Shown here piece by piece: positions 1 through 60,533 of a stretch of 60,533 nucleotides of DNA (positions within the stretch are counted from its first letter, which is position 1; every line of letters starts with the position of its first letter). This DNA is from Oscillospiraceae bacterium (lineage in GTDB: Bacteria > Bacillota > Clostridia > Oscillospirales > Ruminococcaceae), in assembly GCA_016281125.1 (NCBI GenBank), contig JAEEIA010000026.1, positions 1 through 60,533 of the forward strand, read 5' to 3'. The notes under the pieces were generated by a model that worked only from the letters and a program-made list of their open reading frames with translations, did no database searches and was not told the origin of the DNA. The position numbers and the translations under genes are program-made.

Positions 1-660
<660 letters not shown>

Positions 661-691
661 TTCCTGCTTCACGGCTATCTGCTGAAATCAT

Positions 692-727
692 AATACCCGC
701 ACAGTTTCCGGACTGTGCGGGTATTTT
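692..727 (+). terminator. Intrinsic terminator of the PFOR gene
   Basis: A perfect 14-bp stem (692-705 with 712-725) encloses a 6-base loop, and its 3' arm runs into a short T tract. It lies 31 bases after the PFOR stop codon. Confidence 0.9.
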
Positions 728-734
728 CGATTCA

Positions 735-842
735 GGTATCGCTGCGCGATGAAATCATAAAGAAAAAACGTCATTTTCATCACGGCTTGATTTGCAGGCG
801 GGGTATGGGGCAGCGCTCCATCATCAATTCATCGGAGATACC
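735..842. repeat. GGTATC-type intergenic repeat, copy A
   Basis: The copy begins GGTATCGCTGCGCGAT (735-750, an imperfect hairpin) and ends with the inverted form, ATCGGAGATACC (831-842). Read from the right end it shares GGTATCTCCGATGAATTGA and a GGAGCGCTGCCCC block with copies at 28765, 31323, 39444, 53217, 55274 and 55478. No open frame fits it. Confidence 0.6.
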
Positions 843-859
843 GATTTATCGACAAACAA

Positions 860-900
860 ATGAGGTGCTGCATATTTCAGCAGCACCTCATGATTTTTTT
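860..900. terminator. Bidirectional terminator hairpin between PFOR and gpmI
   Basis: A 12-bp stem (860-871 with 880-891) has T-rich sequence on both sides: seven T after it on the plus strand and TTGTTTG after it on the minus strand. It lies about 55 bases past the gpmI stop codon and most likely ends the minus-strand glycolytic transcript. Confidence 0.75.
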
Positions 901-955
901 ATAATAAAATTGATTCAGGCTGACAGCCCGTGGCAAATCATCGCAAAGCGATATC

Positions 956-2479
956 TTATTCCTCAATCAGGGATTTGCCGGTCATCTCCTTCGGCTGCGG
1001 AATGTTCATCAGCTGGAGAATCGTCGGAGCCAGGTCTGCGAGCACGCCGCCGGAACGAACCTTCTTGCAGTCGCTGCCGACGATGATCGCCGGAACCGGA
1101 TTCGTCGTGTGTGCGGTGAACGGCGAGCCGTCATCCTCCATCATCTTGTCCGCGTTGCCGTGGTCAGCCGTGATGACGACCTTGCCGCCCTTTGCGAGAA
1201 TCGCCTCGGTGACCTGACCGATGCAGTCATCCACAGCCTCAACCGCCTGGACAGCCGCATCGAAAATGCCCGTATGTCCGACCATATCGCAGTTTGCGTA
1301 ATTGAGAATAATCGCATCGAACTTGTCTGCTGCAATCTCCTTGAGCACAGCCTCGGTGACCTCGTAAGCGCTCATATCCGGCTTCAGATCGAAGGTTTCA
1401 ACATCCGGCGACTTGATCAGGATGCGCTCCTCGCCCTCAAACTGCTTCTCCTCGCCGCCGTTGAAGAAGAACGTGACATGCGCGTATTTCTGCGTTTCCG
1501 CAATACGGAGCTGCGTCTTGCCGGCCTTGGCAAGCACCTCGCCGAGCGTCTGCGTCAGCTCCTCCGGCGGGAATGCAACGGAAACATTCGGCATGGTTGC
1601 ATCATACTGCGCCATGCAGACGAAATGCACCGGGAAGAAGCCGTTTCTGCGCTCGAAGCCCTTGAATTCCGGATCCACAAACGCACGGGTGATCTGGCGT
1701 GCGCGGTCGGGGCGGAAGTTGAAGAACACCACGGAATCATCCGCCGCAATCTTCGCATCCTTTGCCACAACGGTCGGGAGCATGAACTCATCGGTCACGC
1801 CGTTCTCATAGGAATTCCGGATTGCCTGCACCGGATCGTCCTCCTGCACGCCTTCGCCGTAAACGAGTGCCGCATAGGCCTTTTCCACGCGATCCCATGC
1901 ATTATCTCTGTCCATAGCGTAGAATCTGCCGGAGATGACGCCGATCTTTCCGAGCCCGATCTTTTTCAGCTCCGCAACAGCCTCCTCCATGTACTCCGCA
2001 GCGGAGGACGGCGGCACGTCACGGCCGTCCAGAAATGCATGGACATACACCTTTTCCAGACCGAAGCGCTTTGCCATTTCCACCAGACCGTACATATGCG
2101 TCATGTGGCTGTGGACACCGCCCGGAGAGAGCAGTCCCATCAGATGCAGTGCGCTGCCCTTGTCCTTTGCATTCTGCATAGCCGCTTTCAGCGCCGGATT
2201 TTCAAAGAAATCGCCGTCCTGAATGGACTTGGTGATCTTCACGAGCTGCTGATACACGATGCGGCCCGCGCCGATGTTGGTGTGTCCGACCTCAGAATTG
2301 CCCATCTGGCCGTCCGGCAGACCGACGTCCAGACCGGAAGCGCCGATGATATTGTTCGGGCACTCTGCGAAGTAGCGGTCAAGATTCGGGGTTTTTGCAG
2401 CCTTGATCGCATTGCCGTATTCGCTCGGATTGATGCCGAAGCCGTCCATAATCAGCAGGGCAACAGGTGCTTTGCTCAT
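956..2479 (-). CDS. gpmI: 2,3-bisphosphoglycerate-independent phosphoglycerate mutase
   Basis: This cytoplasmic, Mn-dependent enzyme interconverts 3- and 2-phosphoglycerate. The protein has 507 residues, the normal family length. The alkaline-phosphatase-like metal motifs are present: MDGFG with Asp12, GNSEVGHTNIGAG with the phosphorylated Ser62, DGRDVPPSSA in the middle, and ITADHGNADKM near the C-terminus. An AAGGAGAATG ribosome site precedes the ATG. The gene is last in a minus-strand block with pgk and tpiA, so three consecutive glycolytic steps sit together. A GATATCGC repeat start touches its stop codon directly. Confidence 0.97.
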   Translation of the reverse strand: MSKAPVALLIMDGFGINPSEYGNAIKAAKTPNLDRYFAECPNNIIGASGLDVGLPDGQMGNSEVGHTNIGAGRIVYQQLVKITKSIQDGDFFENPALKAAMQNAKDKGSALHLMGLLSPGGVHSHMTHMYGLVEMAKRFGLEKVYVHAFLDGRDVPPSSAAEYMEEAVAELKKIGLGKIGVISGRFYAMDRDNAWDRVEKAYAALVYGEGVQEDDPVQAIRNSYENGVTDEFMLPTVVAKDAKIAADDSVVFFNFRPDRARQITRAFVDPEFKGFERRNGFFPVHFVCMAQYDATMPNVSVAFPPEELTQTLGEVLAKAGKTQLRIAETQKYAHVTFFFNGGEEKQFEGEERILIKSPDVETFDLKPDMSAYEVTEAVLKEIAADKFDAIILNYANCDMVGHTGIFDAAVQAVEAVDDCIGQVTEAILAKGGKVVITADHGNADKMMEDDGSPFTAHTTNPVPAIIVGSDCKKVRSGGVLADLAPTILQLMNIPQPKEMTGKSLIEE

Positions 2480-2611
2480 AGTTACATTCTCCTTTTACAA
2501 TACGCCTTGCGGCGGTAATCTGTGGCGGGCATTGCGCCCTTTTTCAAGAGGCAGCGCCCCTTTGGAATCCCGTTCTCCGCTCCGGCAAACGGGACTGCAA
2601 AAAGGCTTTGC

Positions 2612-3280
2612 TCACTGTGCGGAGTTTTTGAAGCGGTACCGGATGATACCTGCGGATGCCGCAAACAGCGGAATGACAGGTGCGGCAAGAAACGATGCCA
2701 TTGAGGCTGTCGAGCGGACAATGCTGTACGCAGCCATTGCCTCACTTTGCAGTGTACGGGAGATCCAATGCGTGAGAAAAAGGTTCATAGGAACGCTGAT
2801 TACAGAGGTTATGAGCGGCAGGATTACCGTCAGAATCAGCAGCGGAACGCATGCCTCCGTCGTTTGTCTGTTCTGCCTGTTCAGCAGGAAATAAAACAGC
2901 AGGACAATGCAGAAGGATAACAGTGCCGGCAGCAGCAGCAGCGGTTTTCTCATGAATTCTGTTGCTTCCGGGCTATCCAGTGATGACCGCATGATGTTCA
3001 GTGCGATCCTGGGAAACCGGTACATGCCGATTTCCAGCGCCGTCTGGATCGTTTTCAGAAGGATTCCGATGTTCAGCATGGTCTGAACAGAACGGATATC
3101 TTTTTCCGTATTGCGCTTTGCGGCAGATGCAGCATGTTGTTCCGGGAAGAAATCTTCGGCTTTGCTCATGTTTTCGTCCCGGTTCAGCACGGTCTGAGAT
3201 GGCGGGAACTCTGTTTCCGCATTGCGCTTTGCATCAGATGCAGTCTGCTGTTCCTGAAACAGTCTTTCCACTTCGTTCAT
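2612..3280 (-). CDS. Membrane protein with a duplicated N-terminal segment, function unknown
   Basis: A 222-residue protein that I do not recognise. Residues 2-33 and 39-70 are copies of one another, offset by 37 residues (for example EQQTASDAKRNAE against EQHAASAAKRNTE, then QTVLN against QTMLN), so the gene contains an in-frame tandem duplication of about 111 bp. The C-terminal half has three hydrophobic segments (about 113-133, 145-165 and 190-210), which suggests a soluble tail anchored in the cytoplasmic membrane. It sits between tpiA and gpmI on the same strand, 132 bases before gpmI and 70 after tpiA, so it is probably co-transcribed with them. A link to glycolysis is not shown by its sequence. 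Confidence 0.75.
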   Translation of the reverse strand: MNEVERLFQEQQTASDAKRNAETEFPPSQTVLNRDENMSKAEDFFPEQHAASAAKRNTEKDIRSVQTMLNIGILLKTIQTALEIGMYRFPRIALNIMRSSLDSPEATEFMRKPLLLLPALLSFCIVLLFYFLLNRQNRQTTEACVPLLILTVILPLITSVISVPMNLFLTHWISRTLQSEAMAAYSIVRSTASMASFLAAPVIPLFAASAGIIRYRFKNSAQ

Positions 3281-3350
3281 ATGTTCTCCTTGTCTGAGAG
3301 ACAGCCCGGCGCGTCCGGAACAGACGCACCGGTGCTGCCTGATTGCATAA

Positions 3351-4127
3351 TCAGCCCTCGACAGCTGCCTGCACGATGACGTTGAAATCAGCAGCCTTCA
3401 GGGAAGCGCCGCCGATCAGGCCGCCGTCGATGTTCGGCTTTGCGAGCAGCTCGGCCGCATTCTTTGCGTTCATGGAACCGCCGTACTGAATGGTCACAGC
3501 GTCAGCATCTGCCTGGCTGTACAGCTTTGCGAGCGTTGCGCGGATGAATGCGCAGACCTCCTCAGCCTGCTCCGGCGTAGCGGTCAGACCGGTACCGATC
3601 GCCCAGACCGGCTCGTAAGCGATGACGACATTTTTCAGCTCCTCAGCGGTGACATCCCACAGATCCAGCTTGATCTGCTTGCCGACGACTTCCTCGGTGA
3701 TGCCGCACTCGCGCTCCCATTTCAGCTCACCGACGCAGACAATCGGCTTGAGGCCTGCTGCCAGCGCAGCCTTGGTGCGCTTGTTGACGGTTTCATCGGT
3801 TTCGCCGAAGTACTGACGGCGCTCGGAGTGGCCGATGACGACGTACTCAACGCCCAGCTCGGTCAGCATATCAGCAGAGATTTCGCCGGTGAATGCGCCG
3901 GATTTTTCAAAGTGGACGTTCTCTGCGCCGACCTTGACATTGGAGCCGGCGGTCGTATTGACAGCGGTTTCCAGATTGGTGAACGGTACGCATGCGATAA
4001 CCTCGATCTTGCCTGCTGCATTTGCGACCAGCGGCTTGATCTCCTCCAGAAGCGCCTTGGCCTCCGGACGGGTCTTGTTCATTTTCCAGTTACCGGCGAT
4101 GATCGCCTTTCTCAGATTCTTGTTCAT
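3351..4127 (-). CDS. tpiA: Triosephosphate isomerase
   Basis: Interconverts dihydroxyacetone phosphate and glyceraldehyde-3-phosphate. The 258-residue TIM barrel has the expected active site: Asn13 and Lys15 in GNWKMN, His100 in IGHSERR, Glu172 in YEPVWAIGTG, and the phosphate-binding GGSMNAKN near the end. The start is the ATG at 4127, preceded by AAAAGGAGT; the frame stays open 55 codons further upstream, but that stretch overlaps the neighbouring gene's 3' end and has no family similarity. It lies between a DUF3592-like membrane protein gene and the duplicated membrane protein gene in the glycolytic block. Confidence 0.97.
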   Translation of the reverse strand: MNKNLRKAIIAGNWKMNKTRPEAKALLEEIKPLVANAAGKIEVIACVPFTNLETAVNTTAGSNVKVGAENVHFEKSGAFTGEISADMLTELGVEYVVIGHSERRQYFGETDETVNKRTKAALAAGLKPIVCVGELKWERECGITEEVVGKQIKLDLWDVTAEELKNVVIAYEPVWAIGTGLTATPEQAEEVCAFIRATLAKLYSQADADAVTIQYGGSMNAKNAAELLAKPNIDGGLIGGASLKAADFNVIVQAAVEG

Positions 4128-4159
4128 GGTAGATACTCCTTTTCGTTTTGATCGCCGGA

Positions 4160-4582
4160 TCAGTCCGGCAGGATGACCTGCACCGGGATCAGAACCGGGC
4201 GCAGGAACAGAAAGGCTGCCGCGATCACAAGGATCACGGTCAGCAGCGCAGCGATTGCCGCTGCTTTGGAACCGCCGAAGGGCGGGGACCAAACTTGTTC
4301 CGGGTGTCTGCGGTGAATGTAAAATATCACCTTGCCGTCTGATTCGGCACAGCGGATCGTTCTGCGGTATGTACTGCCGTTTGCATGATAAACTGCTTCA
4401 CGGCAGGCAGGATCTTCCGCATGCGGCCGGAGCTCCGGCGTGATACGCAGCCATTCCGTGGAAAACGGACGGTGGAACAGCGTTTGCAGTGCCATGCTCA
4501 GAAACACCAGAAGTGTTCCGGCGGAGAGCAGCAGATACAGGCTGAAAATCAGCCCGCGGATAAGCTGTGACTGTTCCTGCAT
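4160..4582 (-). CDS. Small membrane protein, DUF3592-like
   Basis: A 140-residue protein with one hydrophobic segment at about 9-32 and another at about 108-131. Between them is a soluble domain of about 70 residues. The run YHANGSTYRRT followed by VIFYIHRRHPEQVW resembles the DUF3592 pattern, in which a short beta domain ends in a 'YYDPxNPE' motif before the last membrane helix; that assignment is my inference. The start codon is one base from the stop of the upstream membrane/helical-repeat gene, so the two are translated from one message. No function can be assigned. Confidence 0.7.
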   Translation of the reverse strand: MQEQSQLIRGLIFSLYLLLSAGTLLVFLSMALQTLFHRPFSTEWLRITPELRPHAEDPACREAVYHANGSTYRRTIRCAESDGKVIFYIHRRHPEQVWSPPFGGSKAAAIAALLTVILVIAAAFLFLRPVLIPVQVILPD

Positions 4583-4583
4583 A

Positions 4584-5627
4584 TCAGAACAGCTCCAGTC
4601 CGTTGTCCTCCGGACGGGGCATCCGCTGCAAATCGGCTTCGGTCGGAAGACGACGCACCGTTTCCGGATCCGGCTCGTTCACCGCCGCGGCTGCGGCATG
4701 TATTTTTTCGCGCTCCAGCTCAGCATGCGCCTTCATGTCAAAGACCGGCGCAAACACGCTCGCCTGACTGATCCGGCGCAGAAGCTCGTCCTTATGCGGC
4801 TGCGAAAGCGGGACGCTGAAATTGGCGACCTCGCCCTCCAGACGCTGCTCCAGCTGATGCGCCTCCTCATATTTGCCCCGTGCATAGAGCAGGCTCAGAT
4901 CTGCAATCAGCGGGTACAGCTCACGGTCGGCCTCATCCCGCATGGAAATCCGGAACATCACGCGCTTCATATAGCGGTCGGCAGCCGCAGAATCATCATG
5001 CTGTGCCGCATACACCGCATTGAGCAGCGCAAAATCGAACGCATCGTCCAGATAGGGCTTGTATTCCTCCAGCAGCTCCGGCTTCATATCGTATGCGGCC
5101 TCAGAGCGCGCATTCGTGTTCTCCAGATGGCGCTTGATTTTCTCCTGTCTGCCCGTCATGTAATAGATCCGCAGAAACGTGGTATTCAGCATGGCGAGCG
5201 AGCGCTGGGAAAGCGCCGTCCGGTCAACCGGAATCAGCGTATTCTCCGCATCCTTGTAATACTCGGCGGCAGTCAGCAGATAGGAGCTGATGACGATGTC
5301 ATCCGCCTCCGGGTACGGCGCAGACTGAAAGATATCCGCAAGCTCCTTGGAAAAGCCGGTCATCCGGAAGAGCTCGTCGGCCTTTTTCTGCGTGAATTTG
5401 CCCGCAATCCTTCCGAGCAGCTTCCACATCCACAGAACGGCGAGTGCGGCAAGCAATCCCAGCAGGGCAAAGAAGAACATGCCGCCCACCAACGTGAAAC
5501 GGGTCGAATCCGGACGTTCGATCATCAGACGCATTGTCGCAGCAAAGCCGCCGATGATAAACATGGAGCACATGACAATCGCAGTAATGCGGATCGGCTT
5601 GGGGTTATTCTCCGGAATCAGGCGCAT
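4584..5627 (-). CDS. Two-TM membrane protein with helical-repeat-like cytoplasmic region
   Basis: A 347-residue protein. Two hydrophobic segments (about 13-32 and 44-68) are followed by a long helical region rich in Ala, Leu, Glu and Tyr, with tetratricopeptide-like patterns such as SLLYARGKYEEAHQLEQRLE. The acidic and proline-bearing C-terminus ends in LELF. It has the same architecture as the next gene (5634-6485), and the two are separated by six bases; they look like diverged paralogues, which suggests a hetero-oligomeric membrane scaffold (inference). They lie between pgk and tpiA. I do not recognise a named family. Confidence 0.75.
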   Translation of the reverse strand: MRLIPENNPKPIRITAIVMCSMFIIGGFAATMRLMIERPDSTRFTLVGGMFFFALLGLLAALAVLWMWKLLGRIAGKFTQKKADELFRMTGFSKELADIFQSAPYPEADDIVISSYLLTAAEYYKDAENTLIPVDRTALSQRSLAMLNTTFLRIYYMTGRQEKIKRHLENTNARSEAAYDMKPELLEEYKPYLDDAFDFALLNAVYAAQHDDSAAADRYMKRVMFRISMRDEADRELYPLIADLSLLYARGKYEEAHQLEQRLEGEVANFSVPLSQPHKDELLRRISQASVFAPVFDMKAHAELEREKIHAAAAAVNEPDPETVRRLPTEADLQRMPRPEDNGLELF

Positions 5628-5633
5628 GGCTCG

Positions 5634-6485
5634 TTACTCCTTTGCTTCGTTGTTTGGTGCGAATTCCGCTGCACGGGACAGCATCGTAAGGAAATGTTCC
5701 TTCTGCCAGGACTTGTTCAGCGCCGGGCTGTTTGCGATCTCCTGACGCGTCAGTTCGGCCTGCTGCTCCGCCTGCGTATCAAATCCGAGGGCATACAGCT
5801 GCATGGTCTTTGCAATCATGACCATGACAGGGGACTGATCCTTCAGACTGGCAGTCGATTGCTCCGCGGATTTGAGATAGCGCTCCGAGTTTTCAAAGTC
5901 ATCCGCAGCCGCAAGGATCACGGCGGCATTCAGCTTATAGGGAATGCTCTGCACCGGATGCGCATTTGCGTAAATATCCATGAATCCCCGGCAGCTCGCA
6001 AGCTCCTGCTGTGCCTCCGCAAGGCGGTGCGTGGAAAGGAACAGATCCAGCCGGCAGTTGTGATACTCCATCTTGCGGTCATCGCTCAGCCCGACGGGAG
6101 AAACCGTCGAGAGGAGCTGTTCCGCTTCGTCAAAGCGGCGCATTGTATTCAGCAGATCGGCTTTGCGGAGCTTGTTTGTGCTCGTCGGCTGCGGATAAAT
6201 GCGGTCAAAGGTCTGCAAATATTCATCGCAGTAACCCTTTTGTTCCAGGATTTCATGAAGCGGCTCCTCTTTTTTCAGGGAAGACGCAATCAGCAGCAGC
6301 AGCGCAATGCTGATCACAATGCCCGCAATCAGAAAGAGCAGAAACGGTTTCAGGAACGGATCAGTGCCCTTCGACATGGCATACAGCCCGAACAGTGCGC
6401 CGAGCACGGCAGATCCGGCGATGATTCCGACGAGCACCTTCCAAAGTGCTTTCGCAGTATGCAGGACATATCCGGAGTATTTCAT
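5634..6485 (-). CDS. Two-TM membrane protein with TPR-like region, paralogue of the neighbour
   Basis: A 283-residue protein with hydrophobic segments at about 14-36 and 46-68 and then TPR-like helices (RKADLLNTMRRFDEAEQLL, YHNCRLDLFLSTHRLAEAQQEL). The ATG at 6485 is chosen over a GTG nine bases upstream because AAGAAGG lies at normal spacing from the ATG and overlaps the GTG. It precedes its likely paralogue by six bases and follows pgk. The C-terminus is acidic and soluble. Its function is unknown; its place inside the glycolytic block is the only clue to its role. Confidence 0.75.
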   Translation of the reverse strand: MKYSGYVLHTAKALWKVLVGIIAGSAVLGALFGLYAMSKGTDPFLKPFLLFLIAGIVISIALLLLIASSLKKEEPLHEILEQKGYCDEYLQTFDRIYPQPTSTNKLRKADLLNTMRRFDEAEQLLSTVSPVGLSDDRKMEYHNCRLDLFLSTHRLAEAQQELASCRGFMDIYANAHPVQSIPYKLNAAVILAAADDFENSERYLKSAEQSTASLKDQSPVMVMIAKTMQLYALGFDTQAEQQAELTRQEIANSPALNKSWQKEHFLTMLSRAAEFAPNNEAKE

Positions 6486-6519
6486 ACAATGCACCTTCTT
6501 TCATGTACGCTTGAATACA

Positions 6520-6550
6520 GTTTCAGGCGGATATGAAATCCGCCTAAAAC
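6520..6550 (-). terminator. Hairpin between pgk and the membrane protein genes
   Basis: A 13-bp stem with one mismatch (6520-6532 with 6538-6550) encloses a 5-base loop, 17 bases after the pgk stop codon. No clear T tract follows on the minus strand, so it may attenuate transcription or protect the 3' end rather than terminate fully. Confidence 0.4.
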
Positions 6551-6566
6551 CGTCAGTTATTGATAA

Positions 6567-7796
6567 TTATTTCTCAGCGATTGCTGCAACGCCCGGGAGC
6601 ACCTTGCCCTCAAGGTATTCCAGGGAAGCGCCGCCGCCGGTGGAGATGTGGCTCATCTTGTCAGCGAAGCCCAGCTGGATTGCAGCCGTAGCGGAGTCGC
6701 CGCCGCCGATGATCGTGGTTGCATCTGCTGCTGCAAGTGCCTCGCAGACTGCAACGGTACCCTTTTTCAGGGTCGGGTTCTCGAACACGCCCATCGGGCC
6801 GTTCCAGACAACGGTCTTTGCGGACTTTGCAGCATCTGCGAACAGTGCAGCAGTCTTCGGGCCGATATCCAGACCCATCTTGTCAGCCGGAATCTTGCCT
6901 GCCTCGACGAACTCGACGTCGATCTCAGCGTCGATCGGATCCGGGAATGCAGCTGCGATTGCGGTATCAACCGGCAGCAGGATCTTCTTGCCGAGCTTCT
7001 CAGCCTTTGCGAGCATCTCCTTGCAGTAGTCGATCTTCTCGTCGTCAACGAGGGACTTGCCGATCTCACCGCCCTGTGCCTTCAGGAAGGTGTAAGCCAT
7101 GCCGCCGCCGATGATCAGCGTATCGCACTTTTCGAGCAGGTTGGAGATGACGTTCAGCTTGTCAGCAACCTTTGCGCCGCCGAGAATTGCGACGAACGGA
7201 CGCTGCGGATCCTCAACAGCATTGCCGAGGTACTGGATCTCCTTCTGCATCAGATAGCCGACTGCGGTTTCCTTGACGAAGCGTGCAACACCGACGGTGG
7301 AAGCATGTGCGCGGTGGGAAGAACCGAATGCATCCATGACAAAGACCTGACCGTCAACGAGATCTGCGAGCTCCTTGGAGAAGCCGTCGTATTCAGCCTC
7401 CTTGGTTTCCTCATTGCCGCGGAAACGGGTGTTTTCCAGCAGAACGATCTCGCCGTCCTTCATTGCAGCGACAGCAGCCTTTGCGTTCTCACCGACGACA
7501 GCGTCATCAGCAGCGAAAACGACCTTGGTGTCCGGCAGAAGCTCTGCAAGGCGCTTTGCGACCGGTGCGAGGGAGAACTTTGCCTCCGGGCCGTTCTTCG
7601 GCTTGCCCAGATGAGAGCAGAGCACAACCTTGCCGCCCTCGGAGAGCAGCTTTTTGATCGTCGGCAGTGCAGCGGTAATGCGGTTATCGTTGGTAATCTC
7701 GCCGTCCTTGAGCGGCACGTTGAAGTCGCAGCGGACAAGGATCTTCTTGCCCTTTGCCTGAATGTCGTCCACAGTAACCTTATTCAGTCCAGCCAT
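6567..7796 (-). CDS. pgk: Phosphoglycerate kinase
   Basis: Transfers the acyl phosphate of 1,3-bisphosphoglycerate to ADP, the first ATP-yielding step of glycolysis. The 409-residue protein has the N-domain substrate motif [32 protein letters not shown] and [12 protein letters not shown], then [12 protein letters not shown] and the C-domain nucleotide motifs [11 protein letters not shown] and [10 protein letters not shown]. Its start has AAGGAAG upstream. A TTGCAA-N17-TATAAT promoter lies about 75 bases before the start, so pgk is the first gene of the glycolytic block. Confidence 0.97.
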
Positions 7797-7872
7797 AATA
7801 AAAACTTCCTTTCGATAGAGAGTTGGATGTGAGATATGCGGCTGTCATCAGCGGACATCCGCATTCTTTATT

Positions 7873-7901
7873 ATTATACAACATTTTCCGGATTTTTGCA
7901 A
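7873..7901 (-). promoter_or_regulatory. SigA-type promoter of pgk
   Basis: On the minus strand TTGCAA (7901-7896) and TATAAT (7878-7873) are separated by exactly 17 bp. Transcription would start near 7866, leaving a leader of about 70 bases before the pgk ATG. Confidence 0.75.
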
Positions 7902-8382
7902 GAGAATCCGGCATATGCAGGATGCAAAAAAACGGGCTGTCCGGCCTGACATTTCGTAAAAAATAGATAGGGCGGCGCAGCGGCAAAACAGTCTGCTTTA
8001 TAATCTTTCTGTTTTCTCGCTTGTTCGCTTTGTTCTGCGTTTATTTTTGTTGAGTGCGAATCTCCCAAACGCTCTCCTTTTTCCTGATTCTCACCTCTCT
8101 TTGCGCTCAGCTTCGATTATACGGCTGCACGAATCAGTAAGCGGGATATTTCAGGGGGTCAGAGGGTCAGGAAAGCGGGGGCTCCCCGCCGCACCGGTTT
8201 TTGCGGGAATGTGAAATGAATTCTCAGAAAACGTATGCGGGCGTGAGCTCCAAAAGCAATACAGTAATAATTCGTAGAAATATACGCCAGATTACAGGTG
8301 CGATTCGCAAGAACCGCCTTTTATGATGCAGCAGTTCAAAGCATAACGCTTTAACGTGCGAATAGTTTGTGCAGATTGCCTA
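7902..8382. other. Intergenic stretch between the divergent pgk and aro promoters
   Basis: About 480 bases between two back-to-back promoters. It contains a pyrimidine-rich run and a GC-rich patch around 8150-8200. I see no plausible gene, riboswitch or clear repeat in it. Confidence 0.5.
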
Positions 8383-8411
8383 TTGCATTTCATGCCGATT
8401 TGTGCTATAAT
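8383..8411 (+). promoter_or_regulatory. SigA-type promoter of the aromatic amino acid operon
   Basis: TTGCAT (8383-8388) and TATAAT (8406-8411) are separated by exactly 17 bp. Transcription would start near 8418, giving a leader of about 245 bases before the DAHP synthase ATG. That leader contains the Tyr/Phe-rich leader ORF and a terminator hairpin. Confidence 0.8.
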
Positions 8412-8446
8412 AGAGCCATATTCCGGAAGAAAGGGGCGCAATCGCC

Positions 8447-8560
8447 ATGCACAGCAGCAATTACGTGTATTTCGCAGCTGAATACCGATTTTACGGCTTT
8501 ACCGGCTATTATTACGGCAAGGTCAGATCCGGTGCGGCTGAACACGTTTGCGCAGCTTAA
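8447..8560 (+). CDS. Tyr/Phe-rich leader peptide of the aromatic amino acid operon
   Basis: A 37-codon ORF starting about 30 bases after the predicted transcription start. It has a good ribosome site (AGAAAGGGG, ten bases before the ATG). Of 37 residues, seven are Tyr (6, 8, 13, 16, 21, 22, 23) and three are Phe (9, 15, 18), and there is no Trp. The codons cluster in 8462-8515 and end in three consecutive Tyr codons. The operon downstream makes chorismate and then Phe and Tyr, so ribosome stalling at these codons would report charged tRNA-Tyr and tRNA-Phe, as in pheL-type attenuators of proteobacteria. A terminator follows 45 bases after the stop codon. It resembles no protein family, and its role is inferred from composition and position. 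Confidence 0.8.
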   Translation: MHSSNYVYFAAEYRFYGFTGYYYGKVRSGAAEHVCAA

Positions 8561-8604
8561 TGGTCATTGCGGTTTTCCCGCAGTATTCCGTTAGATGAAT
8601 GCAG

Positions 8605-8638
8605 AACGCTTGCGGCCCATCGGCTGTGAGCGTTTTTT
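8605..8638 (+). terminator. Attenuator terminator before the DAHP synthase gene
   Basis: A 13-bp stem, three pairs being G-T wobbles (8605-8617 with 8622-8634), has a 4-base loop and is followed by six T. It lies between the leader ORF and the first structural gene, where a terminator makes sense only as an attenuator. Two alternative pairings are visible by eye: CGCAGCT (8551-8557, at the leader stop codon) with GGCTGTG in the 3' arm (8622-8628), and CCGCA (8578-8582) with TGCGG in the 5' arm (8611-8615). The first would be masked by a ribosome that reaches the leader stop codon and free when it stalls at the Tyr codons. Folding energies were not computed. Confidence 0.75.
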
Positions 8639-8661
8639 GTTTCCAGAAAGGATGTATTCCC

Positions 8662-9669
8662 ATGATCGTTGTACTGAAACAGAACCCCAACCAGATGCAG
8701 CTGGAAAGCCTCATCGCATGGCTGGAGGAAAAACACATCGAGGTCAACAAGAGCGTCGGCACCTCGCACACCATTCTCGGCCTTGTCGGCGACACCGCGG
8801 CCATCGACCCCGACCTCATCTCCGCGCTCGAGATCGTCGAGGACGTCAAGCGCGTGCAGGAGCCGTACAAGCAGGCGAACCGGAAGTTCCATCCGGAACC
8901 GACCGTCATCAAGGTGCGCGATACGCAGATCGGCGGCGGCACGCTGACACTCATGGCAGGCCCCTGCTCCGTCGAAAGCGAAGAACAGATCGTCAACATC
9001 GCAAAGCAGGTCAAAGCCAGCGGCGCGACGGTGCTCCGCGGCGGCGCATTCAAGCCGCGCACCTCGCCGTACTCGTTCCAGGGCATGGGACTTGAAGGGC
9101 TGGAACTGCTGAAAATCGCCCGCGAGGAAACCGGCCTGCCGATCGTCACCGAAATCATGGACGCAGAGCATCTGTCCGCATTCAAGGATGTCGATATTAT
9201 TCAGGTCGGCGCGCGGAATATGCAGAACTTCTCGCTGCTGAAAGAGCTCGGCCATCAGGAAAAGCCGGTGCTCTTGAAGCGCGGCATGAGCGCAACCTAT
9301 GAGGAATGGCTGATGAGCGCGGAATACATCATGTCCGGCGGCAATCACAACGTCATCCTCTGCGAGCGCGGCATCCGCACGTTTGAAACGTATACACGCA
9401 ATATTCTCGATATCGGGGCCGTGACCGTGCTGCGGCATCTGACGCATCTGCCGATCATCGTGGATCCGTCCCACGCCTGCGGCAAGGCCTGGATGGTGCC
9501 GAAGATCGCACCGGCAGCCGTCGCGGCGGGTGCAGACGGCCTGATCATTGAGGTACACAACGATCCGGAGCACGCAGTCTGCGACGGCCCGCAGTCAATC
9601 AAGCCGGAAGCGTTTGATTCGCTGGCGAAAAAGCTGCACGCGCTCCACGGCTTTTTGCAGGAGCAGTGA
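8662..9669 (+). CDS. aroF: 3-deoxy-7-phosphoheptulonate (DAHP) synthase, type I-beta
   Basis: Condenses phosphoenolpyruvate and erythrose-4-phosphate, the first step of the shikimate pathway. The 335-residue protein has an N-terminal ferredoxin-like domain (about 1-70), which in relatives such as the Thermotoga enzyme binds Tyr for feedback inhibition, then a TIM barrel with LMAGPCSVES, LRGGAFKPRTSPYSFQG, LLKRGM and IVDPSHA. The start is the ATG at 8662 after AGAAAGGA; an in-frame ATG further upstream would run through the attenuator. It is the first gene of the aro operon, and the next gene's GTG overlaps its stop codon by four bases (GTGA). Confidence 0.96.
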   Translation: MIVVLKQNPNQMQLESLIAWLEEKHIEVNKSVGTSHTILGLVGDTAAIDPDLISALEIVEDVKRVQEPYKQANRKFHPEPTVIKVRDTQIGGGTLTLMAGPCSVESEEQIVNIAKQVKASGATVLRGGAFKPRTSPYSFQGMGLEGLELLKIAREETGLPIVTEIMDAEHLSAFKDVDIIQVGARNMQNFSLLKELGHQEKPVLLKRGMSATYEEWLMSAEYIMSGGNHNVILCERGIRTFETYTRNILDIGAVTVLRHLTHLPIIVDPSHACGKAWMVPKIAPAAVAAGADGLIIEVHNDPEHAVCDGPQSIKPEAFDSLAKKLHALHGFLQEQ

Positions 9670-10418
9670 GCCTGCACATCGCGCCGCCGGAGCGGTATCC
9701 GGCGCTGCGGATGCTGATTGACCCGGACACCTGCGGCGCCGTTTATGCATATTCCGTCGCCGAGGGGATCCAGTCCGGCATCCTGTATACGAATGAAAAT
9801 GAAACGGTATTGCTGGTGCATCATATCTGCGGATTCGCGCTGCTGTTCGGTGCATATACGGAAGAAACGCTCCGCGAGATCGGGGAGATGATCCGGCAGC
9901 CAGCGCCGTTTTCGAGAATGATCCTCTTTGCGCCGGATGATTATGCAGCTGCATATTTCAGAAAACAGGACGATTTTATCACGGAGCAGCGGCTGTTTTT
10001 CCGGTATCCGTCAGCGGAACAGCCGCCGGAGCCCTCAGCCGCAGAGCGGTTGACGCCTGCGCGCACGGAGCAGATCAGAGGCAGAATCACACCGTCGTTT
10101 TCATGGGACAATATGGACGATTTTGCGGAAAAAGGAACCGGATTCTGCATCATGCAGGACGGTATCCCGGCTGCATGGGCATTCTCCGCAGCGGTCAGCA
10201 GCAGGGAAACGGACATCGGCGTCGAAACGGATGAAAGCTGCCGCAGACGCGGATTTGCAACTGCGGCGGCGTCAGCCATGATCCGGGATACGCTGATCAA
10301 AGGAAAAACGCCGGTCTGGGCATGTCACGCAGAGAATACCGGTTCACGGAAACTCGCAGAGGCACTTGGATTTTCGGTATGCGGGCAGTGTACGACAGTC
10401 AGGAGGCACAGCCAATGA
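9666..10418 (+). CDS. GNAT-family N-acetyltransferase (first of three)
   Basis: A 250-residue protein whose C-terminal half (about 125-245) carries GNAT features: GVETDESCRRRGFATAAASAM is the acetyl-CoA-binding loop and helix, followed by CHAENTGSRKLAEALGF. The larger two-domain layout resembles the GNAT_acetyltran (ZmaR-like) group, which I infer rather than see. It starts with GTG in a four-base overlap with the DAHP synthase stop codon, so the genes are probably translationally coupled. The acyl acceptor is unknown; its place between DAHP synthase and tyrA suggests an aromatic or pathway-linked substrate, but nothing in the protein shows this. Confidence 0.85.
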   Translation: MSLHIAPPERYPALRMLIDPDTCGAVYAYSVAEGIQSGILYTNENETVLLVHHICGFALLFGAYTEETLREIGEMIRQPAPFSRMILFAPDDYAAAYFRKQDDFITEQRLFFRYPSAEQPPEPSAAERLTPARTEQIRGRITPSFSWDNMDDFAEKGTGFCIMQDGIPAAWAFSAAVSSRETDIGVETDESCRRRGFATAAASAMIRDTLIKGKTPVWACHAENTGSRKLAEALGFSVCGQCTTVRRHSQ

Positions 10419-10843
10419 CGAACGGTCTGACGATACGGGAAAACACCTTCACGGCAGCGGAATTTATCGCGCTGTGGGAATCGGTCTGGAGCGGCGCACC
10501 GGCCTTTGAGCAGGTCGAAAAGGCGCTTGCAAACAGCGTGTACCGCGTCGGCATTTACGACGGGGAGAAAATCGTCGGCATGGCGCGGATGATCGGCGAC
10601 CTCGGCCTGTGCTATTACATCAAGGATGTGATCGTGCGGCCGGAATATCAGGGCTGCGGTGCCGGCAGAATGTTGCTCGACCGCTTGCTGACATTCATCC
10701 GTAAAAACGGCGTGCCGGGTACGGATATCGCCGCGGAGCTCTGTGCAATGCCGGATAAAATGCCGTTTTACGCGAAATTCGGATTTGCTGCGAATGAAGC
10801 ACAGCGGATGCGCCTGATGCTCCGCGCAGGAGAAGAAGCATGA
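10415..10843 (+). CDS. GNAT-family N-acetyltransferase (second of three)
   Basis: A single-domain GNAT protein of 142 residues. The acetyl-CoA motif is VRPEYQGCGAGRMLLDRLL, and the later FYAKFGF is the usual beta-bulge segment. The ATG at 10415 overlaps the previous stop codon as ATGA; the frame is open further upstream, but that part lies inside the previous gene. The product would acetylate an amine, but its substrate is unknown. It forms a three-gene, four-base-overlap chain with its neighbours. Confidence 0.87.
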   Translation: MTNGLTIRENTFTAAEFIALWESVWSGAPAFEQVEKALANSVYRVGIYDGEKIVGMARMIGDLGLCYYIKDVIVRPEYQGCGAGRMLLDRLLTFIRKNGVPGTDIAAELCAMPDKMPFYAKFGFAANEAQRMRLMLRAGEEA

Positions 10844-11610
10844 CAAATCAGGAAATTCTTGCGGCTGCAATGCGGCAGTCGGCCATCGACCTCGGCTGTG
10901 AGCCGCATGATTTTACCCGCACAGAACCGGTAATTGTGACAGCCGGCATCCCGCAGAATGCGCGGAAATATCTGAAACAGCCGTATGCGGCATATTTCGT
11001 CAGCTATGGCAGCAATATCGTCGCATCTGTTTCGCCGGAGCTGTACGGCACCGTACAGGATTATCTTGCGAAATTTCCGCTTGTACACACGTTCGAGCCG
11101 CCGCATATACATGTGCTGCACGCAACGCTTGCACCGCTTGGCTACGGCATCTGCACAACATCGGAATACTGGCTGCCGGATGTAAACGCTGTCCGGCAAT
11201 TGGAATGCGAATACGATCTGCGCGTCCTCACGCAAAAGGATTTCGCCGGTTTATACCGCCCGGAGTGGTCAAACGCGCTGTGTGAAAAGCGCGCAGAACT
11301 GGATGTTCTCGGCGTCGGCGCATACGACGGAAACAAACTCGTCGGATTGGCGGGATGTTCCGCAGACTGTGAAAGCATGTGGCAGATCGGCGTAGACGTG
11401 CTGCCGGATTACAGAAGAAAAGGCATCGCGTCAGCAGTCACGAGCCGTCTGACGGCGGAAATATTGAAGCGCGGCAAGGTACCGTTTTACTGCTGCGCAT
11501 GGTGCAATCTTGCTTCGGCGCGCAATGCAGTCAAAAGCGGATTCCGGCCCGCGTGGACAGAAATGGATGTCCGCAGCATGGAGAAAATTGCAGCAATGAA
11601 CGCTGTGTAA
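10840..11610 (+). CDS. GNAT-family N-acetyltransferase (third of three)
   Basis: A 256-residue protein with an N-terminal domain of unknown type (about 1-130) and a C-terminal GNAT domain: IGVDVLPDYRRKGIASAVTS binds acetyl-CoA and is followed by CAWCNLASARNAVKSGF. The N-terminal half contains many aromatic residues. Its ATG overlaps the preceding stop codon as ATGA. The gap to tyrA is only 39 bases, so all three acetyltransferase genes are part of the aro operon. The substrate is unknown. Confidence 0.85.
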   Translation: MTNQEILAAAMRQSAIDLGCEPHDFTRTEPVIVTAGIPQNARKYLKQPYAAYFVSYGSNIVASVSPELYGTVQDYLAKFPLVHTFEPPHIHVLHATLAPLGYGICTTSEYWLPDVNAVRQLECEYDLRVLTQKDFAGLYRPEWSNALCEKRAELDVLGVGAYDGNKLVGLAGCSADCESMWQIGVDVLPDYRRKGIASAVTSRLTAEILKRGKVPFYCCAWCNLASARNAVKSGFRPAWTEMDVRSMEKIAAMNAV

Positions 11611-11649
11611 ATACAGGAGAAACTAAAACGAATCATCGGAGGTTCATAC

Positions 11650-12489
11650 ATGAATATTGCGATTATCGGTCTTGGACTGATCGGCGGATCATATGCAAAA
11701 GCGACGAAATCACGTACTTTGCATACAGTCTATGGCTACGATCTCGACCAGGAGGTGATGATGTTCGCCCGCATGACCGGCGCGATGGACAAAGCGCTGA
11801 CGGACGAGCTTCTTGAAACCTGCGACCTTGTGCTTGTCGCGCTGCGGCCGGGCGCCGCGCTCAAATGGACGGCCGATCATGCCGCAATGCTCGGCCAGGC
11901 AAAATGCACGCTTGTCGATATTTGCGGCGTGAAAAGGGCCGTCGTCGGAGAGATGGCTGAAATCGCCCAGAAAAACGGATTCAAATACATCGGCGGTCAC
12001 CCGATGGCCGGTAAGGAGCAGGGTGGCTTCGTCAACGCCACCGACGCACTGTTCGACGGCGCTTCCATGATCCTGACGCCGGATGCAAATACAGATTTGC
12101 CGACGCTGGAAATGCTCAAAAATTACTTTACCGACATCGGTTTTGCACACCTGACCTTCTCCGATCCCGACGAACACGACCGCATCATCGCGTACACCTC
12201 TCAGCTCGCGCACATTGTTTCCGGCGCCTATGTCAAATCTCCGACGGCACAAAAACGCCGCGGTTTTTCGGCGGGCAGCTTCCGCGACCTGACCCGTGTC
12301 GCGCGTCTGGACGAGAATATGTGGACGGAGCTGATGCTGGATAACAGGGAGTATCTTGCGGATGAACTCCGGATTCTGATTGAGAATCTCAAGCCCTATC
12401 TGGAAGCACTGGAGGCCAACGACGCAGATAAGCTCAGAGAATGTCTGCGTGAAGGCCGGATCGCAAAGGCGTCTGCGGGCGGTAACTAA
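11650..12489 (+). CDS. tyrA: Prephenate dehydrogenase
   Basis: Oxidatively decarboxylates prephenate to 4-hydroxyphenylpyruvate, the Tyr branch. The 279-residue protein begins with a Rossmann motif, IGLGLIGGS; GGHPMAGKEQGG is the conserved substrate-binding His-Pro motif, and SQLAHIVSGA and GSFRDLTRVA are typical of the C-terminal helical domain. There is no ACT domain or fused chorismate mutase; the mutase is instead fused to prephenate dehydratase downstream. The ribosome site is ATCGGAGG. The next gene, aroB, follows 88 bases later. Confidence 0.95.
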   Translation: MNIAIIGLGLIGGSYAKATKSRTLHTVYGYDLDQEVMMFARMTGAMDKALTDELLETCDLVLVALRPGAALKWTADHAAMLGQAKCTLVDICGVKRAVVGEMAEIAQKNGFKYIGGHPMAGKEQGGFVNATDALFDGASMILTPDANTDLPTLEMLKNYFTDIGFAHLTFSDPDEHDRIIAYTSQLAHIVSGAYVKSPTAQKRRGFSAGSFRDLTRVARLDENMWTELMLDNREYLADELRILIENLKPYLEALEANDADKLRECLREGRIAKASAGGN

Positions 12490-12577
12490 CTGTACAATCT
12501 TGCCCCGATGTTATGTCCGGCCTTCCATCACGCAATTATTGCGGTGCTGAACACTGCCCGCAGCGAAAGGATAACCT

Positions 12578-13648
12578 ATGAAAAAGCAAATTCTGACCAC
12601 TCCGAACGGCGAAAGCTATCCGATACTGACCGGCACCGGTCTGCTTGATACCTGCGGCGCCGAGATTCAGTCTGTCGTAAAGCCGTGCCGTGTTATGCTC
12701 GTGTCTGATACAAACGTGGCGCCGCTTTATCTTGAGCGTGCTAGGAAATCTCTCGCAGATGCTGGATTCTCAGTGAATACGCATGTTGTTTCCGCAGGCG
12801 AGGAGAGCAAATCCGTCACTGTATTCGGCGCGCTGCTGGAATCCTTTGCAGAAGCCAAAATGACCCGCACAGATCTGGCGATTGCGCTTGGCGGCGGCGT
12901 CATCGGCGATTTGACCGGCTTCGCTGCCGGCTGTTATCTCCGCGGCATCCGGTTTATTCAGATGCCGACCACGCTGCTTTCCGCAGTAGATGCGTCGGTT
13001 GGCGGCAAAACCGCGGTCAATCTGACACACGGAAAAAATCTGGCGGGACTGTTTCATCAGCCGTCTGCCGTTTATTGCGATGTGGATACGCTTTCCACAC
13101 TGACGCCGCACGAAATGGCTGACGGCGCTGCTGAGGCAATCAAAACCGGCATTCTCGGTGATCCGGAGCTGTTCAAAATTTATGAAAACGGCAATCCGCT
13201 CGCGGATCTGGAAGAAATCATTTCGCGCGCTGTTTCTTATAAATCAAGGATCGTAACCGAGGATCCTGAGGAACACGGCGTCCGCAAGCTGCTGAATCTG
13301 GGACACACACCGGCTCACGCAATCGAACGCCTGAGCGACTTCAAAATCTCACACGGCCATGCAGTTGCAATCGGAATGGCGATGATGACACGTGCCGCCG
13401 TCAAGCGCGGAATTCTTGATAAGAACGAAGGTATGCGCATTCTGAATACAATCACAAGAAATAATCTGCCTGTATACTGTCCGTTTGGTGCTGCGGAAAT
13501 GGCAAAAATTGCGTCGATTGACAAAAAGGCTGCGGCATCTGAGATTACAGTGATTCTTCCTGAGCGGATCGGTCAGTGCAGAATGGAAAAGCTTCCGATT
13601 TCGTCGATTGAGGCGCTTTTTGCTGACGGACTGGAGGGGCAGGAATGA
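12578..13648 (+). CDS. aroB: 3-dehydroquinate synthase
   Basis: Converts DAHP to 3-dehydroquinate, the second shikimate-pathway step, using NAD+ and a divalent metal. The 356-residue protein shows the NAD-binding GGGVIGDLTGFAA, the substrate loop MPTTLLSAVDASVGGKTAVN, and metal-binding His residues in LNLGHTPAHAIE and SHGHAVAIGM. It starts after GAAAGGATAACCT. Its last codons overlap the aroA start as ATGA. Confidence 0.97.
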   Translation: MKKQILTTPNGESYPILTGTGLLDTCGAEIQSVVKPCRVMLVSDTNVAPLYLERARKSLADAGFSVNTHVVSAGEESKSVTVFGALLESFAEAKMTRTDLAIALGGGVIGDLTGFAAGCYLRGIRFIQMPTTLLSAVDASVGGKTAVNLTHGKNLAGLFHQPSAVYCDVDTLSTLTPHEMADGAAEAIKTGILGDPELFKIYENGNPLADLEEIISRAVSYKSRIVTEDPEEHGVRKLLNLGHTPAHAIERLSDFKISHGHAVAIGMAMMTRAAVKRGILDKNEGMRILNTITRNNLPVYCPFGAAEMAKIASIDKKAAASEITVILPERIGQCRMEKLPISSIEALFADGLEGQE

Positions 13649-14931
13649 ATGTCATCTGTTATCCGTCCGTGCTGTCCGGTTCGGTATCCGCTATTCCGTC
13701 CAAATCGGACGTGCATCGGAAGCTGATCTGCACGGCACTGTCCGGACAGCGGTGCATTCTCGATATGCACGGTACATTTTGTGATGATATTGCCGCCACA
13801 ATCCGCTGCCTGGAGGCGCTGGGCGCGTCCTTTGAAGCGCAACCGGCTGGACTTTCCGTGAACCCGATCATGCGGCAGCCAAGCACGAACCTCGACTGCG
13901 GCGAAAGCGGCTCCACGCTGCGGTTTCTTCTACCCGTCGCAATGACTGTCTGCAACGACGTTTCCGTGACCGGCTCCGGGCGCCTTCCGGAGCGTCCCAT
14001 CGGAACGCTTGTGCATGCAATGTCCGCCCACGGCGTACATTTTTCTCAGGATCATCTGCCGCTGCGCGCGACCGGTATACTGACAGGCGGCGTCTATGAA
14101 ATCGAAGGCAACATCAGCTCCCAGTTTCTCAGCGGCCTGCTGATGGCGCTTTCTTTTCTCGACACAGACAGCGAAATTCGTCTGACTACCCCGCTGCAAT
14201 CCTCCAAATATGTTGATATGACGCTGGATACGCTTCGGTTATTCGATGCGCAGATTGAAACCGAAACGGAAAACGGCCTGCTTCGGTATCATATGAAAAG
14301 CAAGAAGATGCACGATATTCCAAATTCGCTCCCGGTCGATGCGGATTGGTCGAACGCCGCGTTCTGGCTGACGGCCGGTGCTATTCAACCATCCGGTACC
14401 ATCCGGGTGACCGGGCTCAATCCGGATTCCGTGCAGGGGGACAAGGAAATCGCAGAGATTCTCAGACGTACCGGTGCGAATCTTGTGATGACAGACAAAT
14501 CCGGCAGATTAGAAACGAATGTTTCATGTGGAACACTTGACGAATTCGACGTATCTATGGAAGAAATCCCCGATCTTCTGCCGATTCTGGCGGTTCGTGC
14601 AGCGGTCGGAAACGGCATCTGCCGCTTTACAAATGCCGAGCGGCTCCGACTGAAGGAATCCGACAGGCTGACTGCGACCGCAGAACTGCTCCGCGCACTC
14701 GGCGGCAAAGTCGATGAAACGGCAGACGGACTGACCGTGTACGGCGGACAGCTGACCGGCGGTACGGTTGACGGACAAAACGATCACCGGCTTGTCATGG
14801 CGGCGGCGATTGCTGCTTTGCGCTGCGGGAACCCGGTCACGATTCTCGGCGCAGAAGCCGTCAACAAATCATATCCCGGCTTTTTTGATGACTACAAGGC
14901 GCTCGGCGGTCAGATTCAGACCGTCGGCTGA
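13645..14931 (+). CDS. aroA: 3-phosphoshikimate 1-carboxyvinyltransferase (EPSP synthase)
   Basis: Transfers the enolpyruvyl group of phosphoenolpyruvate to shikimate-3-phosphate. The 428-residue protein has the expected motifs: IPSKSDVHRKLICTALSG near the N-terminus, LDCGESGSTLRFLLP around 90, GNISSQFLSGLLMAL, and RLKESDRLTATAELLRALG with the DHRLVMAAAIAAL segment at the C-terminus. The start overlaps the aroB stop codon, so the two are probably coupled. Sensitivity class was not judged. Confidence 0.97.
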   Translation: MNVICYPSVLSGSVSAIPSKSDVHRKLICTALSGQRCILDMHGTFCDDIAATIRCLEALGASFEAQPAGLSVNPIMRQPSTNLDCGESGSTLRFLLPVAMTVCNDVSVTGSGRLPERPIGTLVHAMSAHGVHFSQDHLPLRATGILTGGVYEIEGNISSQFLSGLLMALSFLDTDSEIRLTTPLQSSKYVDMTLDTLRLFDAQIETETENGLLRYHMKSKKMHDIPNSLPVDADWSNAAFWLTAGAIQPSGTIRVTGLNPDSVQGDKEIAEILRRTGANLVMTDKSGRLETNVSCGTLDEFDVSMEEIPDLLPILAVRAAVGNGICRFTNAERLRLKESDRLTATAELLRALGGKVDETADGLTVYGGQLTGGTVDGQNDHRLVMAAAIAALRCGNPVTILGAEAVNKSYPGFFDDYKALGGQIQTVG

Positions 14932-14971
14932 GTGCATAAAACTATAACCAAATTGCGAAAGGAGAACGCTT

Positions 14972-16078
14972 ATGGCATCCAGCTTTGGAGAACGCCTGCG
15001 TGTTTCGATCTACGGCGAATCCCACGGAAACGGCATCGGTGCGGTCATCGAGGGGCTGCCTGCGGGAGAGGCGGTCGATCCGGCACAGCTGATGCGCTTT
15101 ATGGAGCGGCGGCAGGGCGGTCGGAACGCGCTGTCTACGGCCCGTAAGGAGCCTGATGTTCCGGAGTTTGTGAGCGGCATTTTCAATCACCGGACAACCG
15201 GTTTTCCGGTTTGCATCCGCATTGCAAACACGAATACCCGCTCCGGAGATTACAGCAATCTTGCTCTGAAACCCAGGCCGTCCCATGCGGATTATCCCGC
15301 CTATGTCAAATGGCACGGCGCTGCCGATATGCGCGGCGGCGGCCATTTTTCCGGTCGTCTGACAGCGCCGCTCTGTGCCGCGGGCGGCATGGCGCTGCAA
15401 ATCCTTGCACGGCACAATATCTTCGTAGGTGCGCATCTTTCGTCAATCGGTACAATTCACGATGATCCGTTTCCGATGCTGCCGGACAGCGCGCTGTTTT
15501 CCGAAATTGCCGCGAAAGCATTTCCGGTTATTTCCGATGAAGCCGGCGTCCGCATGCAGGAGGAGATTCTTGCGGCGCGTGAAGCGCTGGATTCCGTCGG
15601 CGGCACGATTGAATGCATGGTGACCGGCCTCCCGGCGGGGCTCGGTGACCCGATGTTTGACGGAATGGAAAACCGGCTGGCACGCGTGCTGTTCGGGATT
15701 CCCGCGGTCAAGGGTGTCGAATTCGGTGACGGCTTTGCGCTTTCTGAGATGCGCGGCTCGCAGGCGAATGACCCTTACCGCACCGACGAAAAGGGCAATA
15801 TCGTTACAGAAACAAACCGCAACGGCGGTATTCTGGGCGGCATCACAACCGGGATGCCCCTGCGGTTCCGCGTTGGAATCAAGCCGACGCCCTCGATTGC
15901 ACAGCCGCAGAAAACAGTATCCCTGCCGGAGGGCGAAGAAACTGTTCTGGAAATCAAGGGGCGTCATGATCCCTGCATTGCACAGCGCGCCGTGCCGGTC
16001 ATTGAGGCCGCCGCAGCGCTGACGGTTCTGGACGTGCTGCTTTGTGACGGCAGGTTCCCGGAGGGAGGCACATCATGA
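14972..16078 (+). CDS. aroC: Chorismate synthase
   Basis: Makes chorismate from EPSP with reduced FMN, the last common step. The 368-residue protein begins with FGERLRVSIYGESHGNGIG, the family's first signature; RPSHADYPAYVKW and ADMRGGGHFSGRLTAPLCAAG follow, and GGILGGITTGMPLRFRVGIKP with RHDPCIAQRAVPVIEAA lies near the end. GAAAGGAGAA precedes the ATG, 40 bases after aroA. Its stop codon overlaps the next gene's start as ATGA. Confidence 0.97.
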   Translation: MASSFGERLRVSIYGESHGNGIGAVIEGLPAGEAVDPAQLMRFMERRQGGRNALSTARKEPDVPEFVSGIFNHRTTGFPVCIRIANTNTRSGDYSNLALKPRPSHADYPAYVKWHGAADMRGGGHFSGRLTAPLCAAGGMALQILARHNIFVGAHLSSIGTIHDDPFPMLPDSALFSEIAAKAFPVISDEAGVRMQEEILAAREALDSVGGTIECMVTGLPAGLGDPMFDGMENRLARVLFGIPAVKGVEFGDGFALSEMRGSQANDPYRTDEKGNIVTETNRNGGILGGITTGMPLRFRVGIKPTPSIAQPQKTVSLPEGEETVLEIKGRHDPCIAQRAVPVIEAAAALTVLDVLLCDGRFPEGGTS

Positions 16079-16395
16079 GCACCACAGAACTCATCACGGT
16101 CTTTATTCTGTTTTTGGTCGCATTTACGTGCTTTATCATCGGCGGGATGCAGCTCATGTGCCGCGGCCCGCTGCTCAACAGCCTCTATCCCTCCGATCAG
16201 GAGGAGAAGCCGGATCCGAAGCCCTATTACAGGCAGAGCGGCATCGTATTCCTGACCGTCGGTATCATTATGAGCGTGAACGCTGCCGCAGTGTTTCTGC
16301 ATCGCAGCAGGCTATGCCTTCTGAACGCAGTGCTCATTCCGGTCATTGTGATTTATGTTGTTGCGACCGCTGCCATGCGGGAAGGAAAAAAGTAA
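16075..16395 (+). CDS. Small three-TM membrane protein in the aro operon
   Basis: A 106-residue protein that starts inside the aroC stop codon (ATGA) and ends 21 bases before pheA. Hydrophobic segments lie at about 6-27, 56-75 and 82-99, and a short polar, proline-bearing loop (QEEKPDPKPYYRQSG) separates the first two. The layout resembles DUF3784-type small membrane proteins, but I cannot confirm this. Strict operon position suggests a role tied to aromatic amino acids, for example transport assistance, but the sequence alone does not show it. Confidence 0.75.
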   Translation: MSTTELITVFILFLVAFTCFIIGGMQLMCRGPLLNSLYPSDQEEKPDPKPYYRQSGIVFLTVGIIMSVNAAAVFLHRSRLCLLNAVLIPVIVIYVVATAAMREGKK

Positions 16396-16416
16396 CGCAG
16401 ATAAAGGAGTTTTCTT

Positions 16417-17562
16417 ATGGAATTATCGGAGATCCGTCCGCAGCTGGACAATATTGACGCGCAGCTGCTCGACCTCTTTCTTGAGCGCATGTCTTTGATC
16501 GACAAGATCGCAGACATCAAAAAGCGCGATCCCTCCAAGCCGCTGTACGACCCGGCGCGTGAGCGCGAGATCCTGATGCGGATCCGGGAGCGTGCAGGCA
16601 CGGAGTACGGCGATGCGGCGCACCAGCTGTTCCGCATGGTGCTGGAGCTTTCCCGTGCGCGCCAGGCTGCACAGCTGATTCCCGCAACGAGTGTCGCTGC
16701 GCGCGTCGCTGCAATGTGTGCGCATGAACAGTCTGTATTCCCGCAGTCCGGACGCGTTGCGGTTTCCGGCGTCGAAGGCAGCCACGCGGGCGCTGCCGCA
16801 GACAGACTGTTCCCCAAGGGCAATATCATCTTCATGGACGGCTTTGCAGCGGTCGTACAGGCAGTGCAGGCCGGGCTGTGTCAGTTCGGTATTCTGCCGG
16901 TTGAGAACAGCGTGCAGGGCTCCGTCCGGCAGGTCTACGATCTGCTCCGCGAGCCGGATATCTGCATTGTCCGGAGCGTCCGGCAGCTGATCCGGCATGT
17001 GCTGCTGACGCAGAAGGACGCGCAGCTCTCCGATATCAAAACTGTGTATACGCACGAGCAGGCCGCCGGACAGTGCAGCCGCTTTTTGCAGTGGCTCGGC
17101 GCGGATGTCATCCCCTGCGTCAGTACCGCCCATGCGGCACAGCGTGCGGCGGAATCGAAGGACAAATCCGTTGCAGCGATTGCGGGTGAGGCATGTGCAA
17201 AGCTCTACGGCCTTTCTGTGCTGACGGACGATATCCAGAACGAGAGCAACAATGATACGCGCTTTTTATGTATCACCAAGGGCGCCTCGTGCTATGCCGG
17301 AGCTGACCGCATGAGCATTCTCGTCAACTGCGCGAATTCCCCGGGTGCGCTCTATCAGATGATCGCAAAGATCTCCGCGCTCGGCATCAACATGTGCAAG
17401 CTGGAAAGTATGCCAATCCCCGGCACGAATTTCTCTTACCGCTTCTATATGGATCTGGAATGCAATCTGCATCAGGAGGGCGTGCTCGGCCTGCTCTGTG
17501 AGCTGGAGCGCTCCTGTGATTCGTTCACACTGCTCGGCAATTATACGGAGATGATCGGATAA
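16417..17562 (+). CDS. pheA: Bifunctional chorismate mutase / prephenate dehydratase (P-protein)
   Basis: Converts chorismate to prephenate and then to phenylpyruvate. The 381-residue protein has an AroQ-type mutase domain (about 1-90, with LDLFLERMSLIDKIADIK and LYDPAREREIL), a prephenate dehydratase domain (about 110-285, with VEGSHAGAAADRLFP, LPVENSVQGSV and the NDTRFLCI signature), and an ACT domain (about 295-381, with LCKLESMPIPGTNFSYRFYMDLE) that binds Phe for feedback inhibition. Its ribosome site is AAAGGAG. With tyrA it makes the operon a complete Phe/Tyr branch up to the transaminase step. Confidence 0.96.
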   Translation: MELSEIRPQLDNIDAQLLDLFLERMSLIDKIADIKKRDPSKPLYDPAREREILMRIRERAGTEYGDAAHQLFRMVLELSRARQAAQLIPATSVAARVAAMCAHEQSVFPQSGRVAVSGVEGSHAGAAADRLFPKGNIIFMDGFAAVVQAVQAGLCQFGILPVENSVQGSVRQVYDLLREPDICIVRSVRQLIRHVLLTQKDAQLSDIKTVYTHEQAAGQCSRFLQWLGADVIPCVSTAHAAQRAAESKDKSVAAIAGEACAKLYGLSVLTDDIQNESNNDTRFLCITKGASCYAGADRMSILVNCANSPGALYQMIAKISALGINMCKLESMPIPGTNFSYRFYMDLECNLHQEGVLGLLCELERSCDSFTLLGNYTEMIG

Positions 17563-17585
17563 CCGGTCACCCGGGAGGTGACGGC

Positions 17586-18739
17586 ATGGGACATGCAAAA
17601 ACGGCCGGTACGCTGCTGCTCGCGGCGGCTTCTGCCGTGCTGCTTTCCGCATGTGACAGCAAAGAGCAGAAGGCGCTGAATGCTGCATGGGAGGCGCAGG
17701 GCGCGCAGAATGCCGTGTCATACATTCAGCAGAAATACGGTTTTCAGGCGGATGTGCTCTCTGCACAGATCGACCGCCGTCACGGCGCGTATCATACGCA
17801 GCCGCTTTCGGACTGCATCGTCCGGATGCAGCATGACGGCAGTGATTTTACCGTGTATATCAGCGGCGCGGGCGAAACGGACACCGGCCGCGACACCTAT
17901 CAGTCCGCCGAAATTGAACAGGCTGCTTTTGACAGCATCAGCGCGGCGTTTCCCGGCCTGCATACGCTGGAGCTGATTCCGGCATCGGATTCCGGCAGGC
18001 TGTACGAGATGAAAGAGCCGTTTTTGCGGTCTGCTATGACGGCTGCAATCTGACGGAAACGCTTGCGGACGGCATCACCGGATTCCGTGCGTATTATCCG
18101 CAGACGGATCTGTCCGATGAAACAGCCTTTGCAGCGCTGAAACGGTTCAGCGAAGAGGCAGAAATCTGTGCGGAGCTTTATGCCTGTACGGATGCGGCGT
18201 TTTCTGCCGCGGAAACAGGGCAGGGGATTCCGCCGCATGATCTGCCGGTGTTCTGTTCGCAGTTCCGGCGGCTGACCGTGAACCGCACGCGCAGCAGTCC
18301 GAAGGAACGGGATCCTGTATTCCGCGATTATCAGGTACAGCAGTGCGGCAGCCTTTTTTACTGCGTCACAAAGGATCCGGACTGGCAGTACGGGGAACCG
18401 ACAGACAGCCTGCCGCAGATCACGGAGATTACGCCGCCCGATCCGGCTGTGTTCGACGGACACGGCGCAAAGGGCGCACAGATTGCTTCAAAGGCATACA
18501 GCATCTCCGCAGACAGCTTCATGTGGGTGCATATTTTCTGCCCGGTCAGCCAGATGAAGCCGTCTGACGCAGATCATTTTCAGCACAGTCAGCTGCGCTT
18601 CGGGATGATTCCCGCGGGCACGGAATCAGACGGCATTCCCTCGGCAGAACCGGTCAGCGTCCGGGACGGCTATTGCTGTCAGTCAGTATCCGTCCGGCAG
18701 GGGCTTTCGCAGACCGTTGTGTTTTTGTATCAGCCGTGA
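17586..18739 (+). pseudogene. Lipoprotein gene split by a -1 frameshift at a T5 run
   Basis: The first part (17586-18055) encodes a lipoprotein signal peptide with an LSAC lipobox (cleavage before Cys22) and then reads LYEMKEPFL before running out of frame and stopping within 12 codons. The second reading frame, one base back, continues without interruption from the run of five T at 18021-18025 (giving EP-FF-AVCYDGC) to the stop at 18739. Joined, the protein would have about 384 residues, exported and lipid-anchored. The simplest reading is loss of one T, or a sequencing error in the homopolymer. The local heptamer does not match a good slippery site, and no pseudoknot was recognised. GGGAGGTGACGGC precedes the ATG, so the gene follows pheA closely. 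I do not recognise the family. Confidence 0.7.
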
Positions 18740-18754
18740 AGAAAGGAGCATCCG

Positions 18755-19144
18755 ATGAAATTAGAAGGCTTCGGCATTTTCGTGAAGGATATGCCGGTGA
18801 TGGTGCGGTTTTACCGCGACGTCCTCGGCTTTGCGATCAAAGAGGACGAGAACACATCCAATGTATTTCTGGAAAAGGACGGCACGCTCTTTCTGCTCTA
18901 CCGCCGTAGCGATTTTGAGCAGATGACGGCGCAGCAGTTCACCTACGCATCCGGCAGAATCGGGCATTATGAGATTGCGCTTGATGCCGGGAATTATGCC
19001 GGTGTCGATGCGGAATTTGCAAGAGTGGTCGCGGCCGGTGCGGAGCCGGTCATGAATCCGCAGACGATGCCATGGGGACAGCGCACCTCGTATGTCGCAG
19101 ACCCGGAGGGCAATCTGATTGAAATCGGATCATTTGTGGAATGA
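18755..19144 (+). CDS. VOC (glyoxalase/bleomycin-resistance fold) protein
   Basis: A 129-residue protein with the paired beta-alpha-beta-beta-beta modules of the vicinal oxygen chelate family. It opens KLEGFGIFVKDMPVMVRFYRDVLGF, a classic VOC start, and ends YVADPEGNLIEIGSFVE with the usual metal-ligand Glu. Members include glyoxalases, dioxygenases and antibiotic-binding proteins, so the substrate cannot be named. GAAAGGAGC precedes the ATG. It lies in the aro operon between the lipoprotein gene and aroE-aroK. Confidence 0.88.
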   Translation: MKLEGFGIFVKDMPVMVRFYRDVLGFAIKEDENTSNVFLEKDGTLFLLYRRSDFEQMTAQQFTYASGRIGHYEIALDAGNYAGVDAEFARVVAAGAEPVMNPQTMPWGQRTSYVADPEGNLIEIGSFVE

Positions 19145-19211
19145 GGCATCTCCGGCGGTTCATATTCACGCGCAGCAATACCTGATTGATTGATAAAACA
19201 CGGAGGTCAAT

Positions 19212-20501
19212 ATGACAGAGTTCAAAACACCCTACGGCCTGATCGGGCGGAAGCTCGGTCACAGCATTTCGCCGGAGATTCACGCGGCGCTCGGCAACCC
19301 GCAGTATTCACTCTATGAGCTGGAACCGGACGAGTTGCCGGTTTTCCTCGCAGATACGCGGTTACAGGCGCTGAACGTCACAATCCCGTATAAAATCGAC
19401 GTTATCCCGCTCTGCAAAACGCTCGATCCGCTTGCAGAGGCCATCGGCAGCGTGAACACACTGGTTCGGCAGGATGACGGCTCATGGAAGGGCTATAACA
19501 CGGATGCCTACGGTCTGCGCTGCATGATGCGCGCGGGCGGGCTGTCCTTCGCAGATGCGAATGTGCTGGTGCTCGGCAACGGCGGCGTGTCGCAGACGAT
19601 TCAGGCTGTGGCCAGGCTGGACGGCTGCGCAAAGCTGACCGTGCTTGATTTGAGCGGCACGGAGTACACCTACGACGATCTTCCGAAATTCTACGCAGAT
19701 ACGACGCTGATCGTCAATGCGACGCCCGTCGGCATGTACCCGAAGGCGGGGGTATCGCTGGTTGACCTGACGCATTTCCCGCGGCTCGGCGGCGTCGCGG
19801 ACGTAATCTATAACCCCGCAAGAACCGCGCTGCTCTTGCAGGCAAAATCACTCGGCATCCCGTATGCAGGCGGCCTGACGATGCTCGTCGCACAGGCAAA
19901 GCAGGCTGCGGAGCACTTCTTCGGCAAAGCGATTGACGATGTCAGAATCGCGGAAATCGGTGCGGATATGCAGCGTGACGCGGAAAATATCGTGCTGATC
20001 GGCATGCCCGGCAGCGGCAAATCCTGCATCGGTGACGCGCTCGGCGCCCTGACCGGCCGGCCGGTCATTGATCTGGATGCGGAGATCGTGAAGAAGGCGG
20101 GCAAGCCGATCCCGGAGATTTTTGCAGCAGGCGGTGAGGACACCTTCCGCAAAATCGAGTCCGAGGTCGTGCGGGAGCAGAGTGCGAACCGCGGCGTCAT
20201 TCTGGTGACGGGCGGCGGCGTGGTCACCCGTGCGGAAAATGAAGCGCCGCTGCGGAGCAACGGCCGGATCTGTCAGATCTGCCGTCCGGTTTCGGAGCTG
20301 AGCCGCGAGGGACGGCCGCTGTCCATCGGCGCCGACCTTGCGCAGATGGAAGCTGTCAGAATGCCGCTTTATCAGAAATTCGCGGATACCGCGATTGAAA
20401 ACGACCGCACGCCGGAGGCAGCTGCGGAACAGATCTGGAGGGATTTTTGTGCATATACTCGTGCTGAATGGACCGAATTTGAACATGCTGGGAATCCGTG
20501 A
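19212..20501 (+). CDS. aroE-aroK: Fused shikimate dehydrogenase / shikimate kinase
   Basis: A 429-residue fusion of two consecutive-step enzymes. Residues 1 to about 255 are shikimate dehydrogenase: IGRKLGHSISPEIH, catalytic Lys61 in NVTIPYK, Asp97 in YNTDAYG, and a GNGGVSQTI dinucleotide loop. Residues about 258-420 are shikimate kinase: Walker A GMPGSGKS (264-271), DLDAEIVKKAGKPI for shikimate binding, FRKIESEVV, and GGGVVTR. The ribosome site is GGAGG. The gene ends with an extra tail whose codons overlap the start of aroQ by 53 bases. Confidence 0.95.
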   Translation: MTEFKTPYGLIGRKLGHSISPEIHAALGNPQYSLYELEPDELPVFLADTRLQALNVTIPYKIDVIPLCKTLDPLAEAIGSVNTLVRQDDGSWKGYNTDAYGLRCMMRAGGLSFADANVLVLGNGGVSQTIQAVARLDGCAKLTVLDLSGTEYTYDDLPKFYADTTLIVNATPVGMYPKAGVSLVDLTHFPRLGGVADVIYNPARTALLLQAKSLGIPYAGGLTMLVAQAKQAAEHFFGKAIDDVRIAEIGADMQRDAENIVLIGMPGSGKSCIGDALGALTGRPVIDLDAEIVKKAGKPIPEIFAAGGEDTFRKIESEVVREQSANRGVILVTGGGVVTRAENEAPLRSNGRICQICRPVSELSREGRPLSIGADLAQMEAVRMPLYQKFADTAIENDRTPEAAAEQIWRDFCAYTRAEWTEFEHAGNP

Positions 20502-20886
20502 GCCGGAGCATTACGGCACACAGACGCTTGCGGATCTGATTGCGATGATCGAAGCGGAGGCGCAGCGGCTCGGCGTGACAGTCGAATGTTACCAGTCGAA
20601 CCACGAGGGCGATCTTGTGGATAAAATTCAGGCCGCCTACGGCAAAGCTGACGGCATTCTGATCAATCCCGCGGCGTATACGCACACGAGCGTTGCCCTG
20701 CTGGATGCGGTCAAGGCCGTGCAGATTCCGACCGTGGAGGTGCATATCTCCGACCCCGACACACGCGACGAATTCCGGAAGATTTCGTATATCCGGCAGG
20801 CCTGCATTGCGACCGTCAAGGGCAAGGGCTTTCCGGGGTATCTGGAAGGACTGCAAATTCTCGTGCAGCATATCAAAAACGCATAA
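20449..20886 (+). CDS. aroQ: 3-dehydroquinate dehydratase, type II
   Basis: Dehydrates 3-dehydroquinate to 3-dehydroshikimate. The 145-residue protein is of type II: VLNGPNLNMLGIREPEHYG at the start, then YQSNHEGDLVDKIQ, INPAAYTHTSVALLDA and VEVHISDPDTRDEFR. The start is GTG at 20449, chosen because the family signature begins at once and TGGAGGGA lies six bases upstream; it sits inside the 3' end of the aroE-aroK fusion. It is the last gene of the operon and is followed by a terminator. Confidence 0.95.
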   Translation: MHILVLNGPNLNMLGIREPEHYGTQTLADLIAMIEAEAQRLGVTVECYQSNHEGDLVDKIQAAYGKADGILINPAAYTHTSVALLDAVKAVQIPTVEVHISDPDTRDEFRKISYIRQACIATVKGKGFPGYLEGLQILVQHIKNA

Positions 20887-20890
20887 GCAG

Positions 20891-20930
20891 AACGCCCGCT
20901 CTCCGGCGACACCGGGGAACGGGCGTATTT
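20891..20930. terminator. Terminator at the end of the aro operon
   Basis: ACGCCCG (20892-20898) pairs with CGGGCGT (20920-20926) and the stem continues inward with mixed pairs; ATTTCAT follows. It lies four bases after aroQ and five before the convergent zinc-ribbon gene, so it may serve both. Confidence 0.7.
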
Positions 20931-20935
20931 CATAT

Positions 20936-21637
20936 TCAGGGCTGGGAAATGGTCTGCTCCAGCACAGTGACGCGCTCAAAGCCCATTTTGGAAACCGTCA
21001 GCTGAATATCCTGATCCGGCTTCACAATGAAGCTCTGCGGGACGGTGATGCTCTTTCCGGGCTGCACGTCCCTGGTTTCGTTCTGCACCAGATCAAAATC
21101 CGTGACGGTCACAGTGCAGCTTATGCCGTCCTGGAACGCATCTGCGCGGAAGCTTCGGAAAAAGCTGGTCGGCGTATCGCCCTCATTGGTAAACAGCAGA
21201 TTCACCGTCAGGATTTTGTTTCCGAACAAATCCTCCGAAAAGGCGTAATTCTCCACAGAAACAGCCGCGCTGTTTTCCTCCGTATCAAACGGCATATCGT
21301 CCGGGTAGAACGGCGCCGTCACGGTCTGCGCCGGCCAGGGCGCGGTTTCCGACGGGGAGGTCATGACCGTCGGCGGCGTTTCATCCGTCACGGACATAGT
21401 ATGCTGTTCTTTTCTGTTATGCCGCTTGCTGATCAGCCTGACGACGGTAAATGCCAGCATACAGATGGCGGCCAGAAAGATGACGATAATAACGGGCATC
21501 AGCTTGACGCACCCGCCGGTATTGCTGCTGCCCTTTTCATCGCCGCGGTCTTTGCCGCCGCGGACAGGGCGGCCGCAGTCCGGGCAGATGCGTGTGCGCT
21601 TCGTCAGCGGTGCATTGCAGTGCGGACAGTATTTCAT
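20936..21637 (-). CDS. Zinc-ribbon membrane protein with a DUF5067-like extracellular domain
   Basis: A 233-residue protein. It opens with a zinc ribbon (CPHCNAPLTKRTRICPDCG, residues 4-22), has one transmembrane segment at about 45-67, a Thr/Pro/Ser-rich linker, and a C-terminal beta domain (about 120-233) containing LTVNLLFTNEGDTPTSFF. That motif is like DUF5067/DUF4352 domains, which are Ig-like modules of uncharacterised secreted proteins; the family call is my inference. The ATG at 21637 follows CGGAGGAATGAC, and a SigA-type promoter lies 29 bases upstream. No pathway can be assigned. Confidence 0.8.
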   Translation of the reverse strand: MKYCPHCNAPLTKRTRICPDCGRPVRGGKDRGDEKGSSNTGGCVKLMPVIIVIFLAAICMLAFTVVRLISKRHNRKEQHTMSVTDETPPTVMTSPSETAPWPAQTVTAPFYPDDMPFDTEENSAAVSVENYAFSEDLFGNKILTVNLLFTNEGDTPTSFFRSFRADAFQDGISCTVTVTDFDLVQNETRDVQPGKSITVPQSFIVKPDQDIQLTVSKMGFERVTVLEQTISQP

Positions 21638-21665
21638 GATGTCATTCCTCCGTTCGTTTTTAGAT

Positions 21666-21694
21666 ATTATAGCATATTTTGCAGTGAATTTCAA
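21666..21694 (-). promoter_or_regulatory. SigA-type promoter of the zinc-ribbon gene
   Basis: On the minus strand TTGAAA (21694-21689) is separated from TATAAT (21671-21666) by exactly 17 bp. It lies in the 315-base divergent region next to the phosphofructokinase promoter; nothing else is recognised in that region. Confidence 0.7.
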
Positions 21695-21867
21695 TGGGAG
21701 AGCGGCAAAAAGTTCCGGCAGTGCTGCATGGGGCAGAAATGACTGTGTTCGAGGCCCGCCGCGCCCCTGCAATACAAATTTTTCGCAAGGGAACTGTACA
21801 ACTTCACATAAATCCTCATTTATTGCGCTTCGATTCTCATTTCTTGCGACAAATTTCCCGGATTTCA

Positions 21868-21897
21868 TTGACAACCGCCGCCGGATTGTGCTACAAT
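21868..21897 (+). promoter_or_regulatory. SigA-type promoter of the phosphofructokinase gene
   Basis: TTGACA (21868-21873) and TACAAT (21892-21897) are separated by 18 bp. The coding region begins 55 bases downstream. Confidence 0.7.
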
Positions 21898-21952
21898 AAA
21901 AACGGAATCCGCATCAGCGGCGAATCAACAGGAACAGATAAGGAGTCACGGT

Positions 21953-23167
21953 ATGAATATTGCAGTAGCGCAGTCAGGCGGCCCGACCTGTGCGATCAAT
22001 GCATCGCTGGTCGGCGTGTTCAGGGAATCCCTGAAAGAACCGGAAATCGACGCAATTTTCGGATCGGTCAACGGCATTGAGGGACTGATTCAGAATCACC
22101 TCATCGACCTCAAAACGCTGATTTTCACGAATGATGACATGGAGCTGCTGCGGCAGACCCCCTCCACCGTGCTCGGCTCCTGCCGATATAAGCTGCCCGA
22201 CTGGCACGATGACGATTCCGTCTACCGCAAAATTACGGCCACGCTGGAGCAGCGGCAGATCGGTGCATTCTTCTATATCGGCGGCAACGATTCCATGGAT
22301 ACCGTGCAGAAGCTCTCTGCATATTTCCGGGAAACGGAAAGCCCGATCCGCGTCATCGGCATCCCCAAGACCATCGACAACGACCTCTGCGTCACGGATC
22401 ACACCCCGGGCTTCGGCTCTGCTGCAAAGTACGTCGCAGCGACCTTGCAGGAGATCATCCGTGACAGTTCCGTATACAGCATCCCCTCTGTCACAATCGT
22501 GGAGATCATGGGCAGACACGCAGGCTGGCTGACGGCCTCCGCAGCGGTGCTGCATGAGCTCGGAGAGGCCGCGCCGCATCTGATCTACGTCCCGGAGGCG
22601 GATTTCTCGCTGGATAAGTTCATGCGCGACATCCGCAGCCAGATGGCAAAGCACAAGGCCGTGATTGCGGCTGTTTCAGAGGGCATTGAGGTGCCGGAGG
22701 GCGTGCAGTCCGGCGTGGTGGATAACTTCGGGCACAAATATCTTTCGGGCATCGGCAGCTATCTGGAGCGCGCTGTGCGCAATGAGATCGGCTGCAAGGT
22801 GCGTTCCATTGAACTGAACGTGATGCAGCGCTGCTCATCGCATCTGTGCTCCCGCACGGACATTGACGAATCCGAGGCCATCGGCGCGGCGGGCGTCCGC
22901 TGTGCGCTGCGCGGTGAAACCGGAAAGGTCATGGTGTTCCGCCGCCTGCATAATATGCCGTATACGGTGACGATTGAATCCGCGGATGCAACAGAGGTGG
23001 CGAACAAAGAAAAGTCGCTGCCGCGGTCGTTTATCAATAAGGACGGAAATAATATTGCAAAGGCAGCAATCAGTTATTTTATGCCGCTGATTCAGGGCGA
23101 GCTTGTGATTCAGATGAACCACGGCATCCCCGCGCACTTCACAATCCAGGAATCCCTGCTGAAATAA
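21953..23167 (+). CDS. pfp: 6-phosphofructokinase, pyrophosphate type
   Basis: Phosphorylates fructose-6-phosphate. The 404-residue protein has the family motifs AQSGGPTCAINASL, FFYIGGNDSMDTV, GIPKTIDNDL and VEIMGRHAGWLTA. The phosphoryl-donor loop reads GGNDS rather than the ATP-type GGDGS, and Lys is retained in PKTIDND; both favour pyrophosphate as donor, which saves ATP and makes the step reversible in anaerobes. Donor specificity is inferred from these residues. It has its own promoter and a 17-bp terminator, so it is transcribed alone. Confidence 0.92.
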   Translation: MNIAVAQSGGPTCAINASLVGVFRESLKEPEIDAIFGSVNGIEGLIQNHLIDLKTLIFTNDDMELLRQTPSTVLGSCRYKLPDWHDDDSVYRKITATLEQRQIGAFFYIGGNDSMDTVQKLSAYFRETESPIRVIGIPKTIDNDLCVTDHTPGFGSAAKYVAATLQEIIRDSSVYSIPSVTIVEIMGRHAGWLTASAAVLHELGEAAPHLIYVPEADFSLDKFMRDIRSQMAKHKAVIAAVSEGIEVPEGVQSGVVDNFGHKYLSGIGSYLERAVRNEIGCKVRSIELNVMQRCSSHLCSRTDIDESEAIGAAGVRCALRGETGKVMVFRRLHNMPYTVTIESADATEVANKEKSLPRSFINKDGNNIAKAAISYFMPLIQGELVIQMNHGIPAHFTIQESLLK

Positions 23168-23169
23168 GC

Positions 23170-23213
23170 AGAATCGCTGCGCAATGGTTCTTCATTGCGC
23201 AGCGATTCTTTTT
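23170..23213 (+). terminator. Terminator of the phosphofructokinase gene
   Basis: A perfect 17-bp stem (23170-23186 with 23193-23209) has a 6-base loop and ends in a T tract, directly after the stop codon. Confidence 0.9.
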
Positions 23214-23237
23214 CACATCAGACCTGACAATGTCTGC

Positions 23238-23273
23238 AAAAAACAAGTCCGCACAGCCAAAGCCGTGCGGACT
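23238..23273 (-). terminator. Minus-strand terminator separated from its likely gene
   Basis: A 9-bp stem (23246-23254 with 23265-23273) is followed on the minus strand by TTGTTTTTT. The nearest minus-strand gene, the secreted protein at 23707-24231, ends 430 bases away, and the intervening sequence is the IR-bounded segment. Confidence 0.6.
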
Positions 23274-23280
23274 GTTGTTA

Positions 23281-23676
23281 AAATGGGGACAAACCGGCGC
23301 CCGTTTGTACGAAGACTGACACTGTGACTGTTGCTGCTGCAATACCGTGGTACAATGCTGATCGAAATCCGCAAACGGTACGATGCGACGTTGATTGCTG
23401 CGACTTGGGGAAAACAGTGCTTGATCATTGGTGAAACGGAATACTGCAATGAGTTGTGAGTTTCTTACTGAGGAATTTGGTACGAAAACACGGGTGCGGG
23501 ATGCCGGACTGCCGCTGCCGGTGAGAGAACCGGATTCAAGATTGGATTTGTGGGTGGTGTAAGGTAGGATACTTTTCAGCTTGCGATGAGGTTTCAGAAT
23601 ACGAAGTATAATGTGCAGATACGGGATTGTTCCGAAACCGTCTCTCTCAAAAGGTCGTCAGCGGTTGTCCCCATTT
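23281..23676. repeat. 396-base segment bounded by 12-bp inverted repeats
   Basis: AAATGGGGACAA (23281-23292) is exactly inverted at 23665-23676. No recognised gene lies between; the longest sensible ORF is 34 codons. The segment separates the secreted protein gene from a plausible terminator, as if a small non-autonomous element had inserted. No target duplication is evident. Confidence 0.4.
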
Positions 23677-23706
23677 GCCGGGGAAAGCGTAATGTGGGTG
23701 GTCAGA

Positions 23707-24231
23707 TCAGTAATAGATCTTGACCGTATTGGAAAACGTGTGAATACTCTGATCTTTGAACAGGTTGTACGCATAATGCGTTACATCGATCCGGTAATAT
23801 CCCACGCCTCTGGAGGTTGAAAAAGAAAAGGAACCGTAATGAGAGTATGCATTCCAGTTTCCTCTGTCTCCGATATTCTGGACATCAGACCAGGAAGCAT
23901 TATTCGGACTGTACTGAAGTGTAATGTTTTTGACGCCGATCCAGGTCATCCTGGAAGCGGCCGTCGTTCTTGGTGAATAGTATACACATCCGTTGCCTAC
24001 GGACAGATTATCTTTATAAGAGGTGATAAGATCGGCCGCCTTCGCTGCCATTGCGGCCTCTCTCTGACCGAGTGCTGCGTCATACTGGTACGGTCCCTGC
24101 GGAGCCGCATAATACTGCTGCGGCAGATACTGTTTCTGAACAGGGATGTTCGTTGCCGCAGCTGCCCGCACAGTCTGCGAAAACATCGCCCCTGCACACA
24201 ACAGTGCTGCCAGGGTTTTGCGAATTGTCAT
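23707..24231 (-). CDS. Secreted protein with signal peptide, function unknown
   Basis: A 174-residue protein. The ATG at 24231 follows AAAGGAGGATAC and starts a typical signal peptide (Lys-Thr, then LAALLCAGAMFSQTVRAAAA, cleavage about residue 26). The mature part is rich in Tyr, Ser, Gln and Asn; its N-terminal section has QYLPQQYYAAPQGPYQY, and its C-terminal half reads as a beta-strand domain (WIGVKNITLQYSPNNASW, YSHYGSFSFSTSRGVGYYRIDVTHYAY). It could be a small envelope or matrix protein; I do not recognise the family. No clear promoter was found upstream. Confidence 0.75.
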   Translation of the reverse strand: MTIRKTLAALLCAGAMFSQTVRAAAATNIPVQKQYLPQQYYAAPQGPYQYDAALGQREAAMAAKAADLITSYKDNLSVGNGCVYYSPRTTAASRMTWIGVKNITLQYSPNNASWSDVQNIGDRGNWNAYSHYGSFSFSTSRGVGYYRIDVTHYAYNLFKDQSIHTFSNTVKIYY

Positions 24232-24420
24232 ATATGTTGTATCCTCCTTTACGGATCCCTTACGGAACCCGCTTACACTCATAAATGATTTTTTATGCCG
24301 TTTTTTACCTATCCCAATCATCTTTCTATGCAAATCACAAAATATTCTTTCTGTTGTGTATAAACTTGTCTAACTTTTACATCTTATCGGACGGATTCAC
24401 TTGAAAACCGTCCCGGCTGA

Positions 24421-24473
24421 AAAGAAAAAGGGTAAAAAAAGGGGGAAGATAATTTGGCCGGATTATCTTCCCA
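24421..24473 (-). terminator. Terminator of the first ECF sigma / anti-sigma operon
   Basis: An 11-bp stem (24444-24454 with 24463-24473) has an 8-base loop and is followed on the minus strand by CCTTTTTTTACCCTTTTTC. It lies 60 bases past the stop codon of the DUF4367-like gene. Confidence 0.85.
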
Positions 24474-24536
24474 AAGGTTATCATCTACAAACAAATCATG
24501 AAAGGAGTTTATCAGATCACCGGCCGAAACCGGCAA

Positions 24537-25415
24537 TCAGGAGTTGGTAAGACTATCAAAGAATGAGTACAGCATCTGGTCACATATTTCTGTATCCACA
24601 TTTTTGAGAAACAGTTCATAGACCGTGTTGTCATAGCAGAATGTTGTGTTGTAGTAATCATTTTCCTTGACCTGATAAACAGTGGTGCCGTTGATTTCTG
24701 TCGTAATAAGATCGTATCCGTCTGTCGGGATGCCGATCTTAGGTGGTAAAACGGAATCAAAATAGTGTGTGTATTGCAGCGTAATTCGCTGCGACTTGTC
24801 TTCTTCACCGCCCCACCAGAAGGTTGCCGAATGGAAGCTGGGGTTATCGTCCAGCAGCTCGGTGTGCTCTAAGAAAAAGCCTTCCGGAAAATACTGCGGA
24901 ATCAGAGGGGTGAAGCCGAGAGATTCGCAGGCCGCGCGAATCCCCTCAATATCATTTTGCAGAGGCTGTTCCTCATCCGGAACAGATTCGCTCTGCGAAA
25001 ATGTGATGTCAATGCCGCCGTGGGTCAGCGAAATCCCGTCAGAAAAGTGGCGGTCGCCAAGTGCCATTTTGGTTGCGGCACCGCCGACCAGCAAAGCGCC
25101 CGCAATGGATGCGGCCACTGCGCCGAAGCGGCTCCAGCGGATGTTCAGCCGCGGCTTGTTGCGCGTGCTGACTGTGTTTGTTTCGTTCAGTTTATTGCGG
25201 AATGTTTCGATTCCCGCTTCGGAATGCGCTGTGACGGCTTCTTCCAGCCCGCACATTTCGCAGATCGCGGCAGTCAGTTCATCGACTGCATCCAGGTTCT
25301 GCTGCTCCGGCGGTTTTTCGAGTTCCGAACGGAGCGCTTGCTGCATTTCCCCAAGCAGGATTCTGTCGGCATCCCGCTGCTGCATGGCAGCAGCCAAAGC
25401 CTCGGGCGTTGTCAT
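24537..25415 (-). CDS. Probable anti-sigma factor with a DUF4367-like extracellular domain
   Basis: A 292-residue protein. The N-terminal ~90 residues are soluble and acidic with two Cys (ICEMCG); one transmembrane segment lies at about 98-118; the rest would be outside the cell. The C-terminal region resembles DUF4367 (LIPQYFPEGFFLEHTELL, then INGTTVYQVKENDYYN), a domain often found on anti-sigma and stress-sensing membrane proteins. It starts 33 bases after an ECF sigma factor gene on the same strand, the usual pairing. The domain call and anti-sigma role are inferences from layout and context. Confidence 0.75.
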   Translation of the reverse strand: MTTPEALAAAMQQRDADRILLGEMQQALRSELEKPPEQQNLDAVDELTAAICEMCGLEEAVTAHSEAGIETFRNKLNETNTVSTRNKPRLNIRWSRFGAVAASIAGALLVGGAATKMALGDRHFSDGISLTHGGIDITFSQSESVPDEEQPLQNDIEGIRAACESLGFTPLIPQYFPEGFFLEHTELLDDNPSFHSATFWWGGEEDKSQRITLQYTHYFDSVLPPKIGIPTDGYDLITTEINGTTVYQVKENDYYNTTFCYDNTVYELFLKNVDTEICDQMLYSFFDSLTNS

Positions 25416-25448
25416 AATGAAAGCTCCTTCCGGACGGTGATGTGACGT

Positions 25449-26063
25449 TTACTGCGTTTCACCCATAAATGAATTTTCTGTTGCATTTTTACCGCCTCGC
25501 CCTAAATTTCGGTCATTCGCACAGTTTCCATTCTTTTCCATTGCCGATTCTTCAGCAGGTTGACGGCGCATCAGCCGCAGGCGAAGGGTCTGAATACGTT
25601 TATAAAGCTGCGAAACAGTCATGCCGTATTCCTTTGCGACAGCTGTTTTGCTTCCGTGGCCGGAATCGTAATATGCCTCCAGCAGGCGGTATTCCTCATC
25701 GGAAAGTGTGCTGAGCAGTCTGCGCGCCTCCTCAGCAGATGCAGAATCCTGTTCTGCGGCAACCAGTTCCACGTCCTGGTCATCGGGACATAACTCAAGA
25801 TCGCGGCGTTTTTGCAGCCGGTGCTCTTTGATCACACGGTAAGCCGTGCTGTAAAGCCAGCTGCGGATATTTCCGCTGAAATCGAGCGTATCCTTTTTTT
25901 CCAGCATGCGCAAAAAGGTTTCCTGTACGCAGTCATCGGCGGCAGAGAGATCCCCGCCGAGCTGTAACAGACAGTAACGGTACAGCGGTTGATAATACTG
26001 CTCTGCGACTGCATTGCATTGCGTGTCTTTATCCAAAACCGGATCTCCCTTCCTTTCCTGCAT
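25449..26063 (-). CDS. ECF-type RNA polymerase sigma factor
   Basis: A sigma-70-family factor of about 204 residues. Region 2 lies at about 18-80 (YYQPLYRYCLLQLGGDLSAADDCVQETFLRML, then WLYSTAYRVIKEHR) and region 4 at about 110-165 (LLSTLSDEEYRLLEAYYDSG, then KTAVAKEYGMTVSQLYKRIQTLRLRLMR). After region 4 it has a 30-residue polar tail. The ATG at 26063 is used; a TTG at 26036 has a stronger ribosome site (AAGGAAGGGAG) and may be the real start. A promoter lies about 90 bases upstream, and the downstream gene is its probable anti-sigma factor. Confidence 0.9.
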   Translation of the reverse strand: MQERKGDPVLDKDTQCNAVAEQYYQPLYRYCLLQLGGDLSAADDCVQETFLRMLEKKDTLDFSGNIRSWLYSTAYRVIKEHRLQKRRDLELCPDDQDVELVAAEQDSASAEEARRLLSTLSDEEYRLLEAYYDSGHGSKTAVAKEYGMTVSQLYKRIQTLRLRLMRRQPAEESAMEKNGNCANDRNLGRGGKNATENSFMGETQ

Positions 26064-26149
26064 ATAATAACGGCTCTCACGATTCCGTCCCCCGGCAGCA
26101 GCTGCTGTTTTCCGGCAGGAACCGTTCCGATCCGTTTTCCCCGTCCTAT

Positions 26150-26178
26150 ATTCTAACACGAAACGCAAGAAAAGTCAA
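26150..26178 (-). promoter_or_regulatory. SigA-type promoter of the first ECF sigma operon
   Basis: On the minus strand TTGACT (26178-26173) is 17 bp from TAGAAT (26155-26150). It is not clear whether the operon also has an autoregulated ECF promoter. Confidence 0.6.
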
Positions 26179-26261
26179 TCCATCGGAAAAGTCTTATAAA
26201 AAAGCAAACACAGATTCCGTACCGCCTGACCCCTGAAAGCGGTCTTTCCGGGGATAAGATA

Positions 26262-26305
26262 AAAAAGATATCGCTGCGCGATAATCCATAATGGGACTCC
26301 GCCCG
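26262..26305. repeat. GGTATC-type repeat, partial copy upstream of the HD gene
   Basis: GATATCGCTGCGCGAT is followed by ATAATGGGACTCCGCCC, as in the other copies, and stops just before the -35 box of the HD-domain gene. Confidence 0.5.
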
Positions 26306-26334
26306 TTGCAAAAATGCATGAAATGTGGTATAAT
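26306..26334 (+). promoter_or_regulatory. SigA-type promoter of the HD-domain gene
   Basis: TTGCAA (26306-26311) and TATAAT (26329-26334) are separated by exactly 17 bp; the gene starts 35 bases after the -10 box. Confidence 0.75.
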
Positions 26335-26369
26335 AGACAGGAATAAATCTCACACAGGGAGGGATCATT

Positions 26370-26975
26370 TTGACCGATCAGGAGCTCGTACTGAAAAAAG
26401 AAGAATTTCTCAGTATTTACCGCGAAAACATCACCCGCAAGGGCGCGGATAAACTGCTGGAATACCTGCTCTCGGAGGAGAGCGACTTCTTCACGGCGCC
26501 CGCATCCACCCGCTATCACGGCGCCTATGCCGGCGGACTGCTTTCGCATTCGCTGAACGTCTATCACAATCTGACGGATTATCTTGCCCGCAGCCGGTGC
26601 AGCGAGGTCTTTCACATGCCGGAGTATTCCGGGGAGAGCATTGCGATCTGCGCGCTGCTGCACGACCTCTGCAAAATGAATTTCTATTCCGTCGATTTCC
26701 GCAATGCGAAAAATGAAAAGGGCGTCTGGGAAAAGGTGCCGTATTACAAAATCGACGACCGCCTGCCATACGGCCACGGTGAAAAATCCGTTTTCATGAT
26801 CCAGTTTTTCATGCATCTGCGCAAGGAGGAGGCCATGGCCATCCGCTGGCACATGGGCTTTTCCGGCCCGGAGGATCCCAACACGATCGGCCGCGCGCTG
26901 GAAATGTATCCGCTGGCGTTTGCGCTGCATGTTGCGGACATGGAAGCGTCCTATTTTCTGGAGGGCTCTGTCTGA
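26370..26975 (+). CDS. HD-domain hydrolase
   Basis: A 201-residue protein of the HD superfamily of metal-dependent phosphohydrolases. The metal ligands appear as His in LSHSLNVYHN, the HD pair in ALLHDLCKMNFY, His-Gly-Glu in LPYGHGEKS, and Asp in LHVADMEAS. Relatives cut nucleotides, cyclic dinucleotides or RNA ends; the substrate is not evident. The start is TTG, 8 bases after GGGAGGGA. It is followed 112 bases later by a GH13 glycosidase gene. Confidence 0.85.
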   Translation: MTDQELVLKKEEFLSIYRENITRKGADKLLEYLLSEESDFFTAPASTRYHGAYAGGLLSHSLNVYHNLTDYLARSRCSEVFHMPEYSGESIAICALLHDLCKMNFYSVDFRNAKNEKGVWEKVPYYKIDDRLPYGHGEKSVFMIQFFMHLRKEEAMAIRWHMGFSGPEDPNTIGRALEMYPLAFALHVADMEASYFLEGSV

Positions 26976-27004
26976 GCCCCCGCTTTTCGATCAGCAGACC
27001 GGAG

Positions 27005-27039
27005 CCGGACATGCCGCATGAATTTGCCCGCATGTCCGG
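27005..27039 (+). terminator. Hairpin after the HD-domain gene
   Basis: A 10-bp stem (27005-27014 with 27030-27039) with a 15-base loop and no clear T tract. It may be a weak terminator or a processing site between the HD and GH13 genes. Confidence 0.35.
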
Positions 27040-27087
27040 TTGCCTGCTAATATTTGAACCCCATGACTGATAAGGAGCGTGACTGAA

Positions 27088-28764
27088 ATGTCCTGGGAAC
27101 AGAATGCTTTGTTTTATCACATCTATCCGCTTGGACTGTGCGGCGCACCGTGGGAAAATCCCGGCGGTGAGCCCGTCAGCCGGATCGACCGGATCCATGC
27201 ATGGATCCCGCACCTGAAAAAACTGCATGTCAATGCAGTTTATTTCAGCCCGCTGTGGGAATCCGGCACGCACGGCTACGACACGCATGATTACACGAAG
27301 CTGGATCGCCGCCTCGGCACGAACGAAGACTTTGCGCGCCTCTGCGACGCACTCCATGCAAACGGCATCCGCGTTGTGATCGACGGCGTGTTCAATCATG
27401 TCGGACGCGGATTCTTCGCGTTTCAGGATGTGCTGAAAAACGGGCAGTCGTCGCCCTATTGCAGCTGGTTCTGCAATCTCTGGTTCGGCAACTCCAACCG
27501 CTTCGGCGATCCGTTTTCCTACGAATCCTGGCACGGCTGCGAGGAGCTCGTCAAGCTGAATCTGAAAAACAGCGACGTCGTCAATTATCTGGAATCTGCG
27601 ATCATCGGCTGGATGGATCAGTTCCATATTGACGGCATCCGCTTTGACGCCGCAGACTGCATTGACCATGATTTCTTCCGCCGCATCCGTCACACCGTCA
27701 AGAGCAAAAATCCGGAATGCTGGCTCATGGGCGAGCTGATTCACGGCAACTATGCGCAGTATGCGAACGGAGATATGCTCGATTCTTCGACGAATTACGA
27801 GTGCTGGAAGGGCATGTGGTCGTCGCATAACGACAAAAATTACTTTGAAATCAACTATTCGCTGAACCGGCAGCAGGATATTTACCGCGGCCTGCTTTTG
27901 TATAATTTTGCGGATAACCATGATGTTGCGCGTCTGGCAACACAGCTGCATGACAAGCGTCATCTGCCGCTGGTTTACGCGCTGCTGTACGCGATGCCGG
28001 GCATTCCGTCGGTGTATTACGGCTCGGAATTCGGCATTGAGGGCGCCAAGCAGCAGGGCTCGGACGCAAATCTCCGTCCGGCGCTGGACATTGCAGAGAT
28101 GCATCCGGAGCAGAATCCGCTGACGCAGTTCCTGTACCGTCTGGGCGCAGCCTACGAGCTGAAGCCCGCGCTGCATACGGGCAGCTTCCGGACGGTTGAG
28201 GTGCGCAATCAGCAGCTTGAAATCTGCCGCGGCGAGGGCGATGACGCGGTTTACTGCGTGCTGAACCTCTCCGATCAGCCGAGCGGGATGCCGCTGCCGG
28301 TCGGCGGCGACGGCTGGTGCGATCTGCTGACCGGGGAGCGCATTGAGGCGAACGGCGGCGTCAGCGTACCGGCATTTACCGCCATGTGGATTGCAAAGGC
28401 GACGCCGGAGGAACTGCACCGCCTGACCGCAGCAGACGAGCCGGTGGCCGTGCCTGCCGAAGCATCGCAGGAACCGGAACCGCAGCCCGCGGAGCCGGAA
28501 CAGCCCGCTGCGGAGAAAATCCCCGCTGCACCTGCGGAAATGACCGCTGCCGAGCTGGTCTGGAAGCTGTCGCTGCTGGATCGGTGCATGACGCGGGAGA
28601 AGCTCTCCGAAGCATTCGGACGGGAACCGGAGGACAAGCAGGAGGGCAGCAATGTCGTCTACGAGTATCAGTTTGACGGCGGTGTGACACTGCGGCTCTG
28701 GGGGGATCCCGTGCTGCGCGCCGCGCTCCAGTACAACGACCGCGCGTTTGAGATTTTGCTGTAA
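27088..28764 (+). CDS. GH13-family alpha-glucan hydrolase with a linked C-terminal domain
   Basis: A 558-residue cytoplasmic glycosidase of the alpha-amylase family with no signal peptide. Catalytic motifs are DGVFNHVG (99-106), GIRFDAAD with nucleophile Asp187, MGELIHG with acid/base Glu216, and FADNHD with Asp279. The shape is closest to maltodextrin-cleaving or neopullulanase-type enzymes. After the C-domain comes a Pro/Glu/Ala linker (about 448-484) and a further 74-residue domain (EMTAAELVWKLSLLDR...) that I do not recognise. The ATG at 27088 follows AAGGAG at normal spacing; a GTG nine bases upstream is too close to it. Its stop codon abuts a GGTATC repeat. Confidence 0.9.
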   Translation: MSWEQNALFYHIYPLGLCGAPWENPGGEPVSRIDRIHAWIPHLKKLHVNAVYFSPLWESGTHGYDTHDYTKLDRRLGTNEDFARLCDALHANGIRVVIDGVFNHVGRGFFAFQDVLKNGQSSPYCSWFCNLWFGNSNRFGDPFSYESWHGCEELVKLNLKNSDVVNYLESAIIGWMDQFHIDGIRFDAADCIDHDFFRRIRHTVKSKNPECWLMGELIHGNYAQYANGDMLDSSTNYECWKGMWSSHNDKNYFEINYSLNRQQDIYRGLLLYNFADNHDVARLATQLHDKRHLPLVYALLYAMPGIPSVYYGSEFGIEGAKQQGSDANLRPALDIAEMHPEQNPLTQFLYRLGAAYELKPALHTGSFRTVEVRNQQLEICRGEGDDAVYCVLNLSDQPSGMPLPVGGDGWCDLLTGERIEANGGVSVPAFTAMWIAKATPEELHRLTAADEPVAVPAEASQEPEPQPAEPEQPAAEKIPAAPAEMTAAELVWKLSLLDRCMTREKLSEAFGREPEDKQEGSNVVYEYQFDGGVTLRLWGDPVLRAALQYNDRAFEILL

Positions 28765-29057
28765 GGTATCTCCGATGGATTGAGAATGGGGCGCCGCTGA
28801 AAAAACGGCGCCCCAGACTGTCGATAAACTTGCGGAAAACAAAAATTAAAGTTTTTGGTCGAGCTTTTTTCAAAAAGCTCGCGGGTCGAGGGCAGCGCCC
28901 TCGTCGCCCGTCGCAACGGGCGAAACTCCCCTGCGTTCAAGAGCTCGGCGGGCTTGGGGGCCTCATGTTTGCCGCAGGCAAACTGCACAGTTTCGCTTTG
29001 CGAAACATGGGCGATTAGAGGCCCCCATTCTAAGATAGCATCCGCGAAGCGGATACC
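28765..29057. repeat. GGTATC-type repeat array, copy B
   Basis: It begins with GGTATCTCCGATGGATTGA directly after the GH13 stop codon and ends with GGATACC at 29057. Inside is a series of hairpins: a 9-bp stem at 28788-28814, GAGCTTTTTTC/GAAAAAGCTC near 28860, GGGGCCTC/GAGGCCCC arms at 28956-28964 and 29018-29026, and GTTTGCC/GGCAAAC and GTTTCGC/GCGAAAC stems. No gene is visible. Confidence 0.6.
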
Positions 29058-29073
29058 TTTTTCGACAAACTGA

Positions 29074-29105
29074 GGCGTCGGCTGAATGAACAGCCGACGC
29101 CCGTT
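29074..29105. terminator. Convergent terminator between GH13 and PASTA anti-sigma genes
   Basis: An 11-bp perfect stem (29074-29084 with 29091-29101) has a 6-base loop, CGTTTTC on the plus side and TCAGTTTG on the minus side. It serves the plus-strand GH13 transcript and the minus-strand sigma operon. Confidence 0.75.
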
Positions 29106-29140
29106 TTCATATCAAAAGCAGCGGAATATGATGCAGTTTC

Positions 29141-30667
29141 TTATTTCAGCAGACCGGCCTTGCGGAACGCTTCCTCCGAATCCAGCAGCTCGGGATTCGT
29201 CCGTCCCGGCAATTCCTGGAAGCCCGAACCGTGGATATAATAAAATGTGGCAATCTGCGCCTTTTCGCCGGTTTCCGCATTATACAGCATGATGCCTGCA
29301 TCGCCATTGTTCTCAGAGGAGAACAGCACCTTTGCCGTACCGATCTCCGGCAGATCCTCGCCCGCTTCAAAGACCTTTGTGGTTGTGATCGGCGTCGGAT
29401 CCTCGCCAAGATCAAACAGGCTGTACACCGTGAAGTAGAACTTACCGTTTGCATTCGCCGGAACCGCAATCGGAATTTCAACCTCTTTCAGCGCCGCGGA
29501 ATCCGCTGTACCGGAAGAAACCTCCACCACAACGGTTGCGCCCTCGGGAACCTCAACACCCGGCTCAACATTCTGCGAAAGAACCACACCCGCCGGTTCC
29601 TCCGAAGCAACCTCCTGCTTTTCCAGATTGATTTTCACCCCGTTCGCCATCGAACGCGCCAGCTCCCAGTCCAGGCCGACAAAATCCGGAGCCGGAATTG
29701 CTCCGCCGTCGTTCGCTCCCGGTCTTGCACCGAGCGAAACATACACCTGAACATAAGTGCCGGGCGTGACCGTTGCAGGGCCTTCCGGTACAGTTGAAAC
29801 GACACATCCCTCCGGGACTTCGCCGTCAAAGCAGGTGCGCTTGTCAACATAAAGATTCTGGCCAAGCAGTTCTTGCTTTGCAAGTTCATACTGCCAGCCG
29901 GTTACATCCTGCAGAGGCACGCCCGGAACCTCAACCGTCTGATAAGTGACCGGCACGCTGATGACAACCGGCTCTGCCGGATCCGAACCGATATAGAAAT
30001 CCATGGTCAGCATCAGATCGCCGGCGTTGTTTTCCAGTCCATCCGCAGAAATCATCGGCGCGGTAACCAGAATCGGCAGCGGGGCGTTCTGTTCGTCAAC
30101 CGGGATCATCTCCATTGTGAGCATATCAAGTGAACGCTCCGAAGCGCTCTCCGCTTCATCCGTGCTCTCTTCGGCCTGCACTGCGCTCATTACCTGTTCA
30201 TACAGCACGGCATCGCCTTTTTTGATGCTGTAATCGCCGTACCGGATCTCTGTCGATCCCTCCAATTCCGGATAAAACAGATTGGCACTGATGTTCAGTG
30301 TACCGAAAGAAACTGTACCTTCCCCGTTCGGTGAAACCTGAAACTCAGCCTGTTCGATTTCCAGACGGTAGCCGCTCTCCGCACCGGAACTGATGCTGGT
30401 ACCCGGCATCCGGATCAGATTCGTTTTCGGCAGGATAATCACACCTGCGACAATGACCGCTGCGGCCGCCGCGATTCCGGGCAGCGCGCGGACAAACGGA
30501 TTTCTGATATATTCATTTTTCTTTTGCTTCATGACAATATGCTCCTTTGCAGTGACTGATTGATCTGCACCGCCCTCACCGAAGCGCTTCGCGTCCGGCA
30601 GCGCATGTGCTGCGATCAGCTCCTCGGAAACCTTTCCGATTTCCTCCAGCAGATCCTTTTCATTCAT
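29141..30667 (-). CDS. Membrane protein with two PASTA domains, probable anti-sigma factor
   Basis: A 508-residue protein. A short cytoplasmic region (1 to about 57) is followed by one transmembrane helix (about 58-80) and a long external part. Residues about 250-320 and 325-395 are two PASTA-like repeats (VPGVPLQDVTGWQYELAKQELL and PAPDFVGLDWELARSMAN, each with a later EVPEGxxV-type strand). PASTA domains normally bind cell-wall fragments on Ser/Thr kinases or penicillin-binding proteins. The ATG overlaps the upstream sigma factor gene's stop codon as ATGA, so the pair is coupled. The role as cell-wall-sensing anti-sigma factor is inferred. Confidence 0.75.
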   Translation of the reverse strand: MNEKDLLEEIGKVSEELIAAHALPDAKRFGEGGADQSVTAKEHIVMKQKKNEYIRNPFVRALPGIAAAAAVIVAGVIILPKTNLIRMPGTSISSGAESGYRLEIEQAEFQVSPNGEGTVSFGTLNISANLFYPELEGSTEIRYGDYSIKKGDAVLYEQVMSAVQAEESTDEAESASERSLDMLTMEMIPVDEQNAPLPILVTAPMISADGLENNAGDLMLTMDFYIGSDPAEPVVISVPVTYQTVEVPGVPLQDVTGWQYELAKQELLGQNLYVDKRTCFDGEVPEGCVVSTVPEGPATVTPGTYVQVYVSLGARPGANDGGAIPAPDFVGLDWELARSMANGVKINLEKQEVASEEPAGVVLSQNVEPGVEVPEGATVVVEVSSGTADSAALKEVEIPIAVPANANGKFYFTVYSLFDLGEDPTPITTTKVFEAGEDLPEIGTAKVLFSSENNGDAGIMLYNAETGEKAQIATFYYIHGSGFQELPGRTNPELLDSEEAFRKAGLLK

Positions 30668-31221
30668 AACAGCCCCTCCTTCTCCAGATAATCGTGCAGT
30701 TTTTCGCGCGTTCTGCGCAGAATACTTTTCACTGTACTTTCGCTCATACCCAGCTCGTCTGCGATCTCCGCGACGGGGATCATGGAAAAATAACGCCGCA
30801 TAAAAACGGTGCAGTGTTTGGGAGGAAGCCCCTTGAGGAACACTTCCAGTGCGTCATGCAGTGCCATGCGGTCAACGACCTGTTCGGTGCTCTCCGGTGC
30901 GGAGATGCATTCGGAAAGCTCGTCGAGCACCAGCGGAACCTGTCCGCCGCCGCGCCGGAGCGCGTGGTCTGCTGCATAGCGATTCAGTGCAAGATTGCGC
31001 GTGACCGCCGCGATAAATGCGGAAAAGTGCCGCGGCTTCTGCGGGGGGATTGCGTTCCATGTATGCAGGAGCGCGTCATTGACACATTCCTCCGCATCCC
31101 GGCTGTCTGACAGGATATGCATTGCGACCGATCTGCACAAGCCGCCGTACGCACGGCTCGCCTCCTCGACTGCCCGCTCACTGCGGGCTTCAAACAATCC
31201 GATCAGCTTTTCATCATTCAC
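30664..31221 (-). CDS. ECF-type RNA polymerase sigma factor
   Basis: A sigma-70-family factor of about 185 residues. Region 2 is at about 20-85 (AYGGLCRSVAMHILSDSRDAEECVNDALLHTW) and region 4 at about 115-170 (FLKGLPPKHCTVFMRRYFSMIPVAEIADELGMSESTVKSILRRTREKL). The GTG at 31221 is chosen because AAAGGCGGTGA lies at normal spacing before it; an ATG 18 bases upstream has its purine run too close. The downstream gene, overlapping by four bases, encodes the PASTA-domain membrane protein and is the probable anti-sigma factor. The upstream sequence has no clear SigA promoter. Confidence 0.85.
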   Translation of the reverse strand: MNDEKLIGLFEARSERAVEEASRAYGGLCRSVAMHILSDSRDAEECVNDALLHTWNAIPPQKPRHFSAFIAAVTRNLALNRYAADHALRRGGGQVPLVLDELSECISAPESTEQVVDRMALHDALEVFLKGLPPKHCTVFMRRYFSMIPVAEIADELGMSESTVKSILRRTREKLHDYLEKEGLL

Positions 31222-31322
31222 GGTGTCACCGCCTTTCATGTTCCTCTGCCTATTAAGACAGCGTTTCTTCCGATCAGGTTGCAAAGAATTTTGATTGTCA
31301 TGAAAAAATTTTTTGAAACAAA

Positions 31323-31382
31323 GTACCTCCGGCGGATTTATAATGGGGCTCCGCCCTCAAATTCCAATCCGTCGGAGATACC
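31323..31382. repeat. GGTATC-type repeat, copy C
   Basis: GTACCTCCGGCGGA at one end and CGGAGATACC at the other flank an ATAATGGGGCTCCGCCC block. It lies between the ECF sigma gene and the glucokinase terminator. Confidence 0.5.
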
Positions 31383-31399
31383 TCTTTATCAACAAGCTG

Positions 31400-31428
31400 A
31401 GGCGCTGACGAAACCGTCAGCGCCTTTT
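31400..31428. terminator. Hairpin at the end of the glucokinase transcript
   Basis: AGGCGCTGACG (31400-31410) pairs perfectly with 31415-31425 around a 4-base loop. T's follow on the plus side and CAGCTTGTTG on the minus side; it lies 20 bases past the glk stop codon. Confidence 0.65.
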
Positions 31429-31446
31429 GCTGTCATGATATTTTGC

Positions 31447-32400
31447 TCAGATTGCCTTACCGAGGAACGCCGCACCGATGATGCCTGCATCATTGCCGAG
31501 CTTGGCAATGACGATCTCCGCATTCTTGTCGGAATTTCTGGTATAGACCTCTTTTGCGACCAGCTCCTTGACCGGCAGCAGCAGCGCGTCGCCCTCGTTG
31601 CAGACGCCGCCGCCGATGCACAGCACATCCGGCTGGAAAATATTGATCGTATTCGTGATGCCTGCTGCCAGCGCACGGATGTAGAAATCCACAACGTCCT
31701 TTGCAGCCTTGTCGCCGCGGCGCATGCAGTCAAATGCGGTGCGCGCAGAAACCTTGCCCTGCTCCGCTGCCATTTTTGCCATTTCGCTCTCCGGGTGTGC
31801 CGCAATCGCCTCATTCGTCATGCGGATCAGACCGGTCGCGGAAGAATACACCTCAAAGCAGCCCTTTCTGCCGCAGGTACACTGCGGGCCGTCCAGATTC
31901 AGCACGGTATGCCCGATCTCTGCACCCGCAAAATTGGAACCGGCATAGATTTTGCCGTCAATGACGATGCCGCCGCCGACGCCCGTGCCGAGCGTAATGC
32001 AGATTGCATTCGTCGCACCCTTTGCCGCGCCCGCGACATATTCGCCGTATGCTGCCGCATTTGCGTCGTTTTCGACGAATGCCGGCAGACCGGTCGCCTC
32101 AGAAATCCACTTGACCATCGGGACATTGTGGAAATCCAGGTTGTTGGAATACTCGATGATGCCGGTCGCGGAATTTGCAATGCCCGGCGTGCCGATGCCG
32201 ATCCACTCGATCTGATCCGTCGTCAGACCGCCTTCCTTGATCGCATCCAGCGCACATGCCGCCATATCCGCCGCGATCTCCTCAGCGGGGCGCGGGCGGT
32301 TGGTCTTGCGGGACACCTTGTTCAGGATTCTGTAATTCTCGTCCACAAGGCCGGCGACAATATTCGTGCCGCCAAGGTCAATGCCGATGTAATATTTCAT
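31447..32400 (-). CDS. glk: ROK-family glucokinase
   Basis: Phosphorylates glucose with ATP. The 317-residue protein has the ROK ATP-binding motif IGIDLGGTNIVAG, the substrate-binding ENDANAAAYGEY, the GTGVGGGIVIDG loop, GAEIGH, and the zinc motif CTCGRKGCFEVYSS. The ATG at 32400 follows ACGGAGGAA. ROK proteins can also act on N-acetyl sugars, so glucose is the likely but not proven substrate. It is last in a minus-strand series with manA and an unknown gene, 163 bases after the latter. Confidence 0.92.
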   Translation of the reverse strand: MKYYIGIDLGGTNIVAGLVDENYRILNKVSRKTNRPRPAEEIAADMAACALDAIKEGGLTTDQIEWIGIGTPGIANSATGIIEYSNNLDFHNVPMVKWISEATGLPAFVENDANAAAYGEYVAGAAKGATNAICITLGTGVGGGIVIDGKIYAGSNFAGAEIGHTVLNLDGPQCTCGRKGCFEVYSSATGLIRMTNEAIAAHPESEMAKMAAEQGKVSARTAFDCMRRGDKAAKDVVDFYIRALAAGITNTINIFQPDVLCIGGGVCNEGDALLLPVKELVAKEVYTRNSDKNAEIVIAKLGNDAGIIGAAFLGKAI

Positions 32401-32563
32401 TTGGTTCCTCCGTTTTTTTGCACTTCTTGCGTGCAGTATTTCAATGCGGTATCGCTGTGCGATCAGTCCTGCCGGAGCGATCATTGCCCTCCGGACGCCC
32501 GCAATGACAAACATATTTCATTCACCGGGACAGCAAACCTGTGTCCCGTCAGCCGGTCGGCGG

Positions 32564-33442
32564 TCAGTCGCATTCCGTGCCGCAAAGCGCGAAAAACGCC
32601 TTGTCGAACAGCTCTTTGCCGCCGTTGGCCTTGACCACACGAACTGCGGTTTTTTCATCGTATGCATCATCCCCGATGACAACCGGGAGCTTCTTTCCGA
32701 AGTGCTGCTCCGTGAAGCGCTCCCTGTGCAGCTCTGTCACGGCCAGTACGGCAAGGTCATAAACGCGCTGAATCAGCTCGTCTTCATCGTCGAGCGCCGA
32801 CAGCTCATAGCCCTGCGATTCGTACCAGTCTGCGAGCGGTTCCTGATCCAGCAGGCGGAAACTGCTGTCCGTCCAGAGCGCAGTCTTCCAGCGCGCATCC
32901 GCTTGCCCGTTCGCGCAGTTTTCCGCATCGGTCTGCGCAGTGTTGTAGCCGAGCCGCAGCTCGCCCGTCACAGCTTCCGCGCCTTCGTCCGTATGTGTAA
33001 GACGGTACCCGATTTCCAGCATACAGACATCTGCCGCCGGAATATCCGTCAGCGTGTCCTTGAGCCACGCTTTCAGCTCTGTCACGAATGCACGGTCACC
33101 GGCATCATAGGCCTCCGGTTCATATTCCGCAGCCGCCTCGTCGAGCGCATTCCCGCCGGATTCCGCCCCGAACAGGCTGCCCATGCCGCCGAGCATATTG
33201 CCGATGCCCGCCATGCCGCCAAGGCTTTCGAGCATCCCGTCAAGGTCATCCGGCATGATACCGCCCTGCGCTGCAATGCCGTCCAGCTTTCCGAGCATAT
33301 CCGCAAAGCCGGGCGCCTGCATCATCTGGTTCTGCGCCGCCGCGATCTGCTCCTGCGCCTCCGGGTCATTCATGGCCTCCTGAACGGCATCCAGATCCAC
33401 GCCGAAATTTTTCAGAAGGCCGCCGATACCTGATAAATCCAT
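32564..33442 (-). CDS. Conserved-looking protein of unknown function next to manA
   Basis: A 292-residue protein with no signal peptide or clear membrane helix. Residues about 1-95 are rich in Gly, Met, Ala and Gln with amphipathic helices (GFADMLGKLDGIAAQGGIMPDDLDGMLESLGGMAG). The C-terminal ~190 residues look like a compact alpha/beta domain with several acidic segments and a late VRVVKANGGKELFDKAFFALCGTE. AAGGAG precedes the ATG. It begins nine bases after the manA stop codon, so the two are co-transcribed. I do not recognise it. Confidence 0.7.
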   Translation of the reverse strand: MDLSGIGGLLKNFGVDLDAVQEAMNDPEAQEQIAAAQNQMMQAPGFADMLGKLDGIAAQGGIMPDDLDGMLESLGGMAGIGNMLGGMGSLFGAESGGNALDEAAAEYEPEAYDAGDRAFVTELKAWLKDTLTDIPAADVCMLEIGYRLTHTDEGAEAVTGELRLGYNTAQTDAENCANGQADARWKTALWTDSSFRLLDQEPLADWYESQGYELSALDDEDELIQRVYDLAVLAVTELHRERFTEQHFGKKLPVVIGDDAYDEKTAVRVVKANGGKELFDKAFFALCGTECD

Positions 33443-33451
33443 ATAAACTCC

Positions 33452-34432
33452 TTATTTGCGCGGCAATGTCTGCGTGCAGAGGAAGGTGCAGTGCTTTCCG
33501 CGCACGGAATATGCACCGAAGTTTGCAGGCAGGAAGATCGAATCGCCCTTCCTGACCGGCATCGCCACACCGTCGTCATAGACCAGTGCAGCCTCGCCCT
33601 CCGTACAGAGCAGATGCGTATACGACTGCCCGCCGTTGGCCGGGAACGCCGCGCCCTCTGTAATATGCAGCTCTGTGACCGTGAAATACGGACAGTCCGT
33701 GATCAGCGCCACGCTGTACCCCTGATAATCCATCATCGGGCGGTTTCTGCGCGGCGGCGCCGGCCATGTCTTTGTCACGTCCACTGCCTTGTCAATATGC
33801 AGCTCCCGCGGCTGACCGTTATCCCCGACGCGGTCGTAATCGAACACGCGGTAGGTCAGATTGGAGCTCTGCTGAATCTCCGCGACCAGAATACCCGCAC
33901 CGATCGCATGAAGCGTACCTGCCTCAATAAAGAAGACGTCGCCCTTTTTGACGGGGACGAGCTGCATGTAATCCAGCAGCGTCCCCTGCTGAATCGCACT
34001 GCGGAATTCGTCCCTGGTCATCTCTCTGTTAAGGCCGTAGGCAAGTGCGGCGCCTTCCTCGCAGTCCACGATATACCAGCATTCGGTCTTGCCGTTTTCG
34101 CCGTTCTCGTGTGCCCTTGCATAGCGGTCGTCCGGATGCACCTGCACGCTGAGATCCTGACTTGCATCAATCAGCTTGATCAGCACCGGAAATGCCGAGA
34201 GCACTGCCGCACCCTCGCCGACGCGGGCCGCCCAGTCCTGCTCCAGATAGGACCGCAGCGTCTGACCCTTGTACACACTGTTCATGATAACGGATTCGCC
34301 TGCCGGGTGACAGGAAAGCTCCCAGCTCTCGGCAATGCGTTCGAGATCGGACGGCTTGCCGTATTCATCGCGCAGCCGTGTTCCGCCCCAGATATAATCC
34401 TGAAACGCAGGCAAAAGTTTCAAAGGTTCCAT
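33452..34432 (-). CDS. manA: Mannose-6-phosphate isomerase, class I
   Basis: Interconverts mannose-6-phosphate and fructose-6-phosphate. The 326-residue cupin-type enzyme has the zinc ligands in VQVHPDDRYARAHENG and ECWYIVD, and the catalytic loop FFIEAGTLHAIGAG. It opens LKLLPAFQDYIWGGTRLRD, the usual firmicute start. The ATG at 34432 follows GAAAGGGGATC; the frame upstream runs into non-coding sequence. It is followed by an unknown gene and glk, suggesting a hexose-6-phosphate entry module. Confidence 0.94.
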   Translation of the reverse strand: MEPLKLLPAFQDYIWGGTRLRDEYGKPSDLERIAESWELSCHPAGESVIMNSVYKGQTLRSYLEQDWAARVGEGAAVLSAFPVLIKLIDASQDLSVQVHPDDRYARAHENGENGKTECWYIVDCEEGAALAYGLNREMTRDEFRSAIQQGTLLDYMQLVPVKKGDVFFIEAGTLHAIGAGILVAEIQQSSNLTYRVFDYDRVGDNGQPRELHIDKAVDVTKTWPAPPRRNRPMMDYQGYSVALITDCPYFTVTELHITEGAAFPANGGQSYTHLLCTEGEAALVYDDGVAMPVRKGDSIFLPANFGAYSVRGKHCTFLCTQTLPRK

Positions 34433-34612
34433 AGCATGATCCCCTTTCATAGCATTTCGGAATGCGTGATGCGGATTGCTCCGCGGACTGACAGCGCGGA
34501 TAAACCGGCTGTGTGCAAACTTCAGGAATGATATTGCGCGGGTTTCAAAGGGATGGAAATTGCTGTAATGCATGCTGTATCCGGTGGTGTGCGACGGGTT
34601 TTGCAGTACAGC

Positions 34613-36475
34613 TCAGGAATCGGGCAGCTCCTGAATCAGCGCATAGAGCGCGAGGCCCGTTTCCGGCTTCACGCCCGCTGTTTTTGCAAGCTGCTCCGGC
34701 GTTGCCGCCTTGAGCTGTGCGCGGGTTTTGTAGGTCAGCAGCAGCTTCTGCGCCTTTTTCTCACCGATGCCGGGCACCTGCGTGAGCGTCAGCGCATAGC
34801 CTGTTTTCTTATGCTTGGTTTTCATATAGGTGACCGCATAGCGGTGAACCTCGTCCTGAATCCGCGTCAGCAGCGCAAATGCGGCTCTGCTTTCGCGCAC
34901 GGCAATCTCTCCGCCGTTTGTGGCAATGGCACGCGTCCGGTGCTTGCTGTCCTTGACCATGCCGAACAGCGGCACGGAAAGCTGCATCTCCGCAAGAATC
35001 GGCGCAATGGCCGCGACATGCGTTCTGCCGCCGTCGAGCAGAATCAGATCCGGCAGCACTGCAAATGCGTTGAGGGCTTTTGCAGTTTCGTCCTGCTCAG
35101 ACTGTGCCTTGAAATATTCCCCGAACCGCCGGCGGATGACCTCCTGCATGGCGGCATAGTCGTTCTGCTGATGCAGCTCCTTGATCGAAAAGCGGCGGTA
35201 TGCGCTTTTCAGCGGTCGGCCGTTCTCGAACACGACCATGCCCGCGACCATCGACGCCGAGGACAGATTTGAGATATCATAGGATTCAATGCGCACGGGC
35301 GGCTTTTCCAGATGCAGCGCCCTTGCAAGCTCCTCCAGCCCGAGCAGCTCGCGGCTGGTTCGTCCGGCGCGCAGCGACAGCTTTTCGCCCGCATTGTTCT
35401 TCGCCATCAGCACAAGACGGTGTCTTGCGCCCCTGACGGGCTGTTCAATCGTGACCGTGCGGCCTGCGCGGTCGGTCAGCAGTGCGCTGAGCAGCTCCGG
35501 TTCCGCAGGCATCCGCTCCACAAGGATCGTTTTCGGCAGATCCGAGCCGCTGCGGGTGCTGTAATACTGCGGGAGAAACTCGTCAAGCGGCTGCTCCGAG
35601 AGCGCCTCGGAGGAAATCGTAAACGAATTCTGGTCATAGAGCCGTCCGCTGCGGTAAATCAGCACGGAAATGACCGTCGTATCGCTGGATTCCGCCGTGC
35701 CGATCACATCCGTATCGGCGGTAACGGCATCCATGATGTCCTGCTTTTCCCCGGCGCTGCGGATCGCGGCGATGCGGTCGCGCAGGCGGGCGGCCTCCTC
35801 AAAATCGAGGCGGTCGGCAGCGGCTGTCATGCGCTGCTCCAGTGCAGTGACCGTATGGTCGCCGCCGTTCTTGATAAAGCGGAGCGCATCGCTGACGGCC
35901 TCGTCATATTCCTGTTCGGAGATGCATCCGCGGCAGACGCCCATGCACTGCCCGATATGATAGTTCAGGCAGGGGCGCTCCTTCCGGAAGCTCTCCGGGA
36001 ACGGCCGGTGACAGGTCGGCAGCCGGAACATGCGGTTCACGGCATTGACGGTCTGCCTGGCCGTGAAGCCGCTCATATACGGCCCGAGATAGGTGCCCTC
36101 TCCGTCCGCCCTCAGCTCCGCGGTGATGCGGGAATAGGGCGGCGGCGAAACCTTGATATAGTGATAGCCTTTGTCATCCTTCAGCAGGATGTTGTAGCGC
36201 GGCTTGTGCTGCTTGATCAGCGAGCATTCCAGCACCAGCGCTTCGTATTCCGAATCGGTCACGATAAAATCGTAATCGTATACCTGCGAAACCATCTGCG
36301 CAGTCTTGACCGTATGATCCGGATGATCGCGGAAATAGCTCGTCACACGGTTGCGCAGATTCTTTGCCTTGCCGATATAGATGATCTTCTCCTGCGCGTT
36401 CTTCATCAGATACACGCCGGGGGAGGTCGTCAGTGCGGCGGTTTTCCGCTGCAAATAGGGGAGTCTGGGATTCAT
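34613..36475 (-). CDS. uvrC: Excinuclease ABC subunit C
   Basis: The nuclease of nucleotide excision repair, which cuts on both sides of a lesion with UvrB. The 620-residue protein contains the GIY-YIG domain (PGVYLMKNAQEKIIYIGKAKNL, near 20), a Cys-rich segment (MGVCRGCISEQEYDEA), a UvrB-binding UVR motif (LEQRMTAAADRLDFEEAARLRDRIAA), the RNase H-like 3'-side nuclease domain (YDISNLSSASMVAGMVVF and LPDLILLDGGRTHV), and a helix-hairpin-helix (VPGIGEKKAQKLLLTY). Its start overlaps the stop of the upstream membrane protein gene as ATGA. Confidence 0.97.
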   Translation of the reverse strand: MNPRLPYLQRKTAALTTSPGVYLMKNAQEKIIYIGKAKNLRNRVTSYFRDHPDHTVKTAQMVSQVYDYDFIVTDSEYEALVLECSLIKQHKPRYNILLKDDKGYHYIKVSPPPYSRITAELRADGEGTYLGPYMSGFTARQTVNAVNRMFRLPTCHRPFPESFRKERPCLNYHIGQCMGVCRGCISEQEYDEAVSDALRFIKNGGDHTVTALEQRMTAAADRLDFEEAARLRDRIAAIRSAGEKQDIMDAVTADTDVIGTAESSDTTVISVLIYRSGRLYDQNSFTISSEALSEQPLDEFLPQYYSTRSGSDLPKTILVERMPAEPELLSALLTDRAGRTVTIEQPVRGARHRLVLMAKNNAGEKLSLRAGRTSRELLGLEELARALHLEKPPVRIESYDISNLSSASMVAGMVVFENGRPLKSAYRRFSIKELHQQNDYAAMQEVIRRRFGEYFKAQSEQDETAKALNAFAVLPDLILLDGGRTHVAAIAPILAEMQLSVPLFGMVKDSKHRTRAIATNGGEIAVRESRAAFALLTRIQDEVHRYAVTYMKTKHKKTGYALTLTQVPGIGEKKAQKLLLTYKTRAQLKAATPEQLAKTAGVKPETGLALYALIQELPDS

Positions 36476-37446
36476 GCGTCCTCGCCGTCCTCGTCATCCT
36501 CATATTCTGCGCCGCCGTCCGCATCATATTCGTCGTCGTCATCATCGTCTGCATCGGCGCCGAATTCATATTCAAACTTTTCGTCATCGTCCGTCAGCAC
36601 GATCCGCTCATCTGTCGGCGTCAGCTTGGCCTTCAGCCGTCTGAGCTTCTGCTCCAGCGTGACCGGCACCTCACGGCCGGGAATCTCGACCATGGTCGGC
36701 GTATCGGCAAACATGGTCGAGGAAATCTCCGAAACCTTTGCCTGATCGCCGTAGCAGTCAATATCCATCTCCTCCAGCGCAAGCTGCCGCACCATTGCAG
36801 AAAAGAACACGATATATCCGACCGCATTCACCAGAATGCTCGCATATACGCGGTATTCCGCAATCGCCGTCAGCATGCCCGAAAGGATGATCGCCGTGGT
36901 GATGATAACAATGGTCTGGAGCCGCCTGTTCTGCGGATCCAGCATCAGCAGAGAAAGCGAAACGCCCGCGGAAAAAATCACATGTGCGATAATGAAGAAC
37001 GTGTTTTTTCCGACCGGTGACATGAACGGAATCAGACCGAACTCATTGAGCATCAGCACGACCTCTGCCGTAATATATACGATCAGCAGCACCTTCATGA
37101 CGCCGCGGGCGCGCACGAGCCTGTCCAGCCAGACCGCGCAGACTGCGAACAGCACAAAGGCAATGGCCTCAATCGAGAACGCAATCACCTCAAACGGAAT
37201 GAAGTACGCGCCCGTTTTGGAAAAGACCGTATAGTAAATCAAAGAGATGACGATAAAAGCGATAAACAGAATATTGGCAAGCCTGCCCATTTTCATGCAG
37301 TCCATCAGGGTATAGCTGCGCGCACCGCTGTGCTCACGCTTATACTCTCTCCGGTCGCGCCATGAAAGCTCCTCCGGCGCAGTCACTCCGGAGCGTGCCT
37401 TGCGCCGGCGTTCCGTTCGTTCTGTACGCTCCTGCTTCTTTGCCAT
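36472..37446 (-). CDS. Six-TM membrane protein with an extreme acidic C-terminal tail
   Basis: A 324-residue protein. A basic cytoplasmic start (KKQERTERTERRRKARS) is followed by six hydrophobic segments between about 56 and 222, and then a cytoplasmic tail of about 100 residues. The last ~45 residues are almost all Asp and Glu with Tyr (for example EFGADADDDDDDEYDADG). It starts six bases after purD and overlaps uvrC by four bases, so it is in their transcript. I do not recognise a family; the acidic tail resembles that of the glycosyltransferase at 50083-52275. Confidence 0.75.
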   Translation of the reverse strand: MAKKQERTERTERRRKARSGVTAPEELSWRDRREYKREHSGARSYTLMDCMKMGRLANILFIAFIVISLIYYTVFSKTGAYFIPFEVIAFSIEAIAFVLFAVCAVWLDRLVRARGVMKVLLIVYITAEVVLMLNEFGLIPFMSPVGKNTFFIIAHVIFSAGVSLSLLMLDPQNRRLQTIVIITTAIILSGMLTAIAEYRVYASILVNAVGYIVFFSAMVRQLALEEMDIDCYGDQAKVSEISSTMFADTPTMVEIPGREVPVTLEQKLRRLKAKLTPTDERIVLTDDDEKFEYEFGADADDDDDDEYDADGGAEYEDDEDGEDA

Positions 37447-37452
37447 TGCGGA

Positions 37453-38736
37453 TTACTTCTTTGCGGCCAGTGCCCGCTGTCCGATGTCGCGGCGGTAATG
37501 CACCTGATCGAATGTCACCTTTGCGGCTGCACAGTATGCGGCATCCAGCGCATCCTTCAGCTTGTCGCCGGATGCAGTGATGCCGAGCACACGGCCGCCT
37601 GCCGTCAGGAATTTGCCGTCCTCAGAGAGCTTCGTGCCTGCGTGATATACCGCAGCACCGGCAAGCTGCCCCTTTTCGTCCAGACCGGTAATCTCCTTGC
37701 CGGTTTCATATTTTTCCGGATACCCGCCGCTTGCGAGAATGACGCATGCGCAGGCGCCGCTTTTCCACTGAATCGGGAGGTTTTCCAGCGTGCAGCTCTC
37801 GACTGCATCCATGATTTCGAGCAGATCGGTTTTCAGCATCGGCAGCACGACCTGCGTTTCCGGATCTCCGAAGCGGCAGTTGTACTCAATGACCTTCGGG
37901 CCGTTCGGCGTGAGCATCAGGCCGAAGTACAGGCAGCCGCGGAAGGTGCGGTTTTCGCCGTTCATCGCGTGCATGGTCGGCAGGAAGATTTCCCGCATAC
38001 ACTGCTCCGCAATTTCCCTGGTATAGTAAGGATTCGGGGAAACAGTGCCCATACCGCCGGTATTCTTGCCGCGGTCGCCGTCCAGCGCGCGCTTGTGATC
38101 CATCGAGGAAATCATCGGCACAACGGTTTCGCCGTCGGTAAATGCCAGCACGGAAACCTCCGGGCCGGTCAGGAATTCCTCGACCACCAGCCGGGAACCG
38201 CTCTCTCCGAAGATTTTGTCCTCCATGATTGAGCGCACGGCATCTGCAGCCTCCTGCTCGGACTGTGCGATGATCACGCCCTTGCCGAGTGCAAGGCCGT
38301 CCGCCTTGACAACGGTCGGATAGGTATTCTCCTTACGGATATATGCCATCGCCTTTTCCGCATCGTCAAAGACCTCATATTTCGCGGTCGGGATGCCGTA
38401 TTTCTTCATCAGGTTCTTGGAAAAGACCTTGCTGCCCTCGATGACCGCAGCAGCCTTTGACGGCCCGAACACCTTGAAGCCGTTTGCACGCATCACATCC
38501 GCCATGCCGAGCACCAGCGGATCGTCCGGTGCGACGAATACCCAATCCACGGCGAGCTTTTTTGCAAGCTCCAGCATCCCGTCCAGATCGGTCGCCTTGA
38601 CAGGATAGCATTCGGCATATTTTGCAATGCCGCCGTTGCCCGGTGCGCAGTAGAGTTCCGTGACCAGCGGGGACTCCGCCAGCTTCATGACAATGGCGTG
38701 CTCTCTGCCGCCGCCGCCGACTACCAGTATTTTCAT
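37453..38736 (-). CDS. purD: Phosphoribosylamine-glycine ligase (GAR synthetase)
   Basis: Joins glycine to phosphoribosylamine with ATP, the second step of purine synthesis. The 427-residue protein opens KILVVGGGGREHAI, has PDDPLVLGMAD, the ATP-grasp segments KADGLALGKGVIIAQ and EEFLTGPEVSVLAF, DHKRALDGDRGKNTGGMG, and YNCRFGDPETQVVLP. Its ATG follows AAAGGAATC. It is followed without a gap by a membrane protein gene and lies downstream of the histidine phosphatase gene in the purine run. Confidence 0.96.
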   Translation of the reverse strand: MKILVVGGGGREHAIVMKLAESPLVTELYCAPGNGGIAKYAECYPVKATDLDGMLELAKKLAVDWVFVAPDDPLVLGMADVMRANGFKVFGPSKAAAVIEGSKVFSKNLMKKYGIPTAKYEVFDDAEKAMAYIRKENTYPTVVKADGLALGKGVIIAQSEQEAADAVRSIMEDKIFGESGSRLVVEEFLTGPEVSVLAFTDGETVVPMISSMDHKRALDGDRGKNTGGMGTVSPNPYYTREIAEQCMREIFLPTMHAMNGENRTFRGCLYFGLMLTPNGPKVIEYNCRFGDPETQVVLPMLKTDLLEIMDAVESCTLENLPIQWKSGACACVILASGGYPEKYETGKEITGLDEKGQLAGAAVYHAGTKLSEDGKFLTAGGRVLGITASGDKLKDALDAAYCAAAKVTFDQVHYRRDIGQRALAAKK

Positions 38737-38757
38737 ATGTTTATGATTCCTTTCGAT

Positions 38758-38821
38758 AGAGGTATCTCCGGTGGAAGATTGGTTCCCGCACCCGCGGGGG
38801 CTGTATCGGTCCGGAGGGAGC
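38758..38821. repeat. GGTATC-type repeat, partial copy D
   Basis: GGTATCTCCGGTGGA at the left is followed by a GC-rich hairpin-bearing stretch up to the stop codon of the histidine phosphatase gene. It is a degenerate copy between that gene and purD. Confidence 0.4.
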
Positions 38822-39403
38822 TTATCCCTCTGATTCCTGTGTATTCAGCGCCCGGATCATCTCCGGCGTCAGCTCCATGATCTCGCAGAAGCGAATTTTC
38901 GGGAGCGACGGCTGATCCGTCAGCGCGCGCATGATGCCGCCGTGACAGACAATCAGCAGCGTTTCCAGATCGGTACGCGCCAGATAGGGGAGGATGGCCT
39001 CCCGCGCGCGTTTCCGCATACTCGCGTGGGTTTCCCAGTCCGGGAATCTGTCCTGCGGGGTATGCACACCGGCATTGCGCATATACTCATGCCAGCTTTC
39101 CTTAATATCCGCATGGGATGCTGCGGAATAATCCGTGCGCGGCAGCCATTCATACAGGCCGACCGCAATTTCCAGTGGCCTGTCAATCCGCCTGGAAACA
39201 ATCGCCGCGGTTTGCAGCGCACGGGGATAGGGAGAGGAAACAATCAGATCCGTTTTCTGAATGCGGGGATCCTTCGCGGCTTCCTCCGCCTGCTGAATCC
39301 CCTCCGGCGTCAGCTGTCCCAGCTCGGCGCCCATGCCCGGCAGCCCGAGCGCGACAGTATCGCGGTAGGTCGGCTCGCCGTGGCGCATCAAGTATACGGT
39401 CAT
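38822..39403 (-). CDS. Histidine phosphatase family protein
   Basis: A 193-residue member of the phosphoglycerate-mutase-like phosphatases. It has the catalytic RHG (MTVYLMRHGEP, His8), the substrate loop SSPYPRALQTA, and the second His in IVCHGGIM. The ATG at 39403 is used because AGGAG sits nine bases before it; earlier in-frame ATGs overlap that site. Family members dephosphorylate sugar phosphates, cobalamin precursors or nucleotides; the substrate here is unknown. It lies between the AICAR transformylase gene and purD. Confidence 0.87.
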   Translation of the reverse strand: MTVYLMRHGEPTYRDTVALGLPGMGAELGQLTPEGIQQAEEAAKDPRIQKTDLIVSSPYPRALQTAAIVSRRIDRPLEIAVGLYEWLPRTDYSAASHADIKESWHEYMRNAGVHTPQDRFPDWETHASMRKRAREAILPYLARTDLETLLIVCHGGIMRALTDQPSLPKIRFCEIMELTPEMIRALNTQESEG

Positions 39404-39443
39404 TGCCATCATCTCCTGCAGCATTCATTTGTTCTGCCTTCGG

Positions 39444-39534
39444 TATATTTATATTGGGGCTCCGCCCCAAACCCCGCCCAAGGGACGCGTCCCTCTGGCA
39501 GGGGCGTGGGGGCAGCGCCCCCACTATCAATTCA
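39444..39534. repeat. GGTATC-family repeat, copy E
   Basis: It has the family's GGGGCTCCGCCCC, AGGGACGCGTCCCT and GGGGGCAGCGCCCCC hairpins. The family's GATGAATTGAT motif runs across the stop codon of the AICAR transformylase gene. Confidence 0.55.
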
Positions 39535-40719
39535 TCAGTGGTGGAACAGACGGAGGCCGCAGAAGGCCATTGCGATGCCGTACTTATTGCACTGCTCGAT
39601 GACGAGGTCATCTCTGATCGAGCCGCCCGGCTCAACGATATACTTGACGCCGCTCTTATAAGCGCGGTCGATATTGTCCGGGAACGGGAAGAACGCATCG
39701 GAGCCGAGGCAGACATCAGTATTCTTTGCGATCCATGCCTGACGCTCCTCCTTCGTAAAGACCGGCGGCTTCTCGGTGAACACGCGCTCCCACTCGCCGT
39801 CTGCGAGGATGTCCATATAATCCTCACCGATATAGAGGTCGATTGCGTTGTCGCGGTCGGGGCGCTTGATGTCATCGCGGAACGGCAGGCTGAGCACCTG
39901 CGGCGCCTGACGGAGCCACCAGTTATCCGCCTTGGTACCCGCAAGTCTGGTGCAGTGAATTCTGGACTGCTGACCTGCGCCGATACCGATGGCCTGACCG
40001 TCCTTGACATAGCAGACGGAATTGGACTGCGTATATTTCAGCGTAATCAGGGAGATAATCAGGTCGAATTTCTTGTCGTCCGGAATCTCCTTGTTATTCG
40101 TGACGATGTTGGAGAGCATGGTTTCCTCATTGATTGCGAGGTCGTTTCTGCCCTGCTCAAAGGTCACGCCGAACACTTCCTTATGCTCCACCTTCGGCGG
40201 CTCATAGTTCGGATCAATCTGCACGATATTGTAATTGCCCTTGCGCTTGGTCTTGAGGATTTCGAGCGCCTCCGCAGAATAGCCCGGCGCGATGATGCCG
40301 TCAGAAACCTCGCGTGCAATCAGGGTTGCAGTGATCGCGTCGCACTCATCGGAAAGAGAAATCCAGTCGCCGAAGCTGGACATTCTGTCCGCGCCTCTTG
40401 CTCTTGCGTATGCACAGGCCAGCGGAGAGAGCTCTCCGAGGTCGTCCACAAAGTAGATCTTTTTGAGCGTATCGGAAAGCGGTCTGCCGATTGCGGCGCC
40501 CGCCGGGGAAACATGCTTGAACGAGGTTGCAGCAGGCATACCGGTTGCAGCCTTGAGCTCGCGGACGAGCTGCCAGCCGTTGAATGCATCCAGCAGATTG
40601 ATATAGCCGGGATTGCCGGAAAGCACCGTGATCGGCAGTGCGCTGCCGTCATTCATATAGATTCTTGCAGGCTTCTGGTTCGGGTTGCATCCGTATTTCA
40701 AAAGACGTTCGGTTTCCAT
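39535..40719 (-). CDS. purH: AICAR transformylase, stand-alone (PurH transformylase domain only)
   Basis: Formylates AICAR with 10-formyl-tetrahydrofolate, the next-to-last step to IMP. The 394-residue protein corresponds to the C-terminal part of bifunctional PurH: KYGCNPNQKPARIYM, the catalytic SFKHVSPAGAA, SFGDWISLSDECD, KYTQSNSVCYVKDGQAIGIGAGQQSR and SDAFFPFPDNIDRA. The IMP cyclohydrolase (MGS-like) domain is absent; that activity is probably supplied by the PurO-like gene two genes upstream. The ATG at 40719 follows AAAGGAAG. Confidence 0.94.
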   Translation of the reverse strand: METERLLKYGCNPNQKPARIYMNDGSALPITVLSGNPGYINLLDAFNGWQLVRELKAATGMPAATSFKHVSPAGAAIGRPLSDTLKKIYFVDDLGELSPLACAYARARGADRMSSFGDWISLSDECDAITATLIAREVSDGIIAPGYSAEALEILKTKRKGNYNIVQIDPNYEPPKVEHKEVFGVTFEQGRNDLAINEETMLSNIVTNNKEIPDDKKFDLIISLITLKYTQSNSVCYVKDGQAIGIGAGQQSRIHCTRLAGTKADNWWLRQAPQVLSLPFRDDIKRPDRDNAIDLYIGEDYMDILADGEWERVFTEKPPVFTKEERQAWIAKNTDVCLGSDAFFPFPDNIDRAYKSGVKYIVEPGGSIRDDLVIEQCNKYGIAMAFCGLRLFHH

Positions 40720-40764
40720 GATATACTTCCTTTCCAATCAAAAAGCAGTTTTCCGGTCAGCGCA

Positions 40765-41700
40765 TCATCCGAACAGTGCGCCGAGCAGGCCGCCGGATTG
40801 TTTTTTCTCCGGCTTTTTATAGTCATAGCCGCCATTCGGCTGACTGTGATTCAGATAAATGGACGGATAATCGGCATCGCCCTCAAAGCAGTGCTCCGTA
40901 TCGACATGGCAGCTGACGCCGTTCACGCGCTTATAGAGGTGCTCGTCCGAAGGGTACTGCCCCTCCGGCTTGAATCCGTTCTGCATCAGCACCTGCCGGT
41001 ACTGCTTCACGGCATTCTGTGCAGCGACAGGCGTCACCAGTCTGACGCTGAAGCACCATGTTTCCGTATCGGTATCCGGTATCAGATCCAGTCCCATCCC
41101 GGAGCCGCCGCAGCTCCAGACCGGAAAGTCCGGCAGCTTTTCCGCCCATGCTTTCAGCACTGCGGCATCCGCCTCCGCAGCCGCCTGCTCTGCCAGCACG
41201 GCCGCCGGGAGCTTTTCCCCGCAGCCGGAGCAGAACCGCGTACCCGGTTCATTCTGACGGCCGCATTTTGCACATTTCGCGCCGTCCGCAACGGTCATAT
41301 CCGGCAGCTTTTCGCCGCAGGACGGACAGAAGTCCTTGTCCGCAGAGGCGGCCTCGCCGCATTTCGGACAGATCTTCACATTCTCGGCGGCGTGCTGTAC
41401 AAATCCGCCGAACAGAGAGTTCAGCGCGCCGAATGCCGCCTGCATCTCCTCTTTCGAGGGCATTTCGGCAGGGCCGGAGGCGGCCTTTGCAGCTTCCGCG
41501 GATTCCGCCGTCTGACCGGTAGCGTCTGCGGTCTGGTTCAGTGCATTTGCGGTCTGCGTGACCGCATCCGCCGCCTGATGCACCGCGTTCGCCGCGATTT
41601 CATCCGCTTTGGGCTGCACCGCTTTTTTCACGGCCTCGCTGACAGCATTGCTGACTGCGCCGCTGACAGCATCCTTCATCAGTTTATCAAACAGTCCCAT
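40765..41700 (-). CDS. Zinc-ribbon protein in the purine run, function unknown
   Basis: A 311-residue protein. Residues about 1-75 are a long Ala/Gln/Asp-rich amphipathic helix region (VSGAVSNAVSEAVKKAVQ). Two double-Cys zinc ribbons follow at about 110-128 (CPKCGEAASADKDFCPSCG) and 142-160 (CAKCGRQNEPGTRFCSGCG). The rest (about 165-311) is an alpha/beta domain ending in a Lys/Gly-rich tail. There is no signal peptide. It starts after AGGAGT between the PurO-like and PurH genes. I cannot name its role; zinc-ribbon proteins of this kind are common and unlinked to purines. Confidence 0.75.
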   Translation of the reverse strand: MGLFDKLMKDAVSGAVSNAVSEAVKKAVQPKADEIAANAVHQAADAVTQTANALNQTADATGQTAESAEAAKAASGPAEMPSKEEMQAAFGALNSLFGGFVQHAAENVKICPKCGEAASADKDFCPSCGEKLPDMTVADGAKCAKCGRQNEPGTRFCSGCGEKLPAAVLAEQAAAEADAAVLKAWAEKLPDFPVWSCGGSGMGLDLIPDTDTETWCFSVRLVTPVAAQNAVKQYRQVLMQNGFKPEGQYPSDEHLYKRVNGVSCHVDTEHCFEGDADYPSIYLNHSQPNGGYDYKKPEKKQSGGLLGALFG

Positions 41701-41786
41701 AGGTCATACTCCTATCAGTTCCGGAAAAGAGGTTTTGTGAATGAGGCATACGGGATTTGCTGATTCTGTCCGCCGTATCTGTCAGA

Positions 41787-42503
41787 TCATTTTGTATAAC
41801 GGTTGATGATGCGTGTTTCCGCGCTGTTGTCCTGCGGGTCGATATACCGCACAAACAGGGAAATCTTATTGTCCGCATTCAGGCTGTTCCAGAGCATCTC
41901 TGCAAACGCGTCGATGTCGTCCGGAATCTCCACCAGCTTCGGCTCACCCTTGAAGCTCGGCAGCGGATTGCCGTCACCGACATAGGTATGGATGAAGTGT
42001 CCCTGCCCTGCGAGCGGCTTCTCGTAAGTGAAGGTGAAGCGCTGGCAGGACTCCGGATTGCCCTCTGCGGATTTCAGAATGGACAGCGCATAGTTGAACG
42101 CGCCCTTTTCGCAGCGGATGATGCCGGAGATGCGGGGCGTAAAGTTCGGATCGTCCGGTTCAAATTTGCGGGAGCGCAGGCTCTGCTCAAACGTGAACTG
42201 ATGATCCATGCCATCATAGATCGTATCGGTCTGGTCGCCGTTTGTGACAATCGTCTTATTGCCGAGCACGCGCACCGGCGAATAGATGATCAACGACGGA
42301 TCGGTACATTTGGACTCGTCAAATGCCTGTGTCTTGAGGCCGTCGCCGTCCGCCACAAAAATGCGGTTGCGGGAATTCTCGCTTCTGCCCATGATGAAAT
42401 ACGCCGCAACGGCATGCTTGCCGTCCGCCGAGCGTCCGAGGACGATGCCTCTGCCGGGATAGCTGTTTCCCTTGAGTTCCTGTTCCAGTGAGATCATAGC
42501 CAT
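41787..42503 (-). CDS. purO: PurO-type IMP cyclohydrolase
   Basis: Would close the purine ring, converting FAICAR to IMP. The 238-residue protein belongs to the archaeal PurO-like family (PF07826): NSYPGRGIVLGRSADGKHAVAAYF, MGRSENSRNRIF, DPSLIIYSPVRVL, TNGDQTDTIYDGM, and PRISGI match bacterial members that I recall. It is a different fold from the PurH cyclohydrolase domain, which is missing here. The ATG at 42503 follows AGGAGG by eight bases. It shares the transcript with the stand-alone AICAR transformylase gene. Confidence 0.85.
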   Translation of the reverse strand: MAMISLEQELKGNSYPGRGIVLGRSADGKHAVAAYFIMGRSENSRNRIFVADGDGLKTQAFDESKCTDPSLIIYSPVRVLGNKTIVTNGDQTDTIYDGMDHQFTFEQSLRSRKFEPDDPNFTPRISGIIRCEKGAFNYALSILKSAEGNPESCQRFTFTYEKPLAGQGHFIHTYVGDGNPLPSFKGEPKLVEIPDDIDAFAEMLWNSLNADNKISLFVRYIDPQDNSAETRIINRYTK

Positions 42504-42557
42504 AATGATTTCCTCCTGTTTGATTTCAGTATATGCATACCGCATAATGATCTGTAT

Positions 42558-43610
42558 TTATTCCGTCAGCGCCTTCTGATAGAATGCCTCGATCCGTTCC
42601 AGCAGCGGTTCATTGACCGCGCGGAACAGCGCCTTGTCCGCATCAGAGCTGTGCGTATTGCTGAACATGCCGAGCAGCTCCTCCTGCGATTCAGAGCTGT
42701 CCGGATACAGCGCCTTCACATACCGGTTGCATTCCTCGCTGTGGAAATAGTCGTTGTGATGCGAAAAATCGCCGGAGATCGTTTCGTATTCCGCATACGG
42801 ATCCGTGATTCTGTCCTGCTGCGAAATAATGCCGAGGCTGTACAGCACGAACGCATCCGATTCGCCGTGAACCGCAAGGAACGGAATGTTCGCTTTGTTG
42901 ATGCCGTCCACCGCGTTCAGTCCGGCATATTTGCCGAACACCAATTTATTGTACAGCGCCGCAAACGGGCGGAACAGCTTTGCGCCGGTCTTTCCGACAA
43001 CGTTCACGGCACCCTGATTCAGCATCCCGAGCGGATCGGCGTATCCCGAAAGCGAAACCGCCGCTTTGACGTCATGGTCAAAATTCAGCACGCCGCCGAC
43101 GGCAAAGCCGCCCCAGCTGTGTCCCAGCAGCACCTTCGGCATATGTTTCAGCCGCGGATCCTGCTCCGCAAAGCTGAGTGCGCTGTCCAGATCCAGCGCC
43201 GACTGCACCAGCCCGACCGACGAATCGCCGGGGCTGTCGCCGGAGCCCGCCGCATCGTATGCAAACACGCACCATCCGCGGTCCACGAACCAGCAGAGCT
43301 GATTCACATACGCCTCATGCCCGGAGCCGATACCGTGTGCGAACACAATCAGCTTATCGGTATGTTCCGCGCCGTAGATCCAGCCCTTCAGCATGAGATC
43401 CCCGGACGGAAATGCGACCTCCTCCCGCGGATACGCCGCCGCAAAGGCCGGATACCAGCCGAATGCGGTATTGACGGAGCTGCGGTCGGGGGGATAATCC
43501 CCGCGGCGGAACTGATCCTTCATCAGCAGCGCGGTGACGCCCATCAGCGCGGCAAAGAGCACCGCCGCACCGCCGGTCACACCGGCTGCAATTTTCGTCC
43601 GCTTTTTCAC
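42558..43610 (-). CDS. Alpha/beta hydrolase, membrane-anchored or secreted
   Basis: A 350-residue protein. The N-terminus (KKRTKIAAGVTGGAAVLFAALMGVTALL) is a signal-anchor or signal peptide. The hydrolase core has GSGDSP, the nucleophile elbow GHSWGG, the acid residue in VHGESD, and a late His in FSHHNDYFH. The oxyanion motif is AHGIGSG. It probably acts on the outer side of the membrane; its ester or amide substrate is not evident. The start overlaps the purN stop codon by four bases, and the gene sits inside the purine run for no clear reason. Confidence 0.83.
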   Translation of the reverse strand: MKKRTKIAAGVTGGAAVLFAALMGVTALLMKDQFRRGDYPPDRSSVNTAFGWYPAFAAAYPREEVAFPSGDLMLKGWIYGAEHTDKLIVFAHGIGSGHEAYVNQLCWFVDRGWCVFAYDAAGSGDSPGDSSVGLVQSALDLDSALSFAEQDPRLKHMPKVLLGHSWGGFAVGGVLNFDHDVKAAVSLSGYADPLGMLNQGAVNVVGKTGAKLFRPFAALYNKLVFGKYAGLNAVDGINKANIPFLAVHGESDAFVLYSLGIISQQDRITDPYAEYETISGDFSHHNDYFHSEECNRYVKALYPDSSESQEELLGMFSNTHSSDADKALFRAVNEPLLERIEAFYQKALTE

Positions 43611-44239
43611 GGCAGAACCGTGACAATGTCATCCTGCACGGTGAGCCTGTCCTCACAGAACAGCCGCACCGCCTCCGGCAGAATATGCCACTCTGCCTGC
43701 TCCATGACGCGCTTTTGCAGCGTTTCGGGCGTATCGCCCTGCTCCACGGCAACTGCCTTTTGCAGAATGATCGGCCCGCCGTCACAGACCTCCGTGACGA
43801 AATGCACAGTCGCGCCCGTGACCTTGACGCCCTTTTTCAGCGCCGCCTCATGGACATGCAGGCCGTAATAGCCCTTGCCGCAGAAGCTCGGAATCAGTGC
43901 CGGATGCACGTTCATCATTTTGTTCGGATAGGCGCGGCAGATCGTTTCGTCGAGAATCGTCATGAAGCCCGCCTGCACAATCAGGTCAGCCTGCTCTGCG
44001 CGGAATGCATCCAGCATCGCCGCGCTGTAAGCCGCAGTATCGGGATAATCCTTCCGCACGATCACGCGGGTCGGGATCCCGGCCTTTTCCGCGCGCTCCA
44101 GCGCATAGACGCCCGGCTTGGAGCTGATGACGCAGGTGATCCTGCCGCCGCCCAGTTCGCCGCGGCTCTGCGCGTCGATCAGCGCCTGCAAATTGGTGCC
44201 GCCGCCGGACACCAGAACAACGATATTTTTCTGTGCCAT
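43607..44239 (-). CDS. purN: GAR transformylase (10-formyl-THF dependent)
   Basis: Formylates glycinamide ribonucleotide, the third purine step. The 210-residue protein has the GGGTNLQAL motif, the catalytic Asn and His in MNVHPALIPSF, GKGYYGLHVHEAAL, and Asp in VCDGGPII. GGAGGTGCC precedes the ATG at 44239, 16 bases after purM. Its stop codon overlaps the next gene's start. Confidence 0.96.
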   Translation of the reverse strand: MAQKNIVVLVSGGGTNLQALIDAQSRGELGGGRITCVISSKPGVYALERAEKAGIPTRVIVRKDYPDTAAYSAAMLDAFRAEQADLIVQAGFMTILDETICRAYPNKMMNVHPALIPSFCGKGYYGLHVHEAALKKGVKVTGATVHFVTEVCDGGPIILQKAVAVEQGDTPETLQKRVMEQAEWHILPEAVRLFCEDRLTVQDDIVTVLP

Positions 44240-44255
44240 GCGGCACCTCCTGCTG

Positions 44256-45302
44256 TTATTCGATGATAACGCCCTCGTCGCTTTCGACCAGCTCACCGAG
44301 GACATATGCGCGCTCACCGGAAGCCGTCAGCGATGCAATCGCCGCATCCGCATCCTCCGGCGCCACGGAAACGATCATGCCGACGCCCATGTTGAAGGTG
44401 TTGAACATGTCGCGCTCCGGAATCTTGCCGGTTTCCATGATCAGATCAAAGACCGGCAGCACCTGCACGTTTTTGCGCAGGATATGCGCGGACAGTCCGT
44501 CCGGCAGGCTGCGCGGAATATTCTCATAGAAGCCGCCGCCGGTGATATGCGAAATCGCCTTGACATTGACAGCTTCGAGCAGATTCAGGATCGGCTTGAC
44601 GTAGATGCGTGTCGGCGTCAGCAGGCAGTCGCCGAGCGTCATGCCGAGGTCGGCATAATGCCGCGCGAGGTTCTGCTCATTGACGTTGAACACCTTGCGC
44701 ACCAGCGAGAAGCCGTTGGAATGCACGCCGCTGGACGCAATCGCAATCAGGACGTCGCCCTTCTTCTGCGTATCCGGTTTGAGAATCTTCTTCTCATCGA
44801 CCAGACCGACGGAAAAACCGGCGAGGTCGTATTCATCCTCCGGCATCAGGCCGGGATGCTCGGCTGTTTCGCCGCCGACCAGCGCACAGCCCGCCTGCAC
44901 ACAGCCCTCTGCCACACCGGAAACAATCGCCGCGATTTTCTCCGGAATGTTTCTGCCGCATGCGATATAATCGAGGAAGCACTGCGGTTTTGCGCCGCAG
45001 CAGATAATATCGTTGACGCACATTGCAACGCAGTCGATGCCGACGGTATCATGGCGGTCCATGATGAATGCCAGCTTGATCTTGGTGCCGACGCCGTCCG
45101 TGCCGGAAACGAGAACCGGCGACTCCATGCCCTTCACATCGAGCCGGAACAGACCGCCGAAACCGCCGATGCCCTCCATGACACCGACAGTTGCGGTGCG
45201 GGCAACATACTGCTTCATCAGGTCAACGGCGCGGTAACCGGCGGTGACGTCCACACCGGCCTTTGCGTAGCTTTCAGAAAAACTGTTCTTTGCGTGTCCC
45301 AT
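44256..45302 (-). CDS. purM: AIR synthetase (phosphoribosylformylglycinamidine cyclo-ligase)
   Basis: Closes the imidazole ring with ATP. The 348-residue protein has the family motifs [57 protein letters not shown] and [13 protein letters not shown]. The ATG follows AAGGAGATTATGA. The order purF-purM-purN is the usual firmicute order; purL/purQ/purS, which would supply its substrate, are not in the window. Confidence 0.97.
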
Positions 45303-45365
45303 TCATAATCTCCTTATGCGGGCATTCCCCGCTGTATTTGCCTGTCAGGCCAGCCTGACGGCAGC

Positions 45366-46766
45366 TTATTCCTCACCGGTAAAGCAGTAGGTGCAGAGCA
45401 GGTCTGCATCCAGACCGACAGCCTTCTGCACATCTGCCAGCAGATGATATTTGAGCGAGGTGAAATTCAGGCGGTGCGCGATTTCATCGACCATGGCCTG
45501 ATAGCGCTCGGAATTGTCCGTGCAGTATTCCTGAAGATACCGGTCGTCGCCGTCAAAGCTGCGGACAACCTGCCGCGCAATCAGATCCATATCGGATTTG
45601 CCGGGCGAGAAGTTCAGGTACTTGCAGCCGAACATGGAAGGCGGGCTGGCGGAACGGATATGCACCTCTTTGGCGCCGTTGTTGTACAGGAATTCCACGG
45701 TATTGCGCATCTGCGTGCCGCGGACAACGGAGTCATCGAGGAACAGCAGCTTTTTTCCGCGGATGAGCTGCTCCACGGGGATCAGCTTCATATGCGCGGT
45801 CAGGTCGCGGACCGACTGCTTGGCCGGCGTAAAGCTGCGCACCCAGGTCGGGGTATACTTGATGAACGGTCTGGCAAAGCAGATGCCGCTCTCATTGGCA
45901 TAGCCGATTGCGTGGCCGTTTCCGGATTCCGGAATGCCGGCGACATAGTCCACGTCAATGCCCTTGTCGCGCTTTGCGAGCAGCGCGCCGCAGTTGTTGC
46001 GCATGACCTCGACGTTGACGCCCTCATAGCAGGACGTGGTATAGCCGTAGTAGATCCACAGGAACACGCAGATCTTCATGCGGTTGTTCGGATCCATCAC
46101 GCGCTCGCAGGAATCCGGCGTCATAAAGACGATTTCGCCCGGATCCAGATCGCGGACATAGGTATAGCCGAGGTTCATGTACGAGAACGACTCAAAGGCT
46201 GCGCAGTGCGCGCCCTCCTTATGTCCGAGAATGACCGGTGTTCTGCCCATGTAGTCGCGGGCAGCATAGAGCCCGTCCTTGGTCATGAGCAGCAGCGACA
46301 TCGAGCCCTTGATCTTCTGCTGGGCATAGCGGATGCCGTCCGGAATCGTATCGCACTGGTCAATCAGCGCCGCGACGAGCTCCGTCTGATTGATAACACC
46401 GCCGCTCTGCTCGCCGAAGTGACCGCCGTGCGAGATGATGTCATTGACAAGCTCCTCGGCATTGTTGATGCGGCCGACGGTGGTCAGCGCATAGCTGCCG
46501 AGGTGGGAGCGCACCAGCTCCGGCTGCGGATCCGTATCGCTGATACATCCGATGCCCATGTTTCCGTGCATTTCGTTGAGGTCATCCTCAAACTTGGTAC
46601 GGAACGGTGCGTTCTCAATGTTGTGGATCGCACGCTGAAAGCCGGTTTCCGGTGCATAAACCGCCATGCCGCCTCTCCGTGCGCCGAGATGTGTGTGGTA
46701 ATCCGTTCCGAAGAACAGATCGACTGTAATGTCCTGTCTGGACACTGCGCCGAAAATACCGCCCAT
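45366..46766 (-). CDS. purF: PurF-family amidophosphoribosyltransferase with a degenerate glutaminase site
   Basis: Members make phosphoribosylamine from PRPP and glutamine, the first committed purine step. The 466-residue protein keeps the transferase half: PRPP loop LLFLDDSVVRGT (341-351), SPPSMFGCKY, and four Cys (233, 381, 458, 461) at about the spacing used for the [4Fe-4S] cluster of Bacillus PurF. The glutaminase half is abnormal: it begins GGIFGAVS with Gly in place of the nucleophile Cys, the usual HTRYST reads GIGCIS, and the usual NG-[NH] loop reads GRINN. A GAGGAAG ribosome site supports the start, so the Cys has not been missed by a wrong start. It may use free ammonia or a partner, or be a second, altered copy. 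It is in the normal purF-purM-purN order. Confidence 0.85.
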   Translation of the reverse strand: MGGIFGAVSRQDITVDLFFGTDYHTHLGARRGGMAVYAPETGFQRAIHNIENAPFRTKFEDDLNEMHGNMGIGCISDTDPQPELVRSHLGSYALTTVGRINNAEELVNDIISHGGHFGEQSGGVINQTELVAALIDQCDTIPDGIRYAQQKIKGSMSLLLMTKDGLYAARDYMGRTPVILGHKEGAHCAAFESFSYMNLGYTYVRDLDPGEIVFMTPDSCERVMDPNNRMKICVFLWIYYGYTTSCYEGVNVEVMRNNCGALLAKRDKGIDVDYVAGIPESGNGHAIGYANESGICFARPFIKYTPTWVRSFTPAKQSVRDLTAHMKLIPVEQLIRGKKLLFLDDSVVRGTQMRNTVEFLYNNGAKEVHIRSASPPSMFGCKYLNFSPGKSDMDLIARQVVRSFDGDDRYLQEYCTDNSERYQAMVDEIAHRLNFTSLKYHLLADVQKAVGLDADLLCTYCFTGEE

Positions 46767-46914
46767 AAACTTCCTCCAGTTTAGGTGTCCGCTGTGCGGA
46801 CGGATTTGATACAGGCTGCGCCCGCCGTGCAGGCATCAGCCCCGCAGCGCACCCGGACGGAGATTCCCCTCCGAAGCGCGGGCACAGCTGCCGAAATCAA
46901 CCGATTCTGAACAA

Positions 46915-47634
46915 TCAGGCGTTTTCCTTCAGGCGCTTCATGATCTCCTGATAGGCTTCCTCGACGCCGCCCATATCTCTGCGGAAGCGGTCCTTGTCGA
47001 GCTTCTCGTGCGTGGTGGAATCCCAGAAGCGGCAGGTATCCGGCGAAATCTCGTCCGCAAGGACGATCTGACCGTGGAAGCGGCCGAACTCAATCTTGAA
47101 GTCGATCAGGTCAATGTTCATCTTCTTGAAAAAGCCGATCATGAACTCGTTGACCTTGAATGCATACTTTGCGATGGTGTCGATCTCTTCCTTGGTTGCA
47201 AGGCCGAGTGCCAGCGCATAGTAATCGTTGATAAACGGATCGTGCAGCTCATCGTTCTTGTAGCTGAATTCAAGGATCGGCGTCAGCAGCTGTCTGCCCT
47301 CCTCAACGCCCATTCTCTTGGAGAAGCTGCCCGCAGCAACATTGCGGACGATGACCTCCAGCGGAACGATGGAAACCTTCTTGACGAGCGTTTCGCGCTC
47401 AGATAGCTCCTCGACAAAGTGCGTCGGGACGCCTTCCTTTTCGAGCATCTGGAACATAACGTTGGTCATCTGGTTGTTGATGACGCCCTTGCCCTTGATC
47501 GTGCCCTTCTTCGCGCCGTCGCCTGCGGTTGCATCGTCCTTGTAATCAACGATCACGAGATCCGGATCGCTGGTTGCAAAGACCTTCTTTGCCTTGCCCT
47601 CATAGAGCTGTTCGCCTTTCGTTACGTTTGCCAT
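46915..47634 (-). CDS. purC: SAICAR synthetase
   Basis: Joins CAIR and aspartate with ATP. The 239-residue protein shows the family motifs [12 protein letters not shown] near the start, [46 protein letters not shown] and [21 protein letters not shown]. Its ATG follows TAGGAGG. It follows the small DUF6440-like gene by 68 bases and precedes purF by 148 bases, both on the same strand. Confidence 0.97.
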
Positions 47635-47702
47635 TGTATTTTCCTCCTAAATAATAATATACAGATTGATTATTGATTGCGGAATCCTGTCCGCCTCAGT
47701 CA

Positions 47703-47906
47703 TCAGACATCCGGCTCGCCGTCGATGCCCAGCAGCGGCGTCAGGGGACAGTCATTGCCCGGCTTGGTGATGTAGCTGACGCCGGTTTTTTTGTCCTTGA
47801 TCACATACAGCGTCATCCCGCCGAGCAGGTGCTCGCTGAACGAGAAGCGCTCTGCGTCACTGTCCTCCGCTTTTTGGGGAGAGAAAAAGTCTTTCATCAT
47901 GCTCAT
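47703..47906 (-). CDS. Small DUF6440-like protein
   Basis: A 67-residue protein. The C-terminal half reads MTLYVIKDKKTGVSYI and CPLTPLLGIDGEPDV, which matches the DUF6440 pattern as I remember it (D-x-ETGVxYL, then TPLLDxxGKP). The ATG at 47906 follows AAGGAGG by seven bases. It starts 13 bases after the related gene at 47920-48507, whose C-terminus has the same motif, so the pair looks like a duplication. The function of DUF6440 is unknown; the position between purE and purC is the only clue. Confidence 0.75.
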   Translation of the reverse strand: MSMMKDFFSPQKAEDSDAERFSFSEHLLGGMTLYVIKDKKTGVSYITKPGNDCPLTPLLGIDGEPDV

Positions 47907-47919
47907 CCGAATCCCTCCT

Positions 47920-48507
47920 TTATTGCTTGCTTTCCTGCGGTTCCTGATACAGCAGCGGTCTGCCGTCCCGGTCAAGGAGCGGCGAAAAGCCGGAACACTG
48001 TTCATTTGTCAGATACTGCACACCGGTCAGCATGTCCGCAATGATCTGTACGGTCTGCGTCCCGACCGAAAACGAACCGATGCGCTTCATTCTTGTTTCA
48101 TCCGGCAGATTCTCCGGCGGATCCGGCACAAGCGCCGCCTCCTCGGAGAGAACCGCCTGCACAAATGCATCGAGATCCTCCGGCGAAAGCCCCATTCTCG
48201 AAGCAATCTTATCCGCCTTGGGCAGCTTATGCCGTTTCGCACAGATCAGGCAGTAATCGCCGTCCTCACTGAACACCTGCGGGCTTCTGACGCCGCATTT
48301 GCAGCAGGGCTGCGCAAGTGGTCTGCTGCGGCATACGTCCTCAATGGAGGCGCCGTCAGACTCAGCCTGACGAATGTCGATCTGCGGATAAAACAGGTAG
48401 CAGCATTCCGTGCAGAGCTGATATGCCCCGCCCGCCGAATGCAGCACTGCGGGCTTTTTCCGGCAGAAGGAGCAGCCGTCCGGATTCGTTTGCAGCTGCA
48501 TCTTCAC
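47920..48507 (-). CDS. Zinc-finger protein with a C-terminal DUF6440-like domain
   Basis: A 195-residue protein. Cys pairs occur at about 12-15 (CSFC), 32-36 (CTECC), 68-71 (CCKC) and 86-89 (CLIC), enough for two zinc sites. A helical middle (LSPEDLDAFVQAVLSEEA) is followed by a C-terminal segment, TVQIIADMLTGVQYL and FSPLLDRDGRPLLY, that is clearly like the small protein at 47703-47906. The start overlaps the purE stop codon by four bases, so it is translationally coupled to purE. No known role. Confidence 0.75.
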   Translation of the reverse strand: MKMQLQTNPDGCSFCRKKPAVLHSAGGAYQLCTECCYLFYPQIDIRQAESDGASIEDVCRSRPLAQPCCKCGVRSPQVFSEDGDYCLICAKRHKLPKADKIASRMGLSPEDLDAFVQAVLSEEAALVPDPPENLPDETRMKRIGSFSVGTQTVQIIADMLTGVQYLTNEQCSGFSPLLDRDGRPLLYQEPQESKQ

Positions 48508-49001
48508 AGCTCCGCGAGCTTTTCCTGGAGCGCCGCATCCTTTTTCAGCACGCCCTCAATCATATCTGCCTTGCGTGCTTTCAGCTGTGCGGCCAGCCCC
48601 TCGTCAGAGAGTGCCAGCATCTGCACCGCGAGGATCGCCGCATTCTTCGCGCCGTCCACCGCGACCGTCGCAACCGGGATGCCGGAGGGCATCATGACCG
48701 TTGCGAGCAGCGCGTCCAGTCCGTCGAGCTGTGCGCCCTTGCACGGAATGCCGACCACCGGCAGTGTTGTGTGTCCTGCGATGACGCCCGCCAGATGCGC
48801 CGCCATGCCCGCTGCGCAGATGATCACGCCGAAGCCGTTTGCCTCAGCATTCTCTGCAAATTCCGCGGCAAGCGCCGGGGTTCTGTGTGCGCTCATCACA
48901 TGCGCCTCAAACGGTACGCCGAAGCTCTTCAGCTCCGCAATCGCACCCTTGACAACCGGGAGATCACTGTCGCTCCCCATAATCACTGCAACCTTTTTCA
49001 T
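48504..49001 (-). CDS. purE: AIR carboxylase PurE, class II
   Basis: Makes CAIR from AIR. The 165-residue protein has MGSDSDLPVVKGAIAEL and SAHRTP. The active-site region reads AAGMAAHLAGVIAGHT and GLDALLATVMMPSGIPVATVAVDGAKNAA, which matches class II PurE; class I has AGGAAHLPG and SIVQMP at these places. Class II uses CO2 directly and needs no PurK, and no purK is seen here. The class call is from motif memory. It overlaps the next gene by four bases. Confidence 0.9.
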   Translation of the reverse strand: MKKVAVIMGSDSDLPVVKGAIAELKSFGVPFEAHVMSAHRTPALAAEFAENAEANGFGVIICAAGMAAHLAGVIAGHTTLPVVGIPCKGAQLDGLDALLATVMMPSGIPVATVAVDGAKNAAILAVQMLALSDEGLAAQLKARKADMIEGVLKKDAALQEKLAEL

Positions 49002-49041
49002 TTCGGTTCAGCTCCTTTCCGTATCTCGTTCCCGCAGCAGC

Positions 49042-50043
49042 TCAGCTTCCGCCCCCTGCGGCGATCCGCTGGGCATCCGAAAAGCTGCTGTACATATATG
49101 CGCCGTCCGCATCGCAGCTGACTGTCAGCGTCATGGCCGTCCGGATCTTCTCCTGACCCCGTTCCGCATCCGTCCGCTGATAGGTCACCTGCATCTGCAT
49201 GAGGTACGACGGCAGACCGTCCGTTTTCAGCTGCTTGATGCGGCTGATTTCGGCTGTCTGCAATCTGCATCCTCTGTAATGCGGCGCCGCACGCAGCGCA
49301 GCGGCGTTTTCCGTGTCCAGCATGGTATTATCCGGCTCCGTACCCATTGCGAACAGATACCGGAGATAATATGCGGCGCTCTCGCCGAGCCCGGTCAGCG
49401 TCTGCCCGTCCGGAAGCCGTTCCAGCTCCCTGCTGTCCAGATCCATGACCAGCTTGTGCAGTCCGACCGGATATTCCTCATAGCGCGCCAGCCATTCAAT
49501 GCCTGCATGCGTCAGCCTGCACTGATAGCGGTTCGCACCCTTTGCAACATCCAGAATGCCGTCCTGATACACACAGCTGTCCCAGGTTTCATTCATCCAG
49601 CGGGTACCGTCTGCCCTGTAAATGTGATAGCAGGTTTTGCCGCCCTCCTGAAATGCCGCCAGCCAGACGTTGGTATCCTGCTTGTCAGCGGGATCCATGG
49701 ACTGATACAGGAACGGCACAAGGATTTCACCGGCCGCGCTGATCAGCCCGATGCGCACCGCCTTGCTGTCGTCCCGCCTTGCAATGAGCACAGTGTCGCT
49801 CATCGGCCGGAGAAACGCCCAGGTCGGCGCAATCAGCTCGCGGCCGTTCGCGGTTCTCGCGCCCCAGCGGCCGCTTTCCTTTTCCTGATACAGCTGAATG
49901 GCTGAGCCGTTCGCAGCAGGCACAGCCTCAGATTCTGTCTGCCCCTCGCTGCCGTCGCTCATGCGCAGGCTCGCTATGCCGATGCTCAGAAAGATTACGG
50001 CGGCAAACAGCAGCAAAATCAGCAGCTTCAAACGGCGGTTCAT
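49042..50043 (-). CDS. Membrane-anchored WG-repeat-like protein
   Basis: A 333-residue protein with a signal-anchor at about 5-25. The external part begins with two WG-like repeats (GRWGARTANGRELIAPTWAFL and RIGLISAAGEILVPFLYQSM), followed by beta-rich sequence and a final ~100 residues rich in polar residues with a conserved-looking CRLQTAEISRI. WG repeats are beta hairpins of unknown binding role. It begins after GAAAGGAAATCC between the glycosyltransferase and purE genes. The domain call is an inference. Confidence 0.7.
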   Translation of the reverse strand: MNRRLKLLILLLFAAVIFLSIGIASLRMSDGSEGQTESEAVPAANGSAIQLYQEKESGRWGARTANGRELIAPTWAFLRPMSDTVLIARRDDSKAVRIGLISAAGEILVPFLYQSMDPADKQDTNVWLAAFQEGGKTCYHIYRADGTRWMNETWDSCVYQDGILDVAKGANRYQCRLTHAGIEWLARYEEYPVGLHKLVMDLDSRELERLPDGQTLTGLGESAAYYLRYLFAMGTEPDNTMLDTENAAALRAAPHYRGCRLQTAEISRIKQLKTDGLPSYLMQMQVTYQRTDAERGQEKIRTAMTLTVSCDADGAYMYSSFSDAQRIAAGGGS

Positions 50044-50082
50044 GCCCGGATTTCCTTTCGCAGCCGGTCACTGCGGCCTGAT

Positions 50083-52275
50083 TCAGCCGCGGTAATCGTC
50101 ATCATCTTCATCAAAATCCTCTGCGTTTTCATCGTAGGTCGGATCCAGATCATCGTCATAGCCGTCATCTTCCGCATAGCCGTCTTCATCGTAGCCGTCA
50201 TATTCCGCATCGTCATAGCCGCGGTCGAAGTCATCGTCAAAACCGGCATCCATGTCGATCTGCCGCTCGATCGCGTCCTCGTCAAAGCCGCCCTTGCCGA
50301 GCCGGTTGAGCTTTTCCGCAACGGAATAGCGGAAGCTGTCCACGCTGTTCACCAGCATATACCAGAAATCAATGATCTTATCCTTGAAGCTGCGCGGTGC
50401 GTTCTCATCGTAGTACGGATCGAGATCGTCCTCATAGCCCGCGCGGTCATACGCGCCGTCATATTCCGCATCGTCATATGCTTCATCGTATTCCGCATCA
50501 TCGCGCGGATCATCCTCATAATCCTCGTCAAAGTCAATGCTGTCGTAGTCAATCTTGATCTCGAATTTTTCCTTCTTCTTCGGTGCGGGTGCAGGCGCCG
50601 GTTCAGTTTCTTCCTCCGCTTCCGCGGCGGTTTCCGGTTCCGGTGCAGCGGCCGTTTCCGCAGCGGCTTCTGCTTCTTCCGCAGCGTCCTCTGCGGCTTC
50701 GGTCAACGCCCGAGCAGGCTCCGCATCATTTTCATCATCCGGCTCATCATCGAGTGACGCAAGCCGCTCATCGAGTGATGCAAGCCGCTCATCGAGCTGT
50801 GCATCCCACTGCCCGATCCGTGCCGCGATGCCATCGTCCGGTGTCCCGTCGCGGTCGTCCCGTGCAGCTTCCCGCCCATGATCGTCCGGTTCCGCATCCG
50901 GCTCTGCGATGTCAGAGATCTGTGCATCGCGCCCGTCCGCATCGCGCTGTGCATCGACCGGTGTGCGGAGCTCCGGTGCATGGAAGAACGGTGTGCGGAG
51001 CTGTGACTGCTTCTCATGTTTCGGTTCCTCCTTGATATCCTCGTTCGTCAGATCTTCCTCTGCAACAGGAATGCCGTCCTCAAAGAAGGTTTCCTCCTCC
51101 GTCACGGTATCGTTCCCGTCGGTATCGTAGCCGTCGCCGTCGTATTCCGCCTCTGCGGCGATCACGCGGTCAATCGTTTCCTCTTCGTCTTTCTCAGCAA
51201 ATGCGGCATCGACGATTTCGTCAAATTCCGCATCGGTTTCTTTCTTCAGACGCTCTGCGCTTTCCAGCTTTTCGATACGGGCGGCCGTTTCCGCCTCCTC
51301 GGGCAGCTCTTCGTACTGCGCAGCGGTTTCCTCGGTTTCGCGCACCAGATAGATCGGGCGGTGCTTGACCTCAAGATAGGTCTTGCCGAGGTACAGGCCG
51401 AGGATGCCTGTGCAGAACACCTGCAAGCCGCCGAAGAACACGACGCAGCAGGTCGTTGTCGGATAACCGAGCGGATCCCCGCCGACAACCAGACGCTTGA
51501 TGACCGTAAAGATCAGCAGGATCAGGCCGAGCAGGCAGGAGATAAAGCCGATGATCGCCGTTGCCGTGAGCGGTGCGGTCGAAAAACCGATGATGCCCTC
51601 CAGCGAATAGCGGAACAGACCCCAGAAGCTCCATGCGCTTGTTCCGGCGGCACGCTCGACGTTTTCATATTCCAGATACTTTACGCGAAAGCCGACCCAT
51701 GAGAAGATGCCCTTGGAGAAGCGGTTGTACTCGCTCATGGAGAGCACCGCATCGACCATCTGTCTGCTCATGAAGCGGAAATCCTGTGCACCGTCCACAA
51801 TCTCAGTCTGGGAGATTTTGTTCATGATTTTATAGAACAGCTTGGCAAACCAGGAGCGCACCTTGGATTCGCCCGCACGGCTGACTCTGCGCGTGGTGGC
51901 GCAGTCATACTGTCCGCTCCGGACGGCTTCATACATTTTCGGCAGAAACGCAGGCGGATGCTGGAGATCCGCGTCCATGACAACGCAGTAATCGCCCTTT
52001 GCATTGGAAAGTCCTGCGTAAATGCCGGCCTCCTTGCCGAAATTGCGCGAGAACGAGATATAGCGCACGCGTTTATCGTGCTGTGCAAGTGTGCGCAGCG
52101 TTTTCAGCGTGCGGTCCTTGGAGCCGTCGTCAATAAAGAGATATTCAAACTCTGTTTCGGGATATTTGGTCTGCATTTCCCCGGAGATTTTTATAATCTC
52201 CTTGTAGAACATCGGCAGAACCTCCTGCTCGTTATAGCAGGGGACAATGACGGATATCAGTTTCTTCTCTTCCAC
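50083..52275 (-). CDS. GtrB/DPM1-like polyprenyl-phosphate glycosyltransferase with a 415-residue acidic tail
   Basis: A 730-residue protein. Residues 1 to about 315 are a family 2 glycosyltransferase that loads a sugar onto undecaprenyl phosphate: VIVPCYNEQEVLP, IDDGSKD, MDADLQHPP (101-108), SRNFGKEA, and two membrane helices at about 230-258 and 275-297. The remaining 415 residues are Asp/Glu/Ala/Pro-rich, contain short repeats such as DERLASLDERLASLDDE and LDPYYDENA/LDPTYDENA, and end in DEDDDDYRG; I expect them to be disordered and cytoplasmic. The start is GTG, seven bases after CAGGAGG. A TTGCTT-N17-TATAAT promoter precedes it, possibly serving the purine genes as well. Confidence 0.88.
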   Translation of the reverse strand: MEEKKLISVIVPCYNEQEVLPMFYKEIIKISGEMQTKYPETEFEYLFIDDGSKDRTLKTLRTLAQHDKRVRYISFSRNFGKEAGIYAGLSNAKGDYCVVMDADLQHPPAFLPKMYEAVRSGQYDCATTRRVSRAGESKVRSWFAKLFYKIMNKISQTEIVDGAQDFRFMSRQMVDAVLSMSEYNRFSKGIFSWVGFRVKYLEYENVERAAGTSAWSFWGLFRYSLEGIIGFSTAPLTATAIIGFISCLLGLILLIFTVIKRLVVGGDPLGYPTTTCCVVFFGGLQVFCTGILGLYLGKTYLEVKHRPIYLVRETEETAAQYEELPEEAETAARIEKLESAERLKKETDAEFDEIVDAAFAEKDEEETIDRVIAAEAEYDGDGYDTDGNDTVTEEETFFEDGIPVAEEDLTNEDIKEEPKHEKQSQLRTPFFHAPELRTPVDAQRDADGRDAQISDIAEPDAEPDDHGREAARDDRDGTPDDGIAARIGQWDAQLDERLASLDERLASLDDEPDDENDAEPARALTEAAEDAAEEAEAAAETAAAPEPETAAEAEEETEPAPAPAPKKKEKFEIKIDYDSIDFDEDYEDDPRDDAEYDEAYDDAEYDGAYDRAGYEDDLDPYYDENAPRSFKDKIIDFWYMLVNSVDSFRYSVAEKLNRLGKGGFDEDAIERQIDMDAGFDDDFDRGYDDAEYDGYDEDGYAEDDGYDDDLDPTYDENAEDFDEDDDDYRG

Positions 52276-52343
52276 TTGCGTTCCTCCTGACCCGTGCCGC
52301 TGTATGGACGGCATCGGCGTTTTCGCATAATCATACACCATAT

Positions 52344-52372
52344 ATTATAACGCATACGGACGAAAAAAGCAA
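52344..52372 (-). promoter_or_regulatory. SigA-type promoter at the head of the purine-containing run
   Basis: On the minus strand TTGCTT (52372-52367) is exactly 17 bp from TATAAT (52349-52344). It is the only promoter I can recognise upstream of the minus-strand run that continues to about 31.4 kb. No guanine riboswitch or PurR-box-like pair was seen. Confidence 0.65.
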
Positions 52373-52571
52373 GAGAAATTGCAAGAAAAATGCAGATTGT
52401 GAATGTGCTTTCTTCTGTTGTGCAAATATTTGGCAATAGCGTATAAAAAACCGGCAGCCGCGGGGGATTTCCGCAGCTGCCGGAAGGGGATTATCACCTG
52501 CGGCAGGCGTCAGCAAAGGCGCCGGCCTGCATCTCAGGTCAGCGCCTTTTCCCGTTCAGTACGGGGGCATC

Positions 52572-53069
52572 TCATGCCGGTTCGATCCAGTAGCGTTCAT
52601 CCGCAGGAACATACGCGGTAAAATCCGCATAGGCGCTCTGCCAGCCCGCGGGGACATACCGTTCAAAGCCCTCTTTCTCCGGGAACTGGGAGAAGAAGCG
52701 CTTATTGTCAAAATCGACGAGGAACACCGGCACAAGGGCGCGGCGCTGCTCCGAGGTTTCCGCACGGACAAACTGATATGCGAGCTCGCCGCCGGAAATG
52801 ACATGATCCCGGAGCTGTTTCAGAAACTCCTTTGCGTTATCGCGGTCCACCACGGGAATCCGGAAACGCGTGGAGAGGAACTCCCCGAAGGAGCCGACCT
52901 CCTTGACAAATTCCACCTCAGTCTTTCCGCGCTGCCGGTAGGTTTCGTGCCACTCGTCATACATTTTGCGGTAATCGAGCTTCCAGATTGTCTTGTCGGT
53001 CAGATACCACTGGAATTTCTTTTTGAAGATCACGCCCGCAATGATGTTTTCTGCATATTTCGGTTCCAT
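52572..53069 (-). CDS. Protein of unknown function, possible stress or host-interaction role unsupported
   Basis: A 165-residue soluble protein that I do not recognise. It is rich in Phe, Tyr, Lys and Arg: FKKKFQWYLTDKTIWKLDYRKMYDEWHETYRQRG near the start, then an alpha/beta-like middle (RIPVVDRDNAKEFLKQLRDH, FVRAETSEQRRALVPVFLVDFDNK) and an aromatic tail. It has no signal peptide. The ATG at 53069 follows AGGAGG by nine bases, and a TTGCAT-N17-TACAAT promoter is 37 bases upstream, so it is a separate transcript from the purine run. The context gives no function. Confidence 0.75.
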   Translation of the reverse strand: MEPKYAENIIAGVIFKKKFQWYLTDKTIWKLDYRKMYDEWHETYRQRGKTEVEFVKEVGSFGEFLSTRFRIPVVDRDNAKEFLKQLRDHVISGGELAYQFVRAETSEQRRALVPVFLVDFDNKRFFSQFPEKEGFERYVPAGWQSAYADFTAYVPADERYWIEPA

Positions 53070-53106
53070 ACGGTCATCCCTCCTGTATGAGAATTTCGGT
53101 GCTTTT

Positions 53107-53135
53107 ATTGTAGCACATCGCGCGGAAAAATGCAA
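53107..53135 (-). promoter_or_regulatory. SigA-type promoter of the unknown gene at 52572
   Basis: On the minus strand TTGCAT (53135-53130) is exactly 17 bp from TACAAT (53112-53107). Confidence 0.7.
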
Positions 53136-53216
53136 TGGATATATCGTAAAATGTTTTTCGTTCGGATACAAACAGGCGCTGACCGTTCCCGGCCAGCGCC
53201 TGTTGTTTATACTTAT

Positions 53217-53322
53217 TCCGGAATTCCAAAGGGACAAGTCCCTTTGGCGGGTTTGGTGCGTTTGCGGTGCAAACGCATAGCGAAGCGGGCGGGAGCCCCA
53301 TTCTCAATCTATCGGAGATACC
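53217..53322. repeat. GGTATC-type repeat, copy F
   Basis: It begins six bases after the aminotransferase stop codon (minus direction) with GGTATCTCCGATAGATTGA. It holds a 63-base block (53240-53302) that matches copy H at 55526-55588 except at three positions, and hairpins at 53226-53247 (10-bp stem) and 53257-53277 (9-bp stem, GGT loop). Confidence 0.65.
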
Positions 53323-53328
53323 GATCCC

Positions 53329-54615
53329 TTATTTCCCCGCCGACTGCTCCAGCGCTGCCAGCTTGACGGAAATGCAGAACAGCTCCATCGCCTGCTTCAG
53401 CTCCTCCGGACACGGATATGTCGGAGCAATGCGGATATTGCTGTCATCCGGATCATTCTTGTACGGATAGGTCGCGCCTGCGCCGGTCAGCGTCACGCCG
53501 CCCTCCTTGCAGAGCTGCACAACGCGCTTTGCCGTGCCCTTCGGCGCATTGAAGGAAACAAAGTATCCGCCCTCCGGCTTCGTCCACTTTGCAATGCCGA
53601 GCGGTGCGATTTCCTGCTCCAGCATATCCAGCACAATATCAAATTTCGGTCTGAGAATCTCGCGGTGCTTGTTCATATGCGCACGCATATTGTCCGCATT
53701 GCCGAAGAAGCGCACATGCCGCAGCATGTTCATCTTGTCAAAGCCGATCGTCTGCACGCCGAGGTGCTTGCTGAGCTCGTCGAGGTTGGCCTTTGCGGTG
53801 TTCATCGCCGCAACGCCTGCGCCCGGGAACGTGACCTTGGAGGTCGAAACGAACTGATAGAAGATTCCCTCGCTGCCCGCCTCTGCACACGCCTGATTGA
53901 TCGTCAGCGGCTTCTTCGGGTTCTCAACAAGGTGATGAATGCAGTATGCATTATCCCAGAAAATACGGAAATCCTTTGCGGCAGGCTTCAAAGCCGCGAA
54001 TGCGCGGACCGTGTCGTCACTGTAAACAATACCGGTCGGATTCGCGTAGATCGGCACGCACCAGATGCCCTTGACAGACGCATCGCTCTCGACGTACTGC
54101 TTCACTATTGCCATATCCGGGCCGTTCTCATCGGTCGGAACCGGAATCATCTTCACGCCGAAATATTCGGTCAGCGCAAAATGGCGGTCATAACCCGGCA
54201 CCGGGCAGAGGAACTTGACTTCATCCAGTCTGCTCCACGGCGTGCAGCCTGCAATGCCCTTGACATACGCGATCTGAAGACATGCAAACATCAGCTCCAG
54301 ACTGGAGTTGCCGCCGACAAACACCTCATCCGGATTTGCGCCGAGGATATCCGCAAACAGCTTCTTCGCCTCGGTGATGCCGGACAGCAGACCGTAATTG
54401 CGGCAGTCGTCGCCGCTCTCAGAGTGCGCATCCGCACCGGAGGGGAACGCGTCCAGCAGCGGCATGGTAATGTCGAGCTGCTCCGGCCCCGGCTTGCCGC
54501 GCGCCATGTTCAGGCTGAGCTTTTTCGCCTGAAATGCGTCATATGCGGCTCTGGTTTCCTGCAATGCTGCCGCGATCTCCGCAGGCGACAGCTGATTCAG
54601 CGGCTTTTTCTCCAT
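53329..54615 (-). CDS. PLP-dependent aminotransferase (aspartate/aromatic type, Aminotran_MocR family)
   Basis: Transfers amino groups with pyridoxal phosphate. The 428-residue class I/II enzyme has the family's MARGKPGPEQLDI start, NYGLLSG, VFVGGNSSLELM, CPVPGYDRHF, VPIYANPTGIVYSD, the PLP-binding Lys in STSKVTFPGAG, and RHVRFFGNADNM. The closest described group is the aspartate aminotransferases of PF12897. It could also act on prekynurenine or aromatic keto acids; the Phe/Tyr operon above has no transaminase, so this is a candidate for that step. It has its own TTGCAT-type promoter. Confidence 0.9.
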   Translation of the reverse strand: MEKKPLNQLSPAEIAAALQETRAAYDAFQAKKLSLNMARGKPGPEQLDITMPLLDAFPSGADAHSESGDDCRNYGLLSGITEAKKLFADILGANPDEVFVGGNSSLELMFACLQIAYVKGIAGCTPWSRLDEVKFLCPVPGYDRHFALTEYFGVKMIPVPTDENGPDMAIVKQYVESDASVKGIWCVPIYANPTGIVYSDDTVRAFAALKPAAKDFRIFWDNAYCIHHLVENPKKPLTINQACAEAGSEGIFYQFVSTSKVTFPGAGVAAMNTAKANLDELSKHLGVQTIGFDKMNMLRHVRFFGNADNMRAHMNKHREILRPKFDIVLDMLEQEIAPLGIAKWTKPEGGYFVSFNAPKGTAKRVVQLCKEGGVTLTGAGATYPYKNDPDDSNIRIAPTYPCPEELKQAMELFCISVKLAALEQSAGK

Positions 54616-54692
54616 AATGTGATCATCCTTTCGCAGACATCATTCCGCCGCGAGATTGACATTTTTTTCACAATCTCACGGATCAACAATTT

Positions 54693-54721
54693 ATTATAGC
54701 ATATCTCTCCGAAAAATGCAA
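54693..54721 (-). promoter_or_regulatory. SigA-type promoter of the aminotransferase gene
   Basis: On the minus strand TTGCAT (54721-54716) is exactly 17 bp from TATAAT (54698-54693). Confidence 0.75.
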
Positions 54722-54801
54722 GAATTTTTTTACAGAAACCGCCGCCCGCCGTATAAAACGGCATTTTCTGCATATGCTTTCGGCAGAACGGAGGGATGCA
54801 C

Positions 54802-55272
54802 ATGACAAAAAAGCTGCATTCACAGGGACTACGGGATCCCGGACAGGAGGCTTACCGCGAAATGGTCGCGCAGATGTCGCGGAAAACCGACCGCACTGCA
54901 ACGGTTCTGAAAGCATTTTTCATCGGCGGCGGAATCTGCCTGACCGGAGAGGTCATCCGGCAGTTTCTGCTCCGGCGCGGACTTGACACAGAAGCCGCCG
55001 GAACATGGACGTCGGTGATTCTGGTGTTCTGCGCGGCGCTGCTGACCGCGACCGGCCTGTATCAGAAGCTCGCAAAGCACGGCGGCGCGGGGACGCTCGT
55101 GCCGGTCACGGGCTTTGCAAATGCCGTTGCCTCTGCGGCGGCGGACGCCAGAACAGAGGGCATGATCCTCGGCGTCGGGACAAAGATTTTCACAATCGCA
55201 GGCCCGGTGATTCTTTACGGCACCGCCGCTTCCGCCGTCTACGGCGTGATCTACTGGCTGATGCTGAGATAG
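54802..55272 (+). CDS. spoVAC: Stage V sporulation protein AC homologue
   Basis: SpoVAC is one of the inner-spore-membrane proteins that move dipicolinic acid into and out of spores. The 156-residue protein has the family's FIGGGICLTGEVIRQF, a four-helix membrane region, and the hallmark VTGFANAVASAAADARTEG, then GVGTKIFTIAGPVILYG. The ATG at 54802 is used, six bases after GGAGGG. Its usual partners spoVAD and spoVAE are not beside it. It shows that the organism is, or descends from, a spore-former; its activity here is inferred from homology. Confidence 0.88.
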   Translation: MTKKLHSQGLRDPGQEAYREMVAQMSRKTDRTATVLKAFFIGGGICLTGEVIRQFLLRRGLDTEAAGTWTSVILVFCAALLTATGLYQKLAKHGGAGTLVPVTGFANAVASAAADARTEGMILGVGTKIFTIAGPVILYGTAASAVYGVIYWLMLR

Positions 55273-55273
55273 A

Positions 55274-55345
55274 GGTATCTCCGATGGATTGAGAATGGGG
55301 CGCTGCCCCAACCCCCGCCAAAGGGATCTATCCATTTGGATTCCC
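55274..55345. repeat. GGTATC-type repeat, copy G
   Basis: It starts one base after the spoVAC stop codon with GGTATCTCCGATGGATTGA, has GGGGCGCTGCCCC, and an imperfect hairpin of the CCAAAGGG/ATTTGG type. Confidence 0.6.
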
Positions 55346-55364
55346 AATTTAAAGGAGAAAAAAC

Positions 55365-55408
55365 AACCGCCTGACTATCTTATGCAGTCAGGCGGTTATT
55401 ATTTTTAT
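55365..55408 (+). terminator. Terminator after spoVAC
   Basis: A perfect 12-bp stem (55365-55376 with 55386-55397) has a 9-base loop and runs into ATTATTTTTATT. It lies 92 bases after the stop codon, beyond repeat copy G. Confidence 0.85.
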
Positions 55409-55477
55409 TCCGGGAATTCAAGGAGAAGCAGCCTATGAGAAGGTGCGGTCAGCACCGTGCAATGTCATATATTGGGA

Positions 55478-55611
55478 GCGCTACGCTCATTTCCCCCGGA
55501 GGGAAGCGGAAGCGGGCACTGCCCGCCCTTTGGCGGGTTTGGTGAGTTTGCGGTGCAAACTCATAGCGAAGCGGGCGAGAGCCCCATTCCAAATCATCGC
55601 GGAGCGATACC
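55478..55611. repeat. GGTATC-type repeat, copy H
   Basis: Read on the minus strand it begins with GGTATCGCTCCGCGATGATTT directly at the stop codon of the flavodiiron gene. It shares a 63-base block (55526-55588) with copy F. A 9-bp stem with GGT loop lies at 55543-55563. Confidence 0.65.
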
Positions 55612-57402
55612 TTATTCAATCGGCTCAAAGTCCGCGGCGCCATGCTTGCAGAGCGGGCAGACGAAGTCCTCAGGGAGCTCCTCGCCCTCGTAGACATATC
55701 CGCAGATCGAGCAGACCCAGCCCTTTTTGCCCTCCGTCTGCGGCTTCGGCTTGACATGCTCCTGATAGTAGGTGTAGGTCATGGTGTCCGCATCGGAAAC
55801 GACGCGCGCCTCCGTCACCTCGCAGATAAACATGCCGTGCGTACCGAGGTCGATATACTGCTCCACCTTGAGCGACAGCATCGCGTTGATGTACCGCGGG
55901 AGCATCAGAAGTCCGTTGTCCGTGCGCACCGGATTGCAGTCCGCAAACTTGTCTGCGTTTCTGCCGCTGCGGAAACCGAAGTTCTCGAACACCTTGAACG
56001 GCGCGTCAACAGACAGGCAGTTCACATTCATGATGCCGGTCTGCTTAATCACATGATGCGAATAATTCTCCTTGTTGATTGTGACGGCAATGCGGTTCGG
56101 CGTGTTCGTCACCTGCGTGACCGTGTTGACAATCAGGCCGTTGTCCTTTGTGCCGTCATTCGAGGTGACGACATACAGACCGTAGCCGATGCGGAACAGC
56201 GCCGTGAGATCGTTCTTGTCCGCGGTATCGCTCTGCATGGCGCGGTAATCGCGGCACATCTCCTCAGCGAGCGCCCTGATCTGCTGATTGCTCTCCTCAT
56301 TCAGCGCAGACTTAATATGCACGGTATTTTCCGCAAATGTGAGGTTTTTGCAGCCCTCCAGCATCTTCTTCATCACCTTTTCGGCCTGCGGCGCCCAGGT
56401 ACCGTTCTCGATCAGGCCGACTGTGCGGTTCGAGAAATTGCGCTCGGTCAGCTCCTCGATAAAGATGCGCATGAACGGGAAAATCTCCGCGTTGTAGGTC
56501 GTTGTTGCAAGGACAATCTTGCCGTAGCGGAACGCATCCTCAACACACTCCGCCATATCCTCGCGGGCAAGGTCGTTGAGCGCGACCTTCGGACAGCCGT
56601 TCGCTTTCAGCTCCTCCGCGAGCTTTTCCGCAGCGCGCTTCGTGTTGCCGTATACGGAGGTATAGAACACGGCAATGCCCTCGGTTTCGGTGCCGTAGGA
56701 CGACCATGTGTCATACAGTCCGATGTAGTAGCCGAGATTCTCCGTCAGCACGGGGCCGTGCAGCGGGCAGATGATCTGAATATCCAGCCCGGCGGCCTTT
56801 TTCAGGACGGCCTGCACCTGCGCACCGTACTTGCCGACGATGCCGAAGTAATAGCGTCTTGCCTCGCACGCCCAGTCCTCCTCGACGTCAAGCGCACCGA
56901 ACTTGCCGAAGCCGTCCGCGGAAAACAGCACCTTGTCCGTGCTGTCGTAGGTCATCAGCACCTCCGGCCAGTGAACCATCGGCGCTGCAACAAAGGTCAG
57001 CGTGTGCTTTCCAAGCGTGAGCGTATCGTTCTCCTTGACGACGATGCGGCGGTCGGCGTAATCGCTGCCGAAGAAATTCTGCATCATCTGGAACGCCTTT
57101 GCAGATGCCACAACGGTCGCATCCGGATAGAGATTCAGGAAGTTTGCGATATTCGCGGAATGATCCGGCTCCATGTGCTGCACGACCAGATAATCCGGCT
57201 TTCTGCCGCCGAGCGCAGCGGAGAGGTTATCCAGCCACTCATGCGTAAAATTGCGGTCAACGGTATCCATGATGGCAATCTTCTCGTCCAGGATGACATA
57301 GGAATTATACGCCATGCCGTTCGGGACGTCGTACTGTCCCTCAAACAGGTCGATTTTGTGATCGTTCACGCCGATATAGCGGATGTCAGCTGTAATATTC
57401 AT
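55612..57402 (-). CDS. Flavodiiron protein fused to flavin reductase and rubredoxin domains
   Basis: Reduces oxygen to water or nitric oxide to nitrous oxide, protecting anaerobes. The 596-residue chain has four parts: a beta-lactamase-like diiron domain with ligands His76, Glu78, Asp80 and His81 (QHMEPDHSA), His144, Asp163 and His215; a flavodoxin domain (about 235-390, VFYTSVYGNTKRAAEKLA); a flavin-reductase domain (about 400-540, RIAVTINKENYSHHVIKQTG); and rubredoxin (about 550-596, WVCSICGYVYEGEELPEDFVCPLC). All diiron ligands are present. The fusion can pass electrons from NAD(P)H through flavin and rubredoxin without separate partners. AAAGGAGT precedes the ATG. Confidence 0.95.
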   Translation of the reverse strand: MNITADIRYIGVNDHKIDLFEGQYDVPNGMAYNSYVILDEKIAIMDTVDRNFTHEWLDNLSAALGGRKPDYLVVQHMEPDHSANIANFLNLYPDATVVASAKAFQMMQNFFGSDYADRRIVVKENDTLTLGKHTLTFVAAPMVHWPEVLMTYDSTDKVLFSADGFGKFGALDVEEDWACEARRYYFGIVGKYGAQVQAVLKKAAGLDIQIICPLHGPVLTENLGYYIGLYDTWSSYGTETEGIAVFYTSVYGNTKRAAEKLAEELKANGCPKVALNDLAREDMAECVEDAFRYGKIVLATTTYNAEIFPFMRIFIEELTERNFSNRTVGLIENGTWAPQAEKVMKKMLEGCKNLTFAENTVHIKSALNEESNQQIRALAEEMCRDYRAMQSDTADKNDLTALFRIGYGLYVVTSNDGTKDNGLIVNTVTQVTNTPNRIAVTINKENYSHHVIKQTGIMNVNCLSVDAPFKVFENFGFRSGRNADKFADCNPVRTDNGLLMLPRYINAMLSLKVEQYIDLGTHGMFICEVTEARVVSDADTMTYTYYQEHVKPKPQTEGKKGWVCSICGYVYEGEELPEDFVCPLCKHGAADFEPIE

Positions 57403-57439
57403 TGCAATACTCCTTTGCTGTTTTCATTTGATTCATGAC

Positions 57440-57545
57440 TGTATGCAGCGAATCCCTTTGGGATTTCGCCCACTGCGGTGAGCGGCGGGGCTTAGCTCCT
57501 CAACCCCCGCGCGCTTTTTGAAAAAGGGGCTTTTCAAAAGGTCAT
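57440..57545. repeat. Hairpin-rich intergenic stretch upstream of the flavodiiron gene
   Basis: It contains AATCCCTTTGGGATT, CCACTGCGGTGAGCGG and GCGCTTTTTGAAAAAGGGGC hairpins, similar in type to the GGTATC family but without its ends. Confidence 0.35.
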
Positions 57546-57559
57546 TGCTGAGAAATCAG

Positions 57560-57997
57560 TTATTGTTTATTGTATCGTTTCTTCAAAGCTGCGAGGTTTG
57601 CTTCCGTTTCTTCAATCAATGCTTTCAGCGCAGCCCGTCTGCGTGCAAAATCAGATTCTTTCTGTTCAAAACTGTACCATGTTACCCAATCGTCAAAATA
57701 CAGCCTGATGTCTTCCAGCAGCATTTCGGACAGATCCATAAAATCAACATCAAGAACGGTTTTGAGCGTGTATGCACCGTCATGATGACTGAAGATCATG
57801 TGCGTATCATGTCCGTATGAAGTCACGATACAGGATTCTCCCTCCAGCTCCAGAAAAAACGAAGCGGGAATATTATATTTCAGTGCGTTTTTACAGGAAA
57901 TCAGCCAGTCAAACGGAATATCGACCAGATAGCTGACATCTGCCTGAAAATCGCCCAAAGAAAAAACACTCCAACCATTATCCGGCTTTGACAGCAT
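57560..57997 (-). CDS. Small protein of unknown function
   Basis: A 145-residue soluble protein that I do not recognise. It has a beta-rich N-terminal half (NGWSVFSLGDFQADVSYLVDIPFDWLISC, ASFFLELEGESCIVTSYGHDTHMIFSHHDG) and a helical C-terminal quarter (KESDFARRRAALKALIEETEANLAALKKRYN). The fold and size could suit an immunity-type protein, but no toxin gene is adjacent and I do not claim it. AAAGGTG precedes the ATG at 57997. Its base composition is a little richer in A+T than its neighbours, which hints at transfer. Confidence 0.6.
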   Translation of the reverse strand: MLSKPDNGWSVFSLGDFQADVSYLVDIPFDWLISCKNALKYNIPASFFLELEGESCIVTSYGHDTHMIFSHHDGAYTLKTVLDVDFMDLSEMLLEDIRLYFDDWVTWYSFEQKESDFARRRAALKALIEETEANLAALKKRYNKQ

Positions 57998-58059
57998 TTT
58001 CTTTCACCTTTCTCAGCGACGATAAGAAGATTCATTTTCCCGGCGGGGATTTCGCCGTC

Positions 58060-58248
58060 TGCGGACAGCGGCCAAGTATCTCCAGGAACCGCCCCTGAAA
58101 GGGGAGTGGAACCGCCGCAGGCGGTGGAGGGGTATTTGCGCAAGGCTCTGACTCGCTGTCTGCTGCGCGGGAACCCGGCTGTTTGCTGCGCGGAAGCCCC
58201 TCTGTCTGCTGTGCGGACATCTCCCCTTTCAGGGGAGATGATATGCGG
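58060..58248. repeat. Intergenic repeat with 14-bp inverted arms
   Basis: CCCCTGAAAGGGGA (58089-58102) is exactly inverted at 58222-58235; between are GTGGAACCGCCGCAGGCGGTG and a repeated TGTCTGCTG(T/C)GCGG unit seen three times. It sits between the small gene and the dehydrogenase stop codon. It is a different type from the GGTATC family. Confidence 0.55.
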
Positions 58249-58252
58249 CACC

Positions 58253-59266
58253 TCAGACCGTCCCGTGGACAATCTCGCCGTTCTTCCAGACAAGCTCATT
58301 TTCGCAGGCGCCAGTATCGTGAAGCTGCTTCATATTCAGCACCGTGGTTTCTGCAATATTCGTCAGCGCCTCCTCGGTCAGGAACGCCTGATGCGACGTC
58401 ACAATGACATTCGGCATGGAAATCAGCCGCGCCAGAATATCGTCATTCAGGATATGCCCGGAGAAATCCTCATAGAAATACTCCGTTTCCTCCTCATACA
58501 CATCCAGACACGCCGCGCCGATCTGCCGCGCCTTGATGCCCTCCAGCAGGCACTCCGCGTCAATCAGCGCGCCGCGGGAGGTATTCACCAGCACGACGCC
58601 CTTTTTCATCAGCTTGATGGAATCACAGTTGACCAGATGCTTTGTTTCATCGGTCAGCGGGCAGTGCAGGGAAATAATATCGCTGCGGGAGAACAGCTCC
58701 TCCAGCGTCACATACTCAATATCGGTATCCTTTGCCGGGAACTTGTCATATGCGATCACATGCATCCCGAAGCCGCGGCAGATATTGATAAACACTCTGC
58801 CGATCTTGCCGGTGCCGACCACGCCGACGGTCTTGCCGTGCAGGTCAAAGCCGGTCATGCCGTTCAGCGAAAAGTTGAAATCCCTTGTGCGGATATACGC
58901 CTTGTGGATGCGCCGCACGGAGGTCAGCAGCAGCGCCATGGCATGCTCCGCGACCGCATAGGGCGAATACGCCGGCACATGTGCAACGCGCAGCCCGCAG
59001 TTCGCGGCCGCTTTCAGGTCCACATTGTTATACCCCGCGCAGCGGAGCGCAACGTATCTGCATTCCAGATCCGCGAGCTTTTCCAGCACATCCGCATTGA
59101 GGGTATCGTTCACGAAGGTGCAGACGCCGTCGCAGTTGCGCGCCAGCTCCGCCGTATCCTCCGTCAGTCTGGTTTCATAGAATTTGAACTTGATGCCGTG
59201 CTCCGCGCCGAAGCGCTCGAAAGACGGCTTATCATACGCTTTTGCATCAAAAAAAGCAAATCTCAT
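58253..59266 (-). CDS. D-isomer-specific 2-hydroxyacid dehydrogenase, D-lactate dehydrogenase-like
   Basis: Reduces pyruvate to D-lactate with NADH, or acts on a related 2-keto acid. The 337-residue protein has the NAD-binding VGVVGTGKIGRV, the catalytic Arg in NTSRG, Glu in DVYEEE, and His in TSHQAFLT. CAGYNNVDLKAA and PAYSPYAVAEHAMAL are typical of the lactate dehydrogenase subgroup. The ATG at 59266 is used; a TTG 18 bases upstream has no ribosome site, whereas GGAGA precedes the ATG. Precise substrate is inferred. Confidence 0.9.
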   Translation of the reverse strand: MRFAFFDAKAYDKPSFERFGAEHGIKFKFYETRLTEDTAELARNCDGVCTFVNDTLNADVLEKLADLECRYVALRCAGYNNVDLKAAANCGLRVAHVPAYSPYAVAEHAMALLLTSVRRIHKAYIRTRDFNFSLNGMTGFDLHGKTVGVVGTGKIGRVFINICRGFGMHVIAYDKFPAKDTDIEYVTLEELFSRSDIISLHCPLTDETKHLVNCDSIKLMKKGVVLVNTSRGALIDAECLLEGIKARQIGAACLDVYEEETEYFYEDFSGHILNDDILARLISMPNVIVTSHQAFLTEEALTNIAETTVLNMKQLHDTGACENELVWKNGEIVHGTV

Positions 59267-59338
59267 GAAATATTCTCCGATCAATCAAACCGGGGTATGG
59301 GGGAACGCATCCCGACCATACCCCGTTCAGCGGATTCT

Positions 59339-59551
59339 TTAATTCAGGTTCACCGTGTCCATCATGCTTGCGAGCTGATCGTAATATTTCTTCGATTCAG
59401 CCTCTGTATCAAACATCAAATGAACAACACTGTCGGTGTTCTTGAATCCGACGCGGATGCCGAACTGCTTCTCTGCACTTTCATCGGTAAAGCGCTTCAC
59501 AAATGAAACAGATTCTGCATTGACCATGGTATCTCTGACTCTCAAAAACAT
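59339..59551 (-). CDS. Small protein of unknown function
   Basis: A 70-residue protein with no recognised domain. It reads as a small beta sheet followed by an amphipathic C-terminal helix (MFLRVRDTMVNAESVSFVKRF, FGIRVGFKNTDSVVHLMF, then TEAESKKYYDQLASMMD). AAAGGAGG precedes the ATG at normal spacing, which supports a real gene. It begins 65 bases after the next gene's terminator and precedes the dehydrogenase gene. No function can be named. Confidence 0.7.
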   Translation of the reverse strand: MFLRVRDTMVNAESVSFVKRFTDESAEKQFGIRVGFKNTDSVVHLMFDTEAESKKYYDQLASMMDTVNLN

Positions 59552-59615
59552 AACAAATCCTCCTTTTGCCTGATGCCGTCACGGCACAACAGAAATCATG
59601 ATTTTTTATATGCAC

Positions 59616-59651
59616 AACGACCCGCCCTGCCGGACAGCAGAACGGGTCGTT
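59616..59651 (-). terminator. Terminator-like hairpin after the ABC ATPase gene
   Basis: A 9-bp stem (59616-59624 with 59643-59651) encloses CCCTGCCGGACAGCAGAA, which itself can pair. It lies 14 bases past the ATPase stop codon. Confidence 0.6.
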
Positions 59652-59665
59652 TGTACGAACAGAAA

Positions 59666-60533
59666 TCAGTTAATGATAGTCTTTTCGGTTTCCTTATCGA
59701 ACAGATGGATCTTCTCTGCATCGAAGACAACGTCGATCTCATCCTGCGGACGTGCCGTGGACTTCGGAGAAACACGGGCCGTGATCTTGTAGCCCTCGAA
59801 GTCGAGGTACAGATACGTTTCAGCGCCCATGAGCTCGGTGATCTCAACATTGCACTTGACGATACCGGTGGTCGCATTTGCGAGATACTGCGGCTCGTCG
59901 TGGACGTTCTCAGGACGGATGCCCATGATAACTTCCTTGTCGATGTAGTGCTCCAGATCCGGAGTGACCTTGCTCTGCGGCAGCTCAACCTCAGCGGTGA
60001 CGCCTCTGTAATTCTTGGTATCCTGCGAACCGAACACAACGACGTACTTGCCGTCACGGTAGGTGAGGACAGCGTCGATGAAGTTCATCTGCGGAGAACC
60101 GAGGAAGCCTGCAACGAACTTGTTGCACGGGGTTTCATAGAGGTTCTGCGGGGAGTCGATCTGCTGCACGAAGCCGCCCTTCATGACGACGATGCGGTCG
60201 CCCATGGTCATAGCCTCGGTCTGGTCATGCGTTACATAGATGAACGTGGTACCGAGCTTCTTGTGGAGCTTGGAGATCTCGGTTCTCATCTGTGCACGGA
60301 GCTTAGCGTCCAGGTTGGACAGCGGCTCGTCGAGCAGGAAGACCTTCGGAGAACGCACGATTGCACGACCCAGAGCCACACGCTGACGCTGACCACCGGA
60401 CATTGCCTTCGGCTTTCTGTCGAGCAGGTGAGACAGGTCGAGGATTCTTGCAGCCTCTTCTACCTTACGGGCGATCTCGTCCTTCGGCACCTTGCGGAGC
60501 TTCAGGCCGAATGCCATGTTCTCAAATACGGTC
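59666..60533 (-). CDS. MsmK/UgpC-type ABC transporter ATPase, 5' end outside the window
   Basis: The ATPase of sugar ABC importers, serving several transporters in firmicutes. The visible 288 residues ([18 protein letters not shown] to the stop) contain the signature [15 protein letters not shown], Walker [13 protein letters not shown], the H-loop YVTHDQTEA, and a C-terminal OB/TOBE domain ([25 protein letters not shown]). Walker A lies beyond the right edge. The frame is open to the last base, so the true start is not seen. A hairpin follows its stop codon. Confidence 0.93.

Follow-up and report, generated by a model that had tools for sequence, protein, structure and literature searches.

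Transcription attenuators such as pheL-pheA and pheST of Escherichia coli (PMC11802643) are among the known systems to which the leader region described here can be compared. It most closely resembles the aroR-aroF attenuator of Corynebacterium glutamicum, where an aromatic leader peptide likewise precedes the DAHP synthase gene and where ribosome stalling raises transcription (Neshat et al. 2014, as cited in PMC11802643); the aroR-aroF attenuator also appears as a candidate in PMC4046766. However, aroR belongs to an actinobacterium, comprises a short Phe-Tyr-Phe motif and is reported in PMC11802643 to respond to Phe and not to Tyr, whereas the leaders described here, compared with it by description, contain 5-9 mixed Tyr/Phe codons in 15 as well as conserved nested hairpins. 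The E. coli systems share the leader peptide, the alternation of 1:2, 2:3 and 3:4 pairings and the read-through upon limitation, but they are found in Proteobacteria and concern Phe, while the element described here shows no Rfam leader match.

Among the Firmicutes, a Leu-rich attenuator peptide precedes ilvD in Staphylococcus aureus (PMC5794164), which as here concerns an amino-acid operon, but involves Leu and staphylococci. His leader peptides predicted for Bacillus, Peptostreptococcaceae and Erysipelotrichales (PMC2965389 and PMC9413887) are likewise leader-peptide attenuators of Firmicutes, but, compared by description, they belong to His genes and to a few scattered lineages. Considering these His and Leu leaders together with aroR-aroF, the kind of switch is already known. 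A literature search, which mostly comprised papers available without subscription, retrieved no report of an aromatic leader-peptide attenuator for the bacterial group of the window, in line with the original prediction, which knew of no description for this group. What appears to be new is the family, its spread, the codon mix for two amino acids and the form in which the leader is separated from its gene.

Leader region and aromatic operon of the window

The window, i.e. the complete stretch of 60,533 nt that was analysed, belongs to a 3.9-Mb draft genome (G000). Among the matches listed, the named relatives closest to this genome are MAGs from rumen and gut that carry the labels Oscillospiraceae, Ruminococcus or Clostridiales; Oscillibacter and others come next. 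The following features were assigned to the leader and the operon:

8383..8411, + strand: promoter with a weak -35 (TTGCAT, 8383-8388), a 17-nt spacer and an extended -10 TGTGCTATAAT (TATAAT, 8406-8411), read from the sequence
8427..8436, + strand: ribosome binding site of the leader ORF, AAGAAAGGGG; GAAAGGGG ends 10 nt 5' of the ATG
8447..8560, + strand: leader peptide ORF of 37 codons with 7 Tyr, 3 Phe and 0 Trp; counterparts in relatives
8557..8594, + strand: small hairpin between leader stop and terminator, from folds and alignment; enclosed by the antiterminator
8603..8638, + strand: intrinsic terminator (3:4) with a 15-pair stem 8603-8617/8622-8636, a 4-nt loop 8618-8621 and a U tract to 8638
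8662..9669, + strand: aroF, DAHP synthase (TIGR01361 / PRK08673)
11650..12489, + strand: tyrA, prephenate dehydrogenase
12578..16078, + strand: aroB, aroA, aroC
16417..17562, + strand: pheA, chorismate mutase - prephenate dehydratase
19212..20501, + strand: shikimate dehydrogenase N-terminal domain and shikimate kinase in a single ORF

The ORF at 8447-8560 encodes MHSSNYVYFAAEYRFYGFTGYYYGKVRSGAAEHVCAA, and both its length and its good ribosome site agree with the original prediction, as do the ten aromatic codons without Trp. Compared to the Tyr and Phe content of the operon itself (5.3%), 10 aromatic codons of 37 correspond to P = 1.6e-5. The Tyr triplet at 8507-8515 closes the aromatic cluster and not the ORF itself, which continues for 14 more codons. 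Searches of NCBIfam and Pfam with three leader peptides yielded no protein family. The products of the operon, Tyr and Phe, are the amino acids of the clustered leader codons. The operon genes also include a DUF3784 gene, and a tandem of three GNAT acetyltransferase genes lies within the aro operon at 9666-11610.

For the predicted SigA promoter, the extended -10 and the weak -35 can be read at 8383-8411; the site is absent from the output of the consensus promoter scan. A site resembling TGTGCTA lies no more than 90 nt from where the leader begins in 24 of the 72 loci, each covered over 330 nt upstream of aroF. The terminator was found where it had been predicted, between the leader ORF and the start of the DAHP synthase gene, and the folding z amounted to -4.4 for 8560-8640 and -4.3 for 8575-8640. 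The small hairpin at 8557-8594 corresponds mainly to gaps in the alignment of relatives outside the genus.

T-boxes (RF00230), which sense tRNA charging, occur before other amino-acid genes of the same genome. Seven matches, four of them above the cut-off, were obtained in G000, and they precede leuA-, ilvB-, valS-, trpB- and aspS-like genes among others (names by reading translations). The T-box at L208 (G000:C50) precedes a gene whose product, read by eye, looks like a fusion of a helix-turn-helix/cupin portion and an AMP-binding ligase. The contrast drawn earlier with Firmicutes as T-box users is a fair one, with T-boxes present in this very genome; His and Leu leader peptides are known or predicted elsewhere in the phylum. 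The presence of T-boxes could suggest that the aroF leader also contains a T-box or another RNA sensor, or acts on the translation of aroF, the ORF being incidental. This is extremely unlikely: at the gathering score, the Rfam search gave no match in the window (T-box and Phe, Trp, His and Leu leader families included) and nothing but two tRNAs in 40 relative loci, and the conserved 3' part is a terminator with a U tract and not a sequestered ribosome site of aroF. A ribosome-mediated transcription attenuator sensing charged tRNA-Tyr and tRNA-Phe is, by comparison, a very probable reading of the element, and the conservation and pairing data given below bear on it.

Conservation, spread and codon content of the leader

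In the near set, which comprised 81 loci (the window and the best 80 named DAHP synthase relatives among the matches listed), the script asked for an aromatic ORF plus a terminator upstream of the DAHP synthase gene. Both were found in 72 of the 81 upstream regions, while a near-identical rule fired in just 3 of 1440 Markov resamples of these 72. The Tyr and Phe codons and the terminator on which the original prediction was built are thus kept in relatives, and both kinds of codon are present in all 72 leaders (mean of 7.2 of 15). The nine remaining loci fall into three groups. L061 contains the leader, but no terminator according to the script, and the covariance model detects the element in its genome (G009); for L057 and L069, the upstream sequence comprises 122 and 200 bases only; L052, L053, L055, L058, L059 and L131 have a transporter gene of opposite orientation immediately upstream of the DAHP synthase gene. 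In L007, L009, L019 and L061, an in-frame TGA cuts the leader ORF just before segment 2, and the remaining element is intact.

The covariance model R1 was used to search genomes of the order, the class and the phylum. Within the genus of the window, 27 of 30 genomes showed a strong match (E 1e-7 or better); in two of the other three no DAHP synthase was found and in the third the gene lies at a contig end. A search with the leader peptide matched 18 of the 30 genomes, the own genome included, and one of its matches, L020 (G027:C8), is weak and looks spurious. Across the order, 111 of 396 genomes were matched at E 0.01, where many of the weak rows may be terminators only, and 59 of 396 at 1e-6 or better (hand count, genomes of training loci included). 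The latter are distributed over 14 families, one of which (f3) is represented solely by L203, with no DAHP synthase behind it. The gene downstream was assigned for 49 loci, resulting in DAHP synthase for 41, tyrA for 5 and none for 3; these three (L201, L202 and L203) all show an E at or better than 1e-6. Beyond the order, the element is sparse: at 1e-6, 7 of 393 genomes besides the own one were found in the sampled class, one of them from the same order, and 6 of 299 besides the own one in the sampled phylum. Ten of the 12 loci outside the order precede a DAHP synthase gene and have an aromatic leader, while L217 and L223 do not. Family f19, which was searched more fully, gave 10 of 63 genomes at 1e-5.

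A focused search of the 25 best-matching DAHP synthase loci in the family of the window, outside the genus, detected the element in 17 (E 0.03 or better), 7 of which reach 1e-6 or better. Of the same 25 loci, an ORF in which 15 codons include 7 or more Tyr/Phe occurs in 21, and the combination of ORF and terminator asked for by the script in 16. Since the focused search finds the element in this many loci, the counts from whole genomes are probably too low. Differently built aromatic leaders were also seen before DAHP synthase genes in the family of the window (L031-L033, L039, L040, L043, L045-L047 and others); many have FFCC or LCC near the end and possibly represent a second type of attenuator.

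The codons of the leaders differ in what appears to hold them constant. Behind the aromatic cluster, two short motifs are nearly frozen at the codon level, namely GKA in 57 leaders (GGT, AAG, GCT) and GLAE in 47 leaders (GGT, TTG, GCT, GAA). The DAHP synthase genes at these loci use GGT, GCT and TTG for just 12%, 6% and 5% of the codons of their amino acids; AAG is common there too and is therefore uninformative. These invariant and mostly locally rare codons point to a constraint on the RNA over one on the peptide. Within the aromatic cluster, Tyr and Phe interchange by position, and the Tyr codons are divided between TAC (146) and TAT (108). Phe is mostly encoded by TTT (231 of 262), which amounts to 30% in the DAHP synthase genes, so that some constraint at the RNA level also exists in the cluster. 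Altogether, the tail of the peptide seems to be conserved through RNA pairing and the aromatic cluster largely through what it encodes.

Peptide-mediated arrest is known from TnaC for Trp, and a peptide that itself stalls the ribosome on binding free Tyr or Phe would explain why the leader peptide is recognisably conserved across many genera. The conservation behind the cluster, however, lies at the level of codons and fits RNA pairing, Tyr and Phe are exchanged within the cluster, and the length of the cluster is variable. In addition, stalling at plentiful amino acid would mean induction by excess, which has the wrong sign for a biosynthetic operon. Arrest by the nascent peptide is accordingly considered highly improbable.

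A different kind of evidence comes from genomes with a second copy of the leader before tyrA, the product of which serves Tyr only. Counted over the part before the 3' arm of the hairpin, the tyrA leaders of four such genomes showed Y:F ratios of 6:1, 6:2, 7:1 and 9:0, compared to 4:4, 2:7, 3:7 and 6:4 for the aroF leaders of the same genomes. This shift of Y:F with the downstream gene is what sensing of tRNA predicts. Leader copies before tyrA were seen at L185, L187, L188, L190, L199 and L230, among which L199 (Y:F of 6:4) and likewise L230 are without an aroF partner found.

Alternative RNA pairings and the position of the ribosome

The pairing segments of the window are as follows:

8474..8487, + strand: segment 1, GCAGCTGAATACCG; partner is segment 2; outer helices 69 and 90% of A2 cells paired
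8495..8524, + strand: inner hairpin, GGCTTTACC / GGCAAGGTC; its loop (8504-8515) contains the Tyr-Tyr-Tyr codons
8529..8554, + strand: segment 2 (core 8531-8540), which pairs alternatively with segment 1 or segment 3
8600..8621, + strand: segment 3, i.e. the 5' arm and loop of the terminator; antiterminator partner of segment 2

Pairing was evaluated on alignment A2, which contains 62 sequences (from the 72, nine near-duplicates were filtered and L064 was omitted). In the main helix of the inner hairpin (AGCUUUACC/GGUAAGGCU, aromatic codons in the loop), 99% of the cells were paired, with two-sided changes at 2 of 7 pairs; its outermost pair (columns 32-80) showed 9 two-sided cells, a rough number given that some rows have the base in column 44. 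Across the 72 loci, this hairpin reached an average of 8.8 of 9 pairs, compared to 7.9 for swapped and 6.8 for shuffled partners. The whole 1:2 structure including the inner hairpin was paired in 89% of cells vs at most 53% for slid controls, with 30 two-sided cells vs 9.7 after shuffling, and just 69% of cells were paired in its outermost helix.

Segment 2 consists of GGUUUGGCUG and variants, from the codons reading G-L-A-E, and pairs with the 5' arm and loop of the terminator, CAGCCAAACC and variants. For 2:3, 93.6% of the A2 cells were paired, while slid controls did not exceed 46%; 17 two-sided changes were counted compared to 4.7 in shuffles, and none of 500 shuffles reached 17. A terminator loop needs no conservation for termination. 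Its conservation can be explained by the match to the leader, as segment 2 pairs with both arm and loop. In the stalled fold of the window, the 2:3 pairs are 8531-8534 and 8536-8540 with 8613-8621, 8545-8549 with 8604-8608, and 8552-8554 with 8600-8602. Altogether, the predicted inner, 2:3 and 3:4 helices covary.

The duplex of segment 2 and terminator arm was also calculated for 52 loci outside the set of the model (those that remain of 69 once 3 lacking a downstream gene, 7 used in training and 7 in which the script detected no terminator are removed). Cognate arms gave -16.5 kcal/mol, compared to -11.8 for swapped and -10.7 for shuffled arms; in 49 of the 52, the cognate arm was better than the mean of the swapped arms (p about 1e-9), and its median rank lay in the best 6%. 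Most of these loci were retrieved with a model into which the consensus of both arms is built, and some are close kin of training loci. For the 72 near loci, the same calculation resulted in -19.4 vs -17.7 kcal/mol for swapped arms, with 59 of 72 better; shared ancestry remains in the shuffle and swap controls. Five loci of f19 showed no support for 2:3, namely the tyrA copies L187, L188, L199 and L230 and the aroF copy L186, and among the six tyrA copies the pairing was present in L185 and L190 only. Apart from these five, antiterminator and terminator are mutually exclusive.

In one point the original prediction has to be revised. It assigned the switch to CGCAGCT (8551-8557) pairing with the 3' arm of the terminator, whereas the conserved antiterminator is formed by 8531-8554 with 8600-8621. 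Although the seven bases can pair with GGCTGTG, counting G-U pairs, and CGCAGC is seen by eye in six more leaders of the genus (L002, L003, L004, L008, L010 and L012), it is missing at the ORF end in 71 of 72 leaders, the window being the exception, and is not found in L054, L056 and the majority of the others. In the 60 of the 72 loci for which the sequence extends far enough beyond segment 2, the leader end paired with the 3' arm at -7.79 kcal/mol vs -7.77 for swapped arms, with 24 of 60 better (p = 0.75). Since the 5' arm is the one engaged in folds that lack the upstream part, and the covarying pairs are those with 5' arm and loop, the 3'-arm pairing is scarcely credible as the switch.

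The influence of the ribosome was calculated for transcripts that do not yet include the 3' arm, with the bases under the ribosome footprint kept from pairing, where 2:3 was counted as formed at a threshold of at least 6 expected pairs. With the first, middle and last aromatic codon in the A site, 2:3 was formed in 70, 64 and 45 of 72 loci; once the ribosome had reached the stop codon, the number was 11 of 72. A leader that is wholly free of ribosomes still favoured 2:3 before arm 4 in 36 of 72 loci, and accordingly an untranslated leader is not predicted to terminate tightly in every locus. The core of segment 2 ends a median of 14 nt before the stop codon (68 loci), which corresponds to the rear edge of a terminating ribosome, so that masking by the ribosome only may be incomplete; the re-forming of 1:2 behind the ribosome probably helps. 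For the window, 18 expected 2:3 pairs were obtained with the RNA behind the ribosome out of play, but 7.6, 0.6 and 0.1 at the first, middle and last codon if pairing across the ribosome was allowed. Before arm 4, stalls at the middle and last codon thus give 2:3 in the window only if the RNA behind cannot pair ahead. The folds agree on the relation of stall position and structure in most loci and vary with the footprint assumptions, the window included.

In full-length transcripts of the 72 loci, the mean terminator probability was 0.92 in the stalled, 0.98 in the stop and 0.96 in the free state. The stop state of this set was folded with all RNA up to the ribosome removed, which overstates masking, and the folds with blocked footprint are preferred. 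The window showed terminator probabilities of 0.82-0.92 at seven of eight stall edges, whereas at edge 8521 a terminator probability of 0.20 and 13.6 expected 2:3 pairs indicate that its two states are close. Since the terminator on average dominates the full-length folds in all states, the antiterminator must mostly act kinetically, during transcription.

These sequence data support a classical 1:2 / 2:3 / 3:4 ribosome-mediated attenuator, and the Tyr/Phe leader-peptide attenuation originally proposed for this shikimate operon is, as a class of mechanism, strongly supported by conservation and covariation. From them we infer the following course, from the stalling of the ribosome through to the change in expression. 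With both Tyr- and Phe-tRNA plentiful, the ribosome would pass the aromatic codons, segment 2 would be kept from pairing with segment 3, in part by the ribosome close to the stop codon and in part by the re-formed 1:2, and the terminator 3:4 would halt transcription before aroF. With either tRNA scarce, the ribosome would stall on an aromatic codon inside the 1:2 hairpin, which would free segment 2 to pair with the emerging 5' arm and loop of the terminator (2:3), and transcription would continue into aroF and onward into the genes of the Tyr/Phe pathway.

Leaders separated from aroF by a transporter gene

In 12 of the 28 genus members with DAHP synthase, a gene for an MhsT/LeuT-like Na+-dependent transporter is found upstream of aroF and read from the opposite strand, the two genes being arranged head to head. 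The transporter belongs to NCBIfam NF037979, and its nearest solved structure is 4us3 (E 3e-80), which we take to be MhsT.

Transporter loci: L052, L053, L055, L058, L059, L131 (about 1340-2870), L132-L135, L137-L141, L143, L150, L151

A strong leader element is retained in all 12 transporter genomes, in 10 of them on the same contig at the far side of the transporter, and in G014 and G025 on a different contig from aroF. Ten separated leaders were measured, including L002 and L019 from other contigs of G013 (L015 was dropped for want of an anchor), and their segments 2 and 3 prefer the own partner over the mean of the others. Compared to shuffled arms, the advantage was clear for L012, L007 and L008 (0, 1 and 6 of 300) and moderate for L009, L010, L014 and L019 (13-18 of 300), and it was not evident for L002, L003 and L004 (50-56 of 300).

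The persistence of the leader in these 12 genomes may suggest that the element acts mainly in trans, i.e. that other genes are controlled by the terminated leader RNA or by the peptide, a mode of action that has been reported for certain attenuator RNAs. Since the element lies directly before aroF or tyrA in most loci examined, and its codon content tracks the gene in cis, this is very unlikely to be the main role, although trans action could be an extra one.

The separated loci look like a noncontiguous operon, a concept described in PMC7154746. In L131, the only separated locus scanned, the sole promoter-like site on the plus strand precedes the leader, and only the promoter of the transporter is listed between transporter and aroF; the three promoter-like sites of this locus are no excess over the 1.8 expected in shuffles. 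A weak terminator-like site at 2901-2921 counts against a noncontiguous operon. We tentatively propose, while regarding it as somewhat doubtful, that the attenuator gates such an operon, in which read-through upon Tyr or Phe shortage would transcribe the importer gene in antisense over 1.4 kb en route to the aro operon. If true, one switch would couple aromatic synthesis and uptake. Independently of this, the transporter promoter is overlapped in all 12 loci listed by an element that has TTCGTCAAG as its core and, in most cases, inverted repeats on its flanks; in L131 this element is located at about 2930-2970, over the transporter -35 (TTGACG), and is possibly a repressor site.

In practical terms, the covariance model can be used for annotation, and the element accounts for short conserved ORFs that are possibly annotated as small proteins. 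Oscillibacter valericigenes (L075, L076, L106) represents a named and cultivated test case, and the codon shift between tyrA and aroF leaders a natural experiment on sensing by the ribosome. For the biology of these bacteria, the findings mean that the initial step of aromatic amino-acid synthesis is likely under leader-peptide attenuation across many families within one order of gut Clostridia and, sparsely, outside that order, in a phylum that is usually described via T-boxes.
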